Positions 1 through 64,000 of a DNA stretch of 64,000 nucleotides are shown piece after piece. Below the pieces are notes generated by a model. It saw nothing but the letters and a program-made list of their open reading frames with translations. It was not told where the DNA came from and ran no database searches. This DNA comes from Kineococcus sp. TRM81007. Lineage in GTDB: Bacteria; Actinomycetota; Actinomycetes; Actinomycetales; Kineococcaceae. Both the position numbers and the translations under genes were made by a program. Each line of letters begins with the position of its first letter. Position 1 is the first letter of the stretch. The stretch is taken from the NCBI RefSeq assembly GCF_022669155.1, contig NZ_JALBVB010000051.1:129601-193600 (forward strand), in the 5' to 3' direction.

Positions 1-44
1 CCCCTCGCGGCGGTGTCCCGGGCCCGTTCAGGCCCGGGAGGGGG

Positions 45-434
45 TCACTTGAGGGTGACGGTGGCGCCGGCGCCCTCGAGGGCGGCCTTGGCCTTCTCCG
101 CGGCCTCCTTGTTGACCTTCTCGAGGACGGGCTTGGGGGCGCCGTCGACGAGGTCCTTGGCCTCCTTGAGGCCCAGGGAGGTCAGGCCGCGCACCTCCTT
201 GATGACGCCGATCTTCTTGTCGCCGGCGGACTCGAGGATGACGTCGAACTCGTCCTTCTCCTCCTCGGCCGGGGCGGCAGCGCCACCACCGGCGCCGCCG
301 GCAGCGGCCACGGCCACGGGGGCGGCGGCGGTGACGTCGAAGGTCTCCTCGAACTTCTTCACGAACTCGGAGAGCTCGATGAGCGTGAGCTCCTTGAACG
401 CGTCGAGCAGCTCGTCGGTGCTGAGCTTCGCCAT
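45..434 (-). CDS. rplL: 50S ribosomal protein L7/L12
   Basis: L7/L12 forms the flexible ribosomal stalk that recruits translation GTPases. The 129-residue product has the helical N-terminal dimerisation domain (about 1-35), an Ala/Gly/Pro-rich hinge with a run of acidic residues (about 40-62), and the conserved C-terminal domain with the typical GLKEAKDLV stretch. Length is normal for actinobacteria. It lies 78 bases downstream of rplJ on the same strand, as in the canonical rplJL operon, so it is expected to be under control of the L10 leader. Family assignment is certain. Confidence 0.98.
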
Positions 435-512
435 GGTGGCGGTCCTTCCTGTGTCTGGGGTGTGTCCGCGGGGGTGCGCCCGCGGGCGGGTGGGTGGACG
501 GTGACCGGCGCC

Positions 513-1040
513 TCAGGCGGCGTCGGCGCCCGCCTGCTTCTCCCGCAGCGCTTCCACGGTGCGGACGGTCTTCGACAGCGGCGCCTGGAACAGGGCCGCG
601 GCCTTGGCCTGGGACGCCTTGAGGACACCCGCGACCTTGGACAGGAGCACCTCGCGGGACTCCAGGTCGGCCAGAGCGGTGACGTCCTCGGCGCTGATCG
701 CGCGGCCCTCGAGCAGGCCGCTCTTGACGACCAGCTGGGGGTTGGTCCTGGCGAAGTCACGCAGGCCCTTGGCCGCCTCCACCGGATCACCGGAGATGAA
801 GGCGATCGCGGACGGGCCGGTCAGCTGACCCTCGAAGGCCGTGACACCGGCCTCCTTCGCCGCGATGCTGGCGAGCGTGTTCTTCAGGACCGCGTAGGTC
901 GTGTCAGGACCCAGCGCCGTGCGCAGCTGCGTGAGCTGCGACACGGTCAACCCCCGGTACTCGGTGAGCACCGCAGCGTTGGACTCCTGGAACAGCGCCG
1001 TGATCTCCTTCACGGCCGCGACCTTCTCCGCCTTCGCCAT
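513..1040 (-). CDS. rplJ: 50S ribosomal protein L10
   Basis: L10 anchors the L7/L12 dimers at the base of the ribosomal stalk. The 175-residue product begins with the typical helix [17 protein letters not shown] and contains the conserved [11 protein letters not shown] segment; the C-terminal helix binds L7/L12. Length matches the family. A long upstream leader (see the L10 leader entry) fits autogenous control by the L10-L12 complex, which is established for this family. Confidence 0.98.
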
Positions 1041-1215
1041 GCGTGCCCTCCCTTCCTCGTCTCGGGGAGCCGGCCCGGGCCCGAACGTGCGAAACGCCCC
1101 GGCGCAGGAGCGCGGGGCGTCGGACCGGGCCCTGAGGAGGACCTGGGGAAGCTCTCACACCTGCGCGGGTCGCCCGTGCTCGGGACCTTCTGCCACCCCT
1201 CCGAACGGAGAGGGA
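1041..1215 (-). promoter_or_regulatory. Ribosomal protein L10 leader with terminator-like hairpin
   Basis: The 332 bases between rplA and rplJ hold no gene. On the minus strand they contain the purine-rich and GCGCAGG elements usual in L10 leaders. These are followed at 1119-1095 by a strong hairpin (CGCCCCGCGC, loop TCCT, GCGCCGGGGCG) and a short T run, as in an attenuator, about 55 bases before rplJ. Known leaders bind the L10-(L12) complex and repress rplJL. The upstream boundary is approximate. Confidence 0.7.
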
Positions 1216-1308
1216 AGCGACCGGCGGTCTTCGGTACGTGGTCAAGCCTACACGCCGTGAACCGGTGCTCCCGACCACCGCCGACAGCCCCCGGCGGGGA
1301 CGGGAACG

Positions 1309-1348
1309 CCGCAGGGGCGGGGCCCCGGGAGGGACCCCGCCCCTGCGG
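1309..1348 (-). terminator. Hairpin terminator after rplKA
   Basis: A perfect 14-bp stem (1309-1322 pairing with 1335-1348) with a 12-base loop lies just downstream of rplA. No U tract follows, as is common in high-GC genomes. It separates rplKA from the rplJL leader. Confidence 0.6.
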
Positions 1349-1372
1349 ACGGGCGTGCGGCGAGCGAGCGCC

Positions 1373-2089
1373 TCAGGCCGAGGCGGTCTCCTCGGTGAGG
1401 ACGCGGGTCACCGCCGGGTCCACCGGGATGCCCGGGCCCATCGTCGTCGTGATGGTCGCCTTCTTCAGGTAGCGGCCCTTCGAGGACGACGGCTTCAGGC
1501 GCAGCACCTCGTCCAGCGCGGCGGCGTAGTTCTCCACCAGCTGGGCCTCGTCGAACGACACCTTGCCGATGACGAAGTGCAGGTTGGCGTGCTTGTCGGT
1601 GCGGAACTCGATCTTTCCGCCCTTGATCTCCGTGACGGCCTTGGCGACGTCCATGGTCACCGTGCCCGTCTTCGGGTTCGGCATCAGACCGCGCGGGCCC
1701 AGCACCTTGCCCAGGCGGCCGACCTTGCCCATGAGGTCGGGCGTCGCCACGGCGGCGTCGAAGTCGAGGCGGCCCTTGGCCACCTCGTCGATGAGCTCGT
1801 CGCCACCGACGATGTCGGCGCCGGCCGCCTCGGCCTGCGCGGCGCGCTCGCCGACGGCGAACACGAGCACGCGGGCGGTCTTGCCGGTGCCGTGCGGGAG
1901 GTTCACGGTGCCGCGGACCATCTGGTCGGCCTTGCGCGGGTCCACGCCCAGGCGGAAGGCGACCTCGACCGTGGCGTCGTACTTGGTGGTCGACGTCTCG
2001 CGGGCCAGCTTCACGGCCTCGGCGGGGACGTACAGGGCGTCCGCGTCGATCTTCTCGACGGCGGCGCGGTAGGCCTTGCTGCGCTTCAC
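1373..2089 (-). CDS. rplA: 50S ribosomal protein L1
   Basis: L1 binds 23S rRNA at the L1 stalk and helps release E-site tRNA. The 238-residue protein starts [14 protein letters not shown] from GTG 2089, chosen because AGGAG sits 5 bases upstream; an open extension further upstream has no family resemblance. It contains the L1 signature [14 protein letters not shown]. It forms the rplK-rplA pair, and a strong hairpin follows it. Confidence 0.97.
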
Positions 2090-2194
2090 TGCTGCTCCTC
2101 TTGTCAGGGGTGAGGGTCGTGGTCGACGGGCCGCGCGGGGCCCTGCCACTGGGGGTGCGGCCGGCCCGGTGGGCCGGCCGCGGCGGGGAGGACG

Positions 2195-2626
2195 TCAGTC
2201 CGAGACGGTGATGCCCATCGACCGGGCGGTGCCGGCGATGATGCGGGCCGCCATGTCGACGTCCTTGGCGTTGAGGTCCTGCAGCTTCTGCTCGGCGATC
2301 TCGCGCACCTGGGCCTGCGTGAGGTTCGCGACCTTCGTGACGTGCGGCTCGCCGGAGCCCTTGGCGACGCCCGCGGCCTTCTTGATGAGCTCCGCGGCCG
2401 GCGGGGTCTTGGTGATGAAGGTGAACGAGCGGTCCTCGTAGACCGTGATCTCGACCGGGATCACGTTGCCGCGCTGGGCCTCGGTCTGCGCGTTGTACGC
2501 CTTGCAGAACTCCATGATGTTCACGCCGTGCTGACCGAGCGCGGGGCCGATCGGCGGTGCGGGCGTGGCCTGGCCCGCCTTGATCTGGAGCTTGATGAGG
2601 CCGGCGACCTTCTTCTTGGGGGGCAT
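2195..2626 (-). CDS. rplK: 50S ribosomal protein L11
   Basis: L11 binds the GTPase-associated centre of 23S rRNA and is needed for RelA activation; it is the usual thiopeptide target region. The 143-residue protein begins [15 protein letters not shown] and has the Pro-rich N-terminal domain ([16 protein letters not shown]) and the RNA-binding C-terminal domain. ATG 2626 was chosen over longer upstream reading because it gives the family N-terminus. A -10-like TACACT (2709-2704) and the terminator after nusG suggest that rplKA has its own promoter. Confidence 0.98.
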
Positions 2627-2741
2627 GCGCGATCCCTTCGAGTGCTGGGGGTGGCCGTATCGGTGCCCGCGGATCGGGCGACGACGGGTTGAGGCCGCCG
2701 TCCAGTGTACGCGCCGGCACGGGACCGGCGCGCACGACGAA

Positions 2742-2772
2742 CGAGCCCCCCGCCGCGGGGGCAGGGGGCTCG
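2742..2772 (-). terminator. Hairpin between nusG and rplK
   Basis: A 9-bp stem (CGAGCCCCC at 2742-2750 with GGGGGCTCG at 2764-2772) lies 21 bases after the nusG stop. It probably ends or attenuates secE-nusG transcription before the rplK promoter. Confidence 0.55.
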
Positions 2773-2792
2773 CTCGGGCGCTCGGGGCGCCG

Positions 2793-3779
2793 TCAGATCT
2801 TGGCGACCTGGTTGAAGTTGAGCTCCACGGGCGTCTCGCGCCCGAAGATCGAGACCAGCACGGTGAGCTTCTGGCGGTCCGCGGAGATCTCGGAGACGGT
2901 CGCCGGCAGGGTCTCGAAGGGACCCTCCATGACCGTGACCGACTCGCCGATCTCGAACTCCACCGCCCGCGGCGCCGCCGCGGGTGCACCGTCGGCGGCG
3001 GGCGCACCCGACCCGGCCCCCTGCTTGGGCTTCTGCTGCAGCGCGGGCGCCAGCATCGAGAAGACCTCGTCGTTCGACAGCGGCACCGGCTGGTGCGTGT
3101 TGCCCACGAAGCCGGTCACACCCGGGGTGTGCCGCACGGCGCCCCACGACTCGTCGGTGAGGTCCATGCGCACCAGCACGTAACCGGGGATGCGCACCCG
3201 GCGGACGTTCTTGCGCTGGCCGTTCTTGACCTCGACGACCTCCTCCATGGGCACCTCGACCTGGAAGATGTAGTCCTCCATGTTGAGGCTGGTCATGCGG
3301 GTCTCGAGGTTGGTCTTCACGCGGTTCTCGTAGCCGGCGTAGCTGTGGATCACGAACCACTCGCCGGGCATGCGCCGCAGCTTCTTGCGGAACTCCTCGG
3401 CCTCGTCGACGTCCGCCTCCAGCTCGTCGACCTCACCCACCGGGTCGCCGTCGACCGGGCCCGCGGCACCGAGGTCGTGGGCCTCCTCGCCCTCGGGTGC
3501 GCCCACGGCGTCCGTCAGGGGCACGTCCGGGAGGTCCGCGGCCTGCTCGGCGGCGGCTTCCCCGTCGGCCTCCACCTCCGCGGCGACGTCCTCGGCGTCG
3601 TAGCCCGTCAGGGAGGCGTCCGCCTCGGCGCGCTCGTCCTCGTACGCACCCACCGGCACGGGCGAGGGCTCGGGCGCGGCGCTGAACACCTCGTCGCTGA
3701 CCGGGCTGAACGACTCGTCGCCCTCGGGGCTGTCGCCGGTGCGCCGCTCGCCGAGCGAGGGACCCCACTGCTCCGACAC
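2793..3779 (-). CDS. nusG: Transcription elongation factor NusG with long acidic N-terminal extension
   Basis: NusG binds RNA polymerase through its NGN domain and couples it to Rho or ribosomes through its KOW domain. The NGN domain starts near residue 138 ([20 protein letters not shown]) and the KOW domain is at the C-terminus ([14 protein letters not shown]). The first ~137 residues are an Asp/Glu/Ala-rich, low-complexity tail, and an Ala/Pro/Gly linker of about 25 residues separates NGN and KOW. At 328 residues it is much longer than the 181-residue E. coli protein; acidic extensions are usual in actinobacterial NusG. GTG 3779 is the first plausible start, with AAGGA 14 bases upstream. 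It follows secE. Confidence 0.96.
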
Positions 3780-3841
3780 GGTGCTGACCTGCTTCCTTCG
3801 GGATAGGGACTCCGCGCACCGCAGCGGTGCGCCGCCGTCCG

Positions 3842-4069
3842 TCAGGACCCGAACACCAGCAGGACGAGCTTGCCGATGCCGTAGTCCAGGACGGACACCA
3901 AGAGCATCATCACCGCGACGAACACCAGGACGACGCCCGTGTAGCTCAGCAGGTCGCGGCGCGTGGGCCAGACGACCTTGCGCAGCTCCTCGACGACCTG
4001 GCGCAGGAAGAGCAGGATCCCGCCGCGGCGCTTGGCCGCCGCGCGGTCCGCGGCCTTCGTCTCGCTCAC
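3842..4069 (-). CDS. secE: Preprotein translocase subunit SecE
   Basis: SecE clamps SecY in the Sec translocon. The 75-residue protein has the conserved amphipathic segment [20 protein letters not shown] followed by one transmembrane helix (about 48-72), the minimal SecE form of Gram-positives. GTG 4069 is preceded by GGGGAG. It lies between tRNA-Trp and nusG, the standard arrangement. Confidence 0.95.
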
Positions 4070-4181
4070 GTCGACCTGCTCCCCACCGTCTGCCGGTGCT
4101 CCGGTGCTGACTCGCCTGGTGCTGCCCCGCTGCGCGCTGGGTTGCGGCGGGCGCGTCCCCGGGGGACGCGGGTGGTGCTCG

Positions 4182-4254
4182 CAGGGCAGGAGGGACTCGA
4201 ACCCACAACCGCCGGTTTTGGAGACCGGTGCGCTACCAATTGCGCCACTGCCCT
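4182..4254 (-). tRNA. tRNA-Trp (anticodon CCA)
   Basis: The minus strand folds into a 73-nt cloverleaf with acceptor AGGGCAG/CTGCCCT, discriminator G, and a T loop with GGTTCGAGTCC. The anticodon loop reads CTCCAAA, giving CCA for Trp. The CCA tail is not encoded. It is immediately upstream of secE, as in most actinobacteria. Confidence 0.97.
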
Positions 4255-4425
4255 GAGCGGTTCGGCGACCCCGTGGGGCACGCTCCACCACGGCGGGACC
4301 AGCCCGCCGATCAGCACTCTAGGCGAGAACACGCCGCGGAGTCGAACCCGAACCCTCCCGGCCCCCGCCCGGAACCCGGCGCGTGGCGCGGACGAGCGTG
4401 CGGCGGCAGTGCCAGGATGGGAGCC

Positions 4426-5649
4426 GTGTCCGCTCCGAGCGCCCCCGCCCGCACCCGAGTGTCCGCCCGCGTCGCCGGCATCGCCGAGTCCGCGACCCTC
4501 GCCGTGGACGCGAAGGCCAAGGCGCTCAAGGCCGCCGGCCGGCCCGTCATCGGCTTCGGCGCCGGGGAGCCGGACTTCCCCACCCCGCCCGCGGTGGTCG
4601 AGGCCGCCGTGGCCGCCTGCACCGACCCGGCCAACCACCGCTACACCCCCGCCGGCGGCCTGCCCGCGCTGCGCGAGGCGATCGCCGCCAAGACGCTGCG
4701 CGACTCCGGCTACGAGGTCCCCCCGTCGCAGGTGCTCGTCACCAACGGCGGCAAGCAGGCCGTCTACGAGACCTTCGCGGCGCTGCTGGACCCGGGCGAC
4801 GAGCTGCTGCTGCCCGCGCCCTACTGGACGACCTACCCCGAGGCGGCGCGCCTGGCCGGCGGCGTGCCCGTGGAGGTCTTCGCCGGGCTCGAGCAGGGCT
4901 ACAAGGTCACCGTCGAGCAGCTGGAGGCCGCACGCACCCCGCGCACCAAGGTCCTGCTGTTCAACTCCCCCTCGAACCCGACCGGCGCGGTCTACTCCCC
5001 CGAGGAGGTCCGCGCGATCGGGCGCTGGGCCGACGAGCACGGCCTGTGGGTGGTCACCGACGAGATCTACGAGCACCTCGTCTACGACGGCGGGCGCGCG
5101 GCGTCGATGCCCGTGGAGGTGCCCGAGCTGGCCGAGCGCTGCGTGGTGCTCAACGGCGTGGCGAAGACGTACGCGATGACGGGCTGGCGGGTGGGCTGGC
5201 TGATCGGCCCGGCGGACGTGGTGAAGGGCGTGGGCAACCTGCAGTCCCACCTGACCTCCAACGTCGCCAACGTCTCCCAGCGCGCCGCGATCGCCGCGCT
5301 GTCCGGCGACCTGGACGCCGTGGCGACGATGCGCACCGCCTTCGACCGCCGCCGCCGGCGCATCACCGAGATGCTCTCCGCGATCGACGGCGTCGAGTGC
5401 CCGCTGCCGGAGGGGGCCTTCTACGCCTACCCCTCCGTCGAGGCGCTCATCGGCAGGACGCTGCGGGGCAGCGAGATCACCTCCTCGGCGCGCCTGGCCG
5501 AACTGATCCTCACGGAGGCCGAGGTGGCCGTCGTGCCGGGCGAGGCCTTCGGTCCCAGCGGCTTCCTGCGGCTGTCCTACGCCCTCGCCGACGCCGACCT
5601 CGAGGAGGGTGTGGGACGCGTCCAGCGGCTGCTCGCCGAGGTCGTGTGA
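4426..5649 (+). CDS. aspC: Class I pyridoxal-phosphate aminotransferase (aspartate aminotransferase type)
   Basis: The protein is predicted to transfer the amino group between aspartate and 2-oxoglutarate with PLP. The 407 residues carry the fold-type I signatures: [10 protein letters not shown] near the N-terminus, [26 protein letters not shown], the [11 protein letters not shown] strand, and the PLP-lysine motif [20 protein letters not shown] 4426 is preferred because a -10-like CAGGAT (4413-4418) sits 7 bases upstream, which fits a leaderless mRNA; ATG 4417 would add three residues. A gene of this type next to tRNA-Trp/secE is common in actinobacteria. Substrate preference is not proven by sequence. 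Confidence 0.88.
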
Positions 5650-5782
5650 GCGTCCCCGGCGGGGAGCGGGACCTCGGCGTCCTGCTACGCGGGCGGCGCC
5701 CGCGGCACCGGCGCCGCGCCCCTTCGACCGTCCCCGCCCACCGACCAGACGGTGACGTGCAGCACTGGCAGACTCACGCAGC

Positions 5783-6844
5783 GTGACGCGTTCGCTGGAG
5801 GCCCTGCCCAAGGCCCACCTGCACCTGCACTTCACCGGGTCGATGCGCACCAGCACGCTGCTGGAGCTGGCCGAGGCGCACGGGGTGCGCCTGCCCACGG
5901 CGCTGTCGGGGCAGCACATGGTGAACCTCTCCCCCGACGCGCGCGGCTGGTTCCGCTTCCAGCGCCTGTACGACGCCGCGCGCTCCTGCGTCCGCACCGC
6001 CGAGGACATGCGCCGCATCGTGCTGGAGGCAGCCGCCGACGACGCCGCGGAGGGCTCGCGGTGGCTGGAGCTTCAGGTGGACCCGACCTCCTACGCCGTC
6101 CACGTCGGCGGGATCACCCCGGCGCTGGAGATCGTCCTGGACGCGGCGCGGGAGGCCACCGCGCTGACGGGCACCGCGGTCGCGGTCGTGGTGGCCGCCA
6201 GCCGGATCAGGCACCCCCTGGACGCGCGCACCCTGGCGCGGCTGGCCGCCCGCCACGCCGGGGAGGGGCCGGGCACGGTGGTCGGCTTCGGCCTGTCCAA
6301 CGACGAGCGCCGGGGCAGCACCGCGGACTTCGCCGGCGCGTTCGACATCGCCCGTCGCGCCGGACTGGCCTCCGTGCCCCACTCCGGCGAGCTGCTGGGA
6401 CCGGCGCACGTGCGCGAGGCGCTCGCGACGCTGCACCCGGACCGGCTCGGCCACGGCGTGCGCTGCGCGGAGGACCCCGACCTGCTGCGGCGGGTCGTGG
6501 ACGCCGGGGTGGCCCTGGAGGTGTGCCCGGCCAGCAACGTCTCCCTGGGCGTGTACGGCGACCTGGCTTCGGTGCCGCTGCGGCGGCTGCTGGAGGCGGG
6601 TGCGACCGTGGCCCTGGGCGCCGACGACCCGCTGCTGTTCGGGCCGCGGCTGGTGGCGCAGTACCGCAGCGCCCGCGAGGACCACGGGCTGGACGACGCG
6701 GCGCTGGCCGGGCTCGCGAAGGCGTCGATCACCGCCTCGCGGGCCGCGGCGGCGACGAAGCGGGTGCTGCACGCGCAGGTGGACGACTGGCTGACGGGTG
6801 CCGCGGACGGGGCGGACGAGTTCACGCGGACCGCCACGACGTGA
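5783..6844 (+). CDS. add: Adenosine deaminase
   Basis: It hydrolyses adenosine and deoxyadenosine to inosine and ammonia in purine salvage. The 353-residue protein has the metal-binding HLHLHFTGS motif near residue 12, the HSGE motif containing the catalytic Glu (usually HAGE), GHGVRC, the CPASNV segment, and GADDPLLF with the metal-ligand Asp. GTG 5783 starts the family N-terminus. In streptomycetes add also lies close to the tRNA-Trp/secE block. Confidence 0.93.
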   Translation: MTRSLEALPKAHLHLHFTGSMRTSTLLELAEAHGVRLPTALSGQHMVNLSPDARGWFRFQRLYDAARSCVRTAEDMRRIVLEAAADDAAEGSRWLELQVDPTSYAVHVGGITPALEIVLDAAREATALTGTAVAVVVAASRIRHPLDARTLARLAARHAGEGPGTVVGFGLSNDERRGSTADFAGAFDIARRAGLASVPHSGELLGPAHVREALATLHPDRLGHGVRCAEDPDLLRRVVDAGVALEVCPASNVSLGVYGDLASVPLRRLLEAGATVALGADDPLLFGPRLVAQYRSAREDHGLDDAALAGLAKASITASRAAAATKRVLHAQVDDWLTGAADGADEFTRTATT

Positions 6845-6866
6845 TTGACTCAATGAGTCGGGTCAA
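6845..6866. promoter_or_regulatory. Nested palindrome, candidate operator for the GntR regulator
   Basis: GACTCA-A-TGAGTC (6847-6859) is a perfect inverted repeat nested in a looser one, TTGAC (6845-6849) with GTCAA (6862-6866). It fills the 40-bp gap between add and the membrane protein gene whose second cistron encodes a GntR regulator. Sites of this kind upstream of YtrA-type operons are usually autoregulatory. The assignment is inferred from position and symmetry. Confidence 0.55.
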
Positions 6867-6884
6867 TCGGTCAGTGGAGGTGCC

Positions 6885-7805
6885 GTGCACGCGGTTCTGG
6901 TCGTGGTGGGGCCGTTGCTGCTGAGCCTGGCGCTCGCGGGTGGGGCCGCCGCCCTCGCGGCGCACCGCCGGGTGCCTGCCGCCTCGCTCCCCCTGCCCGT
7001 GGCCGGCGCCCGCCGAAGGGGCGAGGTGTGGACGGGGCTGGCCGCGCTGGCGGGTGCCGGCACCGCCGCCGCGTGCCTGGCCGGCGCCTGGCAGTCGCGC
7101 GAGGAACGCCTCGTCGTGGTCCTGCCCCTGGCCGGAGCCACCGCCTACGCACTGGTGGCCCTGCTGGCGGAGGCGACGTGGCCGCGCCCGGCGACCCGGG
7201 TGCGCAGCGCGCGGCTGCTGGTGCGCTCGGTGCGCGAGGGCGCCTCCCCCGGGCTGCTGCGCTGCGCCGCCGCGGGTGGCGCGCTGCTCGCCGCGGTGTG
7301 CCTGCTCGGCGCCGTCCTCGGCGCCGAGGACGGGCGCTCGGTGGAGTGGTCCTCCCCCGACGGCCTGGCGACCTGGAGCGCGGCCACCTTCCCCGGCGTG
7401 GCGCTCACCGCCCCGATCGCGGCCCTGGGGCTGCTCACCGCCGTGGCCACCGCCGCCGTGCTGCACCTCGTGCCGGTCCGGCCGTCGGTCCCGGCGGCCG
7501 ACGACGCCACCGACGCCGCGCTGCGCCGGGTGGCCGCCCACCGGGTGCTGCGCACCTCCACCGCCGCCGCGGTGCTGACGCTGGGGGGGCTGCTCCTGCT
7601 GGCCGGGACCTCGGGTGGCGGCCTCGGCGGCGACTACCAGGTCGCGGCGGGCACCTGGCGCTCCTCGGCGCCGCCCCGGGGGTGGCGGGCACTGGCGGGG
7701 GTGGCGCTGTGGAGCTCGCCGGCGGTCGCGCTCGCCGGGCTCGTCACGCTCTTCTGGCCGGCGCCCGGGCTGCGGCGGCGGCGCACGACGGCGGTCGTCG
7801 CGTGA
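6885..7805 (+). CDS. Multispanning membrane protein paired with a GntR regulator
   Basis: Function unknown. The 306-residue product has about five to six hydrophobic segments: an N-terminal one (4-27), two near 45-65 and 68-90, one near 125-150, one at 165-185 and paired C-terminal ones around 225-295. Arg-rich loops separate them. GTG 6885 has GGAGG 4 bases upstream. Its stop overlaps the start of the GntR gene (GTGA), so the two are translationally coupled and presumably co-regulated by the palindrome upstream. YtrA-type regulators often sit with transporters or envelope-stress membrane proteins, but no ABC component is visible here. Confidence 0.75.
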   Translation: MHAVLVVVGPLLLSLALAGGAAALAAHRRVPAASLPLPVAGARRRGEVWTGLAALAGAGTAAACLAGAWQSREERLVVVLPLAGATAYALVALLAEATWPRPATRVRSARLLVRSVREGASPGLLRCAAAGGALLAAVCLLGAVLGAEDGRSVEWSSPDGLATWSAATFPGVALTAPIAALGLLTAVATAAVLHLVPVRPSVPAADDATDAALRRVAAHRVLRTSTAAAVLTLGGLLLLAGTSGGGLGGDYQVAAGTWRSSAPPRGWRALAGVALWSSPAVALAGLVTLFWPAPGLRRRRTTAVVA

Positions 7806-8194
7806 GCGGGCTGCGCGTCGTCGTGGACACCGCCTCCCCCGTCCCCGCCTACGAGCAGCTGCGCCGCCAGGTCGCCACGCTCGTCACCACGGGTGCGCTG
7901 CGCACCGGTGACCGGCTGCCCGCGGCTCGGGCGCTGGCCGCGGACCTGGGCCTGGCGCTGGGCACCGTGCAGCGGGCCTACCGGGAGCTGGAGCTGTCCG
8001 GGCTGGTCGCCTCCCGCCGGCGCACCGGCACCGTCGTCACCGCGACGGCCGCGCCGGTGGCCGAGGAGGTCCGCTGGGCGGCGGAGGGGTACGTGGAGCG
8101 GGCGCTGCAGGCCGGGCTCGCCCAGGAGGAGGTGCTGGACCTCGTGCGCGACGCGCTGCTCAGAGCGAGCAGCCGACGAGCACCGGCTCGTTGA
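7802..8194 (+). CDS. GntR-family transcriptional regulator, YtrA type
   Basis: The 130-residue protein has a GntR winged-helix domain: PAYEQLRRQVATLVTTG, GDRLPAARALAADLGLALGTVQRAYREL, then a short helical C-terminus for dimerisation (about 85-125) in place of a large effector domain. That length and layout define the YtrA subfamily. It overlaps the upstream membrane-protein gene by 4 bases, and its 3' end overlaps convergent murB by 35 bp. It probably represses its own operon through the inverted repeat at 6845-6866. Confidence 0.9.
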   Translation: MSGLRVVVDTASPVPAYEQLRRQVATLVTTGALRTGDRLPAARALAADLGLALGTVQRAYRELELSGLVASRRRTGTVVTATAAPVAEEVRWAAEGYVERALQAGLAQEEVLDLVRDALLRASSRRAPAR

Positions 8195-9260
8195 CGATCC
8201 GCACCCCGAAGCGCTCGTGGACGCCCGCGGCCACCTCGCGCGCCAGGGTCAGCAGGTCCTCCGCGCGCGCCGGGCCGCGGTTGGTGAGCGCCAGCGCGTG
8301 CTTGGTGGACAGCGACGCCGGCCCCGGAGCGCCGTACCCCTTGCCGAAGCCGGCGCGCTCGATGAGCCACGCGGCGCTGGTCTTCACCAGCGGCTCGCCG
8401 TCGGCGCCGGTGCCGGCCGGGTAGCGGGGGGCGTCCTCGGGCAGGACGGCGGCCTCCTCCCGCGTGAGCACCGGGTTGGTGAAGAACGACCCGGCGCTCC
8501 AGGTGTCGTGGTCGTCCAGGTGCGCCTCGTCCCACACCATGCCCTTGCCTTCGCGCAGCGCGAGCACGGCGGCGCGCACGTCCGTCATCGACACCCGGTC
8601 GCCGACCTCGACGCCGAGGCGACGGGCCAGCTCCGCGTACCCGATCGGTGCGGAGCGGTCGGTGAAGCGGAACTGGAACGTCACGTCCAGCACGACGTAG
8701 CGGCTCTCCGGGTGCTCGCCGTTCAGCGCCACCCGCTCGGTCTTCAGCCGGGAGGTGCGGTACCCGAAGCGCAGGTCGGCGCCCGCGAAGGTGCGCTGGC
8801 GGCCGGCCACGCGGTCGAAGGTGCGCACGGTGGCGATGGTCTGCGAGACGTCCTGCCCGTAGGCGCCGACGTTCTGCACCGGGGTGGCACCCACCGTGCC
8901 GGGGATCCCGGACAGCGCCTCCACGCCCGACCAGCCGTTCGCGACCGCGCGGGCCACCAGCGCGTCCCAGCGCTCCCCCGCCGCGGCGGTGACGACGGCC
9001 CCGCCGCAGGCGTCCTCGGAGCCCAGCCGCACACCGGTGGTGGCCACGTGCACGACGGTGCCGTCGAAGCCGGCGTCCGAGACCAGCAGGTTGGAGCCGC
9101 CCCCGACGAGCAGCAGCGGCTCGCCCCCGGCGTCGGCCTCGCGCACCGCCTCGACCAGCTCGTCCTCGGTGTGGGCCACGACGACGCGGCGGGCGGGACC
9201 ACCCACGCGCAGGGAGGTCAAGGGGGCGATGAGCGGGCCGGTGGTGGCGGACGTGGTCAC
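8160..9260 (-). CDS. murB: UDP-N-acetylenolpyruvoylglucosamine reductase
   Basis: MurB reduces UDP-GlcNAc-enolpyruvate to UDP-MurNAc using NADPH and FAD in the cytoplasm. The 366-residue protein has the FAD-binding core (TSLRVGGPA, LLVGGGSNLLVSD, GIPGTVGATPVQNVGAYG), the YRTSRLK region with the FAD-contacting Tyr/Arg, the AGSFFTNPV segment with the catalytic Ser, and the C-terminal KTSAAWLIERAGF. GTG 9260 has GGGAG 6 bases upstream and overlaps the stop of the upstream MFS gene (GTGA). It is convergent with the GntR gene. Confidence 0.96.
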   Translation of the reverse strand: MTTSATTGPLIAPLTSLRVGGPARRVVVAHTEDELVEAVREADAGGEPLLLVGGGSNLLVSDAGFDGTVVHVATTGVRLGSEDACGGAVVTAAAGERWDALVARAVANGWSGVEALSGIPGTVGATPVQNVGAYGQDVSQTIATVRTFDRVAGRQRTFAGADLRFGYRTSRLKTERVALNGEHPESRYVVLDVTFQFRFTDRSAPIGYAELARRLGVEVGDRVSMTDVRAAVLALREGKGMVWDEAHLDDHDTWSAGSFFTNPVLTREEAAVLPEDAPRYPAGTGADGEPLVKTSAAWLIERAGFGKGYGAPGPASLSTKHALALTNRGPARAEDLLTLAREVAAGVHERFGVRIVNEPVLVGCSL

Positions 9261-10474
9261 GAGCTGCTCCCGGGGCGGACGACGGCGGGCGGACGGGCGA
9301 CGCCGGAGAGCACCAGGGCGATCGCCGAGGCGACGGCTGCGGCGAGCAGGGCGTCGAGGATGCCGATCCGCTCGGAGAGCAGGCCGAGCAGGGGCGGGCC
9401 GGCGAGGAAGGCGGCGTACCCCACGGAGGAGACCACGCTGACGCGGGCGGCGGCGCCAGCCTCGTCGTCGGCGGCGGCGCTCATGCCGAGCGGGAAGCCG
9501 AGAGCCGTGCCCACCCCCCACAGCGCCGCACCGGCCACGGCCAGCGGCACCGAGGGGGCGAGGGCGAACACCAGCACGCCGGCGACGGCCAGGGCGGCGC
9601 AGCCGCGCAGCGCCACCACCCGGCCGGTCCGCTCCAGCACCACCGGGCCCAGCAGGCGGCCGAGGGTCATGAACACGACGAAGGCGGCGAAGCCGGTGAC
9701 GCCCACCTCGTGGCTGGTGCCGTGGCCGTCGACCATCCCCACGGCCAGCCAGTCGTTGGCGGTGCCCTCCACGAACGCCATGCACAGCACCATCAGACCC
9801 AGCAGGAGGGTGCGGGGCTCGCGCCAGGCGTCGCGCAGCGCGAGGCCGCGGGGGGCGTGCGCACCGGGCTCGGGAGCGACGGGCGTCGCGAGGAAGGCCC
9901 GCACCGCCAGCAGCGTCCCGGCCAGCGCCAGCACCGCCGCACCACCCAGGTGCGCCCAGGTGGGCACCTCCGCGGCCAGCAGCAGCACGGCGAGCCCGGC
10001 GGCCAGCACCGTGCCCAGGCTGTACCCGGCGTGGAAGCGGGACATGATCGAGCGGTCGAGGCGGCGCTCGACGGCGGCGCCCTCGACGTTCATCGCCACG
10101 TCCCAGGCAGCGGTGCCGGCGCCCTGGGCGACCAGGCCCGCCGCGACGACCGCGGCGCTGCCGAGGGCGTCGACCCCCACGGCGACGGCGGACATGCCCA
10201 CCGCGACGGCCAGCGCGCCCGCGGCCACGGTGCGCACCCGCCCGATGCGCATGACGACGGCCCCGGCCAGCGGCATCGCCCCGACCGAGCCGATCGACAG
10301 GGCCAGCAGCAGGAAGCCCAACTGCTGGTCGCTCAGGCCGAGGTCCTCGCGCACCGAGGGGATGCGGGCGATCCAGCTGGCGAAGGCGAAGCCGTTGAGG
10401 ATGAAGGCCGCGTAGACGGCGGTGCGGGCGCGCAGCGCGGCTCGGTCGCCCGCCGCCGGAGCGGCGAGGCTCAC
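9257..10474 (-). CDS. MFS transporter (YbjJ-like)
   Basis: The 405-residue protein has twelve predicted transmembrane segments and starts ALRARTAVYAAFILNGFAFASWIARIPSVREDLGLS, the N-terminus typical of the small MFS group around E. coli YbjJ. Substrate is unknown. Its stop overlaps the murB start (GTGA) and its start overlaps the hadB stop (GTGA), so hadA-hadB-MFS-murB form one tightly coupled run on the minus strand. Confidence 0.85.
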   Translation of the reverse strand: MSLAAPAAGDRAALRARTAVYAAFILNGFAFASWIARIPSVREDLGLSDQQLGFLLLALSIGSVGAMPLAGAVVMRIGRVRTVAAGALAVAVGMSAVAVGVDALGSAAVVAAGLVAQGAGTAAWDVAMNVEGAAVERRLDRSIMSRFHAGYSLGTVLAAGLAVLLLAAEVPTWAHLGGAAVLALAGTLLAVRAFLATPVAPEPGAHAPRGLALRDAWREPRTLLLGLMVLCMAFVEGTANDWLAVGMVDGHGTSHEVGVTGFAAFVVFMTLGRLLGPVVLERTGRVVALRGCAALAVAGVLVFALAPSVPLAVAGAALWGVGTALGFPLGMSAAADDEAGAAARVSVVSSVGYAAFLAGPPLLGLLSERIGILDALLAAAVASAIALVLSGVARPPAVVRPGSSS

Positions 10475-10905
10475 GGCAGGCGGACGACGGCGCGCGCGCG
10501 GCCGAGGACCTTGGTGCCGGCGCTGGTGACCGCGAGGTCCACGGTGGCGGTGCGACGCTGCTCGTCGACGGCGGCGACGGTGCCGGCGACCTCGACGACG
10601 GCACCGCCCTCGGCGGGCACGGCGACGGGCGCGGTGAACTTGGTGGCGTACTCGACGACGGCGGCGGGGTCGCCGGCCCAGTCGGCGGCGGTCTGCCCGG
10701 CCAGGCCCATGGTGAGCATCCCGTGGGCGATGACGTCGGGCAGCCCGACGGAGCGCGCGACGGTCTCGTCGAGGTGGATGGGGTTGCGGTCGCCGGAGGC
10801 CTCGGCGTAGGCGCGCAGGTCCGCGCGGGTCACCTCGTGGCGCGCGGTGGGCAACGCGTCACCGACGCGGACGTCCTCGAAGCGGACGCTGCTGACGGTG
10901 CTCAC
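10471..10905 (-). CDS. hadB: MaoC-like hydratase, (3R)-hydroxyacyl-ACP dehydratase subunit HadB
   Basis: In mycobacteria HadB is the catalytic subunit of the FAS-II dehydratase. The 144-residue hotdog protein carries the hydratase-2 motif with the Asp/His pair (YAEASGDRNPIHLDE) and GLPDVIAHGMLTMGL. GTG 10905 has GGAGGAG upstream and overlaps the hadA stop (GTGA). The hadA-hadB-rpmG-tRNA neighbourhood matches mycobacteria and other actinobacteria. Here the product probably serves general fatty-acid elongation, which is inference. Confidence 0.88.
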   Translation of the reverse strand: MSTVSSVRFEDVRVGDALPTARHEVTRADLRAYAEASGDRNPIHLDETVARSVGLPDVIAHGMLTMGLAGQTAADWAGDPAAVVEYATKFTAPVAVPAEGGAVVEVAGTVAAVDEQRRTATVDLAVTSAGTKVLGRARAVVRLP

Positions 10906-11363
10906 TGCTCCTCCGGGGCGCGCACGACGAGGGTGGAGACGGCGGTGCACACCGGCGTGCCGTCCGCCAGCCGCAGCTCGGTGCGGGTGGTGACCATGGC
11001 GTTGCCGCGCACGACGCGCACGCGGTCCACGTGCAGCTCCGCGGTCAGCTCGTCACCGGCCACGACGGGGCGGTGGTGGGTGAACGACTGCTCGCCGTGC
11101 ACCACGCGCGAGTAGTCGATGCCGGCCGCGGGGTCGGTGATGAACTGGGCGTCGGCCCGCTGCGCCAGGGTGACGGCGAAGGTGGGCGGCGCCACGACGT
11201 CCGCGTGGCCCAGGGCCTGCGCGGCGGCGGTGTCGTGGTGGGCCGGGTGGACCGCCCGCACGGCCCGGGCGAAGGCCCGGACCGCGTCGGCGGTCACGGC
11301 GGTGGCCCCGGAGGCGGGGTAGACCCGCCCCTGGAAGGACTCGTCGACGGTGACGGACGTCAC
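10902..11363 (-). CDS. hadA: MaoC-like protein, (3R)-hydroxyacyl-ACP dehydratase subunit HadA
   Basis: HadA is the non-catalytic partner that binds substrate in the HadAB heterodimer. The 153-residue hotdog protein has the N-terminal YPASGATAVTADAVRAFARA, PTFAVTLAQ, and the RVVHGEQSFTHHRPVVAGDEL motif typical of HadA. It lacks the catalytic Asp-His pair of HadB. GTG 11363 lies 19 bases after rpmG with a weak ribosome site, so translation may rely on upstream coupling. Confidence 0.85.
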   Translation of the reverse strand: MTSVTVDESFQGRVYPASGATAVTADAVRAFARAVRAVHPAHHDTAAAQALGHADVVAPPTFAVTLAQRADAQFITDPAAGIDYSRVVHGEQSFTHHRPVVAGDELTAELHVDRVRVVRGNAMVTTRTELRLADGTPVCTAVSTLVVRAPEEQ

Positions 11364-11382
11364 TGCGGCGAACGGGCCCGGG

Positions 11383-11550
11383 TCAGCGGGTCTCGCGGTG
11401 CGTGGTCTTCTTGCCGCAGCGCGGGCAGAACTTCGCCAGGTCGAGCCGGTCGGGGTCGTTGCGCCGGTTCTTCTTGGTGATGTAGTTCCGCTCCTTGCAC
11501 TCGGTGCAAGCCATGGTGATCTTGGGGCGGACGTCGGTGGTCTTGGCCAC
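11383..11550 (-). CDS. rpmG: 50S ribosomal protein L33 (zinc-binding form)
   Basis: The 55-residue protein starts from GTG 11550 (GGAAGAGG upstream) and holds both CxxC pairs, CTEC and CPRC, so it is the Zn-containing C+ paralogue. The sequence [17 protein letters not shown] is characteristic. In actinobacteria such C+ proteins often have a zinc-free paralogue elsewhere under Zur; none is visible here. It lies between tRNA-Met and hadA, a conserved position. Confidence 0.97.
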
Positions 11551-11703
11551 GGCGGGTTGCCTCTTCCTGAACTGGGGTCCTGCGGGCGACTTCAGCGCCG
11601 CGATCTCGCCCCCCAGGGTACGCGATCCGAGCGCCCGGACCACCACGCAGGACGAGCGGCCGCCCCGGCGGGGCGGCCGCTCGTCACGGCGTTGCGGTGT
11701 CCG

Positions 11704-11776
11704 TAGCGGAGGCCGGACTTGAACCGACGACACAGCGATTATGAGCCGCTTGCTCTACCAACTGAGCTACTCCGCC
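11704..11776 (-). tRNA. tRNA-Met (anticodon CAT)
   Basis: A 73-nt cloverleaf with acceptor GGCGGAG/CTCCGCT (a G-U at the first pair), discriminator A, D-loop AGCTCAGTTGGTAGAGC, and anticodon loop CTCATAA giving CAT. The paired first position argues for elongator rather than initiator Met. The CCA tail is not encoded. Confidence 0.95.
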
Positions 11777-11809
11777 GCACGCCCGCCGGCGGACCGGCCG
11801 AACGCTGAG

Positions 11810-11881
<72 letters not shown>

Positions 11882-11965
11882 ACTGCTCGCCGCTCGCACG
11901 GCGTGAGGTTCACCCTACACGCCGCGACCCGAGCCCGTTGCCGGGCCCGGGTCGCGCTCGCGACG

Positions 11966-12047
11966 TGGCGGGTGATGGATTCGAACCAACGAAGGCAATG
12001 CCGGCGGATTTACAATCCGCTCCCTTTGGCCGCTCGGGCAACCCGCC
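11966..12047 (-). tRNA. tRNA-Tyr (anticodon GTA)
   Basis: An 82-nt class II tRNA with acceptor GGCGGGT/ACCCGCC, discriminator A, anticodon loop TTGTAAA (GTA for Tyr) and a long variable arm. It is the first tRNA of the minus-strand cluster tRNA-Tyr, tRNA-Thr, tRNA-Met, rpmG. Confidence 0.95.
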
Positions 12048-12143
12048 AGTGCGCCTGGATGACCAGGTGCGAGTGAGAGGATAGCAAGGTCTGGCGGCCG
12101 GGACGAACCGGCCGCGCGAACCGCTCCGGAGGGAACAGCACAC

Positions 12144-12635
12144 GTGGCCAGCGAGTCCTCGTTCGACGTCGTCAGCAAGGTCGACCGCCAGGAGGTGGAC
12201 AACGCGCTGAACCAGGCGGCCAAGGAGATCTCCCAGCGCTACGACTTCAAGGGCACCGACGCCTCGGTGCGCTGGAGCGGCGAGACGATCCTCATGGTCG
12301 CCAACTCCGAGGACCGCGTGAACGCCGTGCTGGACGTCCTGCAGACCAAGCTCATCAAGCGCGGGGTGTCGCTGAAGGCGCTGGACACCTCCGAGCCCAC
12401 CCCCTCGGGCAAGGAGCACCGGATCACGGCCACCCTCAAGGAGGGCCTGGAGCAGGACGTCGCCAAGAAGATCGGCAAGATCGTGCGCGACAGCGGCCTG
12501 AAGAACGTCAAGACCCAGATCACCGGCGACGAGATGCGCGTCAGCTCCAAGAGCCGCGACGACCTGCAGGAGGTCATCGCCCTGCTCAAGGGCGCCGACC
12601 TCGACGTGGCGCTGCAGTTCGTCAACTACCGCTGA
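12144..12635 (+). CDS. YajQ-family cyclic-di-GMP/nucleotide-binding protein
   Basis: The 163-residue protein is a full-length YajQ homologue: [20 protein letters not shown] at the N-terminus, SQRYDFKGT, the two ferredoxin-like repeats, and the end [16 protein letters not shown]. Family members in proteobacteria bind c-di-GMP and act as co-regulators; the actinobacterial role is unknown. GTG 12144 has GGAGGG 11 bases upstream. Two c-di-GMP enzymes elsewhere in the window (31540 and 44269) make a signalling role plausible but unproven. Confidence 0.92.
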
Positions 12636-12645
12636 CCCGGTCGCC

Positions 12646-13632
12646 GTGAGCACCACCGCGCCGCGGCACCCCGGGCGCCGGTCCCTGCTGGGGGCGGCCG
12701 GGGCCCTCGCGCTCGCCGGGTGCTCCGGCGTCCCCGGTCCGGAGCCCGTGACGAGCCCGGACGGCGAGCCGCCCAGCACCCCGGGGGCCACTCCCACGGC
12801 CGGCGCCACCGCCGCGGCGACGACCACGGCCACCGCGCTGCCGTTCGTGCCGGCCGGGCTGGACACGGCCCAGCGCACCGAGCACCGCTACGGCGACCAC
12901 GCGCGGCAGGTCGCCGACCTCTGGCTGCCCGTCGGCACCCGCCGCGACGCCCTCGTCGTGCTCGTGCACGGCGGCGGGTGGGGAGCCGCCGTCGACCGGC
13001 GCGACGTCAACGCCACCGTGGCCGACCTCGTCGGGCGCGGCTGGCCGGTGCTCAACACCGACTACCGCGGCGTCGGGGACGGCGGCGGCTGGCCGGGCAC
13101 GTTCACCGACGTGGCCACCGCCGTGGACACGGCCGCCGACGTCGCGGCCGAGCAGGACCTGCCGGCCGGGCGGGTCCTCGTGCTCGGCCACTCCGCCGGG
13201 GCGCACCTGGCGGTCTGGGCGGCCGCCCGGCACCGGCTGCCCGCCGGGGCTCCCGGTGCGGGCCCGCGCGTCGTGCCCGCGGCCGCCTGCTCCACGTCCG
13301 GCGCCCTGCACCCCACGACGCTCGGCGTGGAGGGTGGGGACCCGAACTGCACGGCGGTGTTCGGCGGCACGCCCGCCGAGGTCGACGACCGCTACGCGGT
13401 GGGCGACCCGACCCGTCTGGTGGCGCTGGGGATGCCCCTGCTCGTCGTGCACGGCACGGCCGACGGGACCGTGCCGGTGAGCCAGTCGCAGGAGTTCGCC
13501 GACGCAGCGGCGGCCGCCGGCGACGAGGTGCGCCTGGAGCTGCCCGAGGGCGTCGGGCACCTGGACCCGCTCGCGGTGGACGGCGTGGTGTGGCCGCTGG
13601 TGCGCGGCTGGGTCGAGTCCGTCCTCGGCTGA
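12646..13632 (+). CDS. Lipoprotein alpha/beta hydrolase (carboxylesterase type)
   Basis: The 328-residue protein has an RR-containing signal peptide ending in the lipobox LAGC (Cys near residue 26), then a Ser/Thr/Ala/Pro linker to about residue 65. The catalytic domain has the oxyanion motif HGGGW, the nucleophile motif GHSAGAH, and a late GVGHLD supplying the His. This is the BD-FAE/carboxylesterase type of esterase, likely membrane-anchored outside the cell. It starts 10 bases after yajQ. Substrate is unknown. Confidence 0.82.
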   Translation: MSTTAPRHPGRRSLLGAAGALALAGCSGVPGPEPVTSPDGEPPSTPGATPTAGATAAATTTATALPFVPAGLDTAQRTEHRYGDHARQVADLWLPVGTRRDALVVLVHGGGWGAAVDRRDVNATVADLVGRGWPVLNTDYRGVGDGGGWPGTFTDVATAVDTAADVAAEQDLPAGRVLVLGHSAGAHLAVWAAARHRLPAGAPGAGPRVVPAAACSTSGALHPTTLGVEGGDPNCTAVFGGTPAEVDDRYAVGDPTRLVALGMPLLVVHGTADGTVPVSQSQEFADAAAAAGDEVRLELPEGVGHLDPLAVDGVVWPLVRGWVESVLG

Positions 13633-13652
13633 GCGCCGGCCGGCTCCCCGCG

Positions 13653-14540
13653 TCAGCGGCGGTAGCCGGCCATCGCCTCCAGCCGGGCGATGCGCTCGGC
13701 CATCGGCGGGTGGGTGGAGAACAACCGGCTGAAGCCCTGCCCCCGGAACGGGTTGGCGATCATCATGTGGCTGGAGTTGACGAGCTCGCGCTCCGGCGGC
13801 AGCGGCAGCTGCCGGGTGCCCAGCTCCAGCTTGCGCAACGCCGAGGCCAGGGCCAGCGGGTCGCCGGTCAGGCGCGCGCCGTCCTCGTCGGCGTCGTACT
13901 CGCGGGTGCGGGAGATGGCGAGCTGGATGACGGTGGCGGCCAGCGGCGCCACCAGCGACAGCGCCAGCACGGCGATCGGGTTGGTGCGCCCCTCGCCGTC
14001 CCGCCCGCCTGCGGCCCCGAAGAACGCGCCGAACTGCGCGAACTGGGCGACGGACGTGATGACGCCCGCCAGCGCCCCCGCCACCGAGGAGGTGAGGATG
14101 TCTCGGTTGTACACGTGCTGCAGCTCGTGCCCCAGCACACCGCGCAGCTCCCGCTCGTCCAGCAGCTGCAGGATGCCCTCGGTGCAGCACACCGCGGCGT
14201 TCCCGGGGTTGCGGCCGGTGGCGAACGCGTTGGGCGCCATCGTCGGGGACACGTACAGCCGCGGCATCGGCTGGTGGGCCCGGGTGGACAGCTCCCGCAC
14301 GATCCGGTGCATCGCCGGCTGCTCGGCCTCCGAGATCGGCCGGGCGCGCATGGCGCGCAGGGCGAGCTTGTCGGAGTTCCAGTAGCCGTAGGCGGAGGTG
14401 GCCACCCCCAGCACCGCGAAGACCAGCAGCAGCAGCGGCGCGCGGAACGCCGACGCGAGGAGCCCGCCGATCAGGAGCAGGACCGCCCAGATCGCCCCGA
14501 AGAGGACCGCGGTCTTCAGGCCGTTGTGGTGACGGTGCAT
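13653..14540 (-). CDS. htpX: Membrane zinc metalloprotease HtpX
   Basis: HtpX degrades misfolded membrane proteins (M48B family). The 295-residue protein has two N-terminal transmembrane segments (about 9-28 and 34-53), the zinc motif HELQH (138-142) within [11 protein letters not shown], two further hydrophobic segments (about 152-170 and 183-203), and the third ligand Glu in SRTREYDAD. It ends with the [10 protein letters not shown] signature. ATG 14540 is preferred over an in-frame upstream ATG because it has AGGGAGG upstream and gives the family N-terminus. It is convergent with the esterase gene. Confidence 0.94.
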
Positions 14541-14622
14541 CGGGCGCTCTCGTCCTCCCTGGTACGGGTCCAGCCAGGGGTGCAACGCGCCGCGCCGCGC
14601 GGTCGTTCCGCGCGCCGTCGCC

Positions 14623-16017
14623 TCAGGCGCGGGTCGTGGTGCCCGCGACCGGGCGGCGGTGCGCCGCGCCGGGGTGGGACGCGGCCAGCCGCGCCCCCTC
14701 GCCCGAGCCGAGCCGCTCGCGCAGCGTGGTGCCCGGCGCGACCGGCGGCGCGGTGCGCCCCCGGCGGGCCAGCTCCGGCACCAGGTGGTCCACGACGTCG
14801 GCGAACGTGCCGGGCATCGTCGCGTACATGAGGTTGAAGCCGTCGACGCCCGAGACCTCCGCGAACTCCTCCAGGGCGTCGGCCACGGTGGCCGGCGAGC
14901 CCGCCAGCACCGGACCGCGTCCGCCGACGGCCACGAAGCGGGCCAGGTCGTCCACCGTCCAGGTGCGGTCCGGGTCGCTGGTGAACGACGACAGCGCCGA
15001 GCGGTTCGCGTCGGTGGTGACGTGCTGCAGCGGCTCCCCCGGCGCCAGGCCGGCCAGGTCCACGCCCGTCCAGCCCCCGAACAGCGCCAGCGCGCCGTCC
15101 CTGCTGGCGTGCGCCCGGTAGTCGGCGAGCAGCGCGGTCGCCTCCGCGTCGGAGGGGCGCACCACGGCGGTCAGCCCCGCGTAGACGGTGACCGAGCGCG
15201 GGTCGCGCCCGGCGCGCTCCACCCGCTCGCGCAGGGAGTCGACGGTGCGGCGGACGTGCTTCGCGGTGGGGCCGATGACGAAGACGCACTCGGCGTGCCG
15301 GGCGGCGAACTCCTGCCCGCGCGGCGAGGAGCCCGCCTGGAAGACCACGGGGGTGCGCTGCGGGGACGGCTCGCACAGGAACGCGCCGGGCACGTCGAAC
15401 CAGCGGCCGTGGTGGCCGATGTCGTGGACCTTCGCCGGGTCGGCGTACACCCCGCGCTCGGCGTCGCGCACGACGGCGGAGTCCTCCCAGGACCCCTCCC
15501 AGAGCTTGTAGCAGACCTCGAGGTACTCCTCGGCGACGTCGTAGCGCTCGTCGTGCGGCACCTGCCGGTCGAAGCCGAGGTTGCGGGCCGCGGAGTCGAG
15601 GTAGCCGGTGACGACGTTCCAGGCGACGCGGCCGCCGGTGAGGTGGTCCAGCGTGGTCAGGCGGCGGGCCAGGGCGTACGGCTGCTCGTACGTGGTCGTC
15701 ACCGTCAGCCCGAACCCGAGCTGCTCGGTGACCGCGGCCATGGCCGAGACCGCCATGAGCGGGTCGTTGACGGGCACCTGGGCGGCCGCGCGCACGGCGG
15801 CGTCGCGCGAGCCGCCGTGCACGTCGTACACGCCGAGGACGTCGGCGAGGAACAGGGCGTCGAAGCCCCCGCGCTCCAGCAGCCGCGCCAGGTCCGTCCA
15901 GTACCGCAGGGTGCGGTACTCGGCGCTGCGGTCCTCCGGGCGCGCCCACAACCCGGCGGCCTGGTGACCCACGCAGGCCATGGCGAAGGCGTTCAGGCGC
16001 AGCGGTGCGGTGCTCAC
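14623..16017 (-). CDS. LLM-class flavin monooxygenase of the NtaA/SnaA/DszA family
   Basis: These are two-component FMN-dependent monooxygenases that attack organosulfur or aminopolycarboxylate substrates with FMNH2 supplied by a separate reductase. The 464-residue protein has the family features: [75 protein letters not shown] (fragments), and [20 protein letters not shown]. It overlaps the MHS transporter stop by 4 bases, and both lie behind a SAM-I riboswitch, so a role in sulfur scavenging (sulfite release from an organosulfur compound) is strongly suggested. No flavin reductase gene is nearby. Confidence 0.88.
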
Positions 16018-17366
16018 GGGACGACGGTCTCCAGGTTCTTCGAAGTGGTGGTGTCCAGGGGCCGGTGGGCCGTCTCCGGGGCCGCGGCGGCGCAGGCGGC
16101 GGTGAGCAGCGCCAGTGCGCTGACGAAGCCGGCGACCAGCCACGGCGCGCCGTCGGCCAGGGCCAGCAGCGAGGCCGCGATGAGGGGGGTCAGCCCGCCG
16201 CCGAGCACCGCGCCGATCGAGTAGCCCAGCGAGGCGCCGCTGTAGCGGGTGCGCGCGGGGAACTGCTCGGCGAAGAACGCCCCCTGCGCGCCGTACATGC
16301 TGTCGTGCCCGAGGTTCACGGCGACGACGAGCGCGCCGACGATCAGCACGGTGGAACCGGTGTCGAGCAGCAGGAACGCCGGCCCGGTGAACACCGCGGT
16401 GAGCAGCGCCCCGAACAGGTACACGGGCCTGCGGCCGAAGCGGTCCGAGGCCAGTCCCCACAGCGGGGTGGTGGCCAGGCTCAGCACGGAGACGACCAGG
16501 ACGGCGAGCAGGCCCACGTCGGCGCCGTCGGCGCGCACCTGCTCGGTGAGGTAGCTCAGGGCGAAGACGGTGTAGAGGACGTACCCGCCGATCTGGCCCA
16601 GACGCATGCCGCTGGTCAGGAGCACCCCGCGGGCGTCCTCGCGCAGCACGTCGGCGACCGGGCGGCGGGCGACGGCACCGGCGCGGCGCAGGTCCGAGAA
16701 CACCGGCGAGTCGGTCACCTTCAGCCGGATGACCAGACCGACCACGACGAGCACTGCGCTGGCCAGGAACGGCACCCGCCAGCCCCAGGAGAGGAACTGC
16801 TCGGGGGTGGTGAGGGTGCGGGTCAGCCAGAAGCCCCCGCTGGCCAGGACCATGCCCGCGGCCGAGCCCATCTGCGGCACGGCGCCGAACAACCCCCTGC
16901 GCCGCTCGGGGGCGTGCTCCACCGCCAGCAGCACGGCACCGCCCCACTCGCCGCCGGCGGAGAAGCCCTGCAGCAGGCGGGCGGTCACGAGCAGCACGGG
17001 CGCGGCGACCCCGATGGCCGCGTAGGTGGGCAGCAGACCGATGAGGGCCGTCGAGGCGCCCATGAGCAGCAGGGACGCCACCAGGACCTTCTTGCGCCCC
17101 AGGCGGTCCCCCAGGTGACCGGCGACCGCACCACCCAGTGGGCGCGCGATGAAACCCACCGCGTACGTGGCGAACGCCGCGATGACGCCGACGGCACCGC
17201 CGACCTGCGGGAAGAACAGCGGGGCGAACACCAGCGCGGCGGCCGTGCCGTAGAGGTAGTAGTCGTACCACTCGATCGTGGTGCCGACGAAGCTGCCGAG
17301 CGCCGCGCGCCGCCGCAGGACGCGGCGGTCGACGGCGGCGGGGACGACGACACGGGCAGTGCTCAC
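16014..17366 (-). CDS. MHS-family MFS transporter under SAM riboswitch control
   Basis: The 450-residue protein is a metabolite:H+ symporter of the ShiA/ProP-like MHS group: twelve membrane segments, [17 protein letters not shown] at the start, the loop [14 protein letters not shown], and [17 protein letters not shown] 17366 is chosen because GGGAG at 17376-17372 gives a 5-base spacing; an in-frame ATG at 17378 lies inside the riboswitch P1 stem and has poor spacing. It is translationally coupled to the flavin monooxygenase. With SAM-I control the likely cargo is a sulfur compound (inference). Confidence 0.88.
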
Positions 17367-17368
17367 CA

Positions 17369-17463
17369 GGACTCCCATCGGTCCTGGCGGAAGCACCTTC
17401 CCCGAGGGGTGGTTGCTGCGGCGTCGTCGAGCCAGGTCTCTCGGCCGCTCTGGATGGTCGTCC
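17369..17463 (-). promoter_or_regulatory. SAM-I (S-box) riboswitch, compact form
   Basis: On the minus strand the S-box core is intact: AGAGCGGCCGAGAGACC, TGGCTCGACGACGCC, GCAGCAACC, then a very short arm, and AAGGTGCTTCC. P1 is CCATC (17457-17453) pairing with GATGG (17379-17375), extended by GGA/TCC. The 3' strand of P1 contains the Shine-Dalgarno GGGAG of the MHS gene, so SAM binding would hide it: translational OFF switch. It matches SAM-I (RF00162) better than SAM-IV. Confidence 0.92.
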
Positions 17464-17506
17464 GGGAACCTAGGGCACGCGTTCGCCCGCGCGCAAACCG
17501 GGGGTT

Positions 17507-18478
17507 TCAGCCGCGGCGGCGGCGGATCTGCTCGCTGAGGGCGGGCAGGACCTCGTTGAGATCGCCCACGACCCCGTAGTCGGCGAACTCGAAGATCGGT
17601 GCGTCGGGGTCGCTGTTCACCGCCACGACGGTCACCGAGGCCGCCATGCCGCCCCGGTGGTGCACCGCGCCGGACACGCCGGCACCGACGTACAGCCGCG
17701 GACTGATCGTCACGCCCGTCTGCCCCACCTGGGCCTCGTGCCCGATCCAGCCCTCGTCGGTGGCGACGCGGGTGGCGCCCACGGCCCCGCCGAGCACGTC
17801 GGCCAGCTCCTCCACGGCGGTGAAGTCGCCCTCCACGCCGCGGCCGCCGACGACGACGACCTCCGCCTCGGCCAGCGCGGGGCGGTCCGAGGTGGGCCGG
17901 GGCTCGCGGGAGTGGACGGTGACCGCGCGCGCGGCCGCCGAGGCCTCGACGCGGTGCTCGACCACCTCGGCCGGGGCGGGCTGCGCCAGCGGCGCGGCCT
18001 GCACGGAGTTCGGGGCGAGCGCCACCACGCCGAACGGGCCGGTGACGGCGCAGCGCGTCGTCCAGGTCCCCGCCAGGACCGTCTTGGTGGCCACGGAGCG
18101 GCCGTCGGCGTCGCGCTCCAGGCCACCGGCGCCGGTGACGACCCCGGCGCCGGTGCGCACGGCGAGGCGGGCGGCGACCTCCTTGCCCTCGAACGTGGAG
18201 GCCACCAGCAGCAGCGGGGCGTCCACCTCGGCGCGCACCGCCTCCAGCGCGTCCACGACGGAGGCGGTCAGGCGGTCGTCGGCGCCGTCGACGAGCACGT
18301 GGTGCAGCGCGTGGCCGCCGTGCGCGCCGACCTGAGCGCGCACCTCCTCGGCCGGGTCGGCCCCGACCCACACGGCGTGGACCCGCGCGTCCGGCAGGTC
18401 GCGCGCCAGGGTCAGGAGTTCCAGGGCCGTGGGGCGCAGCCGCCCGTCGCCGTGGTCGAGCAGGACGAGGACGTTCAC
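17507..18478 (-). CDS. etfA: Electron transfer flavoprotein alpha subunit
   Basis: EtfA with EtfB carries electrons from acyl-CoA and other dehydrogenases to the quinone pool. The 323-residue protein has the C-terminal FAD domain motifs [45 protein letters not shown] (fragments), and [26 protein letters not shown] 18478 overlaps the etfB stop. The adjacent fprA suggests a ferredoxin/NADPH/ETF electron-transfer cluster. Confidence 0.96.
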
Positions 18479-19284
18479 GCGAAACCCTTCTGCGCCAGGT
18501 AGTCCACGAGGGCGGGCACCGTCTCCGCACCGCCGGTCACCAGCACGCGGCCGGCCCGCTCAGGGGTCGGCACGGCCTCGACGACCCGGGCCGCCGACCC
18601 GCCGAGGCCCACGGTGGCGGGGTCCACGCCGAGGTCGGCGAGGGCCAGCACCTCCACCGGCTTCTTGCGGGCGGCGAGGATGCCCTTGAAGTCGGGGAAC
18701 CGGGCGCGGAACGCCTGGTCGGTGACCGACAGCACGGCCGGGGCGGGGGCGCTGAGCTCCTCCACGTCGGTGGAGGTCTCGCGGCGCACCCGCACGGTGC
18801 CGTCCTCGACGGTGATCCGGTCGGCGAGGGTGAGCTGCGGCCAGTCCAGCAGGGCCGCCAGGGCCGCCGGCACCAGGGAGGTCAGCCCGTCCAGGCCCGC
18901 CATGCCCGCCACGACCGCGTCCACCGGCCGCTCGGCGTGCACGTGGCGCACGGCCGCGGCCAGCACGCGGGCGGTGGCGATCGCGTCGGAGCCGGCGACC
19001 GCGTCGTCGCGCACGTGCACCGCGCTGGTGGCGCCCATCGCCAGGCCGCGGCGCAGGGCCTCCACGGCCGCGGCGGGCCCGACGGTGAGGGCGACGACCT
19101 CGTGCGGCTCGGCTCCCTCGGCGACCGGGTGCGCCTCGACCAGGCGCAGCGCGGCCTCCAGGGCGTCCTCGTCGAGCTCGTTGAGGGTGTCGTCCTCGCC
19201 GCCGCGGGCCAGCAGCCCGTCCTCGCGGAAGGAGCGGGCCGACTGGATGTCGGGGACGTGCTTGACGCAGACGACGACGCGCAC
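18475..19284 (-). CDS. etfB: Electron transfer flavoprotein beta subunit
   Basis: The 269-residue protein begins with [10 protein letters not shown] and contains [13 protein letters not shown] and the AMP-binding signature region [23 protein letters not shown] 19284 lies one base after the fprA stop, and its own stop overlaps the etfA start, so fprA-etfB-etfA is a single operon. Confidence 0.96.
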
Positions 19285-19285
19285 C

Positions 19286-20692
19286 TCAGGCCTCCCGGTG
19301 GGCGGCGGCCTCGGCCAGCACCTGGCGCGAGTACCGGATCATGTCCTCGCGGGAGACGACCTTGACGCGCTCGCGCCCGTGGGGCCGGCCCAGTTCCCGC
19401 TCGTAGGCGTCCAGGACCTCCCAGTCGTTCCAGGTGAGGACCTCCACGCCCTTGGCGGTCAGGGCGTCGACCACCGCCTGCGGGTCCGGCTCGGCGGCGC
19501 GCTCGAAGCCCGCCGCGTCGGAGACGAGGTGGCGGACCGTCTCGGAGGCGTCGGACTTGGTGTGCCCGATCAGGCCGACGGGCCCGCGCTTGATCCAGCC
19601 GGTGCAGTACACGCCGCTCAGGTGCTCGCCCTCCGGGCTCAGCACGCGGCCCTCGTGGTTGGAGATGACGCCCTTGAGCTGGTCGAACGGCACGCCCGGC
19701 AGCGGGGAGCCGAAGTAGCCGACCGCCCGGTACACGGCCTGCACGTCCCAGGTGTGCACGTCGCCGGTGCCCTCGACCGTGCCGTCGCCCTTCAGGCGGG
19801 TGCGCTCGGTGCGCAGCGCGCTGACGTGGCCGTCGGTGCCGACGATCTCCACCGGCGCGTGCAGGAAGTGCAGGTGGATGCGCCGGGAGGCGGTGCCGTC
19901 GCCCTCCTTCAGCGTCCAGTCCGTCAGCGTCTTGACGACCTGCTTCGTCTGGTTCGACTTGTCGATGGCGGCCATCGAGCCCTCGTCGAACTCGAAGTCC
20001 TCCGGGTCGACGATGACGTCGACGTCGGGCACGTGCCCCAGCTCGCGAAGCTCCAGCGAGGAGAACTTCGCCTGCGCCGGCCCGCGGCGGGCGAAGACGT
20101 GCACGTCGGTGACCTTCGACGCCTTCAGGCCCTGGTAGACGTTGTCCGGGATCTCCGTGGGCAGCAGGTCGTCGGCGTGCTTGGCCAGCATCCGGGCCAC
20201 GTCGAGGGCGACGTTGCCGGCGCCCAGGACGGCGACGCTGGAGGCCTGCAGCGGCCACTCGCGCGGGTAGTCCGGGTGCCCGTCGTACCAGGAGACGAAG
20301 TCGGCGGCGCCGAAGCTCTCCGGCAGGTCGACGCCCGGGATCGCCATCGGCGCGTCCTCGATGGAGCCGGTGGAGAACACCACGGCGTCGTAGTGGCGCC
20401 GGACGTCCTCCAGCGTCAGGTCCGTGCCGAAGTCCACGTTGGTCAGCAGGCGGATGTCGCCGCGGCCCAGGACCTTCTCCAGGGCGACCACGATCTGCTT
20501 GATGCGCGGGTGGTCCGGCGCGACGCCGTAGCGCACGAGGCCGAACGGCGCGGGCAGGCGCTCGATCAGGTCGATGCTCACGCCGTCGAAGCCCGTCGCG
20601 GACAGGTCGGCCCTGGAGAGGATGTCCGAGGCGTAGATGCCTGCCGGCCCGGCTCCGACGACGGCCACGCGCAGCGGACGCTGGGTGCTCAC
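19286..20692 (-). CDS. fprA: Ferredoxin/adrenodoxin-type NADP+ reductase FprA
   Basis: FprA transfers electrons between NADPH and ferredoxins. The 468-residue protein has the N-terminal FAD motif VAVVGAGPAGIYASD, the adrenodoxin-reductase signature APFGLVRYGVAPDHP, the NADP motif LGAGNVALDVARML, FARRGPAQAKFSSLELREL, and the C-terminal TGWIKRGPVGLIGHTKSDA. Its length is close to M. tuberculosis FprA. It is the first gene of fprA-etfB-etfA. A -10-like TAGGCT (20746-20741) overlaps a small palindrome in its promoter. Confidence 0.93.
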   Translation of the reverse strand: MSTQRPLRVAVVGAGPAGIYASDILSRADLSATGFDGVSIDLIERLPAPFGLVRYGVAPDHPRIKQIVVALEKVLGRGDIRLLTNVDFGTDLTLEDVRRHYDAVVFSTGSIEDAPMAIPGVDLPESFGAADFVSWYDGHPDYPREWPLQASSVAVLGAGNVALDVARMLAKHADDLLPTEIPDNVYQGLKASKVTDVHVFARRGPAQAKFSSLELRELGHVPDVDVIVDPEDFEFDEGSMAAIDKSNQTKQVVKTLTDWTLKEGDGTASRRIHLHFLHAPVEIVGTDGHVSALRTERTRLKGDGTVEGTGDVHTWDVQAVYRAVGYFGSPLPGVPFDQLKGVISNHEGRVLSPEGEHLSGVYCTGWIKRGPVGLIGHTKSDASETVRHLVSDAAGFERAAEPDPQAVVDALTAKGVEVLTWNDWEVLDAYERELGRPHGRERVKVVSREDMIRYSRQVLAEAAAHREA

Positions 20693-20777
20693 GGGATCTG
20701 GTGTCCTTCGTCTCGACGTCGGCGGTCGACTGCGCAGGCAAGCCTAATGCGTCCGCGGACGCCCCCGGACGGGCACC

Positions 20778-21773
20778 ATGCGCGGTGTGGAGGAACCCCG
20801 CCCGACCGCCCCCGCCGCACCCGGCCCGCACCGGACCCCCGGCCCGCCCGGCGCCGGGGCCGCCCCGCCCGGCGGGCTCCTCGCCGGCGCCGGCGCCTAC
20901 GTGCTGTGGGGGTTGTTCCCGTTCTACTTCCACGTCCTGCTGCCCACCGGCGCGCTGGAGCTGCTGGCGCAGCGGGTCGTGTGGTCCCTGGCGCTGTCGG
21001 TGCTGCTGCTGACGGCGCTGCGCCGCTGGCCGGCCGTGCTGCGGGTGCTGCGCACCCCCGCGCAGCTGCGGCTGCTGGCCGTGGCGGCCGTGGCCATCGC
21101 CGTCAACTGGGGCGTGTACGGCCTGGCCGTCACCAGCGGGAACGTGCTGGAGGCGTCCCTGGGGTACTTCGTCAACCCCCTGGTGACGGTGCTGCTGGGC
21201 GTGCTCGTGCTGCGCGAGCGGTTGCGGCGCACGCAGTGGGCCGCGGTCGCCGTGGGCACCGCCGCGGTCGTGGTCATCACCGCCGACCTAGGGCGGCTGC
21301 CGTGGATGGCGCTGGCGCTGGCGGCCTCCTTCGGCACCTACGGGCTGCTGAAGAACCGCCTGGCCCGCTCCGGCACCGGGGTGGACCCGCTGACGGGGCT
21401 GACCGTGGAGACGGGCGTGCTGGTGCTGCCCGCCCTCGCCACCCTGACCTGGATCGGGACGACGGGCCGCTCCACGTTCACCGCCGGAGGCACCGACCAC
21501 GCGGTGCTCACCGTGCTGTCCGGACCCGCGACGCTGGCACCGCTGCTGCTGTTCGCGCTGGCCGCCGGGCGGGTGCCGCTGACCACGATCGGGCTGCTGC
21601 AGTACACCACCCCCGTGCTGCAGTTCGCCGCCGCGCTGGTGCTGGGCGAGACGATGCCCGCCTCCCGGTGGGTGGGCTTCGCGCTGGTGTGGGCGGCGCT
21701 GGCGCTGCTGACCGCGGACGCGCTGCGCGCCCAGCGGCGGCGTCGGCCGGCGCTCCCGCGCCCGCGCGCCTGA
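20778..21773 (+). CDS. rarD: EamA-family transporter RarD
   Basis: RarD is a ten-helix permease of the drug/metabolite transporter superfamily; its physiological substrate is not established. After a Pro-rich start the protein has YVLWGLFPFYFHVLLP, NWGVYGLAVTSGNVLEASLGYFVNPLV (a RarD signature, quoted in part) and TIGLLQYTTPVLQFA. The 331-residue reading starts at ATG 20778; GTG 20787 is an alternative because CACCAT lies 7 bases before it in the leaderless spacing seen elsewhere. It is divergent from fprA. Confidence 0.88.
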   Translation: MRGVEEPRPTAPAAPGPHRTPGPPGAGAAPPGGLLAGAGAYVLWGLFPFYFHVLLPTGALELLAQRVVWSLALSVLLLTALRRWPAVLRVLRTPAQLRLLAVAAVAIAVNWGVYGLAVTSGNVLEASLGYFVNPLVTVLLGVLVLRERLRRTQWAAVAVGTAAVVVITADLGRLPWMALALAASFGTYGLLKNRLARSGTGVDPLTGLTVETGVLVLPALATLTWIGTTGRSTFTAGGTDHAVLTVLSGPATLAPLLLFALAAGRVPLTTIGLLQYTTPVLQFAAALVLGETMPASRWVGFALVWAALALLTADALRAQRRRRPALPRPRA

Positions 21774-21800
21774 CGGCCCGGCGGCCGCGCGGGCGCGGCG

Positions 21801-22832
21801 TCAGCCGACGCGGTCGGCGACCGTGCCCGCGTACGTCTCCAGCGCCCGGCGCGCCGCGCGGTCCGGCAGGTCCACCAGGTGGGTGGTGGCGCGCTCGGCC
21901 CACTCCCGGGCCGTGTCCCGCGCCGCGCGCGTCACCGGGTGCGCGCGCAGCGCCTCCACGGCCTCCGCCAGCACGTCGTCGTCGCCCAGGCGGCCGGAGT
22001 CCAGCAGCGCCACCAGCCGCACCGCCTCCGCGTCGCCCCCGGCGGCGGCGCGGCGCGCCAGCAGCACCGGCAGCGTCGGCACCCCCTCGCGCAGGTCGGT
22101 GCCGGGGCGCTTGCCGGAGTCGCCCACGTCGCTGGTCAGGTCCAGCACGTCGTCGGCGAGCTGGAACGCCACGCCCACGTCCTCGCCGTAGGCGACCATC
22201 GCCCGCACCACCTCCGGGTCGGCGCCGGCGAACTGGGCGCCGAAGCGCCCCGCGGTGGCGATCAGGGAGGCCGTCTTGTCGCTGAGCACGTCCAGGTAGT
22301 GGGCCACCGCGTCCTGGTCCGGGCGCGGGCCGACCGTCTCGTGCAACTGCCCCAGGCACAGGCGCTCGAAGGTCTGCGCCTGCACCCGCACCGCCTCCGG
22401 GCCCAGGCCCGCCACCACGTTGGAGGCGCGCGCGAACAGCAGGTCGCCGGTGAGGATGGCCACGTTGTTGCCCCACACGTGCTGCGCCGCGGGGGCGCCG
22501 CGCCGCGTGGGGGCGGAGTCCATCACGTCGTCGTGGTACAGCGAGGCCAGGTGCGTCAGCTCCACCACCACCGCGGCGTCCACCACCTCCGGGCGGGAGG
22601 GGTCGCCGAAGTGGGAGCCCAGCAGCGTCAGCATCGGCCGCACCCGCTTGCCGCCGGCCTGCACCAGGTGCCGCGAGGCCGCGTCCGCCAGGGGGTCGAC
22701 GTTGCCGACCGCCTCGCGCAGCCGCTCCTCGACGACCTCCAGCCCCTCGCGCAGCGAGGACTCCAGCGCCGGGTCGGCCGTCGGCAGGCCGGTGGCCGCG
22801 CTCGTCCTGGTACCGGTCACGTCGCTCCTCAC
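21801..22832 (-). CDS. All-trans polyprenyl diphosphate synthase (menaquinone side chain)
   Basis: It condenses isopentenyl diphosphate units to make the long prenyl tail. The 343-residue protein has GGKRVRPML, the first aspartate-rich motif LYHDDVMD, the KTASLI segment, and the second motif AFQLADDVLDL. The neighbour menJ matches the mycobacterial grcC1/menJ pair, so the product should be the menaquinone isoprenoid. The start lies in a triple 14-bp repeat: GTG 22832 has AGGAG from the preceding copy, while GTG 22820 is an in-frame alternative four codons later. Confidence 0.9.
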   Translation of the reverse strand: MRSDVTGTRTSAATGLPTADPALESSLREGLEVVEERLREAVGNVDPLADAASRHLVQAGGKRVRPMLTLLGSHFGDPSRPEVVDAAVVVELTHLASLYHDDVMDSAPTRRGAPAAQHVWGNNVAILTGDLLFARASNVVAGLGPEAVRVQAQTFERLCLGQLHETVGPRPDQDAVAHYLDVLSDKTASLIATAGRFGAQFAGADPEVVRAMVAYGEDVGVAFQLADDVLDLTSDVGDSGKRPGTDLREGVPTLPVLLARRAAAGGDAEAVRLVALLDSGRLGDDDVLAEAVEALRAHPVTRAARDTAREWAERATTHLVDLPDRAARRALETYAGTVADRVG

Positions 22833-22862
22833 GCGTCGCTCCTCACGCGTCGCTCCTCACGC
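22821..22862. repeat. Three perfect tandem copies of a 14-bp unit over a start codon
   Basis: The unit GTCGCTCCTCACGC (plus strand) occurs at 22821-22834, 22835-22848 and 22849-22862 without mismatch. On the minus strand each copy supplies GTG and AGGAG. The array spans the menJ stop and the synthase start. Because 14 is not a multiple of 3, each copy's GTG is in a different frame. Confidence 0.95.
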
Positions 22863-24182
22863 CGCGGGCGCCAGTCGCTGCAGCGCCACGACCACGCGGT
22901 CGGTGGCGTCCTTCGACGCCGGGTCGGCGAGGTTCGCCAGCAGCTTGACCACCAGCTTCATCAGGCCCGGCCGCGGCAGCCCGAAGCGGGTGGCGACGCG
23001 CATGACCTCCGGGTGACCGATGAGGGAGACGAACACGCGTCCCAGCGTGTAGTACCCGCCCAGCTCCCCGCGAACCGCGGCGGGGTAGCCGTGCAGGGCG
23101 CGCTCGCGGGCCCGGGCGTCCGGCGCGCCCAGCGCGCCGTCCACGACCTCCGCGGCCAGTCGCGCGGACTGCATCGCGTAGGCGATGCCCTCCCCGTTGA
23201 ACGGGTTGACCATGCCGCCGGCGTCCCCGACGAGCAGCAGGCCGCGCGTGTAGTGCGGGGTGCGGTTGAACGCCATCGGCAGCGCCGCCCCGCGCACCTC
23301 CCCCACCTGGTGCTCCGGGTCGAAGCGCCACTCCGGCGGCATCGAGGACAGCCACCGGCGCAGCAGGTCGCGGTAGTCCACGTCGCCGGAGCCGGCGTCG
23401 GCCTTCAGCACGCCCAGGCCGACGTTGCTGGTGCCGTCGCCCACCCCGAACACCCAGCCGTACCCGGGCAGCAGCTCGTGCGGGCGCGCGCCCGGCTCGC
23501 GCAGCTCCAGCCAGCTCTCCAGCCAGTCGTCGTCGTGGCGGGGGCTGCGGAAGTAGGTGCGCACCGCCACGCCCAGGGGGCGGTCGTCGCGCCGGTGCAG
23601 GCCCATCGACAGCGCCAGGCGGCTGCCCACGCCGTCGGCGGCCACCACGACGGGGGCGCGCAGGACGCGCTCCTCGCCGGCCCGGCGCCCCTTCTCGTCC
23701 ACCGGCCGCGCCCGCACGCCCACGACGTGACCGGTGCGCTCGTCCACGACGGGACCGGTCACCGAGGTGCGCTCCAGGACGGTGGCGCCGCCGGCGCGGG
23801 CGTGCTCCGCCAGCGCCTGGTCGAAGCGGGAACGGGTGTGCACCAGCCCGTAGGAGGGGAAGTCGCTGATCTCCGGCCACGGCACCTGCAGGCGCACGCC
23901 ACCGCCGAGCAGGCGCAGGCCCCGGTTGCGCACCCAGCCGTCCGCGGCCGGCGTGGGCAGGCCCAGCAGCTCCACCTCGCGGCTGGCGCGGGGGGTCAGG
24001 CCGTCGCCGCAGACCTTCTCGCGGGGGAAGGCGCTCTTCTCCAGCACCAGCACGCGCCGGCCGGCGGTGGCCAGGTACCGCGCCAGGGTGGAGCCGGCGG
24101 GGCCGGCCCCGACGACGAGGACGTCGGCGTCGTCAGCCGTGCGCTGGGTGGCGCTGAGCGCGCCACCGGTCTCGACCGCCAC
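22857..24182 (-). CDS. menJ: Menaquinone reductase of the geranylgeranyl reductase family
   Basis: MenJ reduces one double bond of the menaquinone side chain in mycobacteria. The 441-residue flavoprotein has the FAD motif VLVVGAGPAGSTLARYLA, KVCGDGLTPRA, VVAADGVGSRLA, and the FAD/ribityl motif LLVGDAGGMVNPFNGEGI. Position between menG and a polyprenyl synthase matches Rv0561c. GTG 24182 has GGAGG upstream. The 65-bp gap before it carries a 9-bp-arm inverted repeat. Confidence 0.88.
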   Translation of the reverse strand: MAVETGGALSATQRTADDADVLVVGAGPAGSTLARYLATAGRRVLVLEKSAFPREKVCGDGLTPRASREVELLGLPTPAADGWVRNRGLRLLGGGVRLQVPWPEISDFPSYGLVHTRSRFDQALAEHARAGGATVLERTSVTGPVVDERTGHVVGVRARPVDEKGRRAGEERVLRAPVVVAADGVGSRLALSMGLHRRDDRPLGVAVRTYFRSPRHDDDWLESWLELREPGARPHELLPGYGWVFGVGDGTSNVGLGVLKADAGSGDVDYRDLLRRWLSSMPPEWRFDPEHQVGEVRGAALPMAFNRTPHYTRGLLLVGDAGGMVNPFNGEGIAYAMQSARLAAEVVDGALGAPDARARERALHGYPAAVRGELGGYYTLGRVFVSLIGHPEVMRVATRFGLPRPGLMKLVVKLLANLADPASKDATDRVVVALQRLAPAA

Positions 24183-24201
24183 CTGGTCCTCCGTCGTCCT
24201 C

Positions 24202-24223
24202 GCTCGTGAAAACCTTCACGAGC
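24202..24223. promoter_or_regulatory. 9-bp-arm inverted repeat between menG and menJ
   Basis: GCTCGTGAA (24202-24210) and TTCACGAGC (24215-24223) form a perfect inverted repeat with spacer AACC, 20 bases upstream of the menJ start. No U tract follows on either strand. It may be an operator or an mRNA hairpin that sets the menG/menJ ratio. Function is inferred. Confidence 0.5.
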
Positions 24224-24247
24224 TCTGTCGAGTGTAGTTCGCGGCGC

Positions 24248-24961
24248 TCAGGCCGCCGACCGCACGGCCCGGTGCAGCGCGACGATCCCGGCGGACAGGT
24301 CCCGCCACCGCACGCCCTCCCAGCCGGCGGCCCCGATGCGCGCGGCCAGGGACCGCTGGTCCGGCCAGGCGTCGATGGACTCCATGAGGTAGCCGTAGGC
24401 CTCGCCGTGGGAGCTGACCAGCCGCGCCACCCGCGGCAGGCCGTGGTGCAGGTACGCGCCGTACGCCCGGCGCAGCAGCGGGTTCGGCGGTGTGGAGAAC
24501 TCGCACACCACCAGCCGCCCGCCCGGGCGCACCACCCGCGCCATCTCGCGCAGGGCGCGGTCCACGTCCACGACGTTGCGCAGCCCGAAGGAGATCGTCA
24601 CCGCGTCGAAGACGCCGTCGGCGAACGGCAGCCGCGTCGCGTCGCCCGCCGTGAACGGCAGGTCCGGTCGGCGCAGCTTGCCGGTGCGCACCATCCCCCG
24701 GGAGAAGTCGCACGGCACCACCCGCACCCCGCGGTCGGCGAACGGCTCGCTGGAGGTGCCGGTGCCGGCCGCGAGGTCCAGCACCCGCTCCCCCGGCCGG
24801 GCGTCCACCGCGTGCACCACCGCGCGCCGCCACAGCCGGTCCTGCCCGGCGGAGAGCACGTCGTTGGTGACGTCGTAGCGGTCCGCGACGTCGTCGAACA
24901 TCGCGGACACCTGCCGGGGGCGCTTCGTCAGGTCGGCCAGCTCACGCCCCGGTGTCGTCAC
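24248..24961 (-). CDS. menG: Demethylmenaquinone methyltransferase
   Basis: MenG (UbiE family) methylates demethylmenaquinone with SAM, the last ring step. The 237-residue protein has the family N-terminus [23 protein letters not shown] motif [38 protein letters not shown] (signature, quoted in part) and [20 protein letters not shown] 24961 has a -10-like GAGGAT 6 bases upstream and no ribosome site, so it looks leaderless. Confidence 0.95.
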
Positions 24962-25023
24962 GGGACCATCCTCTCAGGCGGCCGGCGACGCCCCGCGCGT
25001 CGGTGAGGCGCCGGCGGCCGGCC

Positions 25024-26070
25024 TCAGCGGCCGGAGGGCACCAGCGCGTCCGGCGGCGCCAGCAGCCCCGGCACCCGCGCCAGCACCCGGCGCACCGCCA
25101 CCCCCGCCAGCACGACCAGGACCGTCACGGCCACCGGCAGCAGCAGCCGCACCGCCCGGGGCAGGGTCTCGGGCACGAGCAGCTCCAGCGCCGTGGTGAG
25201 CAGCGCGATGAACAGCACGTGCGTGAGGTAGACCGGCAGCGTGGCGCGCCCCAGGGCGCGCAGCGGGGTGCGCGGCCAGCGCCGCACCAGCAGCGCGCAC
25301 GCCGCCGAGGCCCCCAGCACCCCCAGGGCGCCGCGCAGCAGCGGCAGCCCCGGCACCAGGTGCAGGTCCAGCAGCGAGACCGCCGCCGCCAGCAGCGTGA
25401 ACGTCACCAGCAGCAGCGCGGTGCCGAGCACCCCGACGCCCTCCACCACCCGCGGCAGCACCCGCCGGCCGTGGGCGCCCGCGAGGAAGAAGACGAGGTA
25501 GGCGGCCATGTTGTCCCACGCCCAGCTGCCCGTCGCGGTCAGCCCCGCGCTCGTGGTGACGGACAGCACCGCGGCCGCGGCCAGCTGCGCCGGGGGCGGC
25601 ACGGGCCGCAGCAGGCGGGCCACCACCGCGAAGACGGCGAGCGCGTACAGATACCAGAGCTCCGTGTGCGGGCGCACCAGCGCCAGCGCGAACTCCGCCG
25701 GCCCGGCGGGCTGGCCGGCCTCCACCCACACCCCGGCCGTGAAGAACGCCGTGGTCAGCAGCAGCCACAGCACGAACAGCCACGCGGAGGGCACCACGCG
25801 CCGGCGCAGCACCTCGCGCCAGGGCCGCGACGCCACGGAGGCGGCGAGCAGGCCGGAGACGGTGAAGAACAGCGGCATCCGCACGCCGGTCAGGAGCTTG
25901 TTGAGGTCCCGCCACAGCGGGCTGCCGTGCCCGGCCTCCCCGAGGAAGATCGTGGCGTGGGTCAGCACGACGAGGGCGATGGCCAGCCCCTTCGCGGCGT
26001 CGGCCCAGGCGACGCGGGGTCCCTGCGCCGCGCGTCCGGCACCGCTGACGGCGTCGGTGGTGGTGGTCAT
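25024..26070 (-). CDS. Acyltransferase family 3 membrane protein (OafA/OpgC type)
   Basis: The family O-acylates sugars or lipids at the cytoplasmic membrane. The 348-residue protein has about ten hydrophobic segments and the typical entry VAWADAAKGLAIALVVLTHA with the conserved His, then GVRMPLFFTVSGLL with the Arg. The target is unknown. ATG 26070 has GGGGGA upstream. It lies between menG and menD but shows no quinone link, so it is probably an unrelated insertion in the men region. Confidence 0.85.
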   Translation of the reverse strand: MTTTTDAVSGAGRAAQGPRVAWADAAKGLAIALVVLTHATIFLGEAGHGSPLWRDLNKLLTGVRMPLFFTVSGLLAASVASRPWREVLRRRVVPSAWLFVLWLLLTTAFFTAGVWVEAGQPAGPAEFALALVRPHTELWYLYALAVFAVVARLLRPVPPPAQLAAAAVLSVTTSAGLTATGSWAWDNMAAYLVFFLAGAHGRRVLPRVVEGVGVLGTALLLVTFTLLAAAVSLLDLHLVPGLPLLRGALGVLGASAACALLVRRWPRTPLRALGRATLPVYLTHVLFIALLTTALELLVPETLPRAVRLLLPVAVTVLVVLAGVAVRRVLARVPGLLAPPDALVPSGR

Positions 26071-26185
26071 CGCGGTCCCCCGGTCGTGGGTCGTGGTGAC
26101 GCGCCGCGGCGGCACCGGGCGATCCTGCCGTGACGTGAGGGTAGGGAGGGTGGGCCACCCCCACAACCCCGCGGACCGGTACCGC

Positions 26186-27892
26186 TCAGCCCGCGGCGAC
26201 CGCCGCCCGCACCGCGTCGGCGACGCGGCGGGCCCGCGCGGCGACCTCGCCGCGCGGCACCCGCAGCTCCAGCACGCGCACCCCCGACGGTGGCGCGGCG
26301 ATCGCAGCGGCCGCCGCGGCGGGGGTGGCGGGCCGTTCGTGCGGCACCCCCCACGCGGCGCACAGCGCGGCGACGTCCACCCCGTGCGGGGTCGCCACGA
26401 CCCGTTCGAAGGTGCTGCGCGGCACCGAGGAGGCGTGCTCGAGGGTCTCGAAGATGCCGCCGCCGTCGTCGTTGACGAGCACGACCGTCAGGTCCGGGCG
26501 CGCCTCCCCCGGCACCGGCAGCAGCGCGTTCGCGTCGTGCAGGAACGCCAGGTCGCCCACCAGCAGGCGCACGCCGCCGCCGCGGGCCAGCGCCACCCCG
26601 CACGCGGTGGCGAGGGTGCCGTCGATGCCGGCCAGGCCGCGGTTGGACACCGCCGGCACCCCGGCGGGGCGGGAGGCCAGGTCCGCGTCGCGCACCGGGT
26701 TGCTGGCGGCGACCACGAACGCCGAGCCGTCCGCCGCGCACGCCGCCACCGCCTCGCGCGCCGCCCACGGGCCGCTGAGGACGCCGCCGGCGGCCTCGGA
26801 GTCCAGCACCGCGTCCACGGCCTCGGCGGCCAGCTCGCCCGCGCGCGCCCAGCGGGCGGCGAACTCCACCTCCCGCTCCCCCGCGGGACCCGCCGCGGTC
26901 GCCGCCGGGAGCACCCGCGCGGCGCGGAACCCCGCGTCCGGCCACGTGCCGGCGGCGCTGACCACGACCAGCTCGACGTCGTCGCGGGCCAGCAGGCGGC
27001 TCACCGGCCGCGACAGGGTGGGGTGGCCGAAGACGACGACGCGCTCCGCGGCGTCCAGCGGGCCGTCCGCGTCGGCGGCGCCCAGGACCAGCCGGTACGG
27101 GCCCACCGCCCGCGGCCCGCCGCGCGCGCCGGAGCTGGGCTCGGCCAGCAGCGGCCAGCCGGCGTCCTCGGCGAGCGCGCGGGCGGCGGCACCCACCGAC
27201 GCGTCGGGGGCGTCGCCGGCGAGGACGAGGGTGCGCGGGCCGCGCGGCAGCAGCACGGGCGCGGGGACGGGGGCCCGTTCCACCCGGGCCAGCCCGGCGT
27301 CCCCGGCCGGGGCGGTGCCCGGCGAGGGGGTCAGCGGGTCGGCGAAGGCGACGTTCACGTGCGCTGGGCCGGCTCCCTCCCCGCGCGAGCCGCGGGCCGC
27401 GGCGGCCGCGCGGGCCAGCGCCGAGCGCCACGCCGGCGCCTGGCGCTGCGGGTCGGCGGGGGCGGGCACGTCCGCGGAGAAGCGCACCGACGGCAGGAAC
27501 AGCCGGGCCTGGGCGTCGGCGGTCTGGCTGGCGCCGGAGCCGCGCAGCTCGTGGGGGCGGTCCGCGGACAGCACCAGCAGCGGCACGCCGGCGTGGGAGG
27601 CCTCCAGCACGGCCGGGTGCAGGTTCGCCACGGCGGTGCCGGACGTGGTCACCACCGCCACGAGCGGGTCCTCGCCGCGGGTCAGGGCGCCGCGCGCCAG
27701 CCCCAGGGCGAGGAACCCGGCGCTGCGCTCGTCGACGCGCACGTGCAGCTCCAGCCGGCCCGCGTCGGCGGCCGCGGCGGCCGCGTACGCCAGGGGGGCG
27801 CTGCGCGAGCCGGGCGCCAGGACGAGGTGGCGCAGGCCCAGGGAGACCAGCGCGTCGACGAGGACCGTCGCGAGCGCGGTCGAGGGGTTCAC
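26186..27892 (-). CDS. menD: 2-succinyl-5-enolpyruvyl-6-hydroxy-3-cyclohexene-1-carboxylate synthase
   Basis: MenD is the ThDP-dependent enzyme that joins 2-oxoglutarate to isochorismate. The 568-residue protein has LVLAPGSRSAPLAYAA, the Glu-containing HVRVDERSAGFLALGLA, TTSGTAVANLHPAVLEA, SADRPHELRGSGASQT, and the ThDP/metal motif LLVGDLAFLHDANAL with NDDGGGIF. GTG 27892 directly follows a G run and has no clean ribosome site. It is divergent from menI, with 63 bp between. Confidence 0.95.
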   Translation of the reverse strand: MNPSTALATVLVDALVSLGLRHLVLAPGSRSAPLAYAAAAAADAGRLELHVRVDERSAGFLALGLARGALTRGEDPLVAVVTTSGTAVANLHPAVLEASHAGVPLLVLSADRPHELRGSGASQTADAQARLFLPSVRFSADVPAPADPQRQAPAWRSALARAAAAARGSRGEGAGPAHVNVAFADPLTPSPGTAPAGDAGLARVERAPVPAPVLLPRGPRTLVLAGDAPDASVGAAARALAEDAGWPLLAEPSSGARGGPRAVGPYRLVLGAADADGPLDAAERVVVFGHPTLSRPVSRLLARDDVELVVVSAAGTWPDAGFRAARVLPAATAAGPAGEREVEFAARWARAGELAAEAVDAVLDSEAAGGVLSGPWAAREAVAACAADGSAFVVAASNPVRDADLASRPAGVPAVSNRGLAGIDGTLATACGVALARGGGVRLLVGDLAFLHDANALLPVPGEARPDLTVVLVNDDGGGIFETLEHASSVPRSTFERVVATPHGVDVAALCAAWGVPHERPATPAAAAAAIAAPPSGVRVLELRVPRGEVAARARRVADAVRAAVAAG

Positions 27893-27955
27893 CCCCCCAT
27901 TGGACCCCGTGGCGGTCGGCTCCCCGCGCGGAGGGGCGTGTGGCAGCCTCCGGGT

Positions 27956-28387
27956 GTGAGCGAGTGCACCCGGTCCCTGCCGTCCCTGGAGGAGCTGCTG
28001 GCGGTCTTCCCCGCCGGCGGCCTGGTGGAGCGGATGGGCATCCAGTTCGTCGAGGCCGCCCCCGAGCGGCTGGTGGCGACGATGCCCGTGGAGGGCAACA
28101 CGCAGGTCGCGGGCCTGCTGCACGGCGGGGCGTCGTGCGTGCTGGCCGAGACGCTGGGCTCGATCGGGGCGTTCCTGCACGTGTGGCCGGGCGGCCAGGC
28201 CCTGGGCACGGACATCAACGCCACCCACCACCGCGCGGTGTCCTCGGGGCGGGTGACGGGCACGGCGACGGCGATCGCGCTGGGCCGCACGCTGTGCAGC
28301 CACGAGGTCGTCGTCACCGACGAGTCGGGCCGGCGCGTGTGCACCGCGCGGATCACGAACCTGGTGCGACCGGCGCCGCACGGCTGA
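27956..28387 (+). CDS. menI: 1,4-dihydroxy-2-naphthoyl-CoA thioesterase (PaaI-type hotdog)
   Basis: MenI hydrolyses DHNA-CoA to DHNA. The 143-residue protein is a single hotdog domain of the PaaI/YdiI class with VEGNTQVAGLLHGGASCVLAETLGS, which holds the HGG motif and catalytic Glu, and ALGTDINATHHR. Its place between menD and menC supports the menaquinone role, since family sequence alone does not fix the substrate. GTG 27956 has CAGCCT 6 bases upstream (leaderless spacing). Its last 35 bp overlap convergent menC. Confidence 0.85.
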   Translation: MSECTRSLPSLEELLAVFPAGGLVERMGIQFVEAAPERLVATMPVEGNTQVAGLLHGGASCVLAETLGSIGAFLHVWPGGQALGTDINATHHRAVSSGRVTGTATAIALGRTLCSHEVVVTDESGRRVCTARITNLVRPAPHG

Positions 28388-29384
28388 GGACGTCGTGGCA
28401 GGCCGCCAGCCGCTCGCGCCACCACGCCTCGCGGTCGGCGGGCGCGCGGTGGGCGGCGAGCAGGTCCTCCTCGGCGCGCGCCGGGCCCACCGGCAGGGTG
28501 CCCCCCACCGGCAGCAGGGGCTCGGCGGTGACGTCCGCGGCGAGCAGCGCCCCGGTGCCCAGCCCGCACGCGAACGGCAGCTCCGGCAGCGCCGCCGCCA
28601 GCGCCGCGCCGGCGGCCAGGCCCACGGAGGTGTCCAGGGCGCTGGAGACGACGACGGGCAGCCCGCAGGCCTGCGCGACGCGCAGCGCGGACCACGCTCC
28701 CGCCAGCGGGGCGACCTTGACGACGACGACGTCGGCGGCCTCCAGCCCAGCCACCCGCAGGGGGTCCTCCGCCTTGCGCACGCTCTCGTCGGCGGCCAGG
28801 AGCACGGGCGTGCCCGCGCGGGTCAGCCGGCGGCGCAGCTCGGCCATCTCCTCCAGGCTCGCGCAGGGCTGCTCGGCGTACTCCAGGCCCGCCTCGCCGA
28901 GGGCGGTGAGGGCGCGCTCGGCCGCGTCCACGTCCCAGCCGGCGTTGGCGTCGACCCGCACCCGCCCGCCCGGGCCGAGGACCTCGCGCACGGCGCGCAC
29001 GCGGGCGAGGTCGTCGGCGAGGTCCTGGCCGCGCTCGGCGACCTTGACCTTCGCGGTGCGGCAGCCGGGGAAGCGCGCCAGGACCGCGGGCACGTCCCCG
29101 GCGGGCACGGCGGGCACGGTGGCGTTGACCTCGACGCGCTCGCGGACCGGCGCCGGGAACCCGGTCCAGGCGGCCTCCACGGCGGCGGCCAGCCAGCGCG
29201 CGGACTCGGCGGGCCCGTACTCGGTGAACGGGGCGAACTCCCCCCACCCGGCGGGCCCGCGCAGCAGCAGCGCCTCGCGCTCGGTGAGGCCGCGGAAGCG
29301 GGTGCGCAGCGGCAGCCGCACGACGCGCGCGGCCTCCAGCAGCTCGCCCAGCGGCGGCAGCGGCACCTCGGGTCCACCGATCAC
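28353..29384 (-). CDS. menC: o-Succinylbenzoate synthase
   Basis: MenC dehydrates SHCHC to o-succinylbenzoate and belongs to the enolase superfamily. The 343-residue protein has the lysine pair in TAKVKVAERG, the metal ligands in VRVDANAGWDV, EYAEQPCASLEEM and LAADESVRKAEDP, and the second lysine in VVVKVAPLAG. GTG 29384 follows GAGGAT at 6 bases, which could be a leaderless -10 box or a ribosome site (GGAGG). The 3' end overlaps menI by 35 bp. Confidence 0.93.
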   Translation of the reverse strand: MIGGPEVPLPPLGELLEAARVVRLPLRTRFRGLTEREALLLRGPAGWGEFAPFTEYGPAESARWLAAAVEAAWTGFPAPVRERVEVNATVPAVPAGDVPAVLARFPGCRTAKVKVAERGQDLADDLARVRAVREVLGPGGRVRVDANAGWDVDAAERALTALGEAGLEYAEQPCASLEEMAELRRRLTRAGTPVLLAADESVRKAEDPLRVAGLEAADVVVVKVAPLAGAWSALRVAQACGLPVVVSSALDTSVGLAAGAALAAALPELPFACGLGTGALLAADVTAEPLLPVGGTLPVGPARAEEDLLAAHRAPADREAWWRERLAACHDVLSRAAPVAPGS

Positions 29385-29458
29385 GCCCCCATCCTCCCCG
29401 CCCGGGGCGCCCCTGCGCGGCCGAGGGCCGCGCGGGCGCACCGCGGGCGGGGGTGGGC

Positions 29459-30322
29459 TCAGCGGGCGGCGGTGACGCGGCCGGCGTCCCCGGCCGGCGC
29501 GACCGGCAGCGTCACCGTCCGGCCGGTGCGCTGGCGCAGCGCCACGGCGGTGGCCCCCAGGAAGAGCACCGACCCCACCATCTCCAGCGCCTCCTCCACG
29601 CCGGCGACCGCGGCGTACGCCACGCTCTCGATGACGACACCGTGCGTCACCGTCTCCACGCCGCCGACGACGGTGGTGGTCACCGTCTCCACGCCCGCGC
29701 TGTCGAAGAACGGCGCGCTGAGCATCTCCACGCCGACGGCGCCCCCGCAGTACAGGGCCGCCGAGACGAGGAACGCCCAGCGGGTCGCCCGCGGCAGCGC
29801 CAGCAGGAACCGCAGGAACACCAGCCCGAACACGACCAGCAGCGGCACCGCGAGCACCACCCACGCGAAGGCCAGCACGCCGCTGAACCCGAACGCGGCC
29901 TTCAGCGGCGGGATGGTCTGCTCGTGGATCTCCGTCAGCTCGTCCAGGGACAGGTAGGCGAAGGCGATCGACAGCAACCGCCAGTGGCGGTGCCAGCGGT
30001 CGCCGGACGCCTTCGCCGCCGTGGCGGTCTGCCACAGGCGCTCGGCCGCCGCGAACAGCAGCAGGGTGGAGAACCACGCGGGGATCCCCATCTCGCGGTC
30101 CACGAAGAACCACCGCTCGAGGGTGTTCAGGCCGTCCACGTCGAGGTCGACGCCGTGCTTGAGGACCTGGCTGAGCAGGCTGACCGCGCTCAGGCCGGCG
30201 ACGGCCAGCAGGAGGACGGGCGTCCAGCGACCGGGCAGCCGGACGGCGTCCCGGAACGTGCGCGGCGGGGCACCGCCGCCCTCGATCGAAGCTCGTTCAC
30301 CTGTGGTTCCGCGTCCGTTCAC
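29459..30322 (-). CDS. Uncharacterised membrane protein (about 287 residues)
   Basis: I do not recognise a family. After a short Gly-rich start there are about six hydrophobic segments (near residues 34-54, 80-95, 125-140, 143-165, 175-195 and 235-260). The loop between the fifth and sixth is rich in Val/Thr/Glu (SAGVETVTTTVVGGVETVTHG), an internal duplication of GVETVT. A conserved-looking acidic stretch AYLSLDELTEIHEQTIPPL is present. GTG 30322 has no ribosome site. It is divergent from menB. Confidence 0.65.
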   Translation of the reverse strand: MNGRGTTGERASIEGGGAPPRTFRDAVRLPGRWTPVLLLAVAGLSAVSLLSQVLKHGVDLDVDGLNTLERWFFVDREMGIPAWFSTLLLFAAAERLWQTATAAKASGDRWHRHWRLLSIAFAYLSLDELTEIHEQTIPPLKAAFGFSGVLAFAWVVLAVPLLVVFGLVFLRFLLALPRATRWAFLVSAALYCGGAVGVEMLSAPFFDSAGVETVTTTVVGGVETVTHGVVIESVAYAAVAGVEEALEMVGSVLFLGATAVALRQRTGRTVTLPVAPAGDAGRVTAAR

Positions 30323-30471
30323 GGACACAGGCTGACACCGGATCCGCGTGATCCACACCACTTCACCGCATCGGGCTCCGCACTACTTCGTTGCGTGATG
30401 AAACTTGTACCGGACGTCACCGACACCCCGCTCCGCGCCGCCCGCGACGGCCGCGCCTACCCTCGGGCGGC

Positions 30472-31413
30472 GTGAGCGCCCTCGACGGAGTCAGCGAGAC
30501 CTTCGACCCTGCGGCGTGGACGGAGGTGCCCGGCTTCGACGACCTCACCGACGTCACCTACCACCGCTGCGCGCTCCCCGGCCGCGAGCGCGGCACCGTC
30601 CGCATCGCGTTCGACCGCCCCGAGGTGCGCAACGCGTTCCGCCCCCGCACCGTCGACGAGCTCGCCCGCACCCTCGACCACGCCCGCCGCACCCCCGACG
30701 TCGGCTGCGTCCTGCTCACCGGCAACGGCCCCAGCCCCAAGGACGGCGGGTGGGCGTTCTGCTCCGGCGGCGACCAGCGCATCCGCGGCCGCTCCGGCTA
30801 CCAGTACGCCGAGGGCGAGACCGCCGAGACCGTCGACGCCACCCGCGCGAAGGCCGAGGGCGGGCGCCTGCACGTGCTGGAGGTGCAGCGGCTCATCCGC
30901 TTCATGCCGAAGGTCGTGATCGCCGTCGTGCCCGGCTGGGCAGCCGGCGGCGGGCACAGCCTGCACGTCGTCGCCGACCTCACCCTCGCCAGCGCCGAGC
31001 ACGCCCGCTTCAAGCAGACCGACGCCGACGTCGGCTCCTTCGACGCCGGCTACGGCTCCGCGTACCTGGCCCGCCAGGTCGGGCAGAAGTTCGCCCGCGA
31101 GATCTTCTTCCTCGGCCGCCCCTACACCGCCCAGCAGGCCCACGACATGGGCATGGTCAACGCCGTCGTCCCCCACGCCGACCTGGAGGAGACGGCCCTG
31201 CAGTGGGCCGCCGAGATCAACGGCAAATCCCCCACCGCGCAGCGGATGCTGAAGTTCGCGTTCAACGCCGTCGACGACGGCATGGTCGGCCAGCAGGTGT
31301 TCGCCGGCGAGGCCACCCGTCTCGCCTACATGACCGACGAGGCCGTCGAGGGGCGCGACGCCTTCCTCGGCAAGCGCGAACCGGACTGGTCGCCGTTCCC
31401 CTGGTACTTCTGA
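30472..31413 (+). CDS. menB: 1,4-dihydroxy-2-naphthoyl-CoA synthase
   Basis: MenB closes the naphthoate ring of o-succinylbenzoyl-CoA. The 313-residue crotonase-fold protein has FDRPEVRNAFRPRTVDEL, FCSGGDQRIRGRSGY, the oxyanion region PGWAAGGGHSLHVVADLTLAS, and TDADVGSFDAGYGSAYLARQVGQKFAREIFFLG (quoted in part). GTG 30472 lies 8 bases after the -10-like TACCCT (30458-30463) with no ribosome site, so the mRNA is probably leaderless. Confidence 0.96.
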   Translation: MSALDGVSETFDPAAWTEVPGFDDLTDVTYHRCALPGRERGTVRIAFDRPEVRNAFRPRTVDELARTLDHARRTPDVGCVLLTGNGPSPKDGGWAFCSGGDQRIRGRSGYQYAEGETAETVDATRAKAEGGRLHVLEVQRLIRFMPKVVIAVVPGWAAGGGHSLHVVADLTLASAEHARFKQTDADVGSFDAGYGSAYLARQVGQKFAREIFFLGRPYTAQQAHDMGMVNAVVPHADLEETALQWAAEINGKSPTAQRMLKFAFNAVDDGMVGQQVFAGEATRLAYMTDEAVEGRDAFLGKREPDWSPFPWYF

Positions 31414-31421
31414 TCCCCTCG

Positions 31422-31498
31422 CGTCACCCCGGTCCCGTTCACGGCCGGGCGACGAGGCGGTGCCGCGGCCACGGCACCCCACCCGGCCACGGCGACGG
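31422..31498. repeat. Short copy of the intergenic inverted-repeat element
   Basis: Eight bases after menB, 46 bases (31422-31467) match 35818-35863 with two mismatches, and 26 bases (31473-31498) match 36206-36231 with one mismatch. Only 5 bases separate the modules here, against 342 in the long copy, so this looks like an internal-deletion derivative. GGTGCCG (31459-31465) and CGGCACC (31472-31478) form a hairpin that could terminate menB transcription. Confidence 0.75.
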
Positions 31499-31539
31499 AC
31501 CCCAGCCCCGGCCCCGGTGACGGCACCCGACCGAAAGGG

Positions 31540-33903
31540 CTAGGCGATGAGGGGCCGGGCGGCGGGCCGGCTCAGGACCTCGTGCAGCTGCTCCAGCGGC
31601 ATCGGCCGGCAGTACAGGTGCCCCTGGGCCAGCGGGCACCCCATCTCGCGCAGGATCGCGGCCTGCTCAGGCTCCTCGACGCCCTCGGCGACGATGGACA
31701 GCCCGAGGGCCTGCCCCATCTTGACCATGCCCTCCACGAGGGCTCGGGCGGTGGGCTCGGCGCCGATGTCGCGCACGAAGCTGCGGTCGATCTTGAAGGA
31801 GGAGAACGGCCGGTGGCGCAGGTAGCCGAGGGAGGAGAACCCGGTGCCGAAGTCGTCGATGGTCAGCAGCGCCCCGGTCTCGGCGAGGTCGCGCAGGACC
31901 TCGACGGTGTCGTCGTCGATCATGACGTTCTCGGTCATCTCCAGGTGCAGCCGGCCTCCGCCGGCGGCCGCCTGCCGCACGGCGGCGGCGACCCGGGTGG
32001 TGAAGTCGGGGTGGCGCAGCTGCACGGGTGAGACGTTGACCATGAGGTCCAGGCGGCGCCCGGCGTGCAGCCGGATGGTGGCCGCGTCGCGGGCGACGGT
32101 GCGCAGCACGGCGTCGCCGATGCCGACGACGGTGCCGGAGCGTTCGGCGAGGCCGATGAACTCGTCCGGGCCGACGAGCGGCTCGACGCCGTCGCCGCGG
32201 TCGCGGCGCCAGCGCACGAGGGCCTCCAGGGCGACGACCTCGGACGTGGCGAGGTCCACGATGGGCTGGTAGTGGACGACGAAGGCGTCGGCGGGGGCCT
32301 GCTGGAGGTCCTCGATGACCTGCAGCCGCGCGATCTCCTCCTCCAGCAGCTCGGGGCGGAACTCCATCCAGCGGTTCTTGCCGGTGACCTTGGCCCGGTA
32401 CATGGCGGTGTCGGCGTTGCGCAGGAGGGTGCTGACGTCGTCGCCGGGGCGGGCGCGGGCGCAGCCGATGCTGCCCTGCGTGCGCACGACGTGCCCGCGC
32501 ATGCGCACCTCGACGCGCAGGGCGGCCAGCACCCGCCGGCACAACCCCTCCACGTCGGGGCAGCGGGGGGCGAGGACGGCGAACTCGTCGCCGCCGAGGC
32601 GGGCGACGGTGCTGCCGCCGCGCAGGGTGTCGCGCAGGCGGGCGCCGACGAGGCGCAGCAGCTCGTCGCCGGCGTCGTGGCCGAAGCGGTCGTTGACGCC
32701 CTTGAAGCCGTCGAGGTCGAGGTAGAGGACGACGAGCTCGTCGAGGCCGCCGCCCTGGCGGGCGCGCTCGAGCTCGATGGCGAGGCGCTCGGAGAACTGC
32801 AGGCGGTTGGGCAGGCCGGTGACGATGTCGCGGCGGGCCAGGCCGTGCATCTCCTCGTTGGCGCCGACGCGGAAGAACGCGGCTTCGCCGACGGACGCGA
32901 GGGCTTCGAGGGCCTTCTCGTCGGCGGCGCGCTGGGCGGCGTCGCGGTGCCGGGGGGCGGTGACGTAGAGGACGTGGCCGTCGCCGGCGACGACGGGGAC
33001 GCCGATCTCGCCCTCGCCGGGCCCGACGGAGCGGACGGCGGCGGCGGGGGTGCCGGCGACCATGCGGGCGTGCTTGGCGAGGGCGCGGGCGAGGTCGGCG
33101 CGCCGGCCCTGGGTGTGCAGGGCGGTGGCGGCCTCGAAGAGGGCCTCGGTGCGGCGGGCGACGTCGCGGGTGGTGCGCATGGCTCGGGTGGCGATGAGGG
33201 TGACGACCATGGGGACGGCGAGCAGGCCCGCGGCCCACGGGCTGAGCTCCTCCTGGACGAGGCCGCCGAGGTAGCCGACGGCGCCGACGGCGAGGGCGGC
33301 GCCGCCGGCGAGCCAGGTGCCGCCGTGGCCGAGCTCGGCGCGCACCCCGGTGCGTTCCTGCAGAGCGACGGAGACCGCGGAGACGAGGAGGTCGACGAGG
33401 AAGACGGCGCCGACGGCCGCGGCGACGGCCAGCAGCTCGGGCAGGTCGCCCCGCACGGCGATGGCGCGGCCGCGGCCGCCGGCGCCGAGCAGGTGCAGGA
33501 CACCGACGGCGACGGGGGCGAACAGCACGCCGATGGAGGCGTTGTACACGCGGCTGACCCAGCTCTTGCGCTGGGAGAGGTTGGTGGGGATCACGCACAG
33601 CGCCCAGGCGAGGGTGGCGGTCCAGGGCGGCGCGAAGCACAGGAGGAAGACGAGGACACCCACGTCGAACTGGACCTCGACGCCGGCGTGCCGGGTGTTC
33701 ACCTGGAAGGGGAAGCGGGTCATCAGCTGCACGAGGGGGAAGCCGATGAGCAGGCACCAGCCGAGGGTGCGCAGGGCGGTGGCGTCGGCACCGCGCACGA
33801 AGGCGACGGCGGCGGCCAGCGTGGTGCACAGGGCGGCGAGGGTGACGAGGCCGTCGCAGACGACGCTCGCCACGGGGCGCCGCTCCGGAACCGTGGTGCT
33901 CAC
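31540..33903 (-). CDS. Membrane-anchored GGDEF-EAL cyclic-di-GMP enzyme
   Basis: The protein has an N-terminal half of about 260 residues with roughly seven to eight hydrophobic segments, a linker, a GGDEF domain with an intact RLGGDEFAVL site, and a C-terminal EAL domain with EALVRWR, the Glu in EMTENVMI, DDFGTGFSSLGYL and VAEGVEEPEQ, all phosphodiesterase residues. Both activities are therefore possible. GTG 33903 (787 residues) has GGAGG 8 bases upstream; ATG 33909, two codons earlier, sits too close to it. It is divergent from menE and shares the intergenic palindrome at 34072-34121. Confidence 0.93.
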   Translation of the reverse strand: MSTTVPERRPVASVVCDGLVTLAALCTTLAAAVAFVRGADATALRTLGWCLLIGFPLVQLMTRFPFQVNTRHAGVEVQFDVGVLVFLLCFAPPWTATLAWALCVIPTNLSQRKSWVSRVYNASIGVLFAPVAVGVLHLLGAGGRGRAIAVRGDLPELLAVAAAVGAVFLVDLLVSAVSVALQERTGVRAELGHGGTWLAGGAALAVGAVGYLGGLVQEELSPWAAGLLAVPMVVTLIATRAMRTTRDVARRTEALFEAATALHTQGRRADLARALAKHARMVAGTPAAAVRSVGPGEGEIGVPVVAGDGHVLYVTAPRHRDAAQRAADEKALEALASVGEAAFFRVGANEEMHGLARRDIVTGLPNRLQFSERLAIELERARQGGGLDELVVLYLDLDGFKGVNDRFGHDAGDELLRLVGARLRDTLRGGSTVARLGGDEFAVLAPRCPDVEGLCRRVLAALRVEVRMRGHVVRTQGSIGCARARPGDDVSTLLRNADTAMYRAKVTGKNRWMEFRPELLEEEIARLQVIEDLQQAPADAFVVHYQPIVDLATSEVVALEALVRWRRDRGDGVEPLVGPDEFIGLAERSGTVVGIGDAVLRTVARDAATIRLHAGRRLDLMVNVSPVQLRHPDFTTRVAAAVRQAAAGGGRLHLEMTENVMIDDDTVEVLRDLAETGALLTIDDFGTGFSSLGYLRHRPFSSFKIDRSFVRDIGAEPTARALVEGMVKMGQALGLSIVAEGVEEPEQAAILREMGCPLAQGHLYCRPMPLEQLHEVLSRPAARPLIA

Positions 33904-34071
33904 CGTCATCCCCTCCCCGGGCCGAGCGCGCTCATCCTGACACTCCGGTAACGAGCGGTCACGCTCATGGGGTGATTCGCTGCGCCGTTCGCGTGGTGGA
34001 ACCGCTGCGCAGGTCGCAGCGACCCCTGGACCTGAGCGGACAGTGATTGTCTCACCACTTTCCGCGCCCCC

Positions 34072-34121
34072 CCTCTCTCGGTGATCAAGGAAGTCACGAC
34101 TTCCTCGATCACCGAGGGAGG
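34072..34121. repeat. 50-bp near-perfect palindrome (24-bp arms)
   Basis: The left arm 34072-34095 and right arm 34098-34121 pair at 22 of 24 positions around a 2-base centre (inner arms GGAAGTC/GACTTCC). It lies in the divergent gap between the GGDEF-EAL gene and menE, ending about 25 bases before the menE -10 box. It is much longer than a usual operator and is not placed as a terminator. Confidence 0.9.
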
Positions 34122-34158
34122 AGGGGGAGGCTCGGGCGCGGCGGCCTAGGCTCGGCCG

Positions 34159-35445
34159 GTGACCCCCGCCGCACCACCGGCCCCGCGACCGCCCGCCCGG
34201 CTCCTGCGCGCGCTGCCGGTGCCGGCCGGACCGCGCGTCCTGGACCTCCTGCCCGTCCTCTCCGACGCGCTCGCCGGCCGGTCGGACACCGCCTGGCACC
34301 CCCACGCCGCCGGTGGCGCCCCCCACCCCGCCCTGCGCACCGGCGAACCCCTCGCCCCCGGCGAGGACGACCCGGACGACCCCACGGCCTTCGCCGTCGC
34401 CACCTCCGGCTCCACCGGCACCCCCAAGGGCGCCCTCCTCAGCGCCGGCGCCCTGCGCGCCTCCGCCGACGCCACCGCCGCCCGCCTGACCGGCCCCACC
34501 GCCGGCCCCACCGCCAGCACCGGCCGCGAGCAGTGGGTGCTCGCGCTGCCCGCCCACCACGTCGCCGGCCTGCAGGTGCTGCTGCGCTCCGTGCGCGCCG
34601 GCACCGAACCCGTCGTCGTGGACACCACCGGCGGTTTCGACCCCGCCGCCTTCACCGCCGCCACCACCGCCTGCACCGCACCCCGGCGGCTGACGTCCCT
34701 CGTGCCCACCCAGCTGCTGCGGCTGCTCGACGCCGGCGACGAGGCCACCGCCGCCCTCGCCGCCCACGACGCCGTGCTCGTCGGCGCCGCCGCCACGCCG
34801 GCGCCCCTGCTGGCGCGCGCCCGCGCCGCCGGCGTGCGGGTCGTCACCACCTACGGGATGTCCGAGACGTGCGGCGGCTGCGTGTACGACGGGCGCCCCC
34901 TGGACGGCGTGCGGGCCGTCGCGCAGGACGACGGCCGCCTCGCGCTCACCGGACCCGTCGTCGCCCGCGGCTACCGCGGCCTGCCCGGCCACCCCGCGTT
35001 CCGCACCGCCCCCGACGGCACCCGCACCTTCCGCACCGACGACGCGGCCGAGGTGCGCACCGACGGGCGCGGCACGCTCGTGCGCGTCACCGGCCGCCTG
35101 GACGACCTCATCACCACGGGCGGGCTGAAGGTCGCCCCCGCGCTCGTCGAGGAGGCCCTGGCCGCCGCCGCCGGCGTCGCGGAGGCCGTCGTGGTGGGAG
35201 CGCCGGACCCCGAGTGGGGTGAGCGGGTCGTCGCCGCCGTGGTGCCGCTGCCCGGTGCCGCCCCCGCACTGGCGGACCTGCGGGCGGTGGTCCGCGAACG
35301 CGTGGCCCCGCACGCCGCCCCCCGCCAGCTCCTCCTGCTGGACGCGCTCCCGCTGCGCGGCCCCGGCAAGCCCGACAGGAGCGCGCTGCGCGCGCTGGCG
35401 ACGCGGGGGCGACCGGACGGCGAACGACCGGCGACGGGCGGCTGA
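34159..35445 (+). CDS. menE: o-Succinylbenzoate--CoA ligase
   Basis: MenE activates o-succinylbenzoate with ATP and CoA before MenB. The 428-residue ANL-family protein has the P-loop TSGSTGTPKGALL, PAHHVAGLQVLLRS, TTYGMSETCGGCVYDG, FRTDDAAEV, and the hinge/C-terminal GRLDDLITTGGLKVAP with the late lysine in GPGKPDR. It is shorter than typical acyl-CoA ligases, as MenE proteins are. GTG 34159 lies 6 bases after TAGGCT (34147-34152): leaderless. Confidence 0.93.
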   Translation: MTPAAPPAPRPPARLLRALPVPAGPRVLDLLPVLSDALAGRSDTAWHPHAAGGAPHPALRTGEPLAPGEDDPDDPTAFAVATSGSTGTPKGALLSAGALRASADATAARLTGPTAGPTASTGREQWVLALPAHHVAGLQVLLRSVRAGTEPVVVDTTGGFDPAAFTAATTACTAPRRLTSLVPTQLLRLLDAGDEATAALAAHDAVLVGAAATPAPLLARARAAGVRVVTTYGMSETCGGCVYDGRPLDGVRAVAQDDGRLALTGPVVARGYRGLPGHPAFRTAPDGTRTFRTDDAAEVRTDGRGTLVRVTGRLDDLITTGGLKVAPALVEEALAAAAGVAEAVVVGAPDPEWGERVVAAVVPLPGAAPALADLRAVVRERVAPHAAPRQLLLLDALPLRGPGKPDRSALRALATRGRPDGERPATGG

Positions 35446-35538
35446 CGTCCCCCGGGAACCGCGTCCGCTGCCCGTTCGTCGTCCCCGCGGGTGCCGGTAC
35501 CGGTCCGGGACCCGGCCGGACCGAGGAGGTGGGTGACG

Positions 35539-35802
35539 GTGCGCAGCGTCCTTCCGGTGCTCCTGGTGCTGGGGCTGACCGTGTACTGCCTGGTGAGCAT
35601 CGTGCAGGCCGGCGACGGCGAACTGCGCACCCTGCCCCGGTGGGGCTGGCTGCTGCTGGTGGTGCTGGTGCCGCTGTTCGGCGCCGTGGGGTACCTGGTG
35701 GCCGGCCGGCCCACGGCCGCGAGCGCGCCCCGCCCGCGCCCGGGGTACCGGCCCGGGCCCAAGGGCCCCGACGACGACGAGGACTTCCTGCGCGGGCTCT
35801 GA
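35539..35802 (+). CDS. Small membrane protein with PLDc_N (phospholipase D N-terminal) domain
   Basis: The 87-residue protein has two transmembrane segments (about 2-20 and 34-55) with the PLDc_N pattern LPRWGWLLLVVLVPLFGAVGYLVAGRP (quoted in part), then a Pro/Gly-rich acidic tail. No catalytic domain follows, so the role is unknown. GTG 35539 is preferred over GTG 35533 because AGGAGG is 9 bases upstream. Such proteins are common between menE and menA in actinobacteria. Confidence 0.8.
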   Translation: MRSVLPVLLVLGLTVYCLVSIVQAGDGELRTLPRWGWLLLVVLVPLFGAVGYLVAGRPTAASAPRPRPGYRPGPKGPDDDEDFLRGL

Positions 35803-35816
35803 ACCCGTACCCGGTT

Positions 35817-36231
35817 CCGTCACCCCGGTCCTGTTCGCGGCCGGGCGACGAGGCGGTGCCGCGTCCGGGCTCTCCGCCCGCGCCGGACCCGGCGCACCAC
35901 GTCACCCGCACACACCAGGCGCGGGCTCCGGACGCCCGGCCACCCCACCACCTCGCCACCCTCTCCCCTGCGGTTCACGCCCGGTCCGGCACGGCCCCGC
36001 GGGCTCGCCCGCCGACGGCTGACGGGAAGAGCCGTCCCACGTACGGGAACGGCGAAGAGACGACCCCGCGGTCAGGCGCCTGTGGAGGGGGCGCGGGGTG
36101 ACCGGGTGCAGGGCGTCCGGAGCCCGCGCCGAACGCACCCCGAACCGGTGCCGCCCGGTCGACGGCGCGGGCGGAGAGCCCGGCACCCGGTCACCCCGCG
36201 TCCCCGGCACCCCACCCGGCCACGGTGACGG
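35817..36231. repeat. 415-bp inverted-repeat (foldback/MITE-like) element
   Basis: This fills most of the 508-bp gene-free gap before menA. Two exact arm pairs are nested symmetrically: 35865-35885 with 36163-36183 (21 bp), and 35918-35937 with 36111-36130 (20 bp). The spacing between the two arms is 32 bases on both sides. The outer ends also match loosely (both begin CCGTCACC). No convincing reading frame lies inside. The outermost 46 and 26 bases recur at 31422-31498. No clear target duplication is seen. Confidence 0.7.
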
Positions 36232-36310
36232 GGCCGGACCGGACCGGACCACGGAGCGCGGACCGACCCCTCGGCGGGAACCGCCCGCACGCTTGGCACG
36301 ATGGACCCTC

Positions 36311-37249
36311 GTGCCGGACCCTGCCGAACCCACGCCCGACCCCGCCGTGCCGCTGTCGGCCGTCCCGCCGCCCGCCCGCCGCGCCACCGCGGCGCAGTGG
36401 GTGTCGGCGGCCCGGCCCCGCACGCTGCCGGCGGCCCTGACCCCGGTGCTCGTGGGCACGGGCGCCGCGGCGGCCCTGGGCGGGCCGGCGTGGGTGCCGG
36501 CGGCGCTGGCGCTGGTGGTGGCGCTCGCGCTGCAGGTGGGCGTCAACTACGCCAACGACTACTCCGACGGCGTGCGGGGCACCGACGCCGAGCGGGTCGG
36601 CCCGTTCCGCCTGGTGGGTTCCGGGGCCGCGGAGCCGCGCACGGTGCGCGACGCCGCGTTCGCCTGCTTCGCCGTCGCCGGCCTGGCCGGGCTGGCGGTG
36701 GTGGCGCTGTCGGAGCACTGGTGGCTGCTGCTGGTGGGTGCGGCGTCGGTCGCGGCGGCCTGGTACTACACGGGCGGGAAGCGCCCCTACGGCTACGCCG
36801 GGCTGGGCGAGGTGTTCGTCTTCGTCTTCTTCGGCCTGGTGGCCGTGCTGGGCACCACGTACGTGCAGGTGGACCGGGTGGGGGGCGCGGCGCTGGCCGG
36901 GGCGTTCTGCGTGGGCCTCCTGGCGTGCGCGATCCTCGTGGCGAACAACCTGCGCGACGTGCCCACCGACGCCCTGGCGGGCAAGCGCACCCTGGCGGTG
37001 CGCCTGGGCGAGCGCCGCAGCCGGCTGCTGTTCGCCGGGCTCGTCGCGGGTGGTCTCGCGGCGGCGCTGGCGTGCGCGCCGTGGCACCCGTGGGTGCTGC
37101 TGGTGCTGCTGGCGGTGCCGCTGGCGGTGCGGCCGCTGCGGACGGTGCTGGGCGGCGCGGCGGGACGCGACCTGATCCCCGTGCTGAAGGACACCGGTGT
37201 GCTGGAACTGGCCGTCGGGGCGCTGCTGGCGGTCGGCCTCGCGCTGTGA
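36311..37249 (+). CDS. menA: 1,4-dihydroxy-2-naphthoate polyprenyltransferase
   Basis: MenA prenylates DHNA at the membrane. The 312-residue UbiA-family protein has about eight transmembrane segments, the aromatic-prenyltransferase motif [14 protein letters not shown], and the second Asp motif [25 protein letters not shown] 36311 follows CACGAT (36297-36302) by 8 bases, again a leaderless arrangement. It is the membrane-committing step for the men genes of this window. Confidence 0.95.
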
Positions 37250-37274
37250 GCGGGCGTCTGCCAGTGTGCGCCGC

Positions 37275-37568
37275 ATGGGTGCTGTGGACGTGCAGGCAGA
37301 CGGGGAGCACCGCTACGCGGCGACGCTCACGACGGCGGGAGGCACCAGCTCGTCGCACGTGGTGACGTGCGACGCCGGGGTGCTGGAGGAGCTGGGGGCG
37401 ACGGCCGCGGACGAGCCGGTGCTGGTCCGCCGGGTGCTGGAGGTGCTGGTGCGCTCGGCCGACGAGGCGGAGGCGGCCGGCCGCACCCCGGCGGTGCCGG
37501 AGGTGGTGGACCTGCGCGAGCTGGACCGGCAGGTCCCCGACCTGCTGCCGAACCTGCCCCTGCGCTGA
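37275..37568 (+). CDS. Small uncharacterised protein downstream of menA
   Basis: The 97-residue product has no family I recognise. It starts at ATG 37275, 7 bases after CAGTGT (37262-37267), so it may have its own leaderless promoter. The middle is acidic (DEPVLVRRVLEVLVRSADEAEAAG) and it ends in a Leu/Pro-rich stretch. It has no membrane segment or signal peptide. Codon usage (strong GC3) and position 25 bases after menA support it as a real gene. Confidence 0.6.
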   Translation: MGAVDVQADGEHRYAATLTTAGGTSSSHVVTCDAGVLEELGATAADEPVLVRRVLEVLVRSADEAEAAGRTPAVPEVVDLRELDRQVPDLLPNLPLR

Positions 37569-37589
37569 CCGGCGGGCCGCCGGGCCGCC

Positions 37590-37901
37590 TCAGCGGCCGT
37601 CGTCCTCGGCGGCGTTGTCGTCCTGCACGCCCTTGGCGAAGCGGGACTTCTCGAAGCGGGACGTCGCGCGGGCGGACGTCGCACCGCCCTGCCCGCCCTG
37701 CAGCCGCCCCTCGACGCGCTGCTGCAGGCGCGCGGCCATCTCCTCGCGCTGGCGGCGCAGCAGCAGCAGGGACAGCAGCACCGACAGCACGGCGGCGACG
37801 GCCAGGGCCAGCCAGCCGCGCGCCCCCAGGGCGCTCATCAGGAGCAGGCACAGCACGAAGATGCCGAGCCGCAGGACCGTGTACTTCAGCGTCGCACCCA
37901 C
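37590..37901 (-). CDS. DUF4229 membrane protein
   Basis: The 103-residue protein has two membrane segments (about 7-25 and 28-48) followed by a charged coil with RRQREEMAARLQQRVEGRL and a short polar tail, the DUF4229 pattern. It starts one base after the ccsB stop and is the last gene of the cytochrome c maturation operon. Actinobacteria keep this gene between menA and ccsB; its role is unknown. Confidence 0.82.
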   Translation of the reverse strand: MGATLKYTVLRLGIFVLCLLLMSALGARGWLALAVAAVLSVLLSLLLLRRQREEMAARLQQRVEGRLQGGQGGATSARATSRFEKSRFAKGVQDDNAAEDDGR

Positions 37902-37902
37902 G

Positions 37903-38922
37903 TCACACCCCCGCGTACGAGTGCAGGCCGGGGAAGAAGATGTTCACCACGAGGTAGTTGAACAGCACGCACCCGAAGGCGAGCACGGACAGCCAGGCGG
38001 CGCGGCGACCGTCCCAGCCGCGGGTGGCGCGGGCGTGCAGGTAGCAGGCGTAGACGACCCAGATGATGAACGTCCACACCTCCTTGGAGTCCCAGTTCCA
38101 GTAGCGGTTCCAGGCCACCTGCGCCCAGACGGCACCGGCGATGAGCGTGAACGTCCACATCACGAACGCCACCGCGTTGAGCCGGAACGCGGTGCGCTCC
38201 AGCTCCGCCGAGCCGGGCAGGGCGTCCATGAACGCCCCGCCGGGGTGCCCGCCGCCCGCCCGCACGCGCTCGCGCTTCTCCTGCACGAGCTGCAGGACCG
38301 TCGCGGAGAAGCCGAGGGTGGACAGCGCCGTGGCGAGGATCGCCACGAACACGTGGATGACCAGCCAGTAGCTGTCCAGGGCCGGCACGAGCTGGGCGGC
38401 CTCCACGTAGAAGCTGCGCAGCGCGATGCCGAGGGTCGCCAGGACCGGGCCGGCGACGAAGGTGCCGAGGTAGCGGGCATCGCGACCGCCACCGAGACCG
38501 GCGCGGGAGGCGCGCACGACGGCCACGAGGTAGCCGATCGACACCACGAGGCAGCCGGTGAGGGCGAACTCGAACATGTTGCCCCACGGCACCCGGTGCA
38601 CCGAGAGGGCGCGGGCGGTCACGGACCCGGCCAGCAGCAGGGTGGACGCCGCGAACAGCGAGGTGCCCACCGCGGCGGCGCGGCGGCGGCGCGGCGGCGG
38701 CGCGGGTGCCTCGGTCAGCACCGCCCCCGCCGCGGCGGTGCTCGCCGTCGTGCCGGCGGCGGTGGCCTCGGCGGACCCGCGGCGGCGGGCGTCGCGGGCC
38801 TTGATCTCCTTGCCGCCCTCGGCCAGGTCGGCCGCGTAGGCGATGAAGGACCCCAGGTAGGCCGTCATCGCCGAGTACAGCAGCAGGTTGGAGACCTGCG
38901 CGACGTTCTCGTCGACGGTCAT
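37903..38922 (-). CDS. ccsB: Cytochrome c biogenesis protein CcsB (CcsA/ResC type)
   Basis: It exports or presents haem for attachment to apocytochrome c in System II. The 339-residue protein has about eight transmembrane segments and the WWD-type haem-binding domain, here VAWNRYWNWDSKEVWTFIIW. An Ala-rich linker of about 60 residues follows the first helix. Its ATG overlaps the resB stop (ATGA), consistent with the ResB-CcsB complex. Confidence 0.93.
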   Translation of the reverse strand: MTVDENVAQVSNLLLYSAMTAYLGSFIAYAADLAEGGKEIKARDARRRGSAEATAAGTTASTAAAGAVLTEAPAPPPRRRRAAAVGTSLFAASTLLLAGSVTARALSVHRVPWGNMFEFALTGCLVVSIGYLVAVVRASRAGLGGGRDARYLGTFVAGPVLATLGIALRSFYVEAAQLVPALDSYWLVIHVFVAILATALSTLGFSATVLQLVQEKRERVRAGGGHPGGAFMDALPGSAELERTAFRLNAVAFVMWTFTLIAGAVWAQVAWNRYWNWDSKEVWTFIIWVVYACYLHARATRGWDGRRAAWLSVLAFGCVLFNYLVVNIFFPGLHSYAGV

Positions 38923-40742
38923 CGTCCCTCCTCCGCGCGGGACCCCGCCCGCGCCTCGCGCTCGTCGCGATCCTCGTCGCGCTCGTGCTCGTGCCCATCG
39001 TCGCCCACCGCGCCGGGTGGCGGCGACGACGCAGCCGGCTCCAGGGGCTCACCCGTCGCCTCGCGCAGCCGCCGCAGCACCCCGTCGACCTCGAAGGCGA
39101 GGCCGGCGTCGTTGCCGCGCGCCAGCCCGGCGACCTCCACGGCGCTGCCCGTGCCGTCGCCGGCGGGCCGCACCCGCACCCAGACGCGGCGGCGCGGCAG
39201 GAACAGGGAGAGCACCAGGCCGGTGGTGGCCAGCAGGGAGGACACCAGCGCCGCGGTCTGCCCGGGCGTGGAGCGCACGTCGAAGGAGGCGTAGCGCTGC
39301 ACGCCCTCGAAGCTCACCGTGCCCAGCCCGCCGGGCAGCTCCACGCTGTCCCCGGGGGCGAGGCGGATGAGGAACGGGCGCCCCTGCTCGTCGAGGACCT
39401 GGGTGAGGCCGTCGCCCTCCAGCTCGTAGACGTTCTGCGGCACCCCGTCGTCCAGGCCGAGGTCGCCGGTGTAGGCCTGCATGACGAGGAAGGGGTTGGC
39501 CAGGTCGGGGAAGCCGGAGACCGGCGCGCCGGTGGCGTCCGTCGTCGCCGAGGGCAGGAACACCCCGGACAGGCCGATCTGCACGGGGTCCCCGCCGGCG
39601 TCGACGGCGTCGGGGACCTTCACGACGCCGGTGGAGTCGTAGTTGCCGGTCTGCGGCAGGAACGGCGTGGCCCCGTCCTGCACGACGTTCCCCTGCCCGT
39701 CGCGCACGACGATGACGGGGGCGTAGCCGTTGCCGGACAGCGAGATCTGGGTGCCGCCGACCTTCGCGGGGTGGTTGACGCGGATGGTCTCCTCGCGCGG
39801 CTGCTCGCCGGGGGCGTCGGTGAGGGTGACGTCGGCGGCGAAGCGGCGCGGCTGGCCGATCTGGGAGGTCTGCTGCGCCTCGAAGGCGACGTCCATGGCG
39901 TCCAGCTCCAGCGTGAACGGCGGCACGTCGCCCACGTCGGCGCCGGCACCGCCGGTGAAGCTGTCGAAGGTGGTGCCGACCATCGTGCCGCCCTCGACGA
40001 CCAGGCGCTGGCCGGAGTAGGAGAACAGCGAGCTGGAGGCGATGGAGACCAGCAGGCCCACCAGGGACAGGTGGAACAGCAGGTTGCCGGTCTCGCGGTG
40101 GTGGCCGCGCTCGGCGGCCACGGACCCACCGCCCGGCCCGCCGGCGGCCTCCTCGCGCACCTCGGTGCGGAAGCGGCGCCCGCGCAGCACGGTGCGGGCG
40201 GCCGCCAGCACCTCGGCGGGCGGGGCGGCCAGCCCGGCGGCGCGGTGCTCGGGCAGCTTCTCCAGCCGCGCGGGCGTGCGCGGCGGCTTCGCCCGCAGCG
40301 AGCGCAGGTGCACGCCCGCGCGCGGCACGACGCAGCCGATGAGGGAGATGAACAGCAGCAGGTAGATCGCCGAGAACCAGACCGACGAGTACACGTCGAA
40401 GCCCTGCAGCCGCTCCACCCAGTCCCCGGCGGTGGGGTGGTCGGCCTTCCACTGCGCCACGCCCGCCGGGTCGTTGTCCTGCTGCGGGAACGTGGAGCCG
40501 GGCACGGCGGCGACGGCGAGCAGCATGAGCAGGAACAGCGCGGTGCGCATGCTCGTCAGCTGCCGCCAGCAGTAGCGGGCGAACTCCAGCGGCGCCAGCG
40601 GCGCGGCCTGCGGGGCGGGGGTGCGGGCCCGGCGGGCGCCGCGCGGGGCGGGCGCCTCGGTGGCCGGCTCCCCGGTGGCCGGCTGCGCGTCGCGGTACTC
40701 GTCGCGCAGGTCGTCCAGGTGCGTCTCGTCGGTACGGGCCAT
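38919..40742 (-). CDS. resB: Cytochrome c biogenesis protein ResB
   Basis: ResB is the second half of the System II cytochrome c synthase. The 607-residue protein has an N-terminal Arg/Ala/Pro tail, the conserved YCWRQLTSMRTALFLLMLLAVA (quoted in part) first helix, GSTFPQQDNDP, the second helix WFSAIYLLLFISLIGCVVPR, a third at NLLFHLSLVGLLVSIA, a large extracytoplasmic domain and a last helix near residue 497. A charged low-complexity tail (DDGHEHERDEDRDEREAR) ends it. It lies 4 bases after ccdA. Confidence 0.93.
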   Translation of the reverse strand: MARTDETHLDDLRDEYRDAQPATGEPATEAPAPRGARRARTPAPQAAPLAPLEFARYCWRQLTSMRTALFLLMLLAVAAVPGSTFPQQDNDPAGVAQWKADHPTAGDWVERLQGFDVYSSVWFSAIYLLLFISLIGCVVPRAGVHLRSLRAKPPRTPARLEKLPEHRAAGLAAPPAEVLAAARTVLRGRRFRTEVREEAAGGPGGGSVAAERGHHRETGNLLFHLSLVGLLVSIASSSLFSYSGQRLVVEGGTMVGTTFDSFTGGAGADVGDVPPFTLELDAMDVAFEAQQTSQIGQPRRFAADVTLTDAPGEQPREETIRVNHPAKVGGTQISLSGNGYAPVIVVRDGQGNVVQDGATPFLPQTGNYDSTGVVKVPDAVDAGGDPVQIGLSGVFLPSATTDATGAPVSGFPDLANPFLVMQAYTGDLGLDDGVPQNVYELEGDGLTQVLDEQGRPFLIRLAPGDSVELPGGLGTVSFEGVQRYASFDVRSTPGQTAALVSSLLATTGLVLSLFLPRRRVWVRVRPAGDGTGSAVEVAGLARGNDAGLAFEVDGVLRRLREATGEPLEPAASSPPPGAVGDDGHEHERDEDRDEREARAGSRAEEGR

Positions 40743-40746
40743 GGGG

Positions 40747-41493
40747 TCAGATCACCGTCTCGAAGTTCCCGATGGGGCCGCGCAGCCAGCCCAGGACGGC
40801 GTTGAAGCCGTCGGTGACGAGCAGCAGGCCGACGGCGACGAGCAGCACGCCGCCGAAGACGTTGACGGCGCGGGTGTGCCGGCGCAGCACGCCGAGGGCG
40901 CGCACGCCGCGCTCGTAGCCGGCGGCGACCAGGACGAACGGCAGGCCCAGGCCCAGGCAGTAGGCGACGGCGAGGCCGGTGGCGCGACCGGCGGTGCCGC
41001 TCTGGAAGCCGAGGGCGGAGATCGCCGCGAAGATCGGGCCGATGCAGGGGGTCCAGCCGAGGCTGAACACGACGCCCAGCAGGGGTGCGCCGAGCAGCCC
41101 GGCGCGCGGGCGCCAGCGCACCTTCAGCTCCCGCTGCGCCCACAGCGGCGCGGCGACCACGAGCGCGCCGAGCGCGACGACGAGCACGCCGAGCACCCGC
41201 TGCAGCTCGACGCGGTAGCGCACCAGGGCGTCGCCGAGGGCGCCCACGGTGAAGTTCACCAGGACGAACACCACCGAGAACCCGAGCACGAACAGCACCG
41301 CCCCGGCCAGCATCCGCCCGCGGCGCTGCTGCGCGGGGTCCTGCCCGCCCAGGCCGGTGACGTAGCCGAGGAACCCCGGCACGAGCGGCAGCACGCACGG
41401 CGACAGGAACGAGACCAGCCCGGCGAGCGCCGCCAGCGGCACCGCCAGCAGCAGGGGCCCGGCGGCGACGGCCTGCTGCAGCTCGCCGATCAC
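40747..41493 (-). CDS. ccdA: Cytochrome c biogenesis protein CcdA
   Basis: CcdA carries reducing equivalents across the membrane to keep apocytochrome haem-binding cysteines reduced. The 248-residue, six-helix protein has the two conserved cysteines in [17 protein letters not shown] and [18 protein letters not shown] 41493 overlaps the tlpA stop (GTGA). It probably reduces the CGPC thioredoxin encoded just upstream. Confidence 0.95.
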
Positions 41494-42131
41494 GCGGGCG
41501 CCGCCGTGCCGGTCGCGGCGGGGACCGCCGGCTCGTCGGGTGCGGGTGCCGCGCCGGCGTCGTCGAGCAGGCCGGCGAAGGTGGAGGCGTCCGCGGGCCC
41601 GGACACGCGGGCCGCCACGCGGCCCTCGGTGTCGAGCACGATCGTGGTGGGGGTGGCCTGGGGGGCGACGCCGCGCAGCGCGAGCATCGCCTCGCCGGAG
41701 TCGGCGTCGAGCACGCTGGGGTAGGTGACGCCGAAGCTGCGGTGGAAGGACTCGGCGATCGCGGCGGTGTCGTAGGTGTTGATCCCCACGAACTGCACGT
41801 TGCGGCCGGAGTACTCCTCCCACACCTGCTGCAGGTCGTCGGCCTCCTCGCGGCACGGGCCGCAGGCGGCGAACCAGGTGTTCAGCAGGACGACCTGCCC
41901 GCGCAGGTCGGCCAGGTCGATCGTCTCCCCGTCGACCGTCTCGCCGGTGAAGGTGACCGGCTCGCCGCGCTCGGCCGGCGGGGTGGTCGCGACGGTGCCG
42001 TCGCCGGAGATCCAGTTCTGCCCCTGCGCCTCGGGCAGGCCGTCGCCACCGCCGCAGCCGGCGAGCAGCGCGGCGGCCAGGAACGCGCCGGCCAGCGCGC
42101 GGCGGCGGGGGCGGGCGACCGGGGTGCTCAC
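41490..42131 (-). CDS. resA: TlpA/ResA-type thiol-disulfide lipoprotein
   Basis: The 213-residue protein has a lipoprotein signal with lipobox LAGC (Cys near 26), then a thioredoxin fold with active site [11 protein letters not shown] (CGPC) and the cis-Pro region TPTTIV. A Pro/Ala tail ends it. It is expected to reduce apocytochrome c outside the membrane with electrons from CcdA. Both ends overlap neighbouring genes by 4 bases. Confidence 0.9.
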
Positions 42132-42865
42132 GCGCCCGGCACGGGGTCGGCGCCCACGAGCAGGTCGGCGCACGGCTCGGTGTAGGTGACGGACACGAGG
42201 CGCCGGCCGGCGAACTCCAGCGAGGTGATCGACGCCAGGGCGCACTGCCGCTTGCGGGGGTCGTGCCACAGGGGGCGGTGCTCGGCGCGCAGCCGCGTCA
42301 CCCACACCGGCAGCTGGTGGCTGACGAGGACGGACTCGCGGCCGGGGAAGGCGTCGCGGGCGTCGCGCACGGTGGCGACCATGCGCTCGGCCTGCACCGC
42401 GTACGGCTCGCCCCAGCTGGGGCGCAGCGGGTTCCACAGCCGCGGCCACACCCGCGGGTCGCGCACGGAGCCGGCGCCGGTGGTGACGTGGAACCCCTCG
42501 AAGCTGTTGCCGGCCTCGATGATGCGCTCCTCGGTGCCCAGCGGCAGGCCGAGGGCCTCGGCGATGGGGGTGGCCGTCTCCTGGGCGCGCTGCAGCGGGG
42601 AGGCGGTCACGGAGGCGACGTCGCGGGTGGAGAAGTGCAGGCCCAGGCGCGCGGCCATCGCCCGCCCGCGCTCGGAGAGCCGGTACCCGGGCAGCCGGCC
42701 GTACAGGACGCGCTCGGGGTTGTGGACCTCGCCGTGGCGCACCAGGTGCACCACGGTGCGCGGCGCGCCGGAGGGGGCGTGGTCCTCGGCGCGGGGCTCG
42801 GCGCCCGGTGCGGTGCGGGGGCCGGGCTCGACGCCGGAACCGGTGACGGTGGCGGGCACGCTCAC
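42128..42865 (-). CDS. Histidine phosphatase (phosphoglycerate-mutase-like) family protein
   Basis: The 245-residue protein has the phosphohistidine motif [13 protein letters not shown], the [10 protein letters not shown] segment with the second Arg, and [10 protein letters not shown] with the second His. Substrate is unknown. Actinobacteria often keep such a gene between hemL and the resA/ccdA genes, as here, with GTGA overlaps on both sides. A link to cytochrome or haem assembly is inferred from position only. Confidence 0.88.
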
Positions 42866-44220
42866 AGCGACCCCGCCCCCTCGGCGGCGGCGCGGGCCGC
42901 GTGCGGCAGGGCGTCCAGCACCCGGCCGATCGCCTCCTCGTCGTGGGCGGCGGACAGGAACCACGCCTCGAACGCGCTGGGCGGCAGGTGCACGCCGCGC
43001 GAGAGCATGGCGTGGAAGAAGGCGCGGAACGCGCCGAGGTCCTGCTGCTTCGCCTCGTCGTAGTCGCGCACCTGCTCGCGCCCGGTGAAGAAGACGCTGA
43101 ACATGCTGCCGGCGGTGTTCACCACGTGCGGCACGCCGGCGGCGCTCAGGGCCTCGCTCGCGGCCTCGCGCACGGTGCGCGCGTTCCGCTCCACGGCGGC
43201 GTACACGTCGTCGGTGCAGCCGCGCAGGGTCGCCAGGCCGGCGGCGGTGGCGACCGGGTTCCCGGACAGGGTGCCCGCCTGGTAGACGGGACCCGCGGGG
43301 GCCAGGTGGGCCATGACGTCGGCGCGCCCGCCGAACGCGGCGGCGGGGAAGCCGCCGCCCATGACCTTGCCGAAGGTCAGCAGGTCGGGGGCGTGCTCCG
43401 GGCCCAGACCCTCGAAGCCGTACCAGCCGGCGCGGCTGACGCGGAAACCGGTCATCACCTCGTCGGAGACGAGCAGCGCGCCGTGCTCGCGGGTCAGGCG
43501 GCGCAGCTCGGCGGTGAAACCGGGCGCGGGCGGCACCACGCCCATGTTCCCGGCGGCGGCCTCGGTGATGACGCACGCGATGCGCTCGCCGTGCTGCGCG
43601 AAGACGTCCGCGAGGGCCTGCGGGTCGTTGTAGGGCACGACGAGCGTGTCGGCGGCCGAGGCGCCGGTCACCCCGGGGGTGTCCGGCAGCGCGAACGTCG
43701 CCAGGCCGGAGCCGGCGGAGGCCAGCAGCGCGTCGACGTGGCCGTGGTAGTGGCCGGCGAACTTCACCACGACGGGGCGGCCGGTGAAGCCGCGCGCCAG
43801 CCGGATCGCGCTCATCGTGGCCTCGGTGCCGGAGCTGACCAGGCGCACCTGCTCCACGGGCTCGACGCGGGCGACGATCTCCTCGGCGAGCTCCACCTCC
43901 CGCTCGGTGGGGGTGCCGAAGCTGAAGCCCTGCTCGGCGGCGGCGCGCACGGCGGCCAGGACGTCCGGGTGGGCGTGCCCGAGGATCATCGGGCCCCAGG
44001 AGCAGATGAGGTCCACGAGCTCGGTGCCGTCGGCGTCGCGCAGGTAAGGCCCGCGCGCGGAGGCCGTGAAGCGGGGGGTGCCGCCGACGGCGCGGAAGGC
44101 CCGCACGGGCGAGTTCACCCCGCCGGGGATCACGGCGCTCGCCCGCTCGAACAGGGCGGCGGAGGCCGGGGCGTCGGAGGTGCGGTCGGGGGTCGCCGGG
44201 GCGGGCGTCGACGCGGTCAC
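42862..44220 (-). CDS. hemL: Glutamate-1-semialdehyde 2,1-aminomutase
   Basis: HemL makes 5-aminolevulinate from glutamate-1-semialdehyde, following HemA in the C5 pathway. The 452-residue PLP enzyme has [60 protein letters not shown] and the PLP lysine in [19 protein letters not shown]. It heads the operon hemL-phosphatase-resA-ccdA-resB-ccsB-DUF4229 and so links haem supply to cytochrome c assembly. Confidence 0.97.
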
Positions 44221-44268
44221 GGGCTCCAGTGTCGCAAGCTCCCGGGGGTGCGAGCGCCGCAGGGGTGT

Positions 44269-45645
44269 CTACGACGCCGCGTCGTGAGGAAGTTCACGGA
44301 CGGCGCCCGGCGCCTGGCGCGGGACCGCCACCGCGGGGCGGCGCAGCGCCCCCACGGGCACCGGCCAGGTGGCGCCCAGGTCGCAGGCGGTCGCCTCGCG
44401 CGGCGGGGCCAGCAGGTAGCCCTGCGCGTAGCGGGCGCCCAGGGCCGCGACGTGCGCCAGCTGCCCGGCGTGCTCCACGCCCTCGACGACGACCTCGCAG
44501 CCGAGGTCGTGGGCCAGGGCGACGGACGCGGCGGTGATGGTGCCGCTGCGCACCGAGTCGCCCAGGGACGCGGTGAAGCAGCGGTCCACCTTCAGCTCGT
44601 CGACGGGGAAGTCGCGCAGGTAGGCGAGCGAGGAGTAGCCGGTGCCGAAGTCGTCCAGGGCCAGGCGCACCCCGCCGTCCCGCAGCCGCCGCAGCGCCGG
44701 CTGCACGTCGGTGCCGTGCACGAGGGCGGTCTCGGTCAGCTCCAGCGTGAGGGCGTGCGCGGGCAGGCCGGCGCCGTCGAGGGCGTCCAGGACGGCGTCC
44801 ACGACCCCGGGGTCGGCGAGCTGGCGGCCGGAGACGTTCACCGCCAGGCGCAGCGCGGCGGCGGCCGGGTCCTGCGCGCGCCAGGCCGCGACCTGCCGGC
44901 ACGCCTCGGCGAGGACGTACCGGCCCAGGGCGACGACGAGCCCGCTGGCCTCCGCCACGGGCACGAAGCGCCCCGGCGGCAGCAGGCCCAGCTCGGGGTG
45001 CTGCCAGCGCACCAGCGCCTCCACGGCCGCGACCCGGCCGGTGCGCAGGTCCACGACCGGCTGGTAGTGCACGCGCAGCTCGCCGTCGTCGACGGCGCGG
45101 CGCAGCCGCAGGCTCTCGGTGAGGACGTCGCGGCCGGCCAGGCCGGCGCCCGCGTCGCGCCGGTGCAGCTCCAGCAGGCCGGCGGCGGCGCGCGCGAGCC
45201 GCTCCAGCAGCGCCACGTCCTCGCCGGTGAAGTCGCGGGGGCGCACGTCCACCACGCACAGGGTGCCCAGCGGCAGCCCGTCGCGGCCGAACACCGGCAC
45301 CCCGGCGTAGGCGCGCACGCGGTGCTCGCCGGTGACGAGGGGGTGGTCGGCGAAACGGGGGTCGGCGGTGGCGTCGCCGGCCACGACGGGCATCCCGCCG
45401 GACACGGTGTGCGTGCACAGCGACAGGTGCCGCGGCAGGGCCACCACGGGGATGCCCGCGCGCGCCAGGTGGCTCTGCTCGTCGGCGTCCATGAGCGACA
45501 GGCCGGCCATCGGCGCGTCCAGCGCGCGCGCGGCGGCGTCCACCAGCGCCTGCAGCCCGGGGTCGCCCACGGCCGAGGCCCAGCGGTAGCTCGCCACCGA
45601 GGCGAGGCGGTCGCTCTCGTGGGGGTGGGGCGGGGCAGTGGGCAC
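44269..45645 (-). CDS. GAF-EAL cyclic-di-GMP phosphodiesterase
   Basis: The 458-residue soluble protein has an N-terminal GAF domain (about 20-160; SLCTHTVSGGMPVVAGDATADPRF is typical, quoted in part) and an EAL domain (about 185-420). The EAL residues are intact: VEALVRWQHPE, ELTETALV, LDDFGTGYSSLAYL, ELKVDRCF and VVVEGVEH, so it should hydrolyse c-di-GMP. No GGDEF domain is present. It ends 48 bases from hemL on the same strand and is divergent from the alcohol dehydrogenase. Confidence 0.92.
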   Translation of the reverse strand: MPTAPPHPHESDRLASVASYRWASAVGDPGLQALVDAAARALDAPMAGLSLMDADEQSHLARAGIPVVALPRHLSLCTHTVSGGMPVVAGDATADPRFADHPLVTGEHRVRAYAGVPVFGRDGLPLGTLCVVDVRPRDFTGEDVALLERLARAAAGLLELHRRDAGAGLAGRDVLTESLRLRRAVDDGELRVHYQPVVDLRTGRVAAVEALVRWQHPELGLLPPGRFVPVAEASGLVVALGRYVLAEACRQVAAWRAQDPAAAALRLAVNVSGRQLADPGVVDAVLDALDGAGLPAHALTLELTETALVHGTDVQPALRRLRDGGVRLALDDFGTGYSSLAYLRDFPVDELKVDRCFTASLGDSVRSGTITAASVALAHDLGCEVVVEGVEHAGQLAHVAALGARYAQGYLLAPPREATACDLGATWPVPVGALRRPAVAVPRQAPGAVRELPHDAAS

Positions 45646-45741
45646 GGAGGGGTGATCGGGTCGTGCGGCACCGCTCTCCAGCGCCGGGGGCGCCTTTCAC
45701 CCGGCCGGGCCCGTCGCCGGGCGCGGAGCGTGAGCACCCCG

Positions 45742-45821
45742 AGGTCCGGGACCTCCGGCCCGCGTCACCGGGCCCCGGACCGGGTAGTCCAGGGGGTGGG
45801 AGCCGGGAGGGTCCCGGACCC
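45742..45821. promoter_or_regulatory. Three GGTCCSGGACC-type palindromes upstream of the alcohol dehydrogenase
   Basis: AGGTCC-G-GGACCT (45742-45754) and GGGTCC-C-GGACCC (45809-45821) are perfect 13-base palindromes with centres 67 bases apart. A one-mismatch copy, GGCCCCGGACC, lies at 45771-45781. The third site ends 18 bases before GTG 45839. The set looks like multiple binding sites for one regulator in the shared EAL/dehydrogenase promoter region. Confidence 0.5.
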
Positions 45822-45838
45822 CACCAGGGAGGTACGAC

Positions 45839-46882
45839 GTGCGAGCGCTGCAGTACCGCGAGATCGGCCGGGCCCCGGAGGTCGTGGAGGTCCCCACCCC
45901 CGAACCGGGGCCGGGGCAGGTCCTGCTGGAGGTGACGGCTGCCGGGGTGTGCCACTCGGACGCCTTCGTCATGGGGCTGCCCGCCGAGGAGTACACCTAC
46001 GGGCTGCCGCTGACCCTGGGGCACGAGGGTGCCGGGAAGGTCGCGGCCGTCGGTGCCGGTGTGGAGGGGCTGGAGATCGGCACGAACGTCCTCGTGTACG
46101 GGCCGTGGGGGTGCGGCACCTGCCACACGTGCGTGCAGGGCAAGGAGAACTACTGCCCGCGGGCGGCGGAGCTGGGCATCGTCCCGCCGGGCCTGGGGGC
46201 TCCCGGCGCGATCGCCGAGCACCTGCTGGTGGACTCCCCGCGCCACCTGGTGCCCATCGGGGACCTGGACCCGGTGAAGACCGTGCCGCTGACCGACGCC
46301 GGGCTCACCCCGTACCACGCGATCAAGCGGTCCCTGCCGAAGCTGGTGCCGGGCTCGACGGCCGTGGTCATCGGCGCCGGCGGTCTCGGGCACGTCGGCA
46401 TCCAGCTGCTCAAGCACCTCTCCCCCGCCCGCGTCGTCGCGCTGGACGTCAGCGAGCAGAAGCTCCAGCTGGCCCGCTCGGTCGGTGCCGACGAGGTGCT
46501 GACCTCGGACGCCTCCGCGGCCCGGGCGGTGCGGGAGCTGACCGGTGGGCGCGGGGCGGAGGTGGTGCTGGACTTCGTCGGCGCCCAGCCCACGATCGAC
46601 ACGGCGATCGCGGCGGCGGCCGTGGAGGGTGACGTGACGATCGTCGGCATCGGCGGGGGCGCGGCGAGCGTCGGGTTCTTCCGCACGCCGTTCGCCACCG
46701 CCGTCAGCGTCCCGTACTGGGGGTCGGTGCCGGAGCTGCACGAGCTGGTGGCGCTGGCGCACCGCGGGGTGCTGGACGTGCACACGCAGGAGTTCTCCCT
46801 CAGCGACGCCCCGAAGGCGTACGAGGCGCTGCACGAGGGCACCCTCGACGGCCGCGCGGTCATCGTCCCCTCCCTCGGCTGA
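45839..46882 (+). CDS. Zinc-dependent NAD(P) alcohol dehydrogenase
   Basis: The 347-residue MDR-family protein has the catalytic zinc site (GVCHSD; GHEGAG), the structural zinc cysteines in GCGTCHTCVQGKENYC, and the nucleotide motif VVIGAGGLGHVGIQLLK followed by the Asp of VALDVSEQK, which favours NAD+. It resembles the actinobacterial AdhA/AdhT group. GTG 45839 has AGGGAGG upstream. Substrate is unknown. Confidence 0.9.
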   Translation: MRALQYREIGRAPEVVEVPTPEPGPGQVLLEVTAAGVCHSDAFVMGLPAEEYTYGLPLTLGHEGAGKVAAVGAGVEGLEIGTNVLVYGPWGCGTCHTCVQGKENYCPRAAELGIVPPGLGAPGAIAEHLLVDSPRHLVPIGDLDPVKTVPLTDAGLTPYHAIKRSLPKLVPGSTAVVIGAGGLGHVGIQLLKHLSPARVVALDVSEQKLQLARSVGADEVLTSDASAARAVRELTGGRGAEVVLDFVGAQPTIDTAIAAAAVEGDVTIVGIGGGAASVGFFRTPFATAVSVPYWGSVPELHELVALAHRGVLDVHTQEFSLSDAPKAYEALHEGTLDGRAVIVPSLG

Positions 46883-46906
46883 CCCGCCCCTCCCCCACCC
46901 CGTCCT

Positions 46907-46958
46907 CCCGCGGTGGTCCTGCACGGTCGAGCGCTCACGCTCGCGAGATCACCGCGGG
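46907..46958. terminator. Bidirectional two-part hairpin between convergent genes
   Basis: The outer arms CCCGCGGTGGTC (46907-46918) and GATCACCGCGGG (46947-46958) pair at 11 of 12 positions, and the inner arms CGAGCG (46928-46933) and CGCTCG (46938-46943) pair fully. The structure lies between the stops of the dehydrogenase and the PAP2 gene and could terminate both. Confidence 0.55.
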
Positions 46959-46998
46959 GGTGGCGGGGTGGGGTGGGGTGGAGCGGGGGGCAGCCGGG

Positions 46999-48915
46999 TC
47001 AGGCGGTGGCGAGCAGGCGCACGGAGACGCCGTCGCGGGTGGGGACCAGCTCGGCGCGGCCGCCGCCGGCGACCTCGACCGCCGCGGAGCCGCCCCGCAC
47101 GCGGCGGGCGCGCAGCACCGGGCGCTCCTCGCCGACGGGCCAGCCGCCGGCGGCCGCGGGGTCGACCCGCAGCACGGCGCCGTCGTCCAGGGCGGCGGTG
47201 CCGCGCACCCGCAGCGGTGCGTCGCCGCCCGCGGCGGGGGCCACCTCCAGGGCGGCACCGGCCGCCTGCGAGAAGTCGCCGCGCACCTGAGCGGCGCAGC
47301 CGGCGGCGACCCGCAGCGCGCCCGCGGCGACGGTGACGTCCCCGCGGCCCAGCGCGCTGGGCGAGGCCGCGACGAGGATGCCGCCGGCCACGCGGGTGCC
47401 GCCGGTGAAGGAGTTGTCCCCGCTGAGGGTCAGTTCCCCGGAACCGCGCTTGACGAGATCGCCGCGGCCGGTGACGTCGTTGCGCCACGCGTCGGCCGCG
47501 GAGAAACCGCCCGCGGCGGCGTCCATGTCGACGGCCACGGTGGTGTCGAAGCGGCCGTAGCCGTCGGCGGCGGTGAACAGGTCCAGCCGTCCCCACAGCT
47601 CCGGGCCGTCCAGCACCGGGTACCCGGCGGGCAGGGCGGTGGTGCGCAGGACCTCCCGGCGCTGGGCGGCGCTCAGGTACGGCAGGCGGGTCTCCAGCAG
47701 CACCTCGGCACCGTGCGGCACCACCATCGGGGTGCGCGGGCCGGTGCGCTGGAAGCCGTAGGTGAGGTAGCGCTGCACGAGCTCGCGGTTCGCGTCGCGG
47801 TCGCCCCACGGGTCCTGCTCGCCCCCGGACCGGGCGAACGCGACGAGACCGGTCGCGTCGGTGCCGGTGCGCTCCTGGAACCAGGCCGCCGCCTGGTCGC
47901 GGGCGGCCTGCTTCAGCACGGCGTTGGCGGGGTCGTGCAGCGCCGCCGCGGCCAGCGCGGTGGCCAGGACCCGGCCGCCCACGACGTCCAGCGGGGAGTG
48001 CATCCCGGTGACGATGCGGCTGTCGGACAGCTCGAACGCGCAGGCGATCAGCTCCTGGAACCGCTCGGGCACCGCGTGGGCCAGGGCGAGGGCGGCCAGG
48101 TGGAAGGCGTTGGTGTGGCCGCTGGGGAACCCGCCGTCCTCGGCCGGGTCGTCGCCGCGCTGGCGCAGCAGCTGCGGGGCGACCACGACGTCGGAGGCGT
48201 ACACGGGGAAGCCGAACTCGTCGACCTCCCCGGTCGGGGCGACCTCGCTGTCGGCGTCCAGGCGCCACGGCCGCGGGTACTGGTAGGCGTTCTTGCTGGG
48301 GTTGCTGGAGGCGTGCGGACCGCGCACCGCGTTCACGAGCTGCGCGACGAACCCCAGTTCCGAGGTCTCCGAACCGGCGCCGAGGGCCGAGCCGGCGGGC
48401 GCGTCGGCGGGCAGCTCGTCGCTGACCTTCTCCGGCGGGGTGCCGTCGGGGCCCTCGGTGATGCCGGTGACGGCCTGCGCGCCCTCGCGGTACAGCTCCG
48501 CGAGGGGGCCGAGGCCGGCGGTGGCGGCGTAGCTCTGGTGCTGGCGGTCGCGGACGAACGCGACCTTCGCCTCCTCGTCGGTGCGCGCGTGCGTGACGTC
48601 GACGACGTGCTGCACGTTGGCGCGCAGCACGTCGCGGTCCAGGACGCGGCCGGTGTCCCACGTCGGGCCGGTCTCCCACAGGTCGTCGAAACCGGACAGG
48701 ATCCGCACCGCGGCGTTCGTCCACTGCGTGGTGTTCTCCGCGACGTTCGTCGTGTAGTGCTCGACGAACGGCAGCAGCGCACCGGTGGGTGCGGTCCCCG
48801 CGAACGCCGGCTGCACCCGGCCCAGGGGCAGCACGGTCGCGGCGGAACCGGCCAGGGCCAGGGTCAGCACGTTGCGGCGGCTGAGGGGACGGGGAGCTGC
48901 GGGACCTGCGGGCAC
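46999..48915 (-). CDS. Tat-exported PAP2 phosphatase with autotransporter-type beta-strand repeat
   Basis: The 638-residue protein starts with a Tat signal (SRRNVLTLALAGSAATVLP). The PAP2/acid phosphatase domain (about 225-320) has GFPSGHTNAFH and the SRIVTGMHSPLDVVGGR motif, with both catalytic His and the Arg. Near residues 490-525 there is a passenger-associated repeat, LVKRGSGELTLSGDNSFTGG, then a beta-rich C-terminus with no membrane anchor. It should act outside the membrane on an unknown phosphate ester. Confidence 0.85.
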   Translation of the reverse strand: MPAGPAAPRPLSRRNVLTLALAGSAATVLPLGRVQPAFAGTAPTGALLPFVEHYTTNVAENTTQWTNAAVRILSGFDDLWETGPTWDTGRVLDRDVLRANVQHVVDVTHARTDEEAKVAFVRDRQHQSYAATAGLGPLAELYREGAQAVTGITEGPDGTPPEKVSDELPADAPAGSALGAGSETSELGFVAQLVNAVRGPHASSNPSKNAYQYPRPWRLDADSEVAPTGEVDEFGFPVYASDVVVAPQLLRQRGDDPAEDGGFPSGHTNAFHLAALALAHAVPERFQELIACAFELSDSRIVTGMHSPLDVVGGRVLATALAAAALHDPANAVLKQAARDQAAAWFQERTGTDATGLVAFARSGGEQDPWGDRDANRELVQRYLTYGFQRTGPRTPMVVPHGAEVLLETRLPYLSAAQRREVLRTTALPAGYPVLDGPELWGRLDLFTAADGYGRFDTTVAVDMDAAAGGFSAADAWRNDVTGRGDLVKRGSGELTLSGDNSFTGGTRVAGGILVAASPSALGRGDVTVAAGALRVAAGCAAQVRGDFSQAAGAALEVAPAAGGDAPLRVRGTAALDDGAVLRVDPAAAGGWPVGEERPVLRARRVRGGSAAVEVAGGGRAELVPTRDGVSVRLLATA

Positions 48916-49009
48916 GGGCTGCCTCCGGGGCGCGTGGGAGCGCCGGCGGTCGTCCGCCGGCGGGAGCGCAGCCTGCTGCGACCAGGTTCCCGCAGGGCGA
49001 ACCCCGGGT

Positions 49010-49039
49010 GGCCGGTGGGCGAACGGTTCGCCCCCGGCC
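49010..49039 (-). terminator. Hairpin after the MsnO8-like gene
   Basis: GGGCGAAC (49017-49024) and GTTCGCCC (49026-49033) form an 8-bp stem, extended by 6 bp beyond a single bulged base. It starts 8 bases after the stop of the flavin oxidoreductase gene on the minus strand. Confidence 0.55.
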
Positions 49040-49046
49040 GGCGGGC

Positions 49047-50039
49047 TCAGGCGGCCGGGGTGAGCTCCACGGCCTCGGCGAGCAGTTCCACGGAACGCAG
49101 CCGCTCCTCGGTGTCGCGGGCCTGGTGGGCGACGATGAGCTCGTCGGCGTCGGCACGGCGACGGAACTCCTCGACCTGCTCGCGCACCTGCGCGGGGGTC
49201 CCCACCGCCGAGCAGGACAGCATCTGCTGCACGTGCATCCCGGCGGCGGAGGACATCAGCGCGTCGACCTCCGCCTCGGTGAACGTGCGCCCGCGCCCGA
49301 ACAGCGACTGCGCGAACGTGCGGCGCACGTGCTCGAACGTCTCCTGCGCGCGCTCGGTGGTGTCGGCGGCCACGACGTTCACCCCGGCGATGACGTGCGG
49401 GGCGTCCAGGTCCTCCGAGGGGCGGAACTCGCGCCGGTAGGTGGCCACCGCGGCCTCGAGCGCCTGCGGGGCGAAGTGGGAGGCGAACGCGTACGGCAGG
49501 CCGAGGGCGGCGGCGAGCTTCGCGCCGAACAGCGAGGAACCCAGGATGAACAGCGGGACGCGGGAACCGGCGCCCGGGACGGCCTGCACGCCGGGGACGC
49601 GGGACTCGCCGGCGAGGTACGCGCGCAGCTCTTGCACGTCCTGCGGGAAGCTCTCGGCGGAGGACGGGTCGCGGCGCAGCGCGTACGTGGTGCGCTCGTC
49701 CGAGCCGGGGGCGCGGCCGAGGCCGAGGTCGATGCGGCCGGGGTGCACCGCGTCCAGCGTGCCGAACTGCTCGGCGATGGTCAGCGGGGAGTGGTTCGGG
49801 AGCATGACGCCGCCGGCACCGAGGCGGATGGTGCTGGTGTGCGCGGCGACGTGGGCGATGAGCACCGCCGGCGCGGACGAGGCGATCGTCGGCATGCTGT
49901 GGTGCTCGGCGTACCAGACGCGCCGGTACCCGTACCGCTCAGCCTGCTGGGCCAGGGCGACGCTGCCCGCGATGCTGTCACCGGCCGACCGCCCGGGAGC
50001 GATGTGGGCCAGGTCGAGGACGGACAGCGGCACGGACAT
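49047..50039 (-). CDS. LLM-class flavin oxidoreductase, MsnO8 type
   Basis: The 330-residue luciferase-like protein has the MsnO8-group pattern PLSVLDLAHI, YAEHHSMPTIASSAPAVLI, RLGAGGVMLPNHSPLTIAEQF and PGRIDLGLGRAPGSD. It is predicted to use reduced flavin, but the substrate is unknown. ATG 50039 gives the family N-terminus. It follows the cutinase gene in the same direction with a 128-base gap, so it may be independent of it. Confidence 0.88.
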   Translation of the reverse strand: MSVPLSVLDLAHIAPGRSAGDSIAGSVALAQQAERYGYRRVWYAEHHSMPTIASSAPAVLIAHVAAHTSTIRLGAGGVMLPNHSPLTIAEQFGTLDAVHPGRIDLGLGRAPGSDERTTYALRRDPSSAESFPQDVQELRAYLAGESRVPGVQAVPGAGSRVPLFILGSSLFGAKLAAALGLPYAFASHFAPQALEAAVATYRREFRPSEDLDAPHVIAGVNVVAADTTERAQETFEHVRRTFAQSLFGRGRTFTEAEVDALMSSAAGMHVQQMLSCSAVGTPAQVREQVEEFRRRADADELIVAHQARDTEERLRSVELLAEAVELTPAA

Positions 50040-50167
50040 GGGGGACGACCTCTCACGCGACAGCACGACGTGCGGCCCGCCCCGGTGCGGGGCGGGCGCT
50101 CGCCGTGGTGAACCCCCGGCGCGGGCGGGGCATTCCCTCACCCGCGCCGGGGTGGTCGCGGGGTGCG

Positions 50168-51067
50168 TCAGTCGCAGTTGGTGCTGCGGTACTCGCTGAT
50201 CGCCAGGCTGACGGTGGGCGCCGGGCACAGGAACTGCGTGTAGCGGGTGTCGTCGTCCACGTAGCGCTTGAGCCAGCTGATGCTGTACTTCGCGATCGTG
50301 GTGTCGGAGGTGTTCGGTGCGAAGTGGCTGGCGCCGCGCAGCTCCAGGTACGCCTTGTCGGTGCTGGACGGGATGCTGTCGTAGAACGGCTCGGAGTGGG
50401 AGCGGACGGGGGCGACGGTGTCGTCCTCGGCACCGATGATCAGGGTGGGGGTGCTCACCTCGTACCACGTCTTGTCGGTGTTCCACGGCGTCAGCGGGAT
50501 CGCCGCCTTGATGGCGGGGTCGTCCGCGATCGCCTCCAGACTGCCGCCGCCGCCCATGGAGTGCCCCATGACGGCCAGGCGGTCGGCGTCGACGCGGGAG
50601 CGCACGCTGCTGCTGTCCGTCAGGTAGTCCAGCGCGGCCTGGATCTGGTCGCCGCGCGAGGAGGGCTGGTCGTAGCGGGAGTTCGTGTCGATGGTGAACA
50701 CCACGAAACCCTGCGAGGCCAGGCGGGGGCCGTACCAGGCCATGCTGGACCGGGTCGCCGTGTACCCGGGCGCGACGACCACGCCGCCGAACGTGCCGGC
50801 GCTCGTGGTGGTCGGGTAGTAGATCGTGCCGCCGCCGAAACCGCGCACGCTGTAGCTGGAGACGCGGGTCTGCGAGACGGCGAAGGAGCCGCGCGAGGCC
50901 TCGACGCTGGAGGTCGTGGGCGCGGGGCCGCGCTCGTAGGGGTTGTCGGCGGCCTGCGCGGGCGCCACGCCCGCCAGGAACGGCAGGGCGACGGCGGTGG
51001 CGGCCAGGGAGGCGCGGAACCCGCGCACGGACCGGCGCCGGGACGGGGACGTGAGGGTGCTCGGCAT
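50168..51067 (-). CDS. Secreted cutinase of the polyester (PET) hydrolase family
   Basis: The 299-residue protein resembles Thermobifida cutinases and Ideonella PETase along its whole length. A signal peptide ends at AQA (39) and the mature protein starts DNPYERGP. Catalytic residues are Ser170 in [10 protein letters not shown], Asp216 in GAEDDTVAP and His248 in GASHFAP; the oxyanion contacts are Tyr102 and Met171, with Trp195 in PLTPW. His169 and Phe249 match the cutinase type rather than the Ideonella Trp/Ser pair. Cys281 and Cys298 should form the C-terminal disulfide. ATG 51067 has AGGAGA upstream. Natural substrates are probably cutin or other polyesters. Confidence 0.93.
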
Positions 51068-51189
51068 CGCAGTGCTCTCCTGAGGGCGTGCGTCGGGGCG
51101 GGACGCCGGCGGGTCGGGACGGCCGCGCGGTGACCCGCGCGTCCTCGCGCCGTGCACCGCACCGGGCTCCTGACCCCCTGGCGAGGCAC

Positions 51190-51219
51190 AAGCTAGCCAT
51201 AGCCTGACCACTCGGTCAA
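51190..51219 (-). promoter_or_regulatory. Cutinase promoter with overlapping TetR-type operator
   Basis: On the minus strand a -35 box TTGACC (51219-51214) and a -10 box TAGCTT (51195-51190) are 18 bases apart. The inverted repeat TGACC-ACTC-GGTCA (51205-51218) covers the -35 box. The divergent gene encodes a TetR regulator, so repression of the cutinase is the simple reading. The leader would be about 115 bases. Confidence 0.65.
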
Positions 51220-51271
51220 GCAATCCGGGGAGAGGCGTCCCGGGCCCCTCGCTCACGGCTACCCTCGCGGC

Positions 51272-51898
51272 GTGGCGGGAACGCAGGACGAAGGACCGGA
51301 ACGCGTCGACGGGCGGCGCCTGCGCTACCAGCACCGTCGCGAGGAGCTCCTGCAGGCCGCCACCGAGCACGTCCTGCAGCACGGCCTGGACCGGTTGTCG
51401 CTGCGCCGCGTCGCCGAGAGCGCCGGCGTCGGCCACGCCGCGCTCCTGCACCACTTCGGCACCCGCGAGCGCCTCGTCGCCGAGATCGTCGAACGGGTCC
51501 TGGACCGCGCCTTCACCGCCCCGGAGCTGCTGGACGGCGCACCGGCGGGCGAGCCCGAGGGCGGTCCCCTGCGGGCGCTGTGGCGGCACGCGACCACCGG
51601 GCGCGGCGAGCAGTACGTGCGGCTGTTCCTGGCGATCACCGGGGACGCGCTGCACGACGAGGCGCTCGCCGGCGCGGTGCGCCGCTCGGTGCGGGAGCGC
51701 ACCGGGATGCTCGAGGCCGGGCTGGTGCGCGAGGGCTGCCCGCCGCAGGAGGCCGGCGCGCTGGCCACGCTGGTCCTGGGGGCCATGCGCGGGCTCGTCC
51801 TGGACCGGTTCGTCACCGGTGACGCCGCACGGGTGGACGCGGCCTTCGAGGAGTTCGTGCGCGGCGTGGAGCTGCGGCTGGCGCGCAGCTCCCCCTGA
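51272..51898 (+). CDS. TetR-family transcriptional regulator
   Basis: The 208-residue protein has a TetR helix-turn-helix (about 20-66): [47 protein letters not shown] (quoted in part), then an alpha-helical ligand domain. GTG 51272 follows TACCCT (51260-51265) by 6 bases with no ribosome site: leaderless. It is divergent from the cutinase gene and probably binds the TGACC-N4-GGTCA site. The ligand is unknown. Confidence 0.9.
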
Positions 51899-52008
51899 GC
51901 CTCGTCCCCGAGCGCGCAGGGACGGCCCGCCGTGCGACCGCTCTGTCGCCGGGGAGCCGTCGAGGGCCTCCGCGGCGGCCGGAGGGCGGCCGCCGCGGAG
52001 GGGCGGGG

Positions 52009-53187
52009 TCAGCGCGAGAGCGCGAACACCGTCGTGCTGCGGTACTCCTCACCGGGGCGCAGCACCGTGGAGGGGAACGTCGGCTGGTTCGGCGAGTCGG
52101 GGAAGTGCTGCGTCTCCAGCGCCAGCCCGTCGCCCTGCCGGTACACCGAACCCGACGTGCCCACCAGGGTGCCGTCGAGGAAGTTGCCGGAGTAGAACTG
52201 CAGGCCCGGCTCGGTCGTGGAGATCGTCAGGGTGCGGCCGCTCGCCGGGTCGTGCAGGGTCGCCGCCTCCTCCAGCTCGTCGGCGGTGGCGCGGTCCAGC
52301 ACCCAGTTGTGGTCGTAGCCCTGCCCGAACAGGATCTGCTGGAACGGCTGGCGGATGCGCGCACCCACGGCGGTGGGGTCGCGGAAGTCCATCGGGGTCC
52401 CCGCCACGGGGGCGATCTCACCGGTGGGGATCAGGGTGGCGTCCACGGGCGTGTAGGCGTCGGCGTGGATCGTCAGCTCGTGGTCGTAGATCGTCCCGGT
52501 GCCCTCGCCCCGGAGGTTCCAGTACGTGTGGTTCGTCAGGTTCACGACGGTGGCGGCGTCGGTGGTGGCGGAGTAGTCCACCGTGAGCTGCGCGAAGCGG
52601 TCCAGGGTGTAGGTGACCTCGGCGGTGAGCGTGCCGGGGTAGCCCTGGTCGCCGTCGGGGCTGACGAGGGTCAGCCGCAGGCCCACGACCTGGTCGCCGG
52701 GCAGCGCCTCCGCGTCCCACACCCGCTTGTCGAACGAGTCGTCGCCGCCGTGCAGGGAGTTCGGGCCGTTGTTCAGCGGGAGCTGGTGCTCGACGCCGTC
52801 GAGGGTGAACCTCCCGCCGGCGATGCGGTTGCCGTAGCGGCCGATGAGCGCACCGAAGTACGGGCCGGGGTTGTTCCCCGCCAGGTAGCCCTCGAGGTCG
52901 TCGAACCCGAGGACGACGTTCTCGACGTTCCCCCGCTCGTCGGGGAACTCCAGGCTCTGGACGATCCCGCCGTAGGTGAGGACCCGCACGGTCACCTCGC
53001 CGTTGACGAGGGTGTACCGCTCGACGGCGGTGCCGTCGGGCAGGTTCCCCCACGCCTCGGTGGAGATGCCGGGGCGCCGGAGGGGGGCAGCAGCCGCGCC
53101 GGTGGCACCGGCCGCGGTGCTCGCCAGCGCCCCGGCCGCGGTGGCGGCCAGCACGACGCTGCGTCGGGTGAAGGTGGGAGAAGGCAT
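52009..53187 (-). CDS. Secreted aldose 1-epimerase (galactose mutarotase)
   Basis: The 392-residue protein has a Tat-like signal peptide ([17 protein letters not shown]) and a full mutarotase fold with [58 protein letters not shown] with the catalytic His, and a late Glu in [18 protein letters not shown]. Export is unusual, since GalM is normally cytoplasmic; secreted forms act on sugars released outside. ATG 53187 has AGGGGA upstream. Its promoter is at 53250-53279. Confidence 0.9.
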
Positions 53188-53249
53188 CTGGTCCCCTGTC
53201 TGAGCTTCCTCGCTCGGGCAGCGGCGGAGCCGCTGCGGTGGCGCTCGGG

Positions 53250-53279
53250 AAACTAGGGGGCCCTCTGCAACGTTGTCAA
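53250..53279 (-). promoter_or_regulatory. Mutarotase promoter with LacI-like CAACGTTG core
   Basis: The minus strand has TTGACA (53279-53274) and TAGTTT (53255-53250), 18 bases apart, a near-consensus housekeeping promoter. The palindrome CAACGTTG, the central pattern of LacI-family operators, overlaps the -35 box and start of the spacer. Promoter is well supported; the regulator is inferred. Confidence 0.6.
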
Positions 53280-53318
53280 CGCACACCGTGACCGGGCCGT
53301 GGCGAGGCGCCGGCCGGC

Positions 53319-53353
53319 GCGCCGGTGCGGTCCGGGCCGGACCGCACCGGCGC
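53319..53353 (-). terminator. Terminator after the debranching-enzyme gene
   Basis: A perfect 15-bp stem (53319-53333 with 53339-53353, loop GGGCC) begins 6 bases after the stop of the glycogen-debranching-type gene. Confidence 0.7.
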
Positions 53354-53359
53354 ACGGGT

Positions 53360-55453
53360 TCACCCGGCGCTGGCCGCCGGTTCCCGCGCGGGCCGCAGCC
53401 CGTCGCCGTCCACGTCCACGCGTTCCTCGCCCGCCGTCAGGCCCGACACCCGCACCCGGCCCCACGACGCCGGCAGCACCGGGTCGCTCTCGACCCGGCC
53501 GTGCGGGGCGCACACCCGCAACCGCAGCAGCGCCGTCAGCAGGCCGATCGGGGTCGCCGCCGCCCACGCCTGCGGCGAGCAGGACGTCGGGTACGGCACC
53601 GGGACCGGCGACTCGGCGCGGTCGAAACCGCAGAACAGCTCCGGCAGGCGACCGCCCGTGGAGGCGCTCGCCGCGAGCAGCCCGGTCGCGACCCGCTGCG
53701 CCGCCTCCACGTGCCCGTAGCGGACCAGGCCCGCCACGGCCAGGGCGTTGTCGTGCGGCCACACCGAGCCGTTGTGGTAGCTGACCGGGTTGTAGCGCGC
53801 CTCCGTCGACGCGAGGGTCCGGATCCCCCAGCCGCTGAACATCGCCGGGGACAGCAGGTGCTGCGCGACCTGCGCGGCCCTGTCGGGGTCCGGCAGGCCC
53901 GCCCACAGGCAGTGGCCCTGGTTCGAGGCCAGCGCGTCCACCTGCTCCTTGCGGCCGTCCAGCGCCAGGGCGTAGCACCCCCGCCCGGGCATCCAGAACG
54001 CCTCGTCGACGGCGCGGCGGAACCGTTCCGCCTTCTCCTCCCAGCCGCGCGCGCCGGCCTCGTCGCCCACCAGGGACGCCAGGTGCGCGCGGGCGGTGAG
54101 GGCCGCGTACACGTACGCCTGGACCTCCACGAGGGCGATCGGCCCCTCGGCGAGCCGGCCGTCGGAGAAGGAGATCGAGTCGGAGGAGTCCTTCCAGCCC
54201 TGGTTCAGCAGACCCCGGTCCGTCTTGCGCCGGTACTCCACGAAACCGTCGCCGTCCAGGTCGCCGTACCGCTCGACCCACTCCAGCGCCCGGTCCGCCG
54301 CCGGCAGCAACGCCCGCACCTCCTCCAGCGGCGCCCCCCAGCGAGCCGCCTCGTCGAGGACCACGACGAACAGCGGGGTGGCGTCGACGCTGCCGTAGTA
54401 CACGCTGCTGCCGCCCAGCGCCCGATCGGCGTCCACCCCGAGCCGCACCTCGTGCAGGATCCGCCCGGGTTCCTCCTCGCTCATCGGGTCGACGCGCCGG
54501 CCCTGGTGGTCGGCGAGGGTCTGCAGGGTCCCCAGCGCCAGGCCGGGGTCGAACGGCAGCGCCAGCCAGCTCGTCAGCAGCGAGTCGCGACCGAACAGCG
54601 CCATGAACCACGGCGCCCCAGCCGCCACCACGTCGGCGCCCGGCCGGCGCGGGTCGGCGATCCGCAGCGCCCCCAGGTCCAGCACGCTGCGCCGCAGCGC
54701 CTGCGCCAGCACCGGGTCCTCGCACTCCACGTCCGGGCTGGCGCGGCGCCGGTCCCGCATGCGCCGCGCGGGGGCGGCGGCCTCCACCGGCCGGTCCAGC
54801 GGGAACGACGTGCCGACCTCCCCCTCCTCGGTGGAGGGCAGCACCTCCACCGTGGTGGACCACTCCCCGTGCGCGGGGACGACCACGCGCCACACGAGGG
54901 CGCCGGGCAGCGCGGTGGCGCCCTGCCCGTGCACGCGCACGCCGCGCCGGCGGCTGCCGCGCGCCACCCCCAGCACCAGGTCCTCGCCCTGACCGCTGCG
55001 CTGCACGGGCGCGCGGCGGGCCACCCGGCCCTCCTTGACGTCGAAGAGGTCCGCGAAGTCGGCCTCCACCGACAGGTGCAGGGTGATGCCGGCCGGTTCG
55101 GTGCCGTGGTTGCGCACCACGACGTCCTCGCGCAGCCCGTCGGCGGCCATGCGGCGCCGCTGCACGACGAGCGTGGCGTCGGCCTGGCCCGGCCGCGGCG
55201 CGGCGCGCGTGGTGAACACCGCGGAGAACGGCTCGGGCACGGCCACGCTCAGCGGCTGCAGCGGTTCGTCGTCCAGCAGCAGCTGCCAGCCGGACACGAC
55301 GCGGGTGTCCTGGAAGAACACCCCGTGCGGGCGGTCCGGGCGCATGTCGCCGGTGCTGTCGCTCACGCAGAACGAAGCGCCCTCGACGAGGGTCACGTCA
55401 CCGCCGGGCGAGGCCGGGGGGAGGTCCTGCGGGGTTCCCGTCGAACCGTTCAC
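53360..55453 (-). CDS. Amylo-alpha-1,6-glucosidase-type (GDE) family protein
   Basis: The 697-residue protein has an N-terminal beta domain of the GDE_N type (about 20-215; ASFCVSDSTGDMRPDRPHGVFFQDTRVVSGW, quoted in part) and a C-terminal (alpha/alpha)6 barrel with APWFMALFGRDSLLTSW, GLLNQGWKDSSDS, YNPVSYHNGSVWPHDNALA and SCSPQAWAAATP. The acidic residues sit where this clan places its catalytic acids. True substrate is uncertain. Its start overlaps the glycosyltransferase stop (GTGA), so it is the second gene of the CIRCE operon. Confidence 0.87.
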   Translation of the reverse strand: MNGSTGTPQDLPPASPGGDVTLVEGASFCVSDSTGDMRPDRPHGVFFQDTRVVSGWQLLLDDEPLQPLSVAVPEPFSAVFTTRAAPRPGQADATLVVQRRRMAADGLREDVVVRNHGTEPAGITLHLSVEADFADLFDVKEGRVARRAPVQRSGQGEDLVLGVARGSRRRGVRVHGQGATALPGALVWRVVVPAHGEWSTTVEVLPSTEEGEVGTSFPLDRPVEAAAPARRMRDRRRASPDVECEDPVLAQALRRSVLDLGALRIADPRRPGADVVAAGAPWFMALFGRDSLLTSWLALPFDPGLALGTLQTLADHQGRRVDPMSEEEPGRILHEVRLGVDADRALGGSSVYYGSVDATPLFVVVLDEAARWGAPLEEVRALLPAADRALEWVERYGDLDGDGFVEYRRKTDRGLLNQGWKDSSDSISFSDGRLAEGPIALVEVQAYVYAALTARAHLASLVGDEAGARGWEEKAERFRRAVDEAFWMPGRGCYALALDGRKEQVDALASNQGHCLWAGLPDPDRAAQVAQHLLSPAMFSGWGIRTLASTEARYNPVSYHNGSVWPHDNALAVAGLVRYGHVEAAQRVATGLLAASASTGGRLPELFCGFDRAESPVPVPYPTSCSPQAWAAATPIGLLTALLRLRVCAPHGRVESDPVLPASWGRVRVSGLTAGEERVDVDGDGLRPAREPAASAG

Positions 55454-56601
55454 GCCGACACCCCCCGCTCCCGCAGCCGGCGCAGCGACGCGCGCGGGGC
55501 GGTCAGGGCCCGCACGCTGCGCTGCCCCTCGACGATCGAGCGGAACAGCCGCTCGTACCCGGCCGCCATCACCGGCAGGTCGAAGTTCCGCTCCGCGTGC
55601 CGGCGGCAGGCGGCCGGGTCCAGGTCGGCGGCCAGCGACAGGGCGGCGGGGAAGTCGGCGGGGTCGCGCACCACCAGCCCGCTGCGGCCGTGGTCGACGA
55701 CCTCCGGGACGCTGCCGCGCGGCAACGCCACGACCGGTGTGCCGCAGGCCATCGCCTCGATCATCACCATGCCGAAGGGTTCCTCCCACTGGATCGGGAA
55801 CGCCAGCGCACGGGCGCTCGCGAGCAGTTCCCGCTTCAGGGCCGCGTCGGCCTCGCCGACGTACTCCGCGTCGCGGCCCAGCCGCGGGCGGACCTCCCGC
55901 TCGAAGAACTCCCGCTCGGCCGGCTCGCTGCGCTTGCCCGCCAGCACGATGCGCAGGCCTGCGGCGCGCGCGGCGTCGATCGCCAGGTGGGGACCCTTGT
56001 CGGGGCTGAACCTGCCCAGCCACAGGACGTGGTCGTCCTTGTCGGCCCGGAACGGGAAGCTCGACACGTCGATCGCGTTGTGCACGCGCCCCACCCAGTT
56101 GATGCCGGGGTTCAGGCGACGCTGCGCGTCGGAGATGGCGACGACGTCGACGCTGTCGCCCAGGGCGGCGAAGTACTCGCCCTGCTCGCCGTCGACGGGA
56201 CCGTGCATCGTCACGACGGTGGGCACGCGGCGCCCGCGCGCCAGCAGCGGCCCGGCGAGGCTGTGGTCGTGCACGACGTCCACGTCCAGGTCGGCCAGGG
56301 CGGCACCGGCGGCGGCGGCGTGGATCACCTCCGGCGCCGGGGTCCCCAGGCGCTCGGACGGGGGTTCGTCGAACACCCGCACGAAGCGGGCGGCGCGGGT
56401 GCGGTGGTGGCCGGAACCCACGAGCGTCACCTCGTGCCCGCGCTCCGCGAGGGAGTCGACGAGATCGGCGACGACGGACTCGATGCCGCCGTACCCGCGC
56501 GGCGGCAGCTCGAACCAGGGCGGGGCGACCACCGCGATGCGCAGGGTGTCGCGCGGTGCACGGGCGGGACGCGGGATCGGCGGAGCGTCGGAGACGGTCA
56601 C
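55450..56601 (-). CDS. Glycosyltransferase family 4 protein behind a CIRCE element
   Basis: The 383-residue GT-B protein has an N-terminal acceptor domain with VAVVAPPWFELPPRGYGGIESVVADLVD and a C-terminal donor domain with VLWLGRFSPDKGPHLAI, VLAGKRSEP and the E-x7-E motif in EEPFGMVMIEAMACGTPVVAL. Acceptor and donor are unknown. GTG 56601 is chosen because GGAGG lies 5 bases upstream; the frame stays open to 56769 but that part is not family-like. It is translationally coupled to the debranching-type gene. HrcA control is predicted from the upstream site. Confidence 0.87.
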   Translation of the reverse strand: MTVSDAPPIPRPARAPRDTLRIAVVAPPWFELPPRGYGGIESVVADLVDSLAERGHEVTLVGSGHHRTRAARFVRVFDEPPSERLGTPAPEVIHAAAAGAALADLDVDVVHDHSLAGPLLARGRRVPTVVTMHGPVDGEQGEYFAALGDSVDVVAISDAQRRLNPGINWVGRVHNAIDVSSFPFRADKDDHVLWLGRFSPDKGPHLAIDAARAAGLRIVLAGKRSEPAEREFFEREVRPRLGRDAEYVGEADAALKRELLASARALAFPIQWEEPFGMVMIEAMACGTPVVALPRGSVPEVVDHGRSGLVVRDPADFPAALSLAADLDPAACRRHAERNFDLPVMAAGYERLFRSIVEGQRSVRALTAPRASLRRLRERGVSA

Positions 56602-56769
56602 GTTGTCCTCCAGCGACGGGCTCGGGGCAGCACGCGGCTGCCCGGGTGGGTCGCTGACGGCACCGCAGGGTGCGGCGCCGCAGCTCGGGGCTGCCGCGCC
56701 ACGCCGCGCGGCGGGGAGGGTCGCGCACCGGTGCGGCGCCCTGGTGGGCGGCGCACCGCGCTGCCCCAT

Positions 56770-56799
56770 CTATTAGCACTCCGGGGCGCCGAGTGCCAA
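56770..56799 (-). promoter_or_regulatory. CIRCE element (HrcA operator) overlapping a promoter
   Basis: Reading the minus strand, TTGGCACTC, 9 bases, then GAGTGCTAA (56799-56773) matches the CIRCE consensus TTAGCACTC-N9-GAGTGCTAA with one substitution. TTGGCA also serves as a -35 box and TAATAG (56775-56770) as a -10 box, 18 bases apart, as in groES promoters. It faces the glycosyltransferase gene, with a leader of about 160 bases. Confidence 0.88.
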
Positions 56800-56818
56800 G
56801 AGGTGCGCCGCGGGAACG

Positions 56819-56857
56819 ACGACGCCGCGCGTCCCCCGTGGGGACGCGCGGCGTCGT
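56819..56857 (-). terminator. Terminator after hemB
   Basis: A perfect 18-bp stem (ACGACGCCGCGCGTCCCC at 56819-56836 with 56840-56857) and a 3-base loop begin 18 bases after the hemB stop. It insulates the haem operon from the CIRCE promoter. Confidence 0.8.
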
Positions 56858-56874
56858 TCTCGCCCGGAGAGGCC

Positions 56875-57885
56875 TCAGCCCAGCCAGCGCTGCGCGGCCT
56901 CCAGCGCCCAGTACGTCAGCACGACCTGCGCGCCGCCGCGGCGCAGCGCCAGCAGCGACTCCAGCGCCACCCGCTCGCGGTCGATCGCGCCGGCCTGCGC
57001 GGCGAACTCGACCATCGCGTACTCGCCGGAGACCTGGTAGCTCGCCACCGGGACGTCGGCGACGTCCGCGACCGCGCGCAGCACGTCCAGGTACGGCAGG
57101 CCCGGCTTGACCATCACCAGGTCCGCGCCCTCGTCCAGGTCCAGGCGCAGCTCGCGCAGCGCCTCGGCGACGTTCGCGGCCGGGTCCTGCTGGTAGGTGC
57201 GCCGGTCCCCCGTGAGCTGCGAGTCCACGGCCTCGCGGAACGGGCCGTAGAACGCGCTGGCGTACTTCACCGCGTACGCGAGCATCGCCACGTCCTCGCG
57301 GCCGGCGTCGTCCAGCACCGCGCGCAGGTGCCCGATCTGGCCGTCCATCATGCCGCTGGGCCCCAGCAGGTGCGCGCCCGCCGCGGCCTGCGCCAGCGCC
57401 ATGGACGCGTAGCGGTCCAGGGTCGCGTCGTTGTCCACGCGGCCGCGCTCGTCGAGCACGCCGCAGTGGCCGTGGTCGGTGAACTCGTCCAGGCACAGGT
57501 CGGCCATGACGACGAGCTCGTCGCCGACCGCCTCGCGCACGTCCGCCAGGGCGACGTTGAGGATCCCGTCCAGGTCGTCGGCGCCCGAGCCCACCGCGTC
57601 GCGCGACGCGGGCACGCCGAACAGCATGATCCCGCCCAGGCCGGCGGCCACGGCCTCCTTCGCCGTGGCCACCAGGGAGGCGCGGGTGTGCTGCACCACA
57701 CCCGGCAGGGTGCGGATCGGCTGCGGCTCGGCGGCGCCCTCGCGCACGAACACCGGCAGCACCAGGTCGGAGGGGTGCAGGTGCACGTCCGTCACCAGCC
57801 GACGCATCCCCGGCGTCGCGCGCAGCCGGCGCGGGCGCACCGGCAGCGCCGGCACCGCCCGGCGGGACGGCTCCAGGCCGCTCAC
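56875..57885 (-). CDS. hemB: Porphobilinogen synthase (5-aminolevulinate dehydratase)
   Basis: HemB joins two 5-aminolevulinates to porphobilinogen. The 336-residue protein has the two Schiff-base lysines, Lys207 in YAVKYASAFYGPFR and Lys260 in VMVKPGLPYLD. The active-site metal segment reads DLCLDEFTDHGHCG, with Cys131 and Cys141 but Asp133 at the middle position, between the Zn (Cys3) and Mg (Asp) types. It overlaps the hemD stop by 4 bases and ends the rex-hemACDB operon. Confidence 0.97.
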   Translation of the reverse strand: MSGLEPSRRAVPALPVRPRRLRATPGMRRLVTDVHLHPSDLVLPVFVREGAAEPQPIRTLPGVVQHTRASLVATAKEAVAAGLGGIMLFGVPASRDAVGSGADDLDGILNVALADVREAVGDELVVMADLCLDEFTDHGHCGVLDERGRVDNDATLDRYASMALAQAAAGAHLLGPSGMMDGQIGHLRAVLDDAGREDVAMLAYAVKYASAFYGPFREAVDSQLTGDRRTYQQDPAANVAEALRELRLDLDEGADLVMVKPGLPYLDVLRAVADVADVPVASYQVSGEYAMVEFAAQAGAIDRERVALESLLALRRGGAQVVLTYWALEAAQRWLG

Positions 57886-59636
57886 CGGGACCGCCGGCGC
57901 GCCGGGGACTTGCGCTGGCTGGGCCGCAGCACCGGCTCACCGGCCTCCGCGGCCGCCGCCCGCAGCCCCTCGCCGTACGCGGCGAGCGCGTCCACGAGCG
58001 CCGCGGCGCTCGGCTCGGCGGCCAGCACGTCCACCCGCAGGCCGTGCTCCTCGGCGGTCTTCGCCGTCGCCGGGCCGATGCACGCCACCACCGTCGACGG
58101 GTGCGGCTTGCCGGCGATGCCGACGAGGTTGCGCACCGTGGAGCTGGAGGTGAAGACCACCGCGTCGAACGCGCCGGTCTTGATGGCCTCGCGCACCGGC
58201 GCGGCCGGTGGTGCGGCGCGCACCGTGCGGTAGGCGGTGACGTCGTCGACCTCCCAGCCGTTCTCCTGCAGGCCCGCCACCAGGGTGTCGGTGGCGATGT
58301 CCGCGCGCGGCAGGAACACCCGGTCGATGGGGTCGAGGACCTCGTCGTAGGGCGGCCACGCGGCCAGCAGGCCGGTCGCGGACTGCTCCCCGTCGGGCAC
58401 CAGGTCCGGCTCGATGCCCCACTCGCGCAGCGCGTCCGCCGTCACCCCGCCCACCGCGGCGACCTTCAGGCCGCTGAACGCGCGCGCGTCCAGCCCGTAC
58501 TCGGCGAACTTCTCGCGCACCGCGCGCACCGCGTTGACGGAGGTGAACCCGATCCACTCGTAGCGGCCCGTCACCAGGCCCTTGACGGCCTTCTCCATCT
58601 GCTGCGGCGTGCGCGGCGGCTCCACCGAGATGGTGGGGACGACGTCCGCGGTGGCGCCGTGCTCGGCGAGCAGCGCCGTGGTGCCGCCGGCCTGCTCCTT
58701 GGTGCGCGGCACCAGCACCCGCCAGCCGAACAGCGGCTTCGTCTCGTACCAGGACGCCTGTTCGCGCAGGCTCACCACGTCGCCGACCACGGCGGTCGTC
58801 GGCGAGCCGTCGATCGCGGTGGCGATCGGCTCCAGCTCGCCCAGCGTGGTGGTGGTCGTGGACTGGGTGGTCGTCGTGCCGTGCGAGGTCAGCGCCACCG
58901 GCGTGCGGGGGGCGCGCCCCGCGGCCAGCAGGCCCACCGCGGCGGCCGCGATGTCGTCGCCGGTGCCCAGCACCACGACGGTGGAGTCGGCGCCCGCGTG
59001 CCGGGACCAGTCCACGTCGCGGCCCGCCGGGTGCACCACGTTCACGCTCGTGGTGGCGGCCGCGGTCATCGGCACCCCCGCGTAGGCGGGGACGGCGCTG
59101 ACGGCGGAGACCCCCGGCACCACGTCGAAGCCGACGCCCGCCTTGCGGCAGGCGGCGATCTCCTCGGCCAGCCCGCTGAACGTGGACGGGTCGCCGTCCA
59201 TGAGGCGCACCACGCGGCCGCCGGACTTCGCGGCCTTCACCACCAGCTTGGCGCGCGCGGCCCGGGTGGTCGCGTCCACGCCGTCGCCGGAGCCGGCGTC
59301 CACCACCTGCACGCCGTCGCGGGCGTGCCGGGCCACCAGGTCCTCGCGGGCGCCGGAGTCCAGCACCACCACGTCCGCGGCGCCCAGCAGCTCCACGGCC
59401 CGCAGCGTCAGCAGGCCGGGGTCACCGGGGCCGGCGCCGACGAACGAGACGTGCCCCAGGCGGCGCGCGGAGCCGTTCGCGGCGGCGCCGTGCGCGGAAC
59501 CGGCGGCGGCCGAGGCCCGGCGCGCCGGCGCGGGGGGCGCCTCGGTCAGGACGGTGACCTCCGGGGCGGGCACGGCGCCCGCGGCCGGCGCGGTCTGAGC
59601 GGTCTCCAGGACCGGGCTGTTCGTCGTCGTGCTCAC
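57882..59636 (-). CDS. hemD: Fused uroporphyrinogen-III C-methyltransferase / uroporphyrinogen-III synthase
   Basis: The 584-residue protein has two enzymes in line. Residues about 60-300 are a SAM-dependent tetrapyrrole methylase (HVSFVGAGPGDPGLLTLRA, RLMDGDPSTFSGLAEEI, VPGVSAVSAVPAYAG), the CobA/SUMT step to precorrin-2. Residues about 305-550 are HemD, which closes and inverts ring D (FTSVNAVRAVREKF, FTSSSTVRNLVG, GPATAKTAEEHG). This fusion is usual in actinobacteria and serves haem, sirohaem and B12. An Ala/Pro-rich N-terminal tail and Arg/Lys-rich end flank it. Overlaps hemC and hemB by 4 bases. Confidence 0.93.
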   Translation of the reverse strand: MSTTTNSPVLETAQTAPAAGAVPAPEVTVLTEAPPAPARRASAAAGSAHGAAANGSARRLGHVSFVGAGPGDPGLLTLRAVELLGAADVVVLDSGAREDLVARHARDGVQVVDAGSGDGVDATTRAARAKLVVKAAKSGGRVVRLMDGDPSTFSGLAEEIAACRKAGVGFDVVPGVSAVSAVPAYAGVPMTAAATTSVNVVHPAGRDVDWSRHAGADSTVVVLGTGDDIAAAAVGLLAAGRAPRTPVALTSHGTTTTQSTTTTTLGELEPIATAIDGSPTTAVVGDVVSLREQASWYETKPLFGWRVLVPRTKEQAGGTTALLAEHGATADVVPTISVEPPRTPQQMEKAVKGLVTGRYEWIGFTSVNAVRAVREKFAEYGLDARAFSGLKVAAVGGVTADALREWGIEPDLVPDGEQSATGLLAAWPPYDEVLDPIDRVFLPRADIATDTLVAGLQENGWEVDDVTAYRTVRAAPPAAPVREAIKTGAFDAVVFTSSSTVRNLVGIAGKPHPSTVVACIGPATAKTAEEHGLRVDVLAAEPSAAALVDALAAYGEGLRAAAAEAGEPVLRPSQRKSPARRRSR

Positions 59637-60652
59637 GAGCCACTCTCCGGGTCGGGACGTGGACCGGCCGGGGCTCGGTCCGGGGTGTGCTCCTGCGCGC
59701 CGCCGGCGGCGGCAGGAGGTCGTGCGGGGGTCGCGAGGGGTTCCAGGGCGTCGGCCGCGCCGGCCAGCGGGCCGGCGAGCAGCCCGACGGCCGTGCGCTG
59801 CCCCAGGGCGCGCGCGGCCCCCGGGTCGGCGACCGCGCCGGTGACGTCGCGGCGCACCAGCCCGTCCGGGCCCTGCACCGCCAGCGCCAGGCGCAGCTCG
59901 CCGCCGTCGAGGTGGGCGTGCGCACCCACGGGCGCGGAGCAGCCGGCCTCCAGGCCGGCCAGGAGCTGGCGCTCGGCGAGGACCGCCAGGCGGTCGGCGG
60001 GCGAGTCCAGGGCGCCGGCGACCGCCAGCACCTCCGCGTCGTCGGCGCGGCACTCCACCGCCAGCGCGCCCTGCCCGGGGGCCGGCACGAACGCCTGCGC
60101 GTCCAGCAGCTCGGTGGCCTCCCCCAGGCGCCCCAGGCGCGCCAGGCCCGCCGCGGCCAGCACCACGGCGTCCAGCTCGCCGGAGGACACCATCCGCAGC
60201 CGGGTGTCGACGTTGCCGCGCACCGGGACGACGTCGAGGTCGGGGCGGGCGTCCAGCAGCAGCGCCCGTCGGCGCGGGGAGCCGGTGCCGACGCGCGCGC
60301 CGGCCGGCAGCTGCGCCAGGGTCCGCCCGTCGGCGGCCACCAGCGCGTCGCGCGGGTCCTCGCGCTGCGGCACGGCCGCCAGCGCCAGGCCGTCCGCCGC
60401 GGCGGTCGGCAGGTCCTTCAGGGAGTGCACCGCCAGGTCCACCTCGCCGGCCAGCAGCGCGTCGCGCAGCGCGGAGACGAACACGCCGGTGCCGCCGATG
60501 ACGGCCAGCGGCGCGCGGTCCACGTCGCCGTGCGTGGTGATCTCCACGAGCTCCACGTCGGCACCGCGCGCGCGCAGCGCGTCCGCGACCCAGCCGCTCT
60601 GCGTCGTGGCCAGGGCGCTGCGCCGGGTGCCCAGCCGCAGCGGGCGCGTCAC
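59633..60652 (-). CDS. hemC: Hydroxymethylbilane synthase (porphobilinogen deaminase)
   Basis: HemC polymerises four porphobilinogens. The 339-residue protein has LRLGTRRSALATTQ, VHSLKDLPT, RVGTGSPRRRALLL, VRGNVDTRL and the dipyrromethane cysteine in GLEAGCSAPVGAHA. The C-terminal ~25 residues are a Pro/Ala-rich tail without family homology. GTG 60652 overlaps hemA and its stop overlaps hemD. Confidence 0.97.
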   Translation of the reverse strand: MTRPLRLGTRRSALATTQSGWVADALRARGADVELVEITTHGDVDRAPLAVIGGTGVFVSALRDALLAGEVDLAVHSLKDLPTAAADGLALAAVPQREDPRDALVAADGRTLAQLPAGARVGTGSPRRRALLLDARPDLDVVPVRGNVDTRLRMVSSGELDAVVLAAAGLARLGRLGEATELLDAQAFVPAPGQGALAVECRADDAEVLAVAGALDSPADRLAVLAERQLLAGLEAGCSAPVGAHAHLDGGELRLALAVQGPDGLVRRDVTGAVADPGAARALGQRTAVGLLAGPLAGAADALEPLATPARPPAAAGGAQEHTPDRAPAGPRPDPESGS

Positions 60653-61983
60653 GACAGCCTCCCGACGGCCTCGGCGACGGTGCCCGACAGGGGCCCCTCC
60701 ACCACGCGCGGCGAGGAGCCCGCGGCACCGCCGACCTCCAGGTCGAACAGCGCCCGCAGCGCGGCGGCGTACCCCGCACCGCCCGGCGACTCCGCCAGCT
60801 CCTTCACCCGCACCGTGGGGGTGTGCAGCAGCTTCTCCACGATGCGGTGCACCGCGCGGTCCACCTCGGCGCGGGTGGCGCCGTCCAGGTCCACGCGCCC
60901 GGCCAGCCGGCGCATCTCCGTGTCCACGACGTGCCGGGCCTGCGCGCGCAGCGCCACCACCGTCGGCGCCACGTCCGCCACCCGCAGCGACGCCGCGTAG
61001 GCGGCGACCTCCTCGGTGACGATGGCGCGCACCGCGCGCAGGTCGTCGGCCACCGCGCTGCCGGCGAGGTCCGCGCCCAGGCCCTCCAGGTCCACCAGGT
61101 GCGCACCGGGCAGCGTGGCGACGTCCGGGTCGATGTCGCGCGGCAGCGCCAGGTCCGCCAGCAGCATCGGGCGCTGCGGGCGGTCCAGCAGCGCGCTGGC
61201 CACGACCGCCACGTCGAGCACGTGCCCGACGGCGCCCGTGCAGCTGACCACGACGTCGGCCGCGGCGACCTCCGCGCGCAGCGCGTCGAGCCCGGTGGCG
61301 CGCCCGCCCACCGCGGCGGCCAGGCGCTGCGCCCGCTCCGGCGTGCGGTTGGCCACGACGACGTCCATCCCGGCGCGGTGCAGCGTCGTGGCCACCAGCG
61401 CGCTCATCGCGCCGGCACCCACCACCAGCGCCCGCCCGCCCGCCACGGGGCCCACGACGTCGCGGGCGCGCACGAGGGCCGCGTCGACCAGGGAGGCGCC
61501 GGCGGCGTCCAGCGACGTCTCGGAGTGGGCGCGCTTGCCCACCCGCAGCGCGTTCTGCAGCAGGCGGTCCAGGGTGCCGCCGCCGCGGTCGGAGCCGTGC
61601 AGCTCGCGCAGCGCGCCGCGCAGCTGGCCGAGGATCTGCGCCTCGCCCACCGCCATCGAGTCCAGCCCGCACGCCACCCGGAACAGGTGCTCCACGCCCG
61701 CGTCCTCGTAGTGGACGTAGAGCTGGTCGCCCAGCTCGTCCAGGGGGACGCCGATGCGCCGCGCCAGCGCCTCACCGACCGCCGCGACCCCGCCGTGGAA
61801 GCGCGTGACGTCGCTGTAGACCTCCACCCGGTTGCAGGTGGACAGCACGAACGCCTCCTCCACGTGCGGGGAGGCCGTCAGCTCCGCCACGGTGCGCGCG
61901 GCGGAGGCGTCGTCGAAGGAGGCCCGCTCGAGCACCTCCAGGGCGGCGGTGCGGTGGGACAGGCCCACGACCATGAGGGTCAC
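60649..61983 (-). CDS. hemA: Glutamyl-tRNA reductase
   Basis: HemA reduces glutamyl-tRNA to glutamate-1-semialdehyde, the committed step of C5 haem synthesis. The 444-residue protein has the N-terminal GLSHRTAALEVLERASF, the catalytic Cys in VLSTCNRVEVY, the Rossmann motif ALVVGAGAMSALVATTL with VANRTPERAQ, and the C-terminal dimerisation helix. GTG 61983 is immediately next to the rex stop. Rex control links haem synthesis to NADH/NAD+. Confidence 0.97.
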   Translation of the reverse strand: MTLMVVGLSHRTAALEVLERASFDDASAARTVAELTASPHVEEAFVLSTCNRVEVYSDVTRFHGGVAAVGEALARRIGVPLDELGDQLYVHYEDAGVEHLFRVACGLDSMAVGEAQILGQLRGALRELHGSDRGGGTLDRLLQNALRVGKRAHSETSLDAAGASLVDAALVRARDVVGPVAGGRALVVGAGAMSALVATTLHRAGMDVVVANRTPERAQRLAAAVGGRATGLDALRAEVAAADVVVSCTGAVGHVLDVAVVASALLDRPQRPMLLADLALPRDIDPDVATLPGAHLVDLEGLGADLAGSAVADDLRAVRAIVTEEVAAYAASLRVADVAPTVVALRAQARHVVDTEMRRLAGRVDLDGATRAEVDRAVHRIVEKLLHTPTVRVKELAESPGGAGYAAALRALFDLEVGGAAGSSPRVVEGPLSGTVAEAVGRLS

Positions 61984-62793
61984 TCAGACGACCTCCTCGA
62001 CGCGGTGCAGCGCGTGCGGCAGCAGGGGACCGGCGGGGGCGCCGGTGGCGCCGCGCGGACCGGCGGCGCTGGGGCGGTGGGCGGGTGCGGCGGCGCGCCG
62101 CTGGGCGTGGAACGCGAGGATCTGCAGCTCCGAGGCGAGGTCGACCTTGCGCACGTCCACGCCGTCGGGGACGCGCAGCACGGTGGGGGCGAAGTTGAGG
62201 ACGCTGCGGGTGCCGGCCGCCACGAGGCGGTCGCACACGGCCTGCGCGTGCCGGGCGGGCACCGCGAGCACCGCGATCGCCGAGCCGGGTTCGCCGACGA
62301 CCTCGCCGAACTCCTCGAGCGGGCGCACCCGCAGGCCGCCCACGACCCGGCCGATCACCGCCGGGTCGTCGTCGAACAGGCCCACCACCGTGAAGCCGCG
62401 CGAGGCGAAGCCGCTGTAGCCGGCCAGCGCGTGGCCCAGGTTGCCGACGCCCACGATGACGACCCGCCAGCTGGCGGCCTGCCCGAGGCGGTCGGCGATG
62501 TGCCGGTGCAGCTGCTCCACGTCGTACCCGACGCCGCGCGTGCCGTAGCTGCCCAGGTGGGAGAGGTCCTTGCGCAGCTTCGCCGAGCCGACCCCGGCGG
62601 CCTCGGCCAGCGCCTCGGAGGACACGGTGCGCGAACCGGCCTCGGCGAGCGCGCTCAGGGCCCGCAGGTACTGCGGCAGCCGCGCCACCGTCGCCTCGGG
62701 GACCGCCGGCGCCTCGGGCACCGCGGTGCCGGGGGCCGGGGGGCGGTCGGCGCCGTCGGCGGTGGGCGCGCCGTCGCGGGGCGCGCTGCTCAC
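61984..62793 (-). CDS. rex: Redox-sensing transcriptional repressor Rex
   Basis: Rex represses respiratory genes and releases DNA when NADH is high. The 269-residue protein has a winged helix (about 35-85: LPQYLRALSALAEAG, VGSAKLRKDLSHLGSYGTRGVGY), a Rossmann domain with VVIVGVGNLGHALAGY and GLFDDDP, and the dimer-swapping helix VDLASELQILAFHAQ. A Pro-rich tail follows. GTG 62793 has AGGA upstream; GTG 62808 is an in-frame alternative. Operon rex-hemA-hemC-hemD-hemB, as in streptomycetes. Confidence 0.95.
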   Translation of the reverse strand: MSSAPRDGAPTADGADRPPAPGTAVPEAPAVPEATVARLPQYLRALSALAEAGSRTVSSEALAEAAGVGSAKLRKDLSHLGSYGTRGVGYDVEQLHRHIADRLGQAASWRVVIVGVGNLGHALAGYSGFASRGFTVVGLFDDDPAVIGRVVGGLRVRPLEEFGEVVGEPGSAIAVLAVPARHAQAVCDRLVAAGTRSVLNFAPTVLRVPDGVDVRKVDLASELQILAFHAQRRAAAPAHRPSAAGPRGATGAPAGPLLPHALHRVEEVV

Positions 62794-62908
62794 GTCGTCC
62801 TCGTCCACTGCGGTCAGACCCGGCACCCTCGTACGTGCTCGCCGGCGCGGCTCGCCGGCCCGTTCACCGGCCGTGCCGACCGGGAGCGCCGCCCAGCGGC
62901 GCCCCAGC

Positions 62909-62938
62909 AGAGTAAGCGTTTGTGAACGCGCGCACAAA
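62909..62938 (-). promoter_or_regulatory. Rex operator over the rex-hem promoter
   Basis: TTTGTG (62919-62924), 8 bases, CACAAA (62933-62938) forms a Rex operator; the inner TGTGAACGCGCGCACA is close to the streptomycete consensus TGTGAACGCGTTCACA. On the minus strand it covers a -35 box TTGTGC (62937-62932), with -10 TACTCT (62914-62909), 17 bases apart. Autoregulation of rex-hem is predicted. Confidence 0.85.
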
Positions 62939-62976
62939 GTCGCGCGGTGTCGGCGGCGCGGCGCGCGACCGGCGCC

Positions 62977-63261
62977 TCAGCGGCCGCGGCGCCACCAGCG
63001 CCGGCCCGCGAGCGCCTGCTCGAGGCGCCCGGCGTCCAGCCGGCCGAAGTCGCGCTCGGTGCCGTCCACGAGCACCACCGGGACCCGGTCCGAGAAGCGC
63101 CGCAGCAGCTCCGGATCACCGTCCACGTCGACCTCGGCCCACGCCGTCCCGGCGCGCTCGGCGACGGCCCGCACCACCTCGCGCCCCTCGTCGCACAGGT
63201 GGCACCCGGTGCGCGAGACCAGCACCACCCGCACGCCCTCGTCGCCCGTCCCGCTCCGCAC
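62977..63261 (-). CDS. Glutaredoxin-like thiol protein (DUF836 type)
   Basis: The 94-residue thioredoxin-fold protein has the motif SRTGCHLCDEG with a CxxC (CHLC), the cis-Pro in RVPVVLVDG, and an Arg/Trp-rich tail. It resembles the small protein encoded next to hemA in mycobacteria. Its partner is unknown. GTG 63261 has GAGGAT 6 bases upstream with no ribosome site, so it is probably leaderless. It ends 39 bases from the Rex operator. Confidence 0.85.
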   Translation of the reverse strand: MRSGTGDEGVRVVLVSRTGCHLCDEGREVVRAVAERAGTAWAEVDVDGDPELLRRFSDRVPVVLVDGTERDFGRLDAGRLEQALAGRRWWRRGR

Positions 63262-63329
63262 GGGCCCATCCTCCCCCCGCGGGCTCGTGCGGGGCTCGCG
63301 CGGGGGCGGCCGCGGCCTACGATGCGGTG

Positions 63330-64000
63330 GTGGCGACTGGCCGGGTGACGACGCCCCAACCCTGCGAGGCCGCGTTCTTCGACCTGGACAACACGCTGGT
63401 GCGCGGCGCGTCGCTGTTCTACTTCGCGCGCGGCCTGCACGCCCGGGGCTTCTTCTCGCGGCGGGAGCTGCGCCGCTTCGCGCGCCGGGCGCTGCACTAC
63501 GCGGTGCGCGGGGAGGTGCACGGCCACCTGCTGGAGGCGCGGGACCTGGCGCTGGCGTTCGTGGCGGGCCACACCACCGAGGAGATCCGCGCCATCGGCG
63601 AGGAGGTCTACGAGGAGCACATGGGGGCGAAGGTGCGCCCGGCGGCGCGGGCGCTGGCGGACCGGCACCTGCGCGAGGGGGCGCCGGTGTGGCTGGTGAC
63701 GGCGGCGCCGGTGGAGCTGGCGGACGTCGTGGCGCGCCGGCTGGGCCTGACGGGCGCGCTGGGCACGGTCGCCGAGAGCGTGGACGGCACCTACACGGGA
63801 CGCCTGGTGACCGAGCCGCTGCACGGGCCGGCGAAGGCGGAGGCCGTGCGGGGGCTGGCGGTGGCGGCCGGCTGGGACCTGGCGCGCTGCGCGGCGTACT
63901 CGGACTCCGCGAACGACCTGCCGCTGCTGTCGCTGGTGGGGCGGCCGGTGGCCGTGAACCCGGACGCCGCGCTGCGCCGGCACGCGAGGCGGCACGGCTG
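63330..64000 (+). CDS. HAD-IB family hydrolase (SerB1-like), cut by the window end
   Basis: The reading frame runs off the right edge just before a probable stop (the last two bases are TG). At least 223 residues are visible. HAD motifs are FFDLDNTLVRGAS (nucleophile Asp), WLVTAAP (Thr), the lysine in GPAKAEAV and AYSDSANDLPLLSLVG. HAD-IB proteins of this kind include phosphoserine phosphatase-like enzymes; in mycobacteria one is near hemA. GTG 63330 follows TACGAT (63318-63323) by 6 bases: leaderless. Confidence 0.88.
   Translation, partial: MATGRVTTPQPCEAAFFDLDNTLVRGASLFYFARGLHARGFFSRRELRRFARRALHYAVRGEVHGHLLEARDLALAFVAGHTTEEIRAIGEEVYEEHMGAKVRPAARALADRHLREGAPVWLVTAAPVELADVVARRLGLTGALGTVAESVDGTYTGRLVTEPLHGPAKAEAVRGLAVAAGWDLARCAAYSDSANDLPLLSLVGRPVAVNPDAALRRHARRHG

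Follow-up and report, generated by a model that had tools for sequence, protein, structure and literature searches.

HrcA and its operator, CIRCE, are usually cast as a simple heat-shock circuit for chaperonins and their partners, and the locus described here raises the question of whether this circuit also governs a sugar operon in Kineococcus sp. TRM81007. The window (i.e., the whole 64,000-nucleotide stretch of DNA that was analysed) contains, at positions 56773–56799, the sequence TTAGCACTC-N9-GAGTGCCAA, which matches the CIRCE consensus (TTAGCACTC-N9-GAGTGCTAA) with one mismatch. Read towards the operon, on the minus strand, the predicted operator is TTGGCACTC-GGCGCCCCG-GAGTGCTAA; it is placed between hemB and an operon encoding a GT4 glycosyltransferase (GT-B; 55450–56601, minus strand) and a GDE_N_bis plus MGH1-like glycoside hydrolase (GH; 53360–55453, minus strand), and the GT4 stop overlaps the GTG start of the GH gene by 4 nt (GTGA). 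The GTG start of the GT4 gene (56601) lies 171 nt from CIRCE, behind a leader (56602–56772, minus strand) that ends, by eye, in a GGAGG ribosome site; based on this ribosome site and on alignment with relatives, we rejected an in-frame ATG at 56769, immediately 3′ of CIRCE, as the GT4 start. The initial annotation had reported a one-mismatch CIRCE upstream of a GT4 and a debranching-type glycosidase, and this held up: scanning the whole window at up to three mismatches returned this site only, and none of 100 dinucleotide shuffles of the window contained a match at that threshold. On the strength of these shuffles and the reversed-pattern controls given below, we rejected a chance origin of the site.

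Across the organism's own genome, six places match CIRCE with up to three mismatches, and the GT4–GH site is the closest match among them. The other five precede groES-groEL, groEL2, hrcA-dnaJ, Hsp20, and FmdB-type genes, so that the earlier wording of a sugar operon “instead of” a chaperone operon misplaces the emphasis: CIRCE stands before the sugar operon and also at the chaperone genes of the same genome. The reversed-pattern control returned one site at up to three mismatches in this genome, and thus one of the genomic three-mismatch sites could be due to chance, which is far less likely for a one-mismatch site. A single copy of hrcA was found (PF01628, 182 bits against a cut-off of 22.2). 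In Mycobacterium tuberculosis, HrcA directly represses four genes, namely ruc (Rv0991c) and three members of the Hsp60/Hsp10 family, and the CIRCE sites at groES-groEL, groEL2, and the FmdB/Ruc-type gene of the window genome resemble that regulon; unlike the window genome, the M. tuberculosis regulon as described contains no glycosyltransferase or glycosidase (PMC7448276).

The same arrangement recurs in other actinobacteria. In Pseudonocardiaceae (a name taken from the NCBI labels of members of the family of genome G099), 21 of 22 GT4–GH operons have a CIRCE with 0–2 mismatches upstream of the orthologous GT4, and the 22nd carries a CIRCE damaged by a 1-nt deletion; CIRCE (≤3 mismatches) was found before none of seven GH copies of this family lacking a GT4 within 1.5 kb, these upstream counts leaving out 49 lower-identity GH copies. 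A mycobacterial genus has CIRCE before the GT4 in 27 of 30 fetched loci, the assignment being based on the GroES of genome G475 and PDB 1HX5 (96/99 aligned residues, counted from the printed alignment), which we take to be the M. tuberculosis protein. Further, a perfect CIRCE precedes the GT4 of a Jiangellaceae-type genome (G483), and one GT4 without an adjacent GH is also preceded by the operator. Over 51 distinct CIRCE–GT4 loci (27 with no, 20 with one, and 4 with two mismatches), the arms are conserved at 96–99%, compared with 69–70% for the spacer and 49–59% for the flanks. None of 12,100 base-shuffled upstream regions contained a CIRCE match; these were simple base shuffles, screened with a pre-filter that passes over any site in which both GCA/TGC cores are damaged. 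In six genomes, selected for carrying the GT4 site, no other CIRCE outranks it, and reversed-pattern controls at up to two mismatches gave no site in any genome of two six-genome sets.

How common the arrangement appears depends on the sample. CIRCE was present at 51 of 98 distinct GT4 loci in a collection biased towards such loci by searches aimed at particular families and genera, at 6 of the best 30 GT4 loci of 46 matches in a class-wide sample that includes the window, and at 2 of 80 GH loci from a contig scan. The CIRCE and MerR tallies leave out loci with GT4 matches below 300 bits, and duplicates of the same place were removed (23 before the 98-locus and MerR counts, 15 of them before the 51-locus counts). 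Hsp20 was also considered as an operon neighbour and was rejected, as none of the flanks of the 80 GH loci matched the Hsp20 of the window's genome (E ≤ 1e-4). Overall, the near-perfect CIRCE, the overlapping GT4–GH pair, the single hrcA, and the recurrence of the operator across families make HrcA control of the GT4–GH operon the best explanation of the locus, and we consider it highly probable on these genomic grounds. The proposal that CIRCE governs a glycan-making and glycan-trimming pair is thus supported, at the level of sequence, by its recurrence before the same GT4 (with or without GH), by the single hrcA, and by the rank of the site as the best CIRCE in the genome.

An alternative, which we regard as unlikely, is that the operator is real but minor, i.e., that the operon, possibly a recent acquisition, happens to have a CIRCE and that HrcA just lowers basal expression, with no role in heat tolerance. 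Consistent with this, the GT4 was found in none of 11 family relatives of the organism, so conservation of the operator cannot be checked within its own family, and the nearest GT4–GH relatives, the Motilibacter-type genomes of Motilibacter deserti and G458 (GT4 74–76% identical), lack CIRCE at this locus, which also counts against HrcA control of the operon; M. deserti does carry CIRCE at groEL and Hsp20 genes. The expectation that the site would be conserved upstream of orthologues is borne out in several actinobacterial families (51/98 loci) but not in these two genomes. A minor operator would also agree with the lack of a consensus promoter in the window: the overlapping −35/−10 pair that had been proposed was not recovered by a sigma-70 consensus scan of 56550–56900, and the hexamers TTGGCA (56799–56794) and TAATAG (56775–56770), separated by N18 on the minus strand (56799–56770), are weak and legible by eye only, the second being a poor match. 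The promoter-like elements beside CIRCE in relatives are, by eye, better than those of the window, as in most loci of the mycobacterial genus a CATAAT extends over the first T of CIRCE, and in most Pseudonocardiaceae loci a TTGCC is conserved about 24 nt before CIRCE. What weighs against a merely minor operator is that it returns in other families with its arms conserved and is kept in almost all of the Pseudonocardiaceae and mycobacterial-genus loci that were fetched.

A single origin of the CIRCE–operon pair is disfavoured by trees built on 62 and 71 chosen rows. On the GH tree, the window was not placed with the Pseudonocardiaceae-containing clade (AU p = 0.0005, an optimistic value since the group was picked after viewing a quick tree), and the GT4 tree requires seven changes of CIRCE state, six of them forced by starred branches, changes that do not tell gain from loss.

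We consider it very unlikely that the operon falls under the HspR branch of heat-shock control in actinobacteria, with CIRCE being secondary. An HspR-like MerR gene does lie beside the operon in 8 of 10 CIRCE-less loci of the window's clade, but two such MerR proteins, at 69 and 77 bits, do not reach the NCBIfam HspR cut-off of 105, and the window has no such gene (best match E = 0.006 over 29 residues). The rarity of sites resembling the HAIR consensus (CTTGAGT-N7-ACTCAAG) with up to two mismatches also argues against this reading, as they were found in 1 of 80 loci (L108) and in 0 of 30, and none was found in the locus spanning the upstream side of the window operon (L170). The least credible alternative, an RNA hairpin or hemB transcription terminator whose likeness to CIRCE is coincidental, can point to a repeat that is able to fold 75 nt past the hemB stop, but hemB and the site are already kept apart by another hairpin of 18 bp (within 56810–56870, minus strand; folding z −6.6), no T run is present in the repeat, whose folding is somewhat better than that of shuffles (z −1.9, with 10 of 200 equally good), genomes with different upstream genes have the repeat in front of the GT4 as well, and such a site was absent from all the window shuffles. 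A terminator or hemB leader role was rejected by the folding analysis. The 56810–56870 stretch, which lacks a T run, may itself separate the operon from hemB, and a similar stretch with an 18-bp hairpin and no T run lies right after the GH stop (53300–53362, minus strand; folding z −4.8); terminator scans found no classical terminator in the hemB–CIRCE region upstream of the operon or after the GH stop.

Given an operon that is probably under HrcA control, what might it make? The nearest solved relative of the window GT4, both by sequence (2.3e-64) and by fold (TM 0.79/0.88), is the alpha-1,2-glucosyltransferase tll1591/TeGSS (PDB 7FG9, 7FGA, 8X3Q), whose product glucosylsucrose is a cyanobacterial stress sugar. 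The donor-side and catalytic residues Trp10, Tyr18, Arg179, Lys184, Trp254, and Glu256 of TeGSS are retained, whereas Glu74, Arg117, Thr119, and Asn122 of the acceptor-cavity rim are replaced by His, Pro, Asp, and Gln, respectively; Tyr70 and Tyr97 fell in alignment gaps. TeGSS is the glucosylsucrose synthase of Thermosynechococcus, its product is reported to become more abundant under salt and heat stress, and the source prints both Glu256 and Glu265 (PMC9909042); we adopted Glu256, as TeGSS position 265 aligns as Ser in our numbering. Sucrose-phosphate synthase (TIGR02472 over cut-off) was found in none of 15 actinobacterial genomes and in 1 of 14 controls. Because the acceptor-side residues have changed and this synthase was not found in the 15 genomes, glucosylsucrose itself is weakened as a candidate, and the GT4 product is probably another compound.

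The GH (PF14742, 149 bits; PF22422, 83 bits; PF06202, 36 bits) combines GDE_N_bis with a GDE_C/MGH1-like catalytic domain, as in glycogen-debranching-type glycosidases. Its model shares the overall fold of the archaeal-type amylo-alpha-1,6-glucosidase of Thermococcus gammatolerans (7VMA), the best match, and then of GH63 YgjK, one entry of which contains an alpha-1,2-glucoside; at about 30% identity, 7VMA does not reveal the linkage specificity.

Mechanistically, HrcA would bind the site and block transcription of the operon at normal temperature, and heat or misfolded protein would inactivate HrcA, such that the operon would be switched on alongside GroES/GroEL, Hsp20, the FmdB/Ruc-type protein, and HrcA-DnaJ. 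The GT4 might then transfer glucose, probably from UDP-glucose and probably in alpha-1,2 linkage, to an acceptor, and the GH might remove or trim the glucoside, which could keep a small stress glucoside at an adjustable level; we infer that the operon product may be a protective saccharide. We tentatively propose, at somewhat less than even odds, that in Actinomycetota the HrcA heat-shock regulon includes a second arm of a non-protein kind, in which a heat-released GT4–GH pair produces and recycles a thermoprotectant glucoside with an alpha linkage (probably alpha-1,2), and that the operon came under heat-shock control on more than one occasion, through CIRCE in some lineages and perhaps through an HspR-like MerR in others. 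The reach of HrcA to glycan genes has precedent, as reports on Helicobacter pylori (PMC6843607) and Lactobacillus plantarum (PMC3842655) describe altered genes for LPS modifiers, or for sugar transport and capsule, when HrcA (or CtsR) is lost. Those are mutant transcript changes, direct or indirect, in other phyla, whereas here CIRCE recurs before one orthologous operon. Among the matches listed in our search of the open-access literature (titles and beginnings of abstracts), we found no report of a glycosyltransferase or debranching-type gene under HrcA/CIRCE.

In several genomes, then, the operator nearest to the consensus belongs to a sugar operon and not to a chaperonin. If the proposal is true, one repressor would couple protein-folding help with a small-molecule glucoside in bacteria, joining heat-shock regulation and compatible solutes, two usually separate fields, and the operon would offer both a direct handle on an actinobacterial stress metabolite and a natural case of apparently repeated operator gain. 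The recurrence of the CIRCE–sugar operon arrangement in mycobacteria, relatives of Amycolatopsis, and other actinobacteria points to a possible sugar-based arm of their heat-shock response.

In the window, a CIRCE element (TTAGCACTC-N9-GAGTGCCAA), the operator bound by the heat-shock repressor HrcA, lies at 56773-56799, upstream of two minus-strand genes. The first (55450-56601) encodes a GT4 glycosyltransferase and has a GGAGG site ahead of its GTG start; the second (53360-55453; GTG start, 4-nt overlap with the GT4 stop) encodes a glycoside hydrolase (GH) of GDE_N_bis/MGH1-like type. This agrees with the initial annotation, which had described a one-mismatch CIRCE ahead of a GT4 glycosyltransferase and a debranching-type glycosidase: the site has one mismatch to the consensus, is the sole CIRCE at <=3 mismatches in the 64-kb window, and has no counterpart in any of 100 shuffles. 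A -35/-10 pair also claimed there was unconfirmed. On the CIRCE side the genes are flanked by hemB (56875-57885). The GT4-GH pair looks like an independent operon, being bracketed by a pair of 18-bp hairpins that lack T runs, the first past hemB and the second past GH. Directly downstream, an aldose 1-epimerase ORF (52009-53355) with a twin-arginine-like leader (by eye) lies behind a strong hairpin and is probably a separate unit.

The window's genome has one hrcA match and six CIRCE-like places at <=3 mismatches, compared with one for a reversed-pattern control. The best of the six is the GT4-GH site; the others precede groES-groEL and groEL2 (2 mismatches each) and hrcA-dnaJ, an Hsp20 gene, and an FmdB-type zinc-ribbon gene (3 each), leaving the GT4-GH operon as the only one of the six without a chaperone-type gene. 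The sites before groES-groEL and groEL2 are paired (L007:2823-2893 and L008:3197-3258), with second copies at 4 and 5 mismatches. The FmdB-type gene is of the same kind as M. tuberculosis Rv0991c/Ruc, which is repressed by HrcA (PMC7448276), and its product may work like Ruc. FmdB/Ruc-type genes are apparently a recurrent HrcA target, with CIRCE ahead of them in the window's genome, a mycobacterial genus, and two Pseudonocardiaceae genomes (L009:3108-3134, L247:1501-1527, L138:1501-1527, and L242:1501-1527; genes assigned by family search at L009 and L247 and by eye at L138 and L242). The window's genome, two genomes of the mycobacterial genus, and Motilibacter deserti also carry CIRCE ahead of Hsp20 genes (L011:3051-3077, L241:1501-1527, L239:1501-1527, and L130:1501-1527; L239 by eye); the M. 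deserti site is ~12 kb from a CIRCE-less GT4-GH operon. In Saccharothrix carnea, a gene that barely reaches the DivIVA cut-off (L117:5748-6668; 28.1 vs 28 bits) is divergent from the CIRCE-GT4-GH operon, and in Saccharothrix sp. ALI-22-I a DivIVA-like protein (by eye; L126:1-1500, minus strand) follows a 1-mismatch CIRCE and a MerR gene, with no GT4-GH within that 3-kb stretch; CIRCE may govern a DivIVA-like gene too.

The GT4-GH operon is patchy in the window's family: GT4 (E <= 1e-60) was found in the window's genome and in none of the 11 other family genomes (12 searched), and GH matched at 44-46% identity in 4 of 10 same-genus genomes. The operon was perhaps acquired. A GH profile search of genome contigs gave 581 confirmed stretches, of which the 80 best were kept (1.26 Mb; several contigs end early). 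Among these 80, GT4 (E <= 1e-4) lay near GH in 48, and CIRCE at <=4 mismatches occurred in two, Amycolatopsis thermalba (perfect) and S. carnea (2 mismatches), each directly upstream of GT4. A GH 53% identical to the window's was seen on a contig labelled Bifidobacterium breve MAG (L112), where a binning error is possible.

Conservation upstream of orthologues, a check proposed in the initial annotation, was strong in two groups. GH (E <= 1e-150) occurred in 66 of 297 sampled Pseudonocardiaceae genomes (79 matches); among the best 30 matches, 29 had at least 70% identity, 22 of these 29 had GT4 directly upstream, and 21 of the 22 carried CIRCE with 0-2 mismatches. The 22nd (L163:176-202) has a decaying CIRCE with a 1-nt deletion in its right arm. 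None of the seven GH genes without GT4 within 1.5 kb (from the same 29) had CIRCE at <=3 mismatches; one of them has a decaying 4-mismatch remnant directly before the GH (L159:1339-1365). Class-wide, GT4 (E <= 1e-95) was present in 42 of 394 genomes (46 matches), and only 6 of the best 30 loci carried CIRCE (0-1 mismatches): the window, the Jiangellaceae-type genome G483, G677, and three genomes of one genus (G669, G758, and G475). A perfect CIRCE lies ~410 nt before the conserved GT4 start in G483, in whose family GT4 was found in 2 of 22 genomes, one with CIRCE. In G677 a 1-mismatch CIRCE (L176:1343-1369) precedes a GT4 without adjoining GH, so the operator can accompany GT4 alone. A GroES of G475 shares 96 of 99 residues with PDB 1HX5 of M. 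tuberculosis, and its genus was therefore taken as mycobacterial. In this genus GT4 (E <= 1e-120) occurred in 29 of 248 genomes, and CIRCE in 27 of 30 loci (from 34 matches); two of the three CIRCE-less loci also had no adjacent GH. Most loci showed the order CATAAT adjoining CIRCE, purine-rich ribosome site, GT4, GH (promoter and ribosome site by eye).

Across 51 distinct CIRCE-GT4 loci, 27 had 0, 20 had 1, and 4 had 2 mismatches, and no CIRCE appeared in 12,100 base-shuffled upstream regions. The GT4 site was the best or joint-best CIRCE in six genomes (chosen as carriers of it). It is the only perfect one in A. thermalba and one of five tied at 2 mismatches in S. carnea. Among the 27 mycobacterial and the 21 Pseudonocardiaceae loci, conservation was 96-99% in the arms, 69-70% in the spacer, and 49-59% in the flanks, part of the arm value being built in because these loci were chosen for a CIRCE match. 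Selection on the arms is nonetheless the natural reading, because the 21/22 and 27/30 proportions came from loci picked by protein similarity alone.

Among 12 GT4 loci of the window's clade, eight without CIRCE had a MerR-family gene beside GT4-GH (HspR-like; L043:721-1023, L052:10226-10492, L015, L018, L045, L091, L100, and L172), the window and G483 had CIRCE and no adjoining MerR gene in the sequence examined, and two had neither. The two MerR proteins tested were closest to HspR, a regulator of another branch of the actinobacterial heat-shock response, yet under its cut-off (69 and 77 vs 105 bits). Over 98 distinct GT4 loci, many with short flanks that limit these tallies, 48 had CIRCE only, 8 MerR only, 3 both (all Pseudonocardiaceae), and 39 neither. 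This complementarity is suggestive, as if another regulator had replaced HrcA.

In a GH tree (62 rows, quick method), the window fell among CIRCE-less loci of Motilibacter, Cellulomonas, Microbacterium, and other taxa, apart from the Pseudonocardiaceae CIRCE clade; forcing the two together was rejected (p 0.0005, for a group defined once the tree had been inspected). On the GT4 tree (71 rows), seven CIRCE-state changes were needed, six of them forced by starred branches. Most simply, CIRCE would have been gained once in the Pseudonocardiaceae-mycobacterial clade, where it was lost in places (Nocardia, L163, and locus L229), and gained separately in the lineage of the window, in G483, and in G677; an ancient CIRCE with many losses, or operator transfer, may instead account for the apparent separate gains.

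By phmmer against PDB, the GT4 is closest to tll1591, the glucosylsucrose synthase of Thermosynechococcus (TeGSS; 2.3e-64, next best 1e-25), also the top fold match of the window GT4's AlphaFold2 model (pLDDT 88). A 2006 FEBS J paper reportedly gives glucosylsucrose, in its title, a 'possible function as thermoprotectants'. According to the tll1591 paper, sucrose and glucosylsucroses rise 4-20 fold in salt and heat stress (PMC9909042). TeGSS Trp10, Tyr18, Arg179, Lys184, Trp254, and Glu256 are retained in the window GT4, whereas Glu74, Arg117, Thr119, and Asn122 are not; Pseudonocardiaceae and mycobacterial copies (those with the motif displayed) have Tyr at the Trp10 position. Given these differences, and with sucrose-phosphate synthase over the cut-off in 0 of 15 genomes, the GT4 is read as a glucosyltransferase of the tll1591 kind, probably with a different acceptor. 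The GH is closest to the Thermococcus amylo-alpha-1,6-glucosidase 7VMA (1.4e-80; best by fold too). The second-ranked fold match is GH63 YgjK, and a 2-O-alpha-glucosyl sugar is present in one YgjK entry; cleavage of an alpha-1,2-glucoside would suit the GH's GT4 partner.

M. tuberculosis HrcA is described as a direct repressor of four genes (PMC7448276). HrcA reach to glycan genes has some precedent, because HrcA-related mutants show effects on LPS-modifier genes in H. pylori (PMC6843607) and on sugar-transport or capsule genes in L. plantarum (PMC3842655). Among the papers listed in literature searches, no title or abstract beginning reports CIRCE on a GT4-GH operon. The operator and its repressor are known; the target type, as predicted from sequence, is new and recurrent.
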